Of a stretch of DNA of 27,269 nt, positions 1 to 27,269 are shown in pieces. A program made the position numbers and the translations under genes. The notes under the pieces were generated by a model. That model saw nothing but the letters and a program-made list of their open reading frames with translations. It was not told the origin of the DNA and did not search any database. Numbering within the stretch: position 1 is the stretch's first letter; the number at the start of each line of letters is the position of its first letter. The DNA lies in IMG/VR virus record IMGVR_UViG_3300021139_000117, positions 1 to 27,269 of that record, one strand, 5' to 3'. Source of the stretch: a virus.

Positions 1-662
1 GCAGCCAAAGAAGAAAGACTTAAAAGAATTTCTTGATCGATCTCAGCTGTGATCTCTTGTGCGAGAGCAGCCATGATTTCAGCTTCTACGTCGATACCAT
101 GCATAGCTTGTGCGTCTTGAGCAGATTCAAATGTCCAACGAGCTTGTAACTTGCGTGTCTTAGCTTCAACAGCTTGTTTCAAGATCTGGATGGAAATTTG
201 CTTACCGCCAGTACCTTCCATTGTCGCTGTGTTGTTACCGGTATAACCGTTAGCTTGACTTTGATCAAATGGCAATGTGGAGTATGCTGTAGCAATGGTA
301 AATGGGCTTAGGGCTTCTTGACCAGCTGATACAGAAGTTGCAGCAAGACTATTGTCCTGGAGTGACTGTGCATAACGTACACGCAATGTATGGATCTGGC
401 TTACAGGTCCTGTCATTGGTTGTACACCTACCAACTCGTTAGCGATAACTGTTGGCATTACACGTCGAATCACTGGCAGAATTACACGGTTAAGTGTAGC
501 AATGTTTCCTGATGCTGTGGAACCCGATGTAGCATTCTCTTTCAAGTACTTACGGGTGTTTTCTAGGATTACACTCATGGATGAACGCTTTGAGCCTTGT
601 AGGCCTTCTAGCAATGCATCTTTAGTTTCGCCCCAGCGGCTTTCTAATAATTGTTGTGACAT
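1..662 (-). CDS. 23: Major capsid protein gp23, N-terminal part (runs off left edge)
   Basis: This is the shell-forming major head protein of T4-like phages. About 220 codons are present; the C-terminus lies beyond position 1. The translation starts MSQQLLESRWGETKDALLEG and includes VIRRVMPTVIANELVGVQPM, the block that is conserved in T4-like gp23 just after the protease-removed N-terminal piece. The ATG at 662-660 is preceded by a GGGAG ribosome site (about 666-670). T4 gp23 loses 65 N-terminal residues during head maturation; here only about 42 residues precede a plausible gp21-type site (LKE at residues 40-42, then Asn), so the removed piece looks short. It follows gp22 by 22 bp in the standard 20-21-22-23 order. 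Codon use is less AT-rich than in the tail genes, as expected of the most abundant virion protein. Identity is firm from the conserved block and the context. Confidence 0.95.
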   Translation of the reverse strand, partial: MSQQLLESRWGETKDALLEGLQGSKRSSMSVILENTRKYLKENATSGSTASGNIATLNRVILPVIRRVMPTVIANELVGVQPMTGPVSQIHTLRVRYAQSLQDNSLAATSVSAGQEALSPFTIATAYSTLPFDQSQANGYTGNNTATMEGTGGKQISIQILKQAVEAKTRKLQARWTFESAQDAQAMHGIDVEAEIMAALAQEITAEIDQEILLSLSSLA

Positions 663-684
663 TTAAGTCTCCCTATTTTCTTTT

Positions 685-1782
685 TTACAGCCCTGCCAAA
701 CGCTTTAAGTCAATAACGTTGCTGTTTTCTTCAGCTTCGTCATCTTGCTCTTGGCGGACAGATTTATCACCAGTTGCTTCAGTTAATGTTTCAGTAATTA
801 CTGGACGAGCTTTTACCGAACGATTCTCTAATACAGCTGGTAGATACTTTTCAAAAGCGTTTTTCAAACGTGGAGTTTGTACGCTTTCAAGCAAATTGCG
901 CATTACTTCCGCTTTCTCTTCGTTTAGAGGAGAAAGTAGTTCATCCATTAGCTTACTACGCTCATTGGATTCTTTAGTAATACGTAATTCACGTTCTTTG
1001 GATTCGACAAGAACAGTTGCTTTCTTGGCGAATTTGATGGCTTCTGACAGTTTGGCATCTTTGGCAGCAATAACATCATGCAATTTACGAACTTCGGCTT
1101 TTTCATTTAAATGAGTAGCTCCAAATTCTGCTGAGTATGCTTCAAAAATACGACGACCAAAATTGTTCTCGCGAGCAACTTGGATGTCTTCTTTTAACTG
1201 GCCGAGTTCAGCCTTGAGATGCTTGGAAACAGCATGTGTCATCTTGTTAGCAGATTCTTTTACGAAACGTGCTTTTAAGCCTTCTAACTGTTGACGTGCA
1301 TTGGAAACTAAGCGAACTTTTGTTTCAACTACATCACGTTTGTCTTGGGCAAATTCTTGGATTTCACGAGCCAACGCATGAACGATAAAGCCTTCCAATT
1401 TCTGGAGACCTTCGTTATGTGTTTTACGGTCTCGGCGCAACTCGCCAATTTCTTCAGCCAATTTAGAAACCATAAAGTTATTAAACTTTACTCCGGATTC
1501 TTTCATTTTGCCTTGAAACTTGACACGGTCTTCTGCAAGTGCCAACTTTTCAGCTTTTACTTGCTCAACTTCTGCGATGAGACTTTCTGTTACCATACGA
1601 TCTAGGGCTTCCACCATCACTTGTTTGTCATGCTCATAGCGTTGTGCAAACTCTTCGCGGAGTTCTGCACGTGCTTGTTCTTTAGCTTCAACTAACTTGG
1701 CTTCCCAAGCTTCATTGATTTCTGAACGTGCTTCTTCAGTAACAAGCTCACTATCTAGTAACGGTTTTAGTGCGTCTAGCAT
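685..1782 (-). CDS. 22: Prohead scaffold (core) protein gp22
   Basis: This is the internal scaffold on which the T4-type prohead assembles and which gp21 degrades before DNA packaging. The 365-aa product starts MLDALKPLLDSELVTEEARS, the usual opening of T4-like gp22. It is almost entirely charged alpha-helix with long heptad-like runs, and has an acidic, low-complexity C-terminal part before a final NVIDLKRLAGL. It is longer than T4 gp22 (269 aa). The ATG at 1782-1780 was chosen over an upstream in-frame TTG (1797) because AAGGAA lies just before it and it begins one base after the gp21 stop. Several L/I-x-E tripeptides (for example LKAE followed by Leu) could be gp21 cleavage sites. Its place between gp21 and gp23 supports the call. 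Confidence 0.92.
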   Translation of the reverse strand: MLDALKPLLDSELVTEEARSEINEAWEAKLVEAKEQARAELREEFAQRYEHDKQVMVEALDRMVTESLIAEVEQVKAEKLALAEDRVKFQGKMKESGVKFNNFMVSKLAEEIGELRRDRKTHNEGLQKLEGFIVHALAREIQEFAQDKRDVVETKVRLVSNARQQLEGLKARFVKESANKMTHAVSKHLKAELGQLKEDIQVARENNFGRRIFEAYSAEFGATHLNEKAEVRKLHDVIAAKDAKLSEAIKFAKKATVLVESKERELRITKESNERSKLMDELLSPLNEEKAEVMRNLLESVQTPRLKNAFEKYLPAVLENRSVKARPVITETLTEATGDKSVRQEQDDEAEENSNVIDLKRLAGL

Positions 1783-1783
1783 T

Positions 1784-2437
1784 TTATTTTCCTTCAATCT
1801 TAAGATCTTTAATCAACTTTAATACTTCGTTTTTCAAATATCTCTGTACTTTGTTGTCCTGTCCTGCTTCTTTTGCCATCTCAAAGATTCTATGACCGTG
1901 CTTCATGTTAATGAGGCCTTCATAGATAGCTGTTGGATACGCATTGGGCGCAGAAGGCTGGGCAACCACATCCACAGTGACAATTTCAAAGTCACTGACA
2001 TGTCCGTTATGGTCGTTTACATTTCCTGATCCACGACTACTAACACCTAATTTAACACCACTGTCCAACATTGTTTTTACTAATGTTCCCATTGGTGTTG
2101 GTAATACTTTTAATTTTCCGTAACCACAAGGACCTTCCATCCACATGTTGCAAATCATGTGACTTACGCGATCTAAATTAATTTTTAAATCATCCGGATG
2201 GTCCACTTCTCCCAAAACTGAATGTCCAGTTTTAATTTGCTCATTGATAGTATCTACTGCTTTAGAAATTTCATGTACTGGATAGATACGTTCATTTGCA
2301 TTGCGAACTCCGCCCTCAATACAAATACCCTTCATGTAAAGAGTTTTGCCGGATCCATCGGCAGCTTCCTCAGTGAGCAATTCAATGCCCGCCTGAGTGA
2401 AGCTTAGATGTTCCTTAAGATAAGTGTTGCGAGCCAT
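1784..2437 (-). CDS. 21: Prohead core protease gp21
   Basis: This is the serine protease that matures the T4-type prohead by cutting scaffold and capsid proteins after L/I-x-E motifs. The 217-aa sequence carries a GEVDHP block (His80) and a later LGVSSRGSG block (Ser133/Ser134), the arrangement of catalytic His then Ser seen in T4 gp21 and related phage prohead proteases. An Asp in the following EIVTVDVVAQPSAPNA segment (about residue 156) may complete the site. The length is close to that of T4 gp21 (212 aa). The ATG at 2437 has no strong ribosome site, and the upstream gene stops 9 bases earlier, so translational coupling is likely. It sits in the conserved head cluster directly before gp22. 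The assignment of individual catalytic residues is by motif only. Confidence 0.93.
   Translation of the reverse strand: MARNTYLKEHLSFTQAGIELLTEEAADGSGKTLYMKGICIEGGVRNANERIYPVHEISKAVDTINEQIKTGHSVLGEVDHPDDLKINLDRVSHMICNMWMEGPCGYGKLKVLPTPMGTLVKTMLDSGVKLGVSSRGSGNVNDHNGHVSDFEIVTVDVVAQPSAPNAYPTAIYEGLINMKHGHRIFEMAKEAGQDNKVQRYLKNEVLKLIKDLKIEGK
1789..1794 (-). promoter_or_regulatory. Ribosome binding site that fixes the gp22 start
   Basis: AAGGAA on the minus strand lies 6 bases before the ATG at 1782, inside the last codons of gp21. It favours that ATG over the in-frame TTG at 1797 and suggests coupled translation of gp21 and gp22. Confidence 0.7.
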
Positions 2438-2446
2438 ATCTATGGA

Positions 2447-3598
2447 TTAACCTTTTGGGAAAGGTGTGCGTGTGTTAACACCAGTTGCTTGGGCCAAATG
2501 TGGCTTAGTTGCTGGTTCTTGCTTGCTACCGTCTTTTGCTGGGACGTTTTTAAACTTGTTTGCGCCTGGAAGATCGCCACGACCTTTGTCAGCATAACTT
2601 GTTGGAGCTTTGTAAGCGGATGTGCCATCTGGATTAGCTTCAGATGCTACATTGCGTACTGGAGCACCTTGCATTCCGGCTTTACCAGAGTTAAAAGCTG
2701 TCGTTGAACGTGTGTTTGTTCCGGCTGGCTCTGTTGTAACTGGCTTAGGAGCAGCTGGCAAACTAATGTTTTCACGCATTGGCTCGTCATGGAATTCACT
2801 TGTGTCGTCGTCAGCATAAGCATCGCCGCCTACTTCATCATCATTTGGTTCCATATCAAATTCATCTTCGCCGCCTTCGTGATCTTCGTCACCCATAAGT
2901 TGCTCAAATTCAGCCATTAATTCGTCAAGTTTGTCTTCGAGATCAACTACGCGATCTTCTAAACCTTCTTCATCATGATCATGTTCCATATCATGTGTCA
3001 TATCTTTGCCGTCTTCTTCAGCTTCGTCATCAAACTCAGCATCTGATTCTTCATACATACCAGATTCATCAGTTTCAACTTCACTCATTAAATCTTCGGA
3101 AGCGTTACCGGAAGTGTCATCCATGCCTTCACTTAATCCAGCACCGCCTTGCTTGGCTTGCAACGCAGCCATAACTTTTTTCAACATTTCACTTTGCGGA
3201 GTACTAGCACCACCTGCTTGTGATAATTTCATAGCTTGGTCAAGTAAATCTTTTATTTTAGCTTCATTAGGATTAGCAGGAGCACTTGATCCATCATGCT
3301 CATCACTACCTGAATGCTTTTCTAATTCGTTTTGTGCGTTACTGCCCATAATGGCTCCGCCTAAACCTGCGCCAAGACTGCCGAGAACGCCGCCGCCCAT
3401 TGCGCGATTAGCTTTATAAGCACCATAACCACCTAGTGCTCCGCCGATCAAACCTTCTTCTACCTCATCTTCTTCACTCATAAGGTTTTCATAAATCTCA
3501 CGACTTTTTTCTACTACGATGTCGTGGAATAATTCTTTAGCTTTCGCTTCTTCATCGTTAATTACATATTCAATTAACTGTTCAAATTTCGATGTCAT
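2447..3598 (-). CDS. Acidic prohead core protein, gp67-like
   Basis: The 383-aa product sits between portal and protease genes, where T4 keeps the small prohead core proteins gp67 and gp68. Its N-terminus (residues 1-40, with FEQLIEYV and AKELFHDIV) matches my recollection of the short helical start of T4 gp67, followed as in gp67 by a strongly acidic region (about residues 155-290). Between them is a glycine-zipper-like stretch (residues 50-86, including GGALGGYGAYKANRAMGGG), which T4 core proteins are not known to have. A short coiled coil (DRVVDLEDKLDELMAEFEQL) lies in the acidic part, and the last 100 residues are basic and Pro/Gly/Thr-rich. A strong AAGGAG ribosome site precedes the ATG. 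The role as a core component cut by gp21 is inferred from position and composition. Confidence 0.75.
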   Translation of the reverse strand: MTSKFEQLIEYVINDEEAKAKELFHDIVVEKSREIYENLMSEEDEVEEGLIGGALGGYGAYKANRAMGGGVLGSLGAGLGGAIMGSNAQNELEKHSGSDEHDGSSAPANPNEAKIKDLLDQAMKLSQAGGASTPQSEMLKKVMAALQAKQGGAGLSEGMDDTSGNASEDLMSEVETDESGMYEESDAEFDDEAEEDGKDMTHDMEHDHDEEGLEDRVVDLEDKLDELMAEFEQLMGDEDHEGGEDEFDMEPNDDEVGGDAYADDDTSEFHDEPMRENISLPAAPKPVTTEPAGTNTRSTTAFNSGKAGMQGAPVRNVASEANPDGTSAYKAPTSYADKGRGDLPGANKFKNVPAKDGSKQEPATKPHLAQATGVNTRTPFPKG

Positions 3599-3629
3599 TT
3601 ATTTCTCCTTTAGATGGCTCGTGAAAGTA

Positions 3630-3648
3630 TTTAACTGTTATAGTTAAA
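3630..3648. repeat. Short inverted repeat upstream of the acidic core gene
   Basis: TTTAACT and AGTTAAA are separated by five bases, in the 96-bp gap between the 72-aa gene and the acidic core gene. No T-run follows on the minus strand, so it does not look like a terminator. It could be a leader hairpin or an operator half-site pair; the function is unknown. Confidence 0.35.
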
Positions 3649-3694
3649 AACTAGTATATAATGACTAAAAAATGGTTATTTTATGCGGGTTTTA

Positions 3695-3913
3695 TTACGC
3701 TGCCGGCTGCATGGGCGGGGAGTATTGCATACTTAAAAATTTTAATTTATTTTGAAATTCTATTTCACGAAGTTCATTCATTTTACGCAATTTGTTTAAT
3801 TGTTTTAATGTAAGACGAGATTTTCTCAGTTGGCCCATTTCTGGTTGTGTATTATCTTGTGATAAATCCTGGTATGCACTAGGGCTGCGGTCGTAAAGTT
3901 CGTTAAGAATCAT
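3695..3913 (-). CDS. Small basic protein downstream of the portal gene
   Basis: This 72-aa protein has no function I can name. Its centre, roughly residues 28-55 (LRKSRLTLKQLNKLRKMNEL and following), is a basic amphipathic helix rich in Leu, Lys and Arg; the C-terminus is Met/Pro-rich. Small proteins with a similar LRKMNEL-type helix are common in this position in marine T4-like phages, as far as I recall. It lies between gp20 and the acidic core gene, the place T4 uses for core protein gp67, so a role in prohead assembly is plausible but inferred. The start at 3913 is preceded by an AATAAATA late-promoter-like sequence and has no good ribosome site. Confidence 0.75.
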   Translation of the reverse strand: MILNELYDRSPSAYQDLSQDNTQPEMGQLRKSRLTLKQLNKLRKMNELREIEFQNKLKFLSMQYSPPMQPAA

Positions 3914-3921
3914 AGTAATAT

Positions 3922-3929
3922 TATTTATT
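3922..3929 (-). promoter_or_regulatory. Possible late promoter AATAAATA before the 72-aa gene
   Basis: Minus-strand AATAAATA differs by one base from the T4 late consensus TATAAATA and lies 8 bases before the ATG at 3913. In an AT-rich genome it could be chance. If real, the mRNA would have a leader of only a few bases. Confidence 0.3.
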
Positions 3930-3942
3930 CAATTGAATTAAA

Positions 3943-5781
3943 TCAAGCGCCAGCTGTTTGACCGGCTGGGGAACCAGCGCCGCCAGCACCGGGAGCAGGA
4001 TTAGGTACTGCCGCAGGTCCAGCACCAGTATCAGTTTCAGCTTGCCCTAAATTAGTATCGGTCATTTCAGCACCTGTAGATAAATCTGCTTCAATACCTG
4101 CGGGATTTATGCCTACAGAACGTAAATCTTGTCCGGTACTAGTAACTAGGTCAGCAAGATCACGTTCTTCTTTCCATAATGTTTCATTCTCAAGAATTTC
4201 TTCTTTGCTTAGGCCCAAATAACGCTCTAGCATAAAGCGTTTACTGAGGTAGTTAAGTGGTTCAATAGCTGTAAATGTAGCAACGCGAGCAGTATCAAGC
4301 TCAGATTGACGATAACTTGCAAAGTTTTGTGGTTCTGTTAAGCTAACATCAAACAAACTACTGTCAATATTAAAGCCTCTCCAATGTAAAAACAGTTTAA
4401 ATTCTTCATTTAACTTCTGCATAATCAGCTTTTGTAGGCGTTCACAGTACTTGTTAAAGCGGAATTCTTGTATTAATGCTGTTCCTACACGTCCATCATT
4501 AGTTGTAGCGCCACTATCATCAGGACCAGTTGGCAAATAACTACTTGGCACACGCAAACCACGTGCCATTTTATTGTTAAAATATTTTAAATCGTCAATT
4601 TCACCTAAATTTTTGCCGCCTTCTAGGATACTAACACTACTACCGGCACCATCTCTTGTTTTTGGAAAGAAATAATCTTCATTTACAGCCAGTGGGTTAT
4701 AACTGGCGTCCATCATGTTGTTACCACCGCCCGTTGTAGTAGGGATTCTGCGCTGATGCATTTCATTTTTAACACGCTCAACAAATTGCATAGCCATATG
4801 ACTTGGCATATTACCCACATCAATACTGAATACTCGACGTTCAGGCGCCCGTTGAACACGATAAATAAGTATTGAATCTTCTAATAGCTCTTTTTGTTTG
4901 TAAACTTTAAAAATATTTTCAAGAATACTTTGTCCAAACGGCCAAAAGTAATCTAATCCTTCATTTAAACTCAAATGCACAACATGTTTAGCGTCAATAC
5001 ATGATTCATTCATGGCTTGTGTAAAACGACTATTGCCAGAACCACCACCAGCTCCGCCACCAGCTCCCCCATTAGGAGCATTATAGTTATTGCCAGTGGT
5101 AACTGAACCAGTTGAACGACTTACATAGTAATCTGATGTTGTTTTTGCTGCCATACTCATGTTTTGAAAGTTGGGATTGATGTCTCGAATAACATATTGT
5201 TCGGGACGTTTGCCTTCTGATTCGTTAACAATAATACGTGCAACTTTAATCATGTCAACCCAGTACATTTCAAATGTTTCCGGATCACGAACAAACACTT
5301 GATCACCGTACTTAATAGTATTACGGAATAATTTGAATATGCGTTGATCTAATTTATTAAGTTTAGTCCATTGTTTTAATTGTTTTGTAATAATTTCTAC
5401 TTCGTGATCAGTAGGTTTATCTTTAAAATGAACATCAAAGGGAGTTTCATTATCTGTATTAGCTTGTGTGCTAAATTCAGCAATAATATCTAAACAAGCA
5501 TTAACTTCACTGTCACAATCCATATTTTCATATTGATTATAACGTTCTAATCTGTTTGGGTGACCAGAATATACTTCTGGCAAGCGTGATGCATAGTTAC
5601 GGAAAGCAAATTCATTACGATTGCTGCCTTCTTGATCAGCACCTGTGCGATTATAACCCGGTAAACCAAAGTTATTTTTGCCAGAAATTGGACTTAGTTG
5701 TCCTAGCTGATTTACATCAGCGACTTTAAAATATTTGCGCCAGCCGCCATTGCGACCATTACGTCCGTCTGTAGTTGCCAT
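3943..5781 (-). CDS. 20: Portal vertex protein gp20
   Basis: This is the dodecameric portal of the head: DNA entry and exit channel, docking site of the terminase, and start point of head assembly. The 612-aa length is near T4 gp20 (524 aa). Conserved gp20 stretches are clear: ENMDCDSEVNACLDIIAEFS near the N-terminus, NTIKYGDQVFVRD, ILIYRVQRAPERRVFSIDVG, and VPSSYLPTGPDDSGATTNDG before the C-terminal helices. Residues about 228-250 form a Gly/Asn/Ala-rich insert (GGAGGGAGGG), probably a flexible surface loop. The last 40 residues are Pro/Gly/Ala-rich and probably disordered. The gene heads the leftward head-assembly run, and the next gene upstream ends 18 bp before its start. Confidence 0.96.
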   Translation of the reverse strand: MATTDGRNGRNGGWRKYFKVADVNQLGQLSPISGKNNFGLPGYNRTGADQEGSNRNEFAFRNYASRLPEVYSGHPNRLERYNQYENMDCDSEVNACLDIIAEFSTQANTDNETPFDVHFKDKPTDHEVEIITKQLKQWTKLNKLDQRIFKLFRNTIKYGDQVFVRDPETFEMYWVDMIKVARIIVNESEGKRPEQYVIRDINPNFQNMSMAAKTTSDYYVSRSTGSVTTGNNYNAPNGGAGGGAGGGSGNSRFTQAMNESCIDAKHVVHLSLNEGLDYFWPFGQSILENIFKVYKQKELLEDSILIYRVQRAPERRVFSIDVGNMPSHMAMQFVERVKNEMHQRRIPTTTGGGNNMMDASYNPLAVNEDYFFPKTRDGAGSSVSILEGGKNLGEIDDLKYFNNKMARGLRVPSSYLPTGPDDSGATTNDGRVGTALIQEFRFNKYCERLQKLIMQKLNEEFKLFLHWRGFNIDSSLFDVSLTEPQNFASYRQSELDTARVATFTAIEPLNYLSKRFMLERYLGLSKEEILENETLWKEERDLADLVTSTGQDLRSVGINPAGIEADLSTGAEMTDTNLGQAETDTGAGPAAVPNPAPGAGGAGSPAGQTAGA

Positions 5782-5799
5782 AGTTTATTATTTAGCCTA

Positions 5800-8091
5800 T
5801 TATGCTTGCTGCTGTAATATCTTTTCTGATGTGCCCACTTGTTTTTGTAAACTGCTGATTAATAAATCTAATTTTGCTATTTTCATGCTCATTAAATTAT
5901 CATTTTCATCAGGTTGCTCATTTTTAGCATATTGCACTGGTATTTTATTTCCATCAGGCAACGGAACCACTGGTTTAGTATTGGCCAATGTTGAATTATA
6001 TCCACTTGATGGTCCACTTAATTTTTTACCAATTTCTGGAGCATTACCTGCCACAGTGGTGCCCCCGTTTTTATTAAGATCTCCTAGCCATTTTTGAGCA
6101 TACGTATCGGCTGTCATTCCTTTATTAGCAGCCAACGCACTAGCAGACATTTTACCTTGAGCGTTTCCAGTATACCATGTTTTTGGTACAGCAGTTAGGT
6201 CTCCATTATTTTTTGCCAGTATTTCTTCTACATATTTTCGAGCTACCTGATCTTGAATTTCAGGTGGTGCTAAGTTAGCACTAAGAAATTCTTTTCCTAC
6301 ATTATATTTTTTTACAAGTGATTGCCAAGTACTATCAATAAATTGATATGCGCCAGATGCTGAAGATCCTTTAGCTTTGATTTGATAATTTCCACCAGAT
6401 TCTCTTTGCCGAATCGTTGCCAATATCTTTTCAAGTATACCAGGAGATGCTGCACTCGCTCCGGCAGCCGCACCGCCCCCACTCATTAAGTTATTAAAAA
6501 AGTTGCCTACGCTAGACCCCCCGCCTGGACTGCCGCCTGGACCTCCGCCCAAAGATCTCGTGGCTCCACCAGCACTACCTGCCGCTCCGGCGGTGCCTCC
6601 ACCAAATCCTAACGCTTGTCCTATTTTTGCTGGCAAGGAGGTACCACCGCCAACTTGACCTCCTTTACCAAGTACTGGATTTGACATACTGACTAATTGT
6701 TGAGCGGCATCAGATAAATTTGCAAATCCTGTGGCAACAGGAACAATGCCTTGATTAAGTAATAAATCCAATGTTTGAGTTGTATCTCTTTGATTTTCTC
6801 TAATTTTTACTTGATTTTTTACTCCTTCATCGCCTCCTGCTTTTGCGTCGTTTTGTTGTTTGGTTGCCTTTTCATAATTTTCTTGAGCATCTTGTTTATT
6901 GGTACTTGCCAATTTTACCATTCCCGGAATATCACCAAAAGTTTCCCCTGCTTTACCACCATATTTTCCCATGGTAGTTGAAATTTTATCCATTGTTTCT
7001 CTAGAGTCTTGACCTTGAGCTGCAAAAACATCTGCGATTTTCTTTGTGGGATCTTTTACTGTTTTTATAGTTGTACTAAAAGCTCTTTTATAAGCCTGAG
7101 CTTGATCACTAACACTACCAGAAAATGCCAATGCCAACCCATCTGCTATCTTTTGGTTTCCATTTGCAGACGCATTTACAAAAGCAGCCTGTTCTTTATC
7201 TAATTGTTCTTTGGCAGCTTGTCCGTCGGCACCGCCTTTGTTTATTCTTTGTTTTAATTCGTATACATGAGCCGAATATTCTTGTTGTGCTAACTCGTGT
7301 TCCATCAATTCATTTTGTTTTTTGGAATTCATGCCAGTTAATCTAGTTAATCTATCTTGTTCATCAATAAAAGCACTGGCACTTTCTTTCAATTCCTGTA
7401 AGGATTGCGTTCTCGATGATCCGCTTAGTTGCTGTCTTTTTATATAATTTACTATACCAGAATTTATATCCGTTTGGGTCAATCCCATGTTCATAAATTC
7501 AGTTTCTAATTCAGAATTTGTAATTGCGTTTGACACATCAGCAAAGTTTTTTGCTCCATCTGCTGCCGTGCCACCAAATCTTGCCAAAGTTTCAGCATTT
7601 TGTTTTAATAAATTTCCGTATTCGGAAATTTGTGCCACTGTGTATCCAGATTTTTGAAGATTTTTAAATGTGTCATCCATTCCAACTGCCAAACCTGAAC
7701 GACTTATATCTCTAAAAGCATCAAATAATCCATCTGCTTGCTGATTAATTAATGGTATTGCAAAAGCCGCTGCATCAGCGGCTGCTTTGGCTCCTTTACC
7801 AAATTTTCCAGTTGTTTCTAAATAATTTCCTAAATCAGTTAGTCCTTTAGCAGTTACCTCATTATACGCACTGAGTCCTTCCTTGCCTGCCATTAAGTCT
7901 GATCCCAATTTTACAGCAGAATCTTTTAATGTTTTATTGCCAGCACCTGTATCACCAGCGTATTGAGTAATACTGCGCTGAGCAGCTTTTATGCGTTGAG
8001 ACAAATCATCAGAAATTGGGCGATGAGCCGCTATTGCTTGATTATATTCATCTATTATTTGTTGGTATTCTTCGGAACTATAATTAGCCAT
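5800..8091 (-). CDS. Large virion protein with transglycosylase-like domain (tape-measure-like paralogue A)
   Basis: The 763-aa protein has three parts. Residues 1-480 are helical and clearly homologous to the next gene: ISRSGLAVGMDDTFKNLQ (129-146), an LTRLTGMNSKKQNELMEHEL block and QRDTTQTLDLLLNQGI. A Gly/Ala/Ser-rich linker follows. Residues about 550-675 resemble a lytic transglycosylase/lysozyme-like fold: TIRQRESGGNYQ with the likely catalytic Glu at about 563, then ASGAYQFIDSTWQSL. The last 75 residues (GPSSGYNSTL, VVPLPDGNKIPVQ, then a helix) recall the C-termini of phage tail tape-measure proteins. It probably acts in the virion, opening peptidoglycan during DNA entry. The context beside gp26/gp51-like chaperones suggests a tape-measure or hub role, which is inference. 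It starts 8 bp after its paralogue ends. Confidence 0.85.
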   Translation of the reverse strand: MANYSSEEYQQIIDEYNQAIAAHRPISDDLSQRIKAAQRSITQYAGDTGAGNKTLKDSAVKLGSDLMAGKEGLSAYNEVTAKGLTDLGNYLETTGKFGKGAKAAADAAAFAIPLINQQADGLFDAFRDISRSGLAVGMDDTFKNLQKSGYTVAQISEYGNLLKQNAETLARFGGTAADGAKNFADVSNAITNSELETEFMNMGLTQTDINSGIVNYIKRQQLSGSSRTQSLQELKESASAFIDEQDRLTRLTGMNSKKQNELMEHELAQQEYSAHVYELKQRINKGGADGQAAKEQLDKEQAAFVNASANGNQKIADGLALAFSGSVSDQAQAYKRAFSTTIKTVKDPTKKIADVFAAQGQDSRETMDKISTTMGKYGGKAGETFGDIPGMVKLASTNKQDAQENYEKATKQQNDAKAGGDEGVKNQVKIRENQRDTTQTLDLLLNQGIVPVATGFANLSDAAQQLVSMSNPVLGKGGQVGGGTSLPAKIGQALGFGGGTAGAAGSAGGATRSLGGGPGGSPGGGSSVGNFFNNLMSGGGAAAGASAASPGILEKILATIRQRESGGNYQIKAKGSSASGAYQFIDSTWQSLVKKYNVGKEFLSANLAPPEIQDQVARKYVEEILAKNNGDLTAVPKTWYTGNAQGKMSASALAANKGMTADTYAQKWLGDLNKNGGTTVAGNAPEIGKKLSGPSSGYNSTLANTKPVVPLPDGNKIPVQYAKNEQPDENDNLMSMKIAKLDLLISSLQKQVGTSEKILQQQA

Positions 8092-8099
8092 AATTTATA

Positions 8100-10193
8100 T
8101 TAATGTTGAAGTTGCAAAATTCTATCTGAAACAGCATTTTGTCTAGACATTATTTTTAATATTGAATCTAATCTCTCCAATTCCATTGTTAATAATTGTG
8201 TTGTATATTTTGATCCACTGCTACCAGTATTTGTATCTTGTACTGGAATAGACTTATCACTAGTTGTAGGAACTACTGCTTCGGTACCGTGTAGCATGGC
8301 TTGGAATCCAGTACTTGGTCCAGTTAATATGCCACCTGTAGCAGCCGAGGGCATTTGAATATGCGGAGGATCACCATTCAATGGACTAAATCCATGCTGA
8401 CTCAATAATCCTTTTGATTGCAACGCACTAACTTGGCTAGCATTAATATCAATTGCTTTACCTATATTATGTAAACTTTTACCAGGAGCAGCTTTGGGAT
8501 TTCCGCCTGAATTTACGGCAGCTTGTTCATCTGCTGATCTAAATGCGCTATTAACTTGCAATTTATCACCAGTAGCACCAAAATAATCTGACGCCATGGC
8601 CACAAAATTTTGTAGCACAGAAGAATTTAATTGCATAAAATGACTTTTGTCGCCTGTGCCGCCAGAAAATTTAATTACATCATCAATATTTTCGCCAGCC
8701 TTTGCTCCACTCGGTGGGCCGCTGCCTGCTGGAACTGTGCCACCAGCTGCTCCACCGGCAGCCGACGATTTAAATCCAAATTTTTCTAGCAATGTACTAC
8801 CGCCTCCAACTCTTCCTTCTTTACCAGCCAACTTTCCTAACACACCTGCTAGTTGTTCAGTCAACCCTGCTAGCCCAGACATTCCTGCTGTTAGTGGTTC
8901 AACCCCTTTATTAAGTGCCAAATCAAAAGTTTTAACCACATCACGTTGATCTTGTCGAATTTTAGCTTCGGCAGCCGTTGCCGCGTCGGTACCTTTTCCT
9001 TGATTTTGTAGTTGAACATTGATATCTTGTAATATTTGCTTTTGATCTTTTCCGGCCATTGAGGCTTCTTTTACATGTTCGCTGTAGGAACCACCCATCC
9101 TTTCATTGAAAACACCAGCTTGCGCAAGTTTCATACCTTTCGCAGATGTAGCTGTGGAATCTCGAACTGAAGCATTTATAGTAGCTGCTAAATCATTGTT
9201 ACCAGATTCAAGTTGAGCCGCCATCCCTGCACTGTTTCTTTTCGCTGCTTGATATGCTTTGCTAGTCACATCTCCGGCAAGCACCATTTGAACTTGTTTA
9301 GCTTTTTCAGGACCTATATTTCTTGCATAAACCATCATTTCTTTTTCATATTGCAGTCGTGCTTTAGCCGCTTCGCCCTCTGCGCCGCCAGCATCTATTT
9401 TTTTCTGTAGCTCATAAGCATGCGATGCATATTGTTCGGTAGCCATAGCAGCTTCGTAAACTTTGTTTTGCTCATCGGCACTCATGCCAGTAAGTTTAGT
9501 TAACTTATCTTGCTCCATAATAAATTCAGCAGCACTTTGAGCAATTTGATTATCATCTCGTTGTAATGTTGACCCAGCAAGTTGTTGTTGCTTTATATAA
9601 TTTGCCATACCACCGTTGATGTCATCAACAGTCATACCCATACGAAGAAACTGTCCTTCTAAACCTGACTCATGAATGTTTTTTGCTGCTTTGGCAAACT
9701 GCGCGGCACCGTCGGCCGTTGTTCCGCCCAATCTAGCCAGTACTGAAGAATTTTCCTGCATTAGCGAACCGTACTTGCCAATTTCCGCCATGGTATAACC
9801 AGCGTCTTGCAAGTTTTTAAAGGTGTCCTTCATGCCTACAGCAACACCAGAACGACTTATTTTTTGAAAATTATCAAATAAAGCGTCAGCTTGTTTAAGT
9901 GATGCTTGCGCATACTTGCCTGCTACGTCGGCCCCTTCGGCTAGACCCTTGGCTAATTTACCATGCCCTGCGGTAGCTGCTTTGCCAAGATCTGTGGATT
10001 TTTGTATGACATCGTTGTAAACAGATGCCCCTGAGGCACCTCTAAGTAACGCAGAACCAAGATCAATTCCACTGGTTTTCAGAGCTTGTCCGCTGGATTG
10101 TAGGGCTTTGTTATAGTCATCAAGCGACTCTGAAACATTATTCGCAGAATTCGTTAGGTTATTTAAATCTTCCGGGGTCATCTTATCTGCCAT
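8100..10193 (-). CDS. Large virion protein with M15 peptidase-like domain (tape-measure-like paralogue B)
   Basis: This 697-aa protein is a paralogue of the neighbouring 763-aa protein: KISRSGVAVGMKDTFKNLQD (111-130), KLTKLTGMSADEQNK, QRDVVKTFDLALNKGVEPL and a closing GPSTGFQAMLHGTEAVVP block match in order. In place of the transglycosylase-like domain it has, at about residues 520-612, an M15 (VanY/D-Ala-D-Ala carboxypeptidase-type) domain: LQVNSAFRSADEQAAVN, SLHNIGKAIDINA with zinc ligands His (about 573) and Asp (about 580), and a final PPHIQM His. Such enzymes cut peptide links in peptidoglycan. The C-terminal block is typical of tape-measure-like proteins. Divergent from the gp26-type gene, with 27 bp between the starts, which holds an exact late-promoter sequence. 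The tail role is inferred; the domain call is fairly sure. Confidence 0.85.
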   Translation of the reverse strand: MADKMTPEDLNNLTNSANNVSESLDDYNKALQSSGQALKTSGIDLGSALLRGASGASVYNDVIQKSTDLGKAATAGHGKLAKGLAEGADVAGKYAQASLKQADALFDNFQKISRSGVAVGMKDTFKNLQDAGYTMAEIGKYGSLMQENSSVLARLGGTTADGAAQFAKAAKNIHESGLEGQFLRMGMTVDDINGGMANYIKQQQLAGSTLQRDDNQIAQSAAEFIMEQDKLTKLTGMSADEQNKVYEAAMATEQYASHAYELQKKIDAGGAEGEAAKARLQYEKEMMVYARNIGPEKAKQVQMVLAGDVTSKAYQAAKRNSAGMAAQLESGNNDLAATINASVRDSTATSAKGMKLAQAGVFNERMGGSYSEHVKEASMAGKDQKQILQDINVQLQNQGKGTDAATAAEAKIRQDQRDVVKTFDLALNKGVEPLTAGMSGLAGLTEQLAGVLGKLAGKEGRVGGGSTLLEKFGFKSSAAGGAAGGTVPAGSGPPSGAKAGENIDDVIKFSGGTGDKSHFMQLNSSVLQNFVAMASDYFGATGDKLQVNSAFRSADEQAAVNSGGNPKAAPGKSLHNIGKAIDINASQVSALQSKGLLSQHGFSPLNGDPPHIQMPSAATGGILTGPSTGFQAMLHGTEAVVPTTSDKSIPVQDTNTGSSGSKYTTQLLTMELERLDSILKIMSRQNAVSDRILQLQH

Positions 10194-10199
10194 AATTAA

Positions 10200-10207
10200 T
10201 ATTTATA
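10200..10207 (-). promoter_or_regulatory. Late promoter TATAAATA before paralogue B
   Basis: The exact T4 late consensus TATAAATA reads on the minus strand, with 6 bases between it and the ATG at 10193. In T4, transcription starts about 5-6 bases after this element, which would give an almost leaderless mRNA. It lies in a 27-bp divergent gap, so a chance match is possible but less likely than elsewhere. Confidence 0.5.
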
Positions 10208-10220
10208 CAAGGAAAAACCT

Positions 10221-11075
10221 ATGAATGCAAACCCTTTAAGCCAATATTTTAGACAACCAGCAATTTATATCAAACTGCCCAGTCAAGGTAATTATTACCC
10301 GCCAGGCTCAATTGAAATGCCGCAAACGGGAGATATACCGGTACTACCAATGACAGCTATTGATGAAATTACATATCGTACACCAGATGCGCTGTTTAGC
10401 GGACAAGCGGTGATTAATGTAATTCAAAGTTGTGTTCCTGCTATCAAAGATGCTTGGGCTATTCCAGCTATGGATATTGATACTATACTAGTTGGTATTA
10501 GAATTGCCAGCTATGGTCACGAAATGAATTTTGGTACATCTTGCCCAAAATGCACTCACTCAGCTGAATATGGGTTGGATTTAAGAACAATATTAGATAA
10601 AATTAAAACACCAGACTATTCTCAACCAATCAAGCATGGTGATATTGAAATTTATTTTAAACCTATGACTTATAAGAATTTATCTGAAAATAACAAAATA
10701 CAGTATGAAGAGCAACGTATATTTCAAAATATAAGTTCCAATGCCACAACTAACGAAAACATAGACGATAATGTAAAACAAATTTCAGCTATGTCTAATG
10801 CGTTGAAGAAAATGACAGAAATGACCGTGTCAGCGTTATCGCAAAGCATCGCAATGATTCGAACACCATCTGCCATGGTATCAGAACACGAATATATTAC
10901 TGAATTTATAAAAAATTGCGATAGAGGATTGTTTAGTCGTATTCAAGACTACGTTATTGAAAGAAAATCACAAGCAGAAATGCAACCAGTTGACGTTAAA
11001 TGTACAGAATGTCAAAATGAATACAAACAATCTATTACATTGGACATGACAAGTTTTTTCGAGCCCGCCTCTTAA
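10221..11075 (+). CDS. 26: Baseplate hub/chaperone protein gp26-like, with split zinc ribbon
   Basis: The 284-aa product matches the T4 gp26 family (Pfam 'T4 bacteriophage base plate protein'). Typical blocks are YIKLPSQGNYYPPGSIEMPQ, VLPMTAIDEITYRTPDALFS and VINVIQSCVPAIKDAW. It is longer than T4 gp26 (208 aa). Four cysteines in two CxxC pairs (C108/C111 and C261/C264) should form a zinc ribbon whose halves are 150 residues apart in sequence. An AAGGA ribosome site precedes the ATG. Five codons after the second pair of Phe codons begin, the frame ends, but a T TTT TTC heptamer just before the stop can shift ribosomes into the following small ORF (see 11054). T4 gp26 is classed as a baseplate hub protein; a chaperone role for a tape-measure-like protein is inferred here. 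Confidence 0.88.
   Translation: MNANPLSQYFRQPAIYIKLPSQGNYYPPGSIEMPQTGDIPVLPMTAIDEITYRTPDALFSGQAVINVIQSCVPAIKDAWAIPAMDIDTILVGIRIASYGHEMNFGTSCPKCTHSAEYGLDLRTILDKIKTPDYSQPIKHGDIEIYFKPMTYKNLSENNKIQYEEQRIFQNISSNATTNENIDDNVKQISAMSNALKKMTEMTVSALSQSIAMIRTPSAMVSEHEYITEFIKNCDRGLFSRIQDYVIERKSQAEMQPVDVKCTECQNEYKQSITLDMTSFFEPAS
11054..11060 (+). other. Predicted -1 ribosomal frameshift site (T TTT TTC)
   Basis: In the gp26 frame the codons AGT TTT TTC place a perfect X XXY YYZ heptamer at 11054-11060, five codons before the stop. After a -1 slip the reading is CGA GCC CGC CTC TTA ACC ATG, open straight into the downstream 70-aa ORF, giving a fusion of 280 + 76 = 356 aa. The downstream ATG at 11078 has no Shine-Dalgarno sequence. 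A weak stem (GCCT 11067-11070 with AGGC 11089-11092) follows the site. The layout mirrors the G/GT tail-chaperone frameshift known from lambda and many other tailed phages. Confidence 0.6.
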
Positions 11076-11077
11076 CC

Positions 11078-11290
11078 ATGGACTCTGAAGGCATCGGCGA
11101 ATATGTTGATGGCTTAGATAATGAAATTAATGGTATTAGAATGGAGGCGTTAAAAATGGTTTGGTATATGCGAGGCGGACTTAGTTATGAAACTGCTTTG
11201 CAACTCAGTGTAGCAGAACGTAAACTCATCAGTGAAATTATATCTGAGAATATGGAGACCACAAAAAAATCAGGCCTCCCATTTTTTTAG
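11078..11290 (+). CDS. Small gp51-like protein, probably the frameshift extension of gp26
   Basis: The 70-aa ORF is helical and contains MRGGLSYETALQLSVAERKL, a pattern found in the small tail-chaperone extension proteins of tailed phages (a 'SYxxALxLSxxER' helix pair). In T4 the gene after 26 is 51, the baseplate hub assembly factor, so a gp51 role is suggested by order and size. It starts 2 bp after the gp26 stop with no visible ribosome site, in the -1 frame. It is therefore likely made mainly as part of the 356-aa fusion, or by coupled re-initiation at 11078. Sequence similarity to T4 gp51 itself could not be tested here. Confidence 0.75.
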   Translation: MDSEGIGEYVDGLDNEINGIRMEALKMVWYMRGGLSYETALQLSVAERKLISEIISENMETTKKSGLPFF

Positions 11291-11397
11291 AAAAGCCAAA
11301 TACGCATTAATTAAAAATACATAACTGCTTTTTAGTCATTTGTTTCCTTAAAGCTCTAAACGATTTTTAATTTGATTTATTTTATTTCTTACTTAAA
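11291..11397. other. AT-rich non-coding spacer
   Basis: This is the 3' flank of the gp51-like gene, very AT-rich, with no ORF or clear signal before the terminators. It is part of the only gene-free stretch over 300 bases in the window (11291-11784). Confidence 0.6.
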
Positions 11398-11416
11398 AGA
11401 TTAGCTACGCTAATCT
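11398..11416 (-). terminator. Terminator hairpin for leftward transcription
   Basis: Minus-strand AGATTAGC, loop GTA, GCTAATCT forms an 8-bp stem followed by TTTT (then AAG). It would end transcripts coming from gp55 through the GIY-YIG gene and the structured region. The T-run is short, so efficiency may be modest. Confidence 0.55.
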
Positions 11417-11453
11417 AAGATCTCGTTTACACTCGATCTTATTTTTTGTTTTT
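11416..11453 (+). terminator. Rho-independent terminator after gp26/gp51-like genes
   Basis: TAAGATC (11416-11422) pairs with GATCTTA (11435-11441) across a 12-base loop and is followed by TTTTTTGTTTTT. It lies 125 bp after the last plus-strand gene, and abuts the opposite-facing terminator. Confidence 0.65.
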
Positions 11454-11454
11454 G

Positions 11455-11784
11455 CTTTAGAAATTCCTCATCCAGATTAAGCAGTCACAATTCACCGTAT
11501 AAACGATGAATTGACCATTTCTCATCCGAGTTGCACAGTCTTTATTATAAAGAGATTCGTATATACATACGACGGAGGCGGTTGACCGGTACCCCCTACT
11601 CTAGCTTCACATATCAACGGAACCCTAGTAACCCTATAATAAATCCAAGTCCTATAAGCATGGGGTGTATCTTTTTCACAGAGCCCAAACCATTTGATGC
11701 CTTAAGTTAGCAGTTGCCTTTGACGCCCAAAGTTTTCCAGACCGGGTATTTCACCGTTCCTCGATGGGGATCGAGCTACCTCGA
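11455..11784 (-). ncRNA. Candidate structured non-coding RNA between convergent genes
   Basis: These 330 bases have no credible ORF and are more GC-rich (especially 11570-11784) than the neighbouring spacer. Inverted repeats are dense: CAATTCACCG/CGATGAATTG (11488-11513, one G-T pair), TCTTTA/TAAAGA (11539-11553), TCGTAT/ATACGA (11557-11572), CTTTG/CAAAG (11718-11732), CTCGAT/ATCGAG (11760-11775) and GATCGAG/CTCGATC (11769-11786). The strand is uncertain. Minus is preferred because the leftward operon reads into it and a minus-strand terminator follows at 11398. I compared it by eye with tRNA, tmRNA, RNase P, group I intron, guanidine-I and glutamine riboswitch signatures and none fits. It may be a processed 3' UTR RNA or an independent RNA. 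The family is unknown. Confidence 0.4.
11463..11540. repeat. Two imperfect 24-bp direct repeats, 54 bp apart
   Basis: The copies at 11463-11486 and 11517-11540 match at 17 of 24 positions, sharing ATT-CTCATCC-TT-CAGTC blocks. The first copy is followed directly by the CAATTCACCG hairpin, and the second abuts the TCTTTA hairpin. They may be repeated structural units of the candidate RNA, or protein-binding sites. Confidence 0.4.
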
Positions 11785-11786
11785 TC
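11760..11786. repeat. Two mutually exclusive hairpins over the GIY-YIG stop codon
   Basis: CTCGAT-GGGG-ATCGAG (11760-11775) and GATCGAG-CTAC-CTCGATC (11769-11786) share the central ATCGAG, so only one can form at a time. The outer arm of the second overlaps the TGA stop (11785-11787) of the minus-strand gene. The layout resembles an alternative-fold switch. Confidence 0.45.
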
Positions 11787-12222
11787 AAACTGTGTCGTTT
11801 AATTTTTTAATATGACTGCCATGTACACGGACTTGTATATGTCCATTGTAGTAGTCGTCAGATTCTAATACACGTCTTTGAAATTGTTCGCGAGCTTCAA
11901 CGTAACTACATTCAGCCTTGGACCTACAATAGTATAGTATTTCGCGAGTAAAGTTGCCTGCGCCTAAGCGTTCGATGTCTTGATTTAATTCTATGTTGCT
12001 GCCGTAATATTGCTGCCAATCTGATTCAATTTTACTACGAATTCTCTTTTTCTTTTTGGTGCCGTTTTTTTGTTTTACTATTCGATATGTTGTTTTACTA
12101 AATTTTGCTAATTTTTTGCCAATATATTTCCTACCGGTTAAGCTATTCGTTATACAATACACGAAACCGATACACTCTTCTGGTAATGATTCAATTTGGT
12201 TGTTTTCAAAAATCCATGACAT
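11785..12222 (-). CDS. GIY-YIG nuclease-like protein
   Basis: The 145-aa protein carries the two hallmark segments of GIY-YIG nucleases: GFVYCITN (residues 19-26, GFVY for GIY) and RKYIGKK (31-37). A basic stretch (about 50-65) and a YYGSN motif follow, then a conserved-type Glu in EAREQF (109-113). It has no extra DNA-binding module of the sort carried by homing endonucleases such as I-TevI, so it is probably a stand-alone phage nuclease. Similar short proteins are common in marine T4-like phages as far as I recall; their target is not known to me. It lies 43 bp after gp46 at the end of the leftward recombination operon. The ATG has no evident ribosome site. The structured region begins at its stop codon. 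Confidence 0.82.
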   Translation of the reverse strand: MSWIFENNQIESLPEECIGFVYCITNSLTGRKYIGKKLAKFSKTTYRIVKQKNGTKKKKRIRSKIESDWQQYYGSNIELNQDIERLGAGNFTREILYYCRSKAECSYVEAREQFQRRVLESDDYYNGHIQVRVHGSHIKKLNDTV

Positions 12223-12265
12223 GGACTAGTAATTAGCGTCATAATATCCTGAACTGCAAATTTTG

Positions 12266-14029
12266 TCATGCTATTTCAATATCCGTATTGTAACTGGTAA
12301 ATCCATTATCTTTAACTACTTTCAAAATGTTTTCTACACGACCAGCAAGTTCATCTCTGTGGCTTACCAACCAAATACTCTTATGTCGTTCACGTGACAT
12401 TTGTTTTAACAAAGCCAATGCTGACTCTACTCCTTGTGTGTCTAGCCCATTGTCAATCATTTCATCAATGAATAACACATTAATTGGAGTGTATAGTGAT
12501 TCAAACACATCGCGGAATGCCCATGCCATGCTTAAAATTAATCTATTGCGCTCACCTCGACTTAAATTATCAAAATCAAGTTCACGTCCTAGTTCTTCAA
12601 TACTAACAGTTAAATCATTTTGGAATACTACAGTATGCGGCAACCCAATACGATCCAAATAATGTGTTAATCTAACATTTAAATAGGATAAATTTTGTTC
12701 AATAATTTTTTTGCGAATAAATGAATCTTTATTTGTAAGCAATTTTAATAAAAACTCTTGATGATCTTGAAGTTTTGTTAACTCATTTAATGTGTCATAG
12801 GTAACTTCTTGGACTGCTTGTGTTTGCATTTCACTAATTTGTTCAGCATATGGATCTACTTCGGCTATTTTTTCTTCTAACTGCTTTTGTAAATTAGCTA
12901 AATTAGCACGATGCTGAATAGCTTGTTCTTCTTTGTCATAAAACATTTTGGGAGGTTTACCTAACACGCCCAAGGCGTCGTGGGCAGTCTGTAAACTTGC
13001 CAGTCCAATAGCATATTCTTGGCAACTCGCTCTAGACGTTGCCAGTTCACTCTTCTTGATCTCCATGACCTGTTCGTGCTTCTCGTCGTGAAAGGCTTGA
13101 CCGCACGTATGGCAGGTATGTGATTCGAGAGTTTCAATTTCCTTTTCCAATTTAGCCACCGACTTAGCCTCACGGGCTTGATCCAGTTTTCCCCTGCTGA
13201 TCGCAGACGCAAAATCGTTGATATCTTTACGTTTCTGATCCCACAAGCTGTGCGCTTTGTGAGCCTCGATTTCCGCATTAATGTCGATCTCTTGTAGTGT
13301 CTCCAGCGCGGTCGTAATTTTAGTTTTCTCTTCTTCATTTTTAATGACCCACATTCCTTGTCTACGTTTTAATGCTTCAATTTGTTCTTCAATACGTTTG
13401 TTAGCATCTTGTACAGCGCGAATACGAAATTCCTCTTTTTGTATATCATCTTTGGTAGTGCGATTTAGCTCTTTTATTCGCTCAGCACGTTCGGATAACA
13501 TAGTAATGCCCAACAGTTGCTCAATAATAGTACGTTGACTGTTAGCATTTAGTGATAAAAAAGGTTCTGTATAAGTGTTTAACGCCATAATATGCTTAAA
13601 CATATCATGGCTCATACCTAATAAATGCTCAATTTCATCTTGTGTTTCACGACTGTCACCTTGAGCATTATCATCTGCTTCAGTTTCTTTATCGTTTACA
13701 TAAAACTTTAGCAAATTAGGTTTACGTCCGCGTTCAATTTTATAATCTTGACCGCCTATACTAAAATCTAATGATACCAACATATTTTTACCATTAGTTT
13801 TGTTTATAAGGTTGTCACGTTTAATATTGCTGAGAGCAACGCCATACATAGCATAACTTAATGCGTTGATAATTGTAGTTTTTCCTGTACCATTTCTACT
13901 ACCATCCCCACCGAGATCTAAATTTTCACCCAGCACTAAAGTTAAATCTTTTCTGTCAAAATCAATGCCTTGGGTGGCATTGCCCACACTCATAAAGTTC
14001 TTTACAGTTAAATTTTTTATTTGAATCAT
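12266..14029 (-). CDS. 46: Recombination nuclease ATPase subunit gp46 (Rad50/SbcC type)
   Basis: This is the ATPase partner of gp47. The pair resects DNA ends for recombination-dependent replication and degrades host DNA. The 587-aa protein has the Rad50 plan: a Walker A loop (residues 34-51, ending NGTGKT), coiled-coil arm, a zinc hook CHTC (C306, C309) in the middle, a second coiled-coil arm, an ABC signature LSRGER (489-494), Walker B VLFIDE (518-523) and a switch His in VSHRDE (about 557). Its length matches T4 gp46 (560 aa). Its ATG overlaps the gp47 stop by 4 bases, so the two are translationally coupled. The stretch 12955-13320 around the hook is much more GC-rich than the rest of the gene. 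Confidence 0.96.
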   Translation of the reverse strand: MIQIKNLTVKNFMSVGNATQGIDFDRKDLTLVLGENLDLGGDGSRNGTGKTTIINALSYAMYGVALSNIKRDNLINKTNGKNMLVSLDFSIGGQDYKIERGRKPNLLKFYVNDKETEADDNAQGDSRETQDEIEHLLGMSHDMFKHIMALNTYTEPFLSLNANSQRTIIEQLLGITMLSERAERIKELNRTTKDDIQKEEFRIRAVQDANKRIEEQIEALKRRQGMWVIKNEEEKTKITTALETLQEIDINAEIEAHKAHSLWDQKRKDINDFASAISRGKLDQAREAKSVAKLEKEIETLESHTCHTCGQAFHDEKHEQVMEIKKSELATSRASCQEYAIGLASLQTAHDALGVLGKPPKMFYDKEEQAIQHRANLANLQKQLEEKIAEVDPYAEQISEMQTQAVQEVTYDTLNELTKLQDHQEFLLKLLTNKDSFIRKKIIEQNLSYLNVRLTHYLDRIGLPHTVVFQNDLTVSIEELGRELDFDNLSRGERNRLILSMAWAFRDVFESLYTPINVLFIDEMIDNGLDTQGVESALALLKQMSRERHKSIWLVSHRDELAGRVENILKVVKDNGFTSYNTDIEIA

Positions 14030-15042
14030 AGATTTTGATATATTTTTAACAACAATTTAGGATCATAAAATTCTGATTCTATATTTGTAATTTGATCAGT
14101 AACAATTTGATCAACACTTTCAAATTTTACTTCCCCCGGAGCAAGATCTAAGTTTATATCAGTACGTTTAGATGGGATCAGCGCCATTTCTCGTAAATTA
14201 TAATCTTTAATAAATGTTTCTTTAATAAAATTAGCTTCTTCGTAACTAATATCAATATCTAACTCTACACGAACATGCATGTTGGGTACAAATATATTGG
14301 CGCCATTATCTATTGCTTCACTTAATTTCATAACACGATATAAAGGTTGTCCAGGCCAAGCATGATATACAGGATCTTTGCCCCAATCTAAAACCATCAT
14401 GCCACGATCACTATCGCCAGCATCGGCAAAGTTGTGCGGAAAACAATTTCCAATATATGTAACATTTTTTCGAGTTTGGCGTAAGTGGAAATGACCACTA
14501 AACACGCTTTCTACTCCTTGAAAATTATCAACTTGTATTTCACCGTGGTCTGGCATTTCTACCATAGCATTCATTTTAAAATGTGGCAATTCAAAATGAC
14601 CAAACATATACTTAGAATTCATTTTACTTAATTTTTTATGGTCATCACCTACTAGCCACGGAGCAATTATAACATCATCTTGTTTAAACCAATCATTGAC
14701 AATTATAATATTGGGAATATGTTTTGCCCATTCTGCTCCATGTATATCTCGTTTATCACGATAATATAAATCGTGGTTGCCAGGAATAAAATAAAAAGTA
14801 TCAAATGCTTTTGATAATTTTTCTATTGCTTGAACGCTAAATTGTAGTGTTTGTAAATTGATTGAAGCACGGTGATTATGCCAATCACCGAGAAACATTC
14901 CAGTTTCGCAACCTTCTTCTTTGGCTTTGGCAATAAACCAATCAATAAATGTTTCACAATCTCGATTATGTACTAGACTATTGGATTTCAAACCCCAGTG
15001 TAGATCCGTACATACTGCTACCTTTTTAAATAAATTACTCAT
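14026..15042 (-). CDS. 47: Recombination nuclease subunit gp47 (Mre11/SbcD type)
   Basis: This is the metal-dependent nuclease of the gp46-gp47 complex. All phosphoesterase motifs are present in order in 338 aa: DLHWG (13-17), GDWHNH (52-57), GNHD (88-91), GHFE (148-151) and SGHFH (182-186), which supply the two-metal site. The length equals T4 gp47 (339 aa). The ATG at 15042 lies inside the end of the preceding 75-aa gene (8-base overlap), and the 3' end overlaps gp46 by 4 bases, so the run from gp55 onward is one operon. The identity is secure. Confidence 0.97.
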   Translation of the reverse strand: MSNLFKKVAVCTDLHWGLKSNSLVHNRDCETFIDWFIAKAKEEGCETGMFLGDWHNHRASINLQTLQFSVQAIEKLSKAFDTFYFIPGNHDLYYRDKRDIHGAEWAKHIPNIIIVNDWFKQDDVIIAPWLVGDDHKKLSKMNSKYMFGHFELPHFKMNAMVEMPDHGEIQVDNFQGVESVFSGHFHLRQTRKNVTYIGNCFPHNFADAGDSDRGMMVLDWGKDPVYHAWPGQPLYRVMKLSEAIDNGANIFVPNMHVRVELDIDISYEEANFIKETFIKDYNLREMALIPSKRTDINLDLAPGEVKFESVDQIVTDQITNIESEFYDPKLLLKIYQNL

Positions 15043-15262
15043 CTATTTTTTTTTGTTCCCAGGCTTTGTAGCCATTGTGCGATTTTCCTTTTATAGTTTT
15101 CTCGATTACAGTTTTAGGTACTTGCCCCGTAATTCGAGCGAATTCGCTTTTACTTTTGTATTGTAGCATATTACCATCTGGGTGTTCAACTAATATGGCA
15201 ACACTGACTTTTGCGGCACCAAGTAATCCATTTTTGATATTATTAGCTCTAAATTTATACAA
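15035..15262 (-). CDS. Small protein with NUMOD/HTH-like segment
   Basis: The 75-aa product is not a known family to me by name. Residues about 36-68 (KSKSEFARITG, then KTVIEKTIKGK, NGYKAW) look like the small helix-turn-helix repeat (NUMOD1 type) that gives homing nucleases their DNA grip: Ser-x-x-Glu-Phe/Ala, a 'Val-Ile-x-x-x-Ile-x-Gly-Lys' second helix, and a closing Gly-Tyr-x-x-Trp. No nuclease domain is attached. The only in-frame start that keeps the length is TTG, without a clear ribosome site; it begins 9 bases after the gp55 stop, so coupling is likely. It overlaps gp47 by 8 bases. A DNA-binding helper for the recombination or late-transcription genes is conceivable but unproved. Confidence 0.65.
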   Translation of the reverse strand: MYKFRANNIKNGLLGAAKVSVAILVEHPDGNMLQYKSKSEFARITGQVPKTVIEKTIKGKSHNGYKAWEQKKIDE

Positions 15263-15271
15263 CTAAACTGG

Positions 15272-16192
15272 TTAATCTTCGTTATTATATTCGGCAATGT
15301 CAATATTGGTAACAATACTACCAGCGTTGTGATTTTTTTTGCCAGCGTTTTGTCTTGTCCAAGAAGGATTCAACCCGTTCATTTCTAACATGTCATCACG
15401 AATGTTTTGATTTTTCTTTTCAGAATTAAGAACATGTGTAAATGAATTGGTAATTGCCGCAGTATAATAAGCAAATGGATTTTGTGATTTTGATTCGTCA
15501 AATCGTAAACCAATTTGTGATAATTGTACCAGGGCCGCTCCACGCATTTCTTCGTTGTAAGTATAGCCACGCCAGTTACTACGAGTAGCATATCGATCAC
15601 ATAATTTCATAAACATATTGGCTAGTATACGAGTCATAGAGCCATGATCTTTGTTAAACTCGCCTCGATCCAAATCACCGATCCAGTGACTTTTACCCAC
15701 AATAAATGGTTGTTTTTTATCATCTATTCTATAATGATAAAATGGGGGAAATGGAAGTCTTACATGCTTGGTATCATCCAATGCTGGTTCTATTGGCAAA
15801 TCAAGCAACGGGTCTACTTCTATATCAAATTCAAAAATATCTTCAATTTTTTTCTTTTTAGTAGTAGCAGATTTGGGGATTTTTTTTGGAGCCATAGGTA
15901 TGTGTTCCCAACAAGTAACACGAAATACTAAATCAGTATTGGGTATTTTTTTAGGATCAATGACAACTCCTGTTTCTTTTTTAATACGGTCTGCTCGATT
16001 TCTACGAGCTTCTGCTACGGTACGTTGATTAATTTTTTCTACTGTGGGTAAAATAATATCATATTGATGGTCGTTTACGGGGTCTTTAAATGTACAATAT
16101 GTATTTTTGGATAAGTGTATTTGCTTTAGAATATCTCTGTTATTGAGATAAATTACTTTTTTTGGTGTGGGGGTTATTGGGGCAGTAGCCAC
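15272..16192 (-). CDS. 55: Late-transcription sigma factor gp55, N-terminally extended
   Basis: gp55 binds host RNA polymerase and recognises TATAAATA late promoters, normally with gp33 and the gp45 clamp (neither in this window). The core is at about residues 175-275: GSMTRILANMFMKLCDRYAT, GYTYNEEMRGAALVQL, FDESKSQNPFAYYTAAI and SEKKNQNIRDDMLEMNG, matching the gp55 form of marine T4-like phages. T4 gp55 has 185 aa. Here 306 aa include about 165 residues in front of the core, with a Lys-rich stretch (103-116), and no domain I can name. The start is GTG (16192-16190), chosen because GGAG lies 9 bases ahead and a sigma70-type promoter lies just upstream. It heads the leftward operon through gp47 and gp46. 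Confidence 0.88.
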   Translation of the reverse strand: MATAPITPTPKKVIYLNNRDILKQIHLSKNTYCTFKDPVNDHQYDIILPTVEKINQRTVAEARRNRADRIKKETGVVIDPKKIPNTDLVFRVTCWEHIPMAPKKIPKSATTKKKKIEDIFEFDIEVDPLLDLPIEPALDDTKHVRLPFPPFYHYRIDDKKQPFIVGKSHWIGDLDRGEFNKDHGSMTRILANMFMKLCDRYATRSNWRGYTYNEEMRGAALVQLSQIGLRFDESKSQNPFAYYTAAITNSFTHVLNSEKKNQNIRDDMLEMNGLNPSWTRQNAGKKNHNAGSIVTNIDIAEYNNED

Positions 16193-16212
16193 TGGTTAAA
16201 TCTCCTATATAT

Positions 16213-16228
16213 GTTGTAATTATACAAC
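16213..16228. promoter_or_regulatory. Palindrome over the -10 box of the gp55 promoter
   Basis: GTTGTA-ATTA-TACAAC is a perfect 6+6 inverted repeat that covers the whole -10 hexamer. A repressor bound here would block gp55. It could also be a by-product of the AT-rich -10 sequence. Confidence 0.4.
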
Positions 16229-16246
16229 GAAATTAAAATTTGTCAA
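16219..16246 (-). promoter_or_regulatory. Consensus sigma70-type promoter of gp55
   Basis: On the minus strand, TTGACA (16246-16241) and TATAAT (16224-16219) are both perfect consensus hexamers, 16 bases apart. Transcription should start near 16210 and give a short leader with the GGAG ribosome site of gp55. This lets the unmodified host polymerase make the phage late sigma. Confidence 0.85.
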
Positions 16247-16280
16247 CCTTTTTAACATAATATGACTACATTATTTAAGA

Positions 16281-16288
16281 TATAAATA
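16281..16288 (+). promoter_or_regulatory. Late promoter TATAAATA of the baseplate operon
   Basis: The exact T4 late consensus lies 21 bases before the gp48 ATG at 16310, leaving room for a start near 16294 and an AGGAAAAGAAAG ribosome region. It is divergent from the gp55 promoter, 34 bases from its -35 box. Confidence 0.75.
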
Positions 16289-16309
16289 TGAATATAGGAA
16301 AAGAAAGAT

Positions 16310-17221
16310 ATGGCGGCCACACAAGGTACAGTAAACGTTACACAAGCACCCTTAAATACCACGGCTGGATCACCAGCGACTGCACAAATTATAGCAGGTA
16401 CGTCAGATGCTCAACAACAGCCAGCGATTGCCACTCAACAAAGTCAGGCAGCAAGTAGTACTGATTGGCGATTAAAAATAAGTTTAGCACAAAATGCCAC
16501 GTATTTGTATAATGATCCTAACCCAGGTATACTACAACCATTAAGATCAACAAACGGAGTAATTTTTCCATATACTCCAAAAATTGATTTAACTTACAGA
16601 GCTAACTATTCTCCATACGAATTAACGCATTCTAATTATAAAGGATATTTTTATCAAAATAGTAATGTTAGTGATATTAACATTGTAGGAAATTTTACGG
16701 CTCAAACTACCAATGACGCAAATTATTTGTTGGCGGTAATACATTTTTTCCGTTCGGCTACAAAAATGTTTTATGGTCAAGATGCTCAACGCGGAGTGCC
16801 TCCGCCGCTAGTGTTTATGTCTGGGCTTGGACAATATCAATTTAATAATCACCCTTGTGTGATTAGCAGTTTTCAATATACCTTGCCAGAAGATGTAGAT
16901 TATATTCGAGCCTCGGTGGCAAATAATGTTGGACTTAATGCCTCGACAATAAGCAACGTTTTAAATAGCGTAGTGGCAGCAGGCGGAATAAGTGGTAATG
17001 CCAGACTGGCAGCGGCATTTACAACTCCAGGAGCACTGCCAATTACTCCTTTTGGAAGCATAAACACTCCTAACAACGCTTCCGGGGTTCCAACATATGT
17101 GCCAACAAAAATGTCTGTGTCAATCACATTATTGCCTATGAACTCTAGACAACAAATTAGTCAACAATTTAGTCTCAAAGGATTTGCCAATGGCAATTTA
17201 CTCCGAGGAGGATTTTGGTAA
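16310..17221 (+). CDS. 48: Baseplate tail-tube cap protein gp48-like
   Basis: This is the protein that sits on the baseplate and starts tail-tube polymerisation. The 303-aa sequence has a disordered, Gln/Ala/Thr-rich first 50 residues, then the conserved block of the marine T4-like gp48 proteins: DWRLKISLAQNATYLYNDPN, GVIFPYTPKIDLTYRANYSP, LAVIHFFRSATKMFYGQDAQ and FNNHPCVISSFQYTLPEDVD. The fold expected for this family is a tail-tube-like beta barrel. T4 gp48 is 364 aa. Gene 54, its partner in T4, is not recognised here, so one protein may serve both roles. It opens the late operon and overlaps gp53 by one base (TAATG). Confidence 0.82.
   Translation: MAATQGTVNVTQAPLNTTAGSPATAQIIAGTSDAQQQPAIATQQSQAASSTDWRLKISLAQNATYLYNDPNPGILQPLRSTNGVIFPYTPKIDLTYRANYSPYELTHSNYKGYFYQNSNVSDINIVGNFTAQTTNDANYLLAVIHFFRSATKMFYGQDAQRGVPPPLVFMSGLGQYQFNNHPCVISSFQYTLPEDVDYIRASVANNVGLNASTISNVLNSVVAAGGISGNARLAAAFTTPGALPITPFGSINTPNNASGVPTYVPTKMSVSITLLPMNSRQQISQQFSLKGFANGNLLRGGFW
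17205..17210 (+). promoter_or_regulatory. Ribosome binding site that fixes the gp53 start
   Basis: AGGAGG, 10 bases before the ATG at 17221, inside the end of gp48. It supports that ATG over the in-frame TTG at 17215. Confidence 0.7.
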
Positions 17222-17520
17222 TGGCAAACTACGATCAAACAAGTCCATACTATTTGACACGATATAGTCAATTCTTTTTGGATGTAATGGTTAATAGGCC
17301 AATACCCAAACTTGTTGATGACCAACACTGGCAGATAAATTTAACGTATCAATACAGACCAGATTTGTTGGCTTATGATTTATATCAAAATAGTAATTTA
17401 TGGTGGGTGTTTTATCAGCGTAATCCTAATACATTAAACGCTCCGCCATTAGATTTTAAATCTGGTACAAAAATTTATCTGCCTAAAATTACCACACTTA
17501 AATCTGTGTTAGGATTCTAA
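17221..17520 (+). CDS. 53: Baseplate wedge protein gp53 (short form)
   Basis: gp53 joins neighbouring wedges around the central hub. The 99-aa product has YRPDLLAYDLYQNSNLWWVF, RNPNTLNAPPLDF and GTKIYLP, the LysM-like core typical of gp53. T4 gp53 has 196 aa, so only about half of the T4 protein is kept, as I recall for other marine relatives. The ATG at 17221 shares its A with the gp48 stop codon (TAATG), a sign of coupled translation. Identity is good from the core pattern and the position after gp48. Confidence 0.87.
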   Translation: MANYDQTSPYYLTRYSQFFLDVMVNRPIPKLVDDQHWQINLTYQYRPDLLAYDLYQNSNLWWVFYQRNPNTLNAPPLDFKSGTKIYLPKITTLKSVLGF

Positions 17521-17521
17521 T

Positions 17522-18841
17522 ATGGCACTTCCAACACAAGCCCAGCTTGCCGCTATCGATGCTGCTTCAGGTGGAACTGCATCTGTGCCACTAACAGCCG
17601 AACAGCAACAAATCGTTACATTAGGGCAAAGCCAATCAACTTCCTCGCAAACCGTACCTGGGCCAGTACCTTATAATGCGCCAGTTTTTACACAGGATCA
17701 GTTAAATCAAAATTTATCAGCAAGTCAACCAGCTGTAGGAACGCCCGGTAGCGATCAAGCCGGACCACCAGAGCCCACTGCTCCATCTACTCCAGGTGCC
17801 GGGGCAGCAACAGATGATAATTCTAATGGCGCTAATACAACATCGGGTACCAATTCCATTTTAAACACGGCTACTGCACCTGGATCGTTAATTACGCCAC
17901 AACCCAATATATTAGATCAATTTGCCAGTTATACATATAATATTGGTTGGTATTTGTTGACTCCTGATCAAGCTAGAGCCGTGTCGGAACCAATCAAAAT
18001 TGATGTAACACAATGGTCTCTTTTAGTTCAAAGCGGTGGTGCCGGCCTAGAGCAAACGGGAATATTTCAAGCAGGAACTGCCGCTGCTTCTCTTAATCCT
18101 TTGGTGGAAACAGTTGCCAATAGATTAGGACTTAGTACGCTGTCTACTACAGGGCGTAACAAATATTTTACATACGATTATTATTTAGATGATTTAGAAA
18201 TTCAAATTCCATTTGTAAAAGAAGCGGGGGCTACGGTGCTTTCTTTCACAGTACAAGAACCATACGGATTGACATTATTGCCAAATCTCATGAACGCTGT
18301 TAATGATTTGTATAAACAAGACGCAGCATCAGCTAGTAATGCTCAGTATTGTTTGGTAGTAAAATTTTATGGGTGGGACGCTAAAGGCAATTTAATATCG
18401 AGTCCTAAACAAAATGAAGGTATACCTGGAATAACGCCATCTGTATCTAATGCAGTAGTTACAAGATATTACCCGTTTCAAATTATTAAATTAGATTTTA
18501 AGCAAGCCAGCAAGGGGGTATCATATCATATAGAAGGGTCTTGTCAAAATTTTGTTTATGCCAAGTCCAGTGCCACAGGTAGTATTCCGTTTAATTTTGA
18601 ACTCACTGGGACAACCGTAGGAGAAGTATTGACAGGGTCTGGAAAAGGAGTAGGCAGTGCTGCCAAAGCTTCCGCTACAGATGGTAGAGAAGGAAAATCT
18701 ACATCTTCTCCAGCACCCGTTCGAACAACATTTGAAACCACTGCTTTTACTGAATCTACACCCACAACAGCAACTTATAATGCTGATGGTTCAGTTAATG
18801 CCGCTGATTTGAGCGGCTGGTCAAACGCAGGAGGAACATAG
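17522..18841 (+). CDS. Unrecognised baseplate/hub-region virion protein X
   Basis: The 439-aa product has no T4 counterpart I can name. Residues 1-120 are Gln/Thr/Pro/Ala-rich and probably disordered. A folded region (about 125-375) begins NILDQFASYTYNIGWYLLTP and includes KYFTYDYYLDDLEIQIPF, AQYCLVVKFYGWDAKGN and YYPFQIIKLDFKQASKGVSY, a beta-rich pattern like the tube-type folds of hub proteins. The tail is Ser/Thr-rich. It starts 1 bp after the gp53 stop and ends 1 bp before the next gene, so the operon is tightly packed. Lying before gp5, it may serve as a hub protein in the manner of T4 gp27, possibly together with the next gene; this is inference from position. Confidence 0.85.
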   Translation: MALPTQAQLAAIDAASGGTASVPLTAEQQQIVTLGQSQSTSSQTVPGPVPYNAPVFTQDQLNQNLSASQPAVGTPGSDQAGPPEPTAPSTPGAGAATDDNSNGANTTSGTNSILNTATAPGSLITPQPNILDQFASYTYNIGWYLLTPDQARAVSEPIKIDVTQWSLLVQSGGAGLEQTGIFQAGTAAASLNPLVETVANRLGLSTLSTTGRNKYFTYDYYLDDLEIQIPFVKEAGATVLSFTVQEPYGLTLLPNLMNAVNDLYKQDAASASNAQYCLVVKFYGWDAKGNLISSPKQNEGIPGITPSVSNAVVTRYYPFQIIKLDFKQASKGVSYHIEGSCQNFVYAKSSATGSIPFNFELTGTTVGEVLTGSGKGVGSAAKASATDGREGKSTSSPAPVRTTFETTAFTESTPTTATYNADGSVNAADLSGWSNAGGT

Positions 18842-18842
18842 C

Positions 18843-20606
18843 ATGGCAGCAATATATGATGCATTGGGTAATCACATAGGAGACGACAGCACCGGACCAG
18901 GAGTTAGGTCGGCTAGTGGATTAGACATTAATAAAGCCGACCCTACCACGCCCCCTCCAACAGCCGCATCCGCCCCTCAGGGCAACACAAAATATGGTTA
19001 TGTGGGGTTATGCGATGCGTTAAATGCCTACGAACAAGGTTTAGTGGCGGCCGGAACAGTAGAAATTGCCAACATTTATGAAATACAATTTGTACCTCAA
19101 ACCATAGCAGCATCTTCGCTTCAGCCACCCGGCGCAACTGACTATTCATCAACTGCAAATCAAACTAATGGATCTGCTCAATCCAAAATAAATCCAGATT
19201 CAAACAGCGTGAATATGAAAAGCAAAAATCTGTCACCGGCACAAGGAACACAGATAGTACAATTTATTGAACAAACAATGCGAAACAGTGGTTATATTAC
19301 TCAGCAATTATTATCAACAGGCGATCAACTTGATGCCGCTGCTAAATCTACACCCAACTCGGCTAGCGAAAAAAAACCAGTATCTTGGTTTAAAATTGTT
19401 ACTAATGCTGTTTGTATTGGTAACACAATAGATAAAAAAAGAAATGATTTTGCTTACCGTATAACTTATACCATTGTGAATTATGCTATCAATGAAGCTC
19501 AAAGTCAATATACGAAAAGTGCAAAATTTAGAGGAGTACATAAGCGTTATGATTATTGGTTTACTGGACTGAATACTCAAATATTAAATTATGAGCAAAA
19601 ATACAATACGCAATATTTCAACGTGTTAGATAGCAAAGCACCAACTGAAACCGATCAAAATAAAACAGGATCCGCCGTAACCAATGGCACACCAAACACT
19701 TCTGATATTGGAAAAGCCATGGGGCCAAATAGAAATGTTCCAACCACCGCGTCAAGTCAAAGCGATCAACAATTAAAAAATGGTGCTGGAAATCCAGCAA
19801 GTACAATCGCTGATTTTTTGTATTCTCAAAGCGATCAAGCAACAGTTAAATTAGAAATTATAGGTGATCCGGCATTTTTAGTTCAAGGGGAAATGAAAGG
19901 AATTGGCGCCGGGGCAATCATAAATGCTCCATTTTATCCAGATGGATCAGTAAACACAGAAATTCAAGAAATAGTTTTTTCAATTAATTTTAATACTGCT
20001 GGTGATTACAACAATGGTATAAGCGGACCTTACAGTGGCACAGGATTAATGGATATTGGCGGGCAAGAAGCCACCAAGGGAATTAATACATCATCTGCCC
20101 CAGCTCAGGCTAGTGCGGCTTACGCGGCATTTAAAGTAACAAATCATTTTATTAAAGGTAAATTTACGCAAGATTTGGAAGGACGTATTTTACAAAATCT
20201 AAATTCCCAGCAAATTGATACTGCCGCGGGAAGAGCTTCTAGTATTTCCAATAAACTAGGACAATTGACTGGACTTTTGAACTCGGTAGCGCGAGTTCCT
20301 AACATAATAAACTCAGGAATAAGTGCGGTAGGGGGAGTAATAAACTCTTCAATAGCTGCATTATCGGTAGCGGCTCAAACACTTTATTCGTCTAATGCTG
20401 ATAATTCTGCTGCCCCCATCAATAATGAAAGTTCTCAACCAGCTGCTCCTGCTGAACCACCAACATCTAATGGCGACATTAACACAGAGCAGGCGGGACC
20501 TCCGTCCCCGCCGCCAGAAATTCTTTTGCAAAATCAACTATCCGGAGATGGAGTTACCGCAAATGTTGATACAAGCGTTCAAATTATGGCAGCTCCTGAT
20601 GCCTAA
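18843..20606 (+). CDS. Unrecognised baseplate/hub-region virion protein Y
   Basis: The 587-aa protein follows protein X by one base, with a GGAGGA ribosome site. Conserved-looking folded segments are YGYVGLCDALNAYEQGLV, VEIANIYEIQFVPQTIA, KPVSWFKIVTNAVCIGNTID, NDFAYRITYTIVNYAINEAQ, KYDYWFTG-type text (KRYDYWFTGLNTQILNYEQK) and a beta-rich part near residues 335-395 (VKLEIIGDPAFLVQGEMKGI). The last 120 residues carry an Ala/Ser-rich helix and a Pro-rich tail. Similar blocks occur in large 'virion structural protein' genes near gp5 in marine T4-like phages, from memory. A place in the central baseplate is likely; the exact role is unknown. It could be the second half of a protein that is one chain in relatives. 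Confidence 0.85.
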   Translation: MAAIYDALGNHIGDDSTGPGVRSASGLDINKADPTTPPPTAASAPQGNTKYGYVGLCDALNAYEQGLVAAGTVEIANIYEIQFVPQTIAASSLQPPGATDYSSTANQTNGSAQSKINPDSNSVNMKSKNLSPAQGTQIVQFIEQTMRNSGYITQQLLSTGDQLDAAAKSTPNSASEKKPVSWFKIVTNAVCIGNTIDKKRNDFAYRITYTIVNYAINEAQSQYTKSAKFRGVHKRYDYWFTGLNTQILNYEQKYNTQYFNVLDSKAPTETDQNKTGSAVTNGTPNTSDIGKAMGPNRNVPTTASSQSDQQLKNGAGNPASTIADFLYSQSDQATVKLEIIGDPAFLVQGEMKGIGAGAIINAPFYPDGSVNTEIQEIVFSINFNTAGDYNNGISGPYSGTGLMDIGGQEATKGINTSSAPAQASAAYAAFKVTNHFIKGKFTQDLEGRILQNLNSQQIDTAAGRASSISNKLGQLTGLLNSVARVPNIINSGISAVGGVINSSIAALSVAAQTLYSSNADNSAAPINNESSQPAAPAEPPTSNGDINTEQAGPPSPPPEILLQNQLSGDGVTANVDTSVQIMAAPDA

Positions 20607-20620
20607 GGTAAATATATCAT

Positions 20621-22138
20621 ATGTCAGTTAATGTACAAAGATCAACCGGCCGAGCATCAAATTATAAATTTGACCGTGGAGGAATGCCTACAGATTTTGG
20701 GCCTTTTATTGGCGAAATAATGAATAATGTTGATCCTACACGCAGTGGTAGAGTGCAAGTTTATATCAATCAATTTGCTGGCGGTGATAAAAAAAATAAA
20801 ACATTATGGAGAACAGTAAGTTACATTCCGCCTTTTGGTGGGGCTACACCTAAAACAAGTACATCAACAGGTGTTGGAACTTATGGCAACAACAACAATC
20901 AACAAAGTTATGGAATGAGTTTTAATCCTCCAGATATTGGAGTGGAAGTTTTATGCTTTTTTGTGGCAGGAGATCCCAATCAAGGTTATTATATAGGGGT
21001 TGTACCGCAACAAGGTGCTAATCATATGGTCCCTGCGATAGGAGCAACTTCCAAAGCAGTACCACAAAACGCAAATCAATCAACGTATTTTGCTAAAAGT
21101 CCTCAGTTACCAACAGCAGAAATTAATAATGCTGAAACAAATACCACAATCACTGAAAACCCACAATTTTTTAATCAAGAAAAACCAGTACATAGCTATG
21201 TGGCTTCTACCTTATTTCAGCAGGGCACCGTTAATGATCCTATTCGAGGCCCAATATCATCATCCAGTCAAAGAGAAAGTCCAACAACTGCCTTTGGAAT
21301 GAGCACTCCCGGTAGACCAGTATATCAAGGGGGACTTAAAGATACTACTATCCAACAGCAAGTAGCTTCTGGTTCAGTTCCTCCAGAGGCAGTTAATGTT
21401 GTGGGACGTAAAGGCGGTCATTCATTTGTTATGGACGATGGAGATGTAGGCGGAAATAATGCGCTAATACGTATTCGAACCGCCAAAGGTCACCAAATTA
21501 CAATGAGTGATGACGGAAATTCTTTTTACATATCACATTCTAGCGGTCAAGTTTGGTTGGAATTTGGTCAAGAAGGTACAATGGATGTTTATGCCACTAA
21601 TTCAATTAATTTGCGTACCGAAGGTACTATAAATTTACACGCCGACAAAGATTTTAATGTATTTGCTGGAGGCAACATTAATATGAAGAGTAATGTTGCA
21701 ACTGTGTTAGAAAGCACAGGTAGTTTTACTTGTGCTACAGCAGATACATTAAAATTTTTTAGCGAAACTACTATAGGCATTAAAAGTAATGGACAGCTAG
21801 GACTTGATTCTATTGGTGGATTTTGGAATGGCAGAAGTGGTTCGTTGGTACTACAAGGATCATCGGTGGAAATAAATCCTGGCTTTGCCCCAACTGTATC
21901 AGTTCCAACCGGGCTAGTGGAATACACCATGCCAGATAGTGCATTTAATACTAGCAGTGGCTGGGCGGTGTCTGCTACAGGTGTAGACAGTATTGTAACC
22001 CGTGCTCCATCTCATGAACCATGGCCTTATCATAACCAAGGTGTCCAAGTAAATGTTAATTTAGGAGACGGAACTAATTCTGCTCCTCCAAGCGCGCCTA
22101 CTATCCCCGCAGGAACTACTATAACTAAAACATCATGA
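20621..22138 (+). CDS. 5: Baseplate central spike protein gp5, without lysozyme domain
   Basis: gp5 forms the needle under the hub that pierces the outer membrane. The 505-aa product has the N-terminal OB-fold (GPFIGEIMNNVDPTRSGRVQ to PNQGYYIGVVPQ, about residues 27-130), a linker with the typical SSSSQRESPTTAFGMSTPGR, then a VgrG/gp5C-like beta-helix of short strands (about 255-430; for example VYATNSINLRTEGTINLHAD). T4 gp5 carries a lysozyme domain between OB-fold and helix; nothing like it is present here. The Pro/Ser-rich end may be the spike tip region. An AAGG site precedes the ATG. The stop overlaps the next start (ATGA). Confidence 0.93.
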   Translation: MSVNVQRSTGRASNYKFDRGGMPTDFGPFIGEIMNNVDPTRSGRVQVYINQFAGGDKKNKTLWRTVSYIPPFGGATPKTSTSTGVGTYGNNNNQQSYGMSFNPPDIGVEVLCFFVAGDPNQGYYIGVVPQQGANHMVPAIGATSKAVPQNANQSTYFAKSPQLPTAEINNAETNTTITENPQFFNQEKPVHSYVASTLFQQGTVNDPIRGPISSSSQRESPTTAFGMSTPGRPVYQGGLKDTTIQQQVASGSVPPEAVNVVGRKGGHSFVMDDGDVGGNNALIRIRTAKGHQITMSDDGNSFYISHSSGQVWLEFGQEGTMDVYATNSINLRTEGTINLHADKDFNVFAGGNINMKSNVATVLESTGSFTCATADTLKFFSETTIGIKSNGQLGLDSIGGFWNGRSGSLVLQGSSVEINPGFAPTVSVPTGLVEYTMPDSAFNTSSGWAVSATGVDSIVTRAPSHEPWPYHNQGVQVNVNLGDGTNSAPPSAPTIPAGTTITKTS

Positions 22139-23016
22139 GTATTTTTAATTACACGTTACCTTCCGGAGCAACTTTTCAATTAAATGCTCCCGCTGGCACC
22201 ACTCAAGCTCAAGCCGATGTAATTTTTTATTCGCAGGTGGCTTCTGGAACATTTGTTGGATATAAAACAGGGGATAAATTAACACATCCAAAAGAAGCGC
22301 TTAATAATTTTGGGATCACAAGATTACAAAGAGGCACTGCTGGAGTCGATGATAAAACATTGCTGGCAATTATAGCTGGTCTTCCGGTAGTAGCTCCACT
22401 TCCAAATTTATCAACGGTACCAGTAGCAAATGCTATTAATTCAGCAAATTATTTGCAAGTTGCCAGTGTTCCAACTCCTGCTAATCCTTCCGTTACTCCT
22501 GCTGGAAATTTTAGTCAAGGATCCACAGGTGTTGGACAATTATCTGCGGCACAAACACAAGCAGTAATGGCACAAATAGCATCAACGGTGGGACAGGCGT
22601 ATAATGTGATTACTCAAGCAAAAGGGGTTGGAAAATATGGATTTAATTCACAACAACTTGAAAAAGCTGGATACATTAAACCTGGATATTCTCAACAATA
22701 TTGTCCTATTAATCCTGCTACTTTTGCCAACCCAAATAATTTTGTTTCATTTATGGAATCTCCAACACCATGGACGGGCTTAAATGCGGTAACCAGTGTA
22801 AGTGATATATTAAATAATTTGCCTATACAAAATCAAATTCAAGAAAGTTTAATGATTCAAAGTTATAATACTTACGTCTCTTTAGGAATAATTGTTCCTT
22901 CAATTCCTACTGTAACTACCCCGTCAATAAGTACGGGGCAGGTATATAGCAATACTGGAAGTTTAGTATCTGCTTCTGTATTATCTTTATTAACCAACCC
23001 AACAGGATCAATATAA
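22135..23016 (+). CDS. Unrecognised virion protein after gp5
   Basis: The 293-aa product begins with a region (residues 1-65) that reads like a small binding module found in phage baseplate proteins (TLPSGATFQLNAPAGTTQAQ, then VGYKTGDKL). The middle is Pro/Ala/Val-rich. A helical segment at about 160-185 has GKYGFNSQQLEKAGYIKPGY, a motif I associate with phage structural proteins that contain peptidoglycan-binding-like helices; that link is tentative. The start overlaps the gp5 stop (ATGA), with no separate ribosome site, so translation is coupled to gp5. It is probably a baseplate or spike-associated component. Confidence 0.8.
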   Translation: MSIFNYTLPSGATFQLNAPAGTTQAQADVIFYSQVASGTFVGYKTGDKLTHPKEALNNFGITRLQRGTAGVDDKTLLAIIAGLPVVAPLPNLSTVPVANAINSANYLQVASVPTPANPSVTPAGNFSQGSTGVGQLSAAQTQAVMAQIASTVGQAYNVITQAKGVGKYGFNSQQLEKAGYIKPGYSQQYCPINPATFANPNNFVSFMESPTPWTGLNAVTSVSDILNNLPIQNQIQESLMIQSYNTYVSLGIIVPSIPTVTTPSISTGQVYSNTGSLVSASVLSLLTNPTGSI

Positions 23017-23912
23017 TGGCCACAACAGCTGATGGAACACCAATCTATACACAAAATCAAATAAATCAAGTCCTTGATACCGGAACAAATTTATCAACAG
23101 TTACTACCGGAACAGTTCCTGCAGCGATTTCTAATCTTGGCTCTGATGCGGTAGCTTCTTTTAACGCAGGATTATCGAGTTTGTCATCGGGAGCGGTTGG
23201 ATTTAACACATCTATGCTGGCAAACATTCAAGCAGCAACAGGTAATTCTGTAAGTCAGCTTACAGGACTAGCTTCGGGGTTGACTGGAGGCGATGTAGCC
23301 AGCGCAGCATCATCAATTACTACTGCGGTCAACGGTGACATCGGTGCGTTAGTTGCTAATGGTAGCAAATACGGCGACGCCGCTACAGCATTATGGGCGC
23401 AAGGAGCAAATTCACTTACTAGTCTTGGTGATAATTTTAGCAACGCTGCCGGGGGAATATCTACGGCTGCGCTTGATGCTGTTACCAATCTTGCTGATAC
23501 GGTAACAGGAGCTGCCGACGGATTAGCAGGATCAGTGTCTAGTGCCTTAGATACTTTAGGAAAATCAGTTCAATCCGCTATTGATTTTGCTGATACTAAT
23601 TTATCAGGTTTGATATCAGGGGTTCAGCCAGCAGCTGGATTTACAAATACAGTTAATCGAGCTACAGTAGATGCTGCTGTAACAAGAGTTATCGGAGCTG
23701 ATAAAATATCCCCTCCAACATATGAAATACCATCAGCAGAAAGTTTAGGTATAGCGGCAGACATTGCACAGGCCAAAGCATTTTTGGCCCAAGCACAATC
23801 AGCAGTTTCGGAAGCAATAGGGCAAGGACAAGCCTTAATTGGGCAAGCTCAATCGGCCGCAACAGGGCTAGCCAATCAAGCGCAATCGTCGGTCAAGAAT
23901 CTTTTTGGATAA
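23016..23912 (+). CDS. Ala/Ser-rich helical virion protein
   Basis: The 298-aa protein is of low complexity: Ala, Gly, Ser and Thr dominate, and it has almost no aromatic residues or cysteine. Most of it would form amphipathic or hydrophobic helices. A less repetitive segment (about 205-240, with NRATVDAAVTRVIGADKISP) may be a conserved anchor. The C-terminus repeats an AQAQSA-type unit three times (QAQSAV, QAQSAA, QAQSSV). It lies between spike-region genes and gp25 and is coupled to the gene before it (TAATG overlap). Its composition recalls tape-measure or membrane-active ejection proteins, but its function is not known. Confidence 0.8.
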   Translation: MATTADGTPIYTQNQINQVLDTGTNLSTVTTGTVPAAISNLGSDAVASFNAGLSSLSSGAVGFNTSMLANIQAATGNSVSQLTGLASGLTGGDVASAASSITTAVNGDIGALVANGSKYGDAATALWAQGANSLTSLGDNFSNAAGGISTAALDAVTNLADTVTGAADGLAGSVSSALDTLGKSVQSAIDFADTNLSGLISGVQPAAGFTNTVNRATVDAAVTRVIGADKISPPTYEIPSAESLGIAADIAQAKAFLAQAQSAVSEAIGQGQALIGQAQSAATGLANQAQSSVKNLFG

Positions 23913-23920
23913 ATATTTTA

Positions 23921-24295
23921 ATGGCAACTTTTATTGGATTTAATACTATAGGACAAAATAAAAATTTTACAGCAGTAGATTTTGCCCTTATAAAAATAGA
24001 CTTACTAAACGCTTTTAATATTAGACAAGGCGAATTAGTAGGACGTCCAAATTATGGCACATTAATTTGGAATTATCTGTTTGAAAATCAGTTGCCTGAA
24101 ACAGAAACTGCTATTTACAACGAAATACAACGTGTTTGCGGCGGCGACCCCAGGATATATGTTGACAACATTTATTTGTACCCGCAAGAAAATGGCATAT
24201 TAGTTGAAATTAAGCTGCAAACTGTAGCAACTACTGATGCACAACGGTTATCTATATTTTTTAATGAACAACAACGTAGTGCTAGTTATATTTAA
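23921..24295 (+). CDS. 25: Baseplate wedge protein gp25
   Basis: gp25 is part of the wedge core bundle with gp6 and gp7 and helps to nucleate the sheath. The 124-aa protein fits the gpW/gp25 family: FTAVDFALIKIDLLNAFNIR, the GELVGRPNYGTLIWNYLFEN motif with the conserved Arg-Pro-x-x-Gly-Thr, and ETETAIYNEIQRVCGGDPRI. The length is close to T4 gp25 (132 aa). A GATAAATA late-promoter-like string ends 5 bases before the ATG, overlapping the previous stop, and no ribosome site is seen, so coupling may drive translation. Confidence 0.95.
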   Translation: MATFIGFNTIGQNKNFTAVDFALIKIDLLNAFNIRQGELVGRPNYGTLIWNYLFENQLPETETAIYNEIQRVCGGDPRIYVDNIYLYPQENGILVEIKLQTVATTDAQRLSIFFNEQQRSASYI

Positions 24296-24322
24296 TGGTT
24301 AAAATACCCAGTTTATATCAGG

Positions 24323-24330
24323 CATAAATA
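24323..24330 (+). promoter_or_regulatory. Late promoter-like CATAAATA before gp6
   Basis: CATAAATA, one base off the T4 late consensus, lies 20 bases before the gp6 ATG and is followed by a GGAAG ribosome site. Spacing is the same as for the operon promoter at 16281, which supports it as an internal late promoter. Confidence 0.5.
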
Positions 24331-24350
24331 GTTATAACACTGGAAGAACC

Positions 24351-27269
24351 ATGGCTACTACAACAAGACAAACCGTACTATTTGGAGTTGAAGATTGGAA
24401 AAGAATCTATCAAACTTATAGTCAGGGCGATTTTCAAAGTTATGATTTTGAAACGCTTCGTAAATCTTTTATAGATTATCTGCGCCAATATTACCCAGAA
24501 ACTTTTAATGATTACATTGAATCTTCTGAATTTATAGCATTGCTTGATGTTATGGCTTTTATGGGTCAAGCATTGGCATTTCGATCAGACTTAAACACAC
24601 GCGAAAATTATATTGATACAGCAGAACGTCGTGATTCTGTAATTAAATTAGCAAATTTAATTTCGTATGCTCCTCAAAGAAATACAGAAGCATCAGGATA
24701 TATTAAAGTATTGTCAGTATCCACAACAGAAAATGTAACTGATTATAATGGTGCGAATCTTGCTAATATTACTGTAAATTGGGCTGACCCCAGCAATTTT
24801 GATTGGCAAGAACAATTTATTGCTATTATTAATGCCAGCTTAGTTAATACACAATCTATTGGGCATCCTGGAAACGATCAAGTAATTCTTGGAGTAGATA
24901 CACAAGAATATACTGTTAATTTAGTTCCAGGTTATTTGCCGGTTATTCCTTATACAAGTCTTGTTAATGGTATTAGTATGCCATTTGAAGTGGTAAATGC
25001 CACATCTGCGGGAGAAACTTATATCTATGAACCTCCTCCGTTGCCTAATGGAAATTTTAATGTATTGTTCCGCAATGACCAATTAGGATATCAATCTGCC
25101 AACACAGGATTTTTCTTTTTGTTTAAGCAAGGTGTATTACAAAATCAAGATTTCAACTTAGTAGAGCAAGTTTCTAATCGTACTGTTAATATTAATATTG
25201 AAGGGGTTAATAACGAAGATGTTTGGTTATATCAGCTTGATAATGTGGGAGCAGTTCAACAAATATGGAAAAAAGTGTCTTCGGTATATACCGCGGCAGT
25301 CGAACAAAATTCACCCACGCTACAAAATGCCTATTCGGTAACCAGCCGCACTAATGATCAAATAACGTTAGTGTTTGGTGATAATGTGTTTGCAACTATT
25401 CCAGTGGGACAGTTTAGAACTTATGTTCGTGCTTCAAATGGATTACAATATATTATCAATCCAGAAGAAATGCAATCAGTTCAGATTCCCATTTCATATG
25501 TTAGTCGAAGTGGAAATATAGAAACTATTACATTTACTTGCGGACTTACTAATCCTGTAACTAATGCTACTCCACGCGAAACAATTGATCAAATTAAAGA
25601 ACGTGCTCCGGCTCGATATTATACGCAAAATCGTATGGTTAATGGAGAAGACTATACTAATTTTCCGTTTACAACATATAACTCTATTTTAAAAAGTTCA
25701 GCAGTAAATCGTAGTTCTATAGGAACAAGTCGTTATCTTGATTTAGTTGATCCAACAGGAAAATATTCGTCAACAAATATATTTGGTGATGACGGAGCAT
25801 TGTGGTATATAAACACAACTCCTGCTTTTACATTTATATGGCAAACAACTAATGACATCAACAATGTTATTCTTAATGACATAACTCCTATTTTAATTCA
25901 GCAAACATTAAGACAATTTTATTATGCTTATTTCCCGCGCCCATCATTAGCATCATTAAATTATTCTTGGCACGAAAGTACCACTATTGTTAATGAAACT
26001 ACGGGATATTTTCAAAATAGTTTAGGAACTCCTGTTCCTATAGGACAAGGATATGCCAGTAATGCTGCTCAATATATTACTGAAGGTTCTTTGGTTAAAT
26101 TTATTCCTCCTTCAGGTTATTACTTTGACTCTAACAATGAAATACAGCCGGGACTGCCAGTACATGATGGGGATCATTTAATTATTTGGGCTTCTCCTAC
26201 AGCAGTAATCACTGATGGCACCAACGGTGGCGCAGGAAATTTACCATCTGGGCTTGGCCCGGTAGTACTCAACACATATGTTCCTACAGGGGCAATAGCA
26301 GTAGAGGTTATACCATTACTTGTAACTAGTTTTAGTACTGAGGTCAAAAAAACAATTTATAATCAAATATATTTAAAAGCTAATTTTGGTTTGGGATACG
26401 ATAGTACAGGGGCAATTACTGGTACTCCGTATTCATGGTATGTGATTACCGCCACTAATCTTAATGTAGGAGCCAGTTGGAGTCAGCAGTATGCTGGTAA
26501 CACATCTGGATCTAATCTTGACGCAAGTTGGTTAATTCAAGCAACATTTGACGGCAATCAATATACCATAGTTTCACGCAGTCTCGATTATTATTACGGA
26601 AGTGTATTAGAAGTTCGTTTCTTTTTTGATACTGCCCAAGCTATATATGACAGCCGTACTGGTACTGTGATTTCAGATTTTGTCAAAGTATTAAAAGTAA
26701 ATAGTCAACCTAACAGCAATCAACCACTGTTGACTAATATATCACTTAAAATAATTGGTCAACCTGTACTTAGTGATGGATTAGTTGACGACTATCAAGT
26801 ATTAGTAGGGTATGAAGATTTTAATAATGATGGTATTCCGGATGATCCTGATTTCTTTGTTGAAATTACAGGAATTTCGCCAAGCAATACTACATTTACA
26901 AGTACAACTCCATGGGTATTTTTTCAACTTACTACGGACTTTGACAATTTACAAAGATATCTTTTACAACCAGCAGGTTTGGTAGTGAGCATTTATCCAA
27001 CATTGGCCGCTATTGAGCAAGTTAAAGAAGAATATGTGACTGGCCAAATATTTTATGCCTATCAAGAAAACACTTTTTATACATTAACATTAACACTTCA
27101 AGGTGCTAGAGCATTAACACTTACTTCTGGGTGGCAAGCACAAGTTGGAAGACAAAGTTTATATTTTCAATATAGACATAACAGCGCATTAAGCAATTTA
27201 ATTGATCCCGGCAGTACAAATATTATTGATTTGTATCTTGTTACATTGGAATATTATACAGCTTATGTG
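24351..27269 (+). CDS. 6: Baseplate wedge protein gp6 (runs off right edge)
   Basis: gp6 dimers form the inner ring of the baseplate and pass the firing signal to the sheath. The frame is open for all 973 codons from the ATG at 24351 to the end of the window. The N-terminus is typical of gp6 (TLRKSFIDYL-type text: FETLRKSFIDYLRQYYPETF, then LDVMAFMGQALAFRSDLNTR). Middle motifs TPRETIDQIKERAPARYYTQ and NRMVNGEDYTNFPF also match. The visible end (QYRHNSALSNLIDPGSTNII, DLYLVTLEYYTAYV) resembles a segment that I recall near the C-terminal half in marine gp6. T4 gp6 has 660 aa, so this one is much longer. The end is not in the window. Confidence 0.95.
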   Translation, partial: MATTTRQTVLFGVEDWKRIYQTYSQGDFQSYDFETLRKSFIDYLRQYYPETFNDYIESSEFIALLDVMAFMGQALAFRSDLNTRENYIDTAERRDSVIKLANLISYAPQRNTEASGYIKVLSVSTTENVTDYNGANLANITVNWADPSNFDWQEQFIAIINASLVNTQSIGHPGNDQVILGVDTQEYTVNLVPGYLPVIPYTSLVNGISMPFEVVNATSAGETYIYEPPPLPNGNFNVLFRNDQLGYQSANTGFFFLFKQGVLQNQDFNLVEQVSNRTVNINIEGVNNEDVWLYQLDNVGAVQQIWKKVSSVYTAAVEQNSPTLQNAYSVTSRTNDQITLVFGDNVFATIPVGQFRTYVRASNGLQYIINPEEMQSVQIPISYVSRSGNIETITFTCGLTNPVTNATPRETIDQIKERAPARYYTQNRMVNGEDYTNFPFTTYNSILKSSAVNRSSIGTSRYLDLVDPTGKYSSTNIFGDDGALWYINTTPAFTFIWQTTNDINNVILNDITPILIQQTLRQFYYAYFPRPSLASLNYSWHESTTIVNETTGYFQNSLGTPVPIGQGYASNAAQYITEGSLVKFIPPSGYYFDSNNEIQPGLPVHDGDHLIIWASPTAVITDGTNGGAGNLPSGLGPVVLNTYVPTGAIAVEVIPLLVTSFSTEVKKTIYNQIYLKANFGLGYDSTGAITGTPYSWYVITATNLNVGASWSQQYAGNTSGSNLDASWLIQATFDGNQYTIVSRSLDYYYGSVLEVRFFFDTAQAIYDSRTGTVISDFVKVLKVNSQPNSNQPLLTNISLKIIGQPVLSDGLVDDYQVLVGYEDFNNDGIPDDPDFFVEITGISPSNTTFTSTTPWVFFQLTTDFDNLQRYLLQPAGLVVSIYPTLAAIEQVKEEYVTGQIFYAYQENTFYTLTLTLQGARALTLTSGWQAQVGRQSLYFQYRHNSALSNLIDPGSTNIIDLYLVTLEYYTAYV

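Follow-up and report, generated by a model that had tools for sequence, protein, structure and literature searches.

A conserved structured RNA carrying two identical 7-nt words behind the gp55-SbcDC-SegE operon of a freshwater T4-like phage

Gene neighborhood of the convergent gap

We analyzed a virus record of 27,269 bases (hereafter the window) that belongs to a freshwater phage with a T4-like set of genes. Genes for a gp55-like late sigma factor, SbcD, SbcC, and SegE follow one another on the minus strand in an operon that ends in a structured RNA, and the operon converges with a T4-type baseplate protein gene and a 70-aa ORF on the plus strand (Table 1). The original prediction, made from the bare sequence, had placed an unidentified structured RNA in the 494 bp between the convergent genes. 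The gap is borne out by the ORF ends at 11290 and 11785, and the 330-bp stretch within it is GC-richer as described, with 44% G+C versus 25% in the rest of the gap and 38% in the window. The absence of a credible ORF from 11455 to 11784 also holds, since a 59-aa plus-strand frame in this stretch is open in only 3 of 119 homologues, and in 96 of them its length is not divisible by 3. The predicted edge at 11784 fell ~10 nt short: the RNA starts at ~11794, just before the SegE stop codon, and ends at ~11456, ahead of two terminator hairpins that both vary with compensation among homologues.

Several features of the neighborhood were observed alongside. The 70-aa ORF, which has no family hit, adjoins the baseplate gene even in distant loci (L013 and L074, ~58% identity). 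The best PHROG of the SegE-type gene is phrog_447, labeled NAD synthetase, a label that looks wrong given the strong Pfam SegE match. Two large minus-strand ORFs (8100-10193 and 5800-8091) are adjacent and have N-terminal halves that are alike by eye; the first has, near its C-terminus, a match to an endolysin family, along with a weak VanY-type peptidase match below the Pfam cut-off.

Table 1 Genes, helices, pseudoknots, and words in and around the convergent gap of the window
Feature	Position	Strand	Family, pairing or basis
T4-type baseplate protein gene, convergent with gp55-SegE operon	10221-11075	+	PF12322, phrog_150
70-aa ORF, convergent with gp55-SegE operon	11078-11290	+	No family hit
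Two terminator hairpins	11398-11440	Both directions possible	11439-11435/11422-11418 and 11416-11410/11404-11398; compensatory variation
Structured RNA, type A, ~330 nt	11456-11794	-	Homologues, conservation profile, covariation, conserved leader
Word 2, GGAUGAG	11467-11473	-	Identical to word 1
H10 hairpin, between the two words	11491-11510	-	Alignment of homologues
Word 1, GGAUGAG	11521-11527	-	Identical to word 2
Pseudoknot PK1	11541-11643	-	11643-11640 with 11544-11541; covaries within type A
H7 enclosing H8 and H9	11551-11602	-	H7 11602-11599/11554-11551; H8 11596-11592/11578-11574; H9 11570-11568/11561-11559
Most conserved core and pseudoknot PK2	11580-11625	-	11618-11614 (GUUGA) with 11585-11581 (UCAAC)
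H6 hairpin	11630-11651	-	11651-11645/11636-11630; loop forms PK1
H5	11661-11687	-	11687-11684/11664-11661 and 11680-11679/11667-11666
H4 hairpin	11698-11712	-	Conserved loop AACUUAA
H2 enclosing H3	11726-11768	-	H2 11768-11765/11729-11726; H3 11760-11754/11745-11739
H1 hairpin	11769-11786	-	11786-11780 with 11775-11769; all 7 pairs compensated
SegE-type GIY-YIG endonuclease gene, just upstream of the RNA	11785-12222	-	PF19835, E 2e-32
gp46/SbcC-like gene, same operon	12266-14029	-	phrog_77
gp47/SbcD-like gene	14026-15042	-	phrog_100
gp55-like late sigma factor gene	15272-16192	-	phrog_12791, phrog_234

Covariation, strand, and distribution of the RNA

Several hundred homologous loci were gathered by protein searches with SegE, the baseplate protein, SbcD, and SbcC together with a core pattern; they sample near relatives among the matches listed, and the counts given here depend on the alignments. 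A profile of the element matches in at least 306 of these loci, and sequences of the same kind as the window RNA (type A; types B and C, found at the same site, are described below) are 66-100% identical to it, with a median of 76%. To judge covariation in 119 sequences, we used a null in which the substitutions of each column were redistributed over the tree. The highest of 1.9 million null scores was 124.5, a value exceeded by 17 observed pairs, 14 of them Watson-Crick and lying in H1, H3, H5, H7, H8, H9, and the terminators. Pairs thus covary among homologues, the opposite of the outcome (no covariation) that the original prediction had named as speaking against an RNA. In a MAFFT alignment of 35 of the 119 sequences, a 69-pair structure had 93% of its cells paired, and 36 of the 69 pairs change on both sides, compared with 20.8 after shuffling and 8-14 when the structure was slid along the alignment, the latter a control that is generous to the structure because the structure was derived from the same sequences. 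Across the helices finally adopted, pairing holds in 7368 of 7431 cells (>99%). The predicted number of stem-loops, at least six, was right, but the helices that are supported rest on covariation and not on the folding of a single sequence, which is no better than that of shuffles on either strand (z of -0.83 and -0.82).

The fold includes two pseudoknots. PK1 is kept in type B with other letters (CUGAUAU/AUAUCAG and UUAGCGU/ACGCUAA), while the support for PK2 comes from type B, where it reads GUUGU/ACAAC, because it is invariant in type A. The length of H9 varies among homologues, and four loci (L022, L075, L139, and L269) have the H9 region enlarged by an insertion of ~40-75 nt with the rest intact. 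From these analyses, a conserved RNA fold is almost certainly present in the window.

The strand of the RNA is the minus strand, given that G-U cells number 262 and A-C cells 19 where the usual pair is Watson-Crick. It matches the SbcC strand in all 260 comparable loci among the matches listed. Likewise among the matches listed, the element is present in 184 of the 190 related loci in which SbcC is followed by at least 3.5 kb of DNA; of the other six, one is phage PA5oct, two carry a different element at the site, and three may be cut off before it by the end of the contig or of the fetched DNA. The RNA begins close behind the stop of the preceding gene, whichever gene that is, with a short and conserved GACUCUGU-like leader upstream of H1. 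Its distance to SbcC ranges from 0.5 to 7 kb because genes are inserted between the two, and wherever a locus contains both the RNA and the baseplate gene, they converge.

Seven records of 157-347 kb each hold the element at one place per genome, and the two pieces found in one of them are a single copy with an insertion. Three records holding relatives exceed 300 kb (317, 321, and 347 kb), which identifies these relatives as jumbo phages, and among isolates, Pseudomonas jumbo phages come nearest by SbcD (47%). PA5oct has no homologue beside SbcC; a 23.5-bit match elsewhere in its genome runs into the end of an annotated gene and was taken as chance. The RNA was not found in 50,697 phage records or in plasmid records, and exact core patterns gave no match in 84,980 bacterial and archaeal genomes (GTDB); five scattered hits obtained there with a looser pattern for H8 appear to be due to chance.

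Relation to Polynucleobacter-1 and other known RNAs

The window has no match in Rfam at gathering score or at E up to 10, and neither the ten type A loci tested nor the type C loci gave anything above chance; together with the covariation among homologues, this strongly supports the predicted unidentified structured RNA. Our literature search found no paper on this RNA beyond the table that lists RF01718. A 317-kb relative that carries the type A RNA also contains the Rfam freshwater-2 RNA (RF02980, 69 bits; L378:2285-2373).

Polynucleobacter-1 (RF01718) occupies the same genomic place, after SegE, in related phages (94-111 bits in eight loci: L014, L015, L046, L050, L051, L053, L066, and L077). 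We refer to such RNAs as type B, a typing that rests on a partial profile match, with eight members confirmed with Rfam. The RF01718 model covers approximately the first third of the conserved RNA, which extends ~250 nt past it. A model built from the type A 3' half only (R1) finds the stretch behind Polynucleobacter-1 at E values of 1e-8 to 1e-16, which gives types A and B a common 3' half, comprising H7, H8, PK1, PK2, the two words, and the place of H10 between the words. RF01718 thus represents the 5' portion of a longer RNA to which the window RNA is homologous in its 3' half, and the window holds a new subtype of that RNA. No likeness was seen between the type A and type B 5' halves, and the 5' half of the window RNA is unmatched by RF01718 at any level tested. 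As a member of RF01718 itself, the window was rejected, as it stays below the gathering score (37 bits) with no match to E 10, and none of ten type A loci matched. In the table of Weinberg et al. 2010 (PMC2864571), RF01718 is entered as a possible cis-regulatory RNA from Burkholderiales and fresh water, whereas in related phages it sits at the end of an operon.

A third kind of RNA at the site (type C; L013, L074, L061, and L068) shares the word-hairpin-word module by eye, and model R1 matches it marginally (L068, E 0.04). In these loci the conserved element is ~430 nt long (L013:6436-6900), has the word ACAUGAA and no Rfam match, and is possibly a second unlisted RNA. On the SegE tree, which rests on few columns, the RNA types need 13 changes, at least three of them forced by well-supported branches, which suggests that types may have been exchanged between phages.

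Other known RNAs were compared and set aside. GOLLD, ROOL, and the other large RNAs in Rfam gave no model match, and the window RNA is about half the size of GOLLD and ROOL or less; a scan of one large relative gave no tRNA genes. The guanidine-I riboswitch presumably shares CUAGGGUUCCG with the window RNA, an 11-nt likeness seen by eye only, with no model match at E 10. Riboswitch classes do not fit, since the downstream baseplate gene is convergent in every locus holding it and so is not on the same strand. A template RNA of a reverse transcriptase (retron or DRT) was likewise rejected, as PF00078 is absent from nine records including those of 317, 321, and 347 kb. GOLLD and ROOL are large, ornate, pseudoknotted RNAs linked to phages (PMC12286853, and general background); the window RNA resembles them in being ornate, pseudoknotted, and phage-linked, but is marked by its identical words and by the lack of an Rfam match.

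The twin words and possible roles of the RNA

The imperfect repeat of 54-bp period noted in the original prediction is real and conserved, and consists of two 7-nt words flanking H10, spaced 47-61 nt apart in homologues. Neither the matching of these words nor the link to Polynucleobacter-1 was part of the original prediction. The letters of the words covary by identity and not by complementarity. In fixed alignment columns, 117 of 119 type A sequences have the same letter in both copies at all seven word positions. Ahead of the word come three bases that are constant within each copy and differ between the two, and the base behind it matches no more often than expected by chance. Inferred substitutions fall on the same branches in both copies in 17 of 17 cases at 11527/11473 and 8 of 8 at 11523/11469, and both column pairs exceed every score of the tree-aware null. 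Types A, B, and C together use at least 11 different words, with identical copies in 155 of 158 sequences by a parser that takes the best-matching pair and so leans towards identity; the parser never gave 7/7 in shuffled sequences, and the fixed-column count gives the same result. RNAIII of Staphylococcus and CsrB also expose several copies of one short motif on a folded RNA. Their motifs are fixed, whereas here the word changes from phage to phage in both copies together.

Searches for a partner of the words found none. Within the RNA, where cis pairing was sought, no third site follows the words. In two large genomes, a search for a second copy of the unit gave only scattered matches to its short core, and between these two genomes, in the stretches that align, the only conserved complementary site was the RNA itself.

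We consider there to be an even chance that the locus encodes a trans-acting or scaffold RNA, derived from the 3' end of the operon, with two identical sites for one partner. The minus strand from 11794 to 11456 would encode a non-coding RNA of ~330 nt, made as the last part of the gp55-SbcD-SbcC-SegE transcript, which would stop at the terminators at 11440-11398; the position of the RNA at the operon end, before these terminators, fits such an origin, and the RNA may be either the phage regulatory RNA or the stable processed 3' UTR raised in the original prediction. No promoter was seen by eye just upstream, so a free RNA would need processing, and it may be freed from the operon transcript at its 3' end. 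Its pseudoknotted core would then present the two words, one on each side of a hairpin, to one partner (a dimeric protein or an RNA) bound twice through them, and during infection the RNA would serve in trans or as a scaffold. Sequence comparison establishes the conserved fold with its strand, helices, and PK1, the fixed place, the homology with the RNA that carries Polynucleobacter-1, and the identity of the words; transcription, processing, a shared partner, and action in trans are inferred.

A different use of the same transcript is conceivable, in which the fold is a cis-acting 3' UTR element that protects or regulates the gp55-SbcDC-SegE mRNA, with a word-binding phage protein giving feedback. 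The RNA always closes the operon, a short way after its last stop codon and ahead of a terminator, which fits such an element. We nevertheless regard this as less likely, because a pseudoknotted 330-nt fold with a near-invariant core of 50 nt exceeds what protection from decay needs, and because the insertion of other genes upstream, which puts it 0.5 to 7 kb from SbcC, leaves the element unchanged. The words themselves could be matched by copying, through template switching or recombination between short direct repeats that flank H10. The identity of the words is stricter than a G-U tolerant pairing partner needs, which leaves room for such a cause; the copies match regardless of which letters are used, even in rare words (ACAUGAA, GCAUAAU, and AGAUCAA), both change on the same branch, and T4-type phages recombine actively. 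However, the identity stops sharply at 7 nt, between preceding bases that are fixed and different and a following base at chance level, and no reverse transcriptase was found in nine records, three of them >300 kb. The Watson-Crick partners of H1 also change in step as strictly (19 of 20-21), so selection alone can yield the identity of the words, and copying appears unlikely to us.

Two further explanations were weighed. An operon boundary with direct repeats and hairpins is what a DNA element might look like, be it an origin, a recombination site, or a terminator site that folds by coincidence, but the wobble pairs belong to one strand (262:19), the long-range pseudoknot covaries, and the spacing of the words is free from 47 to 61, which makes this very improbable. 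The relic of an intron or mobile element raised in the original prediction is less probable still and largely refuted. It would account for the adjoining GIY-YIG (SegE) gene and for at least three kinds of 5' domain at one site; against it, searches up to E 10 gave no Rfam match to a group I or group II intron, the flanking genes are intact with no split gene or exons, the element is a single copy at a fixed site, and the nine records searched hold no reverse transcriptase.

Beyond a trans-acting or scaffold RNA at this locus, we tentatively propose a new class of phage RNA, in which a common 3' module with two copies of a changeable 7-nt word would be combined with exchangeable structured 5' domains, of which one site has at least three kinds. 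Selection may keep the copies identical as one partner reads both, and the RNA may thereby serve as a scaffold with a phage-specific address.

The retention of the RNA by ~97% of the related phage loci examined suggests that it is probably important to infection, and it is new to Rfam despite being kept in nearly all relatives. These results also give the orphan motif Polynucleobacter-1 a phage context, and they raise the puzzle of why two words must be identical while the word itself is free to change.
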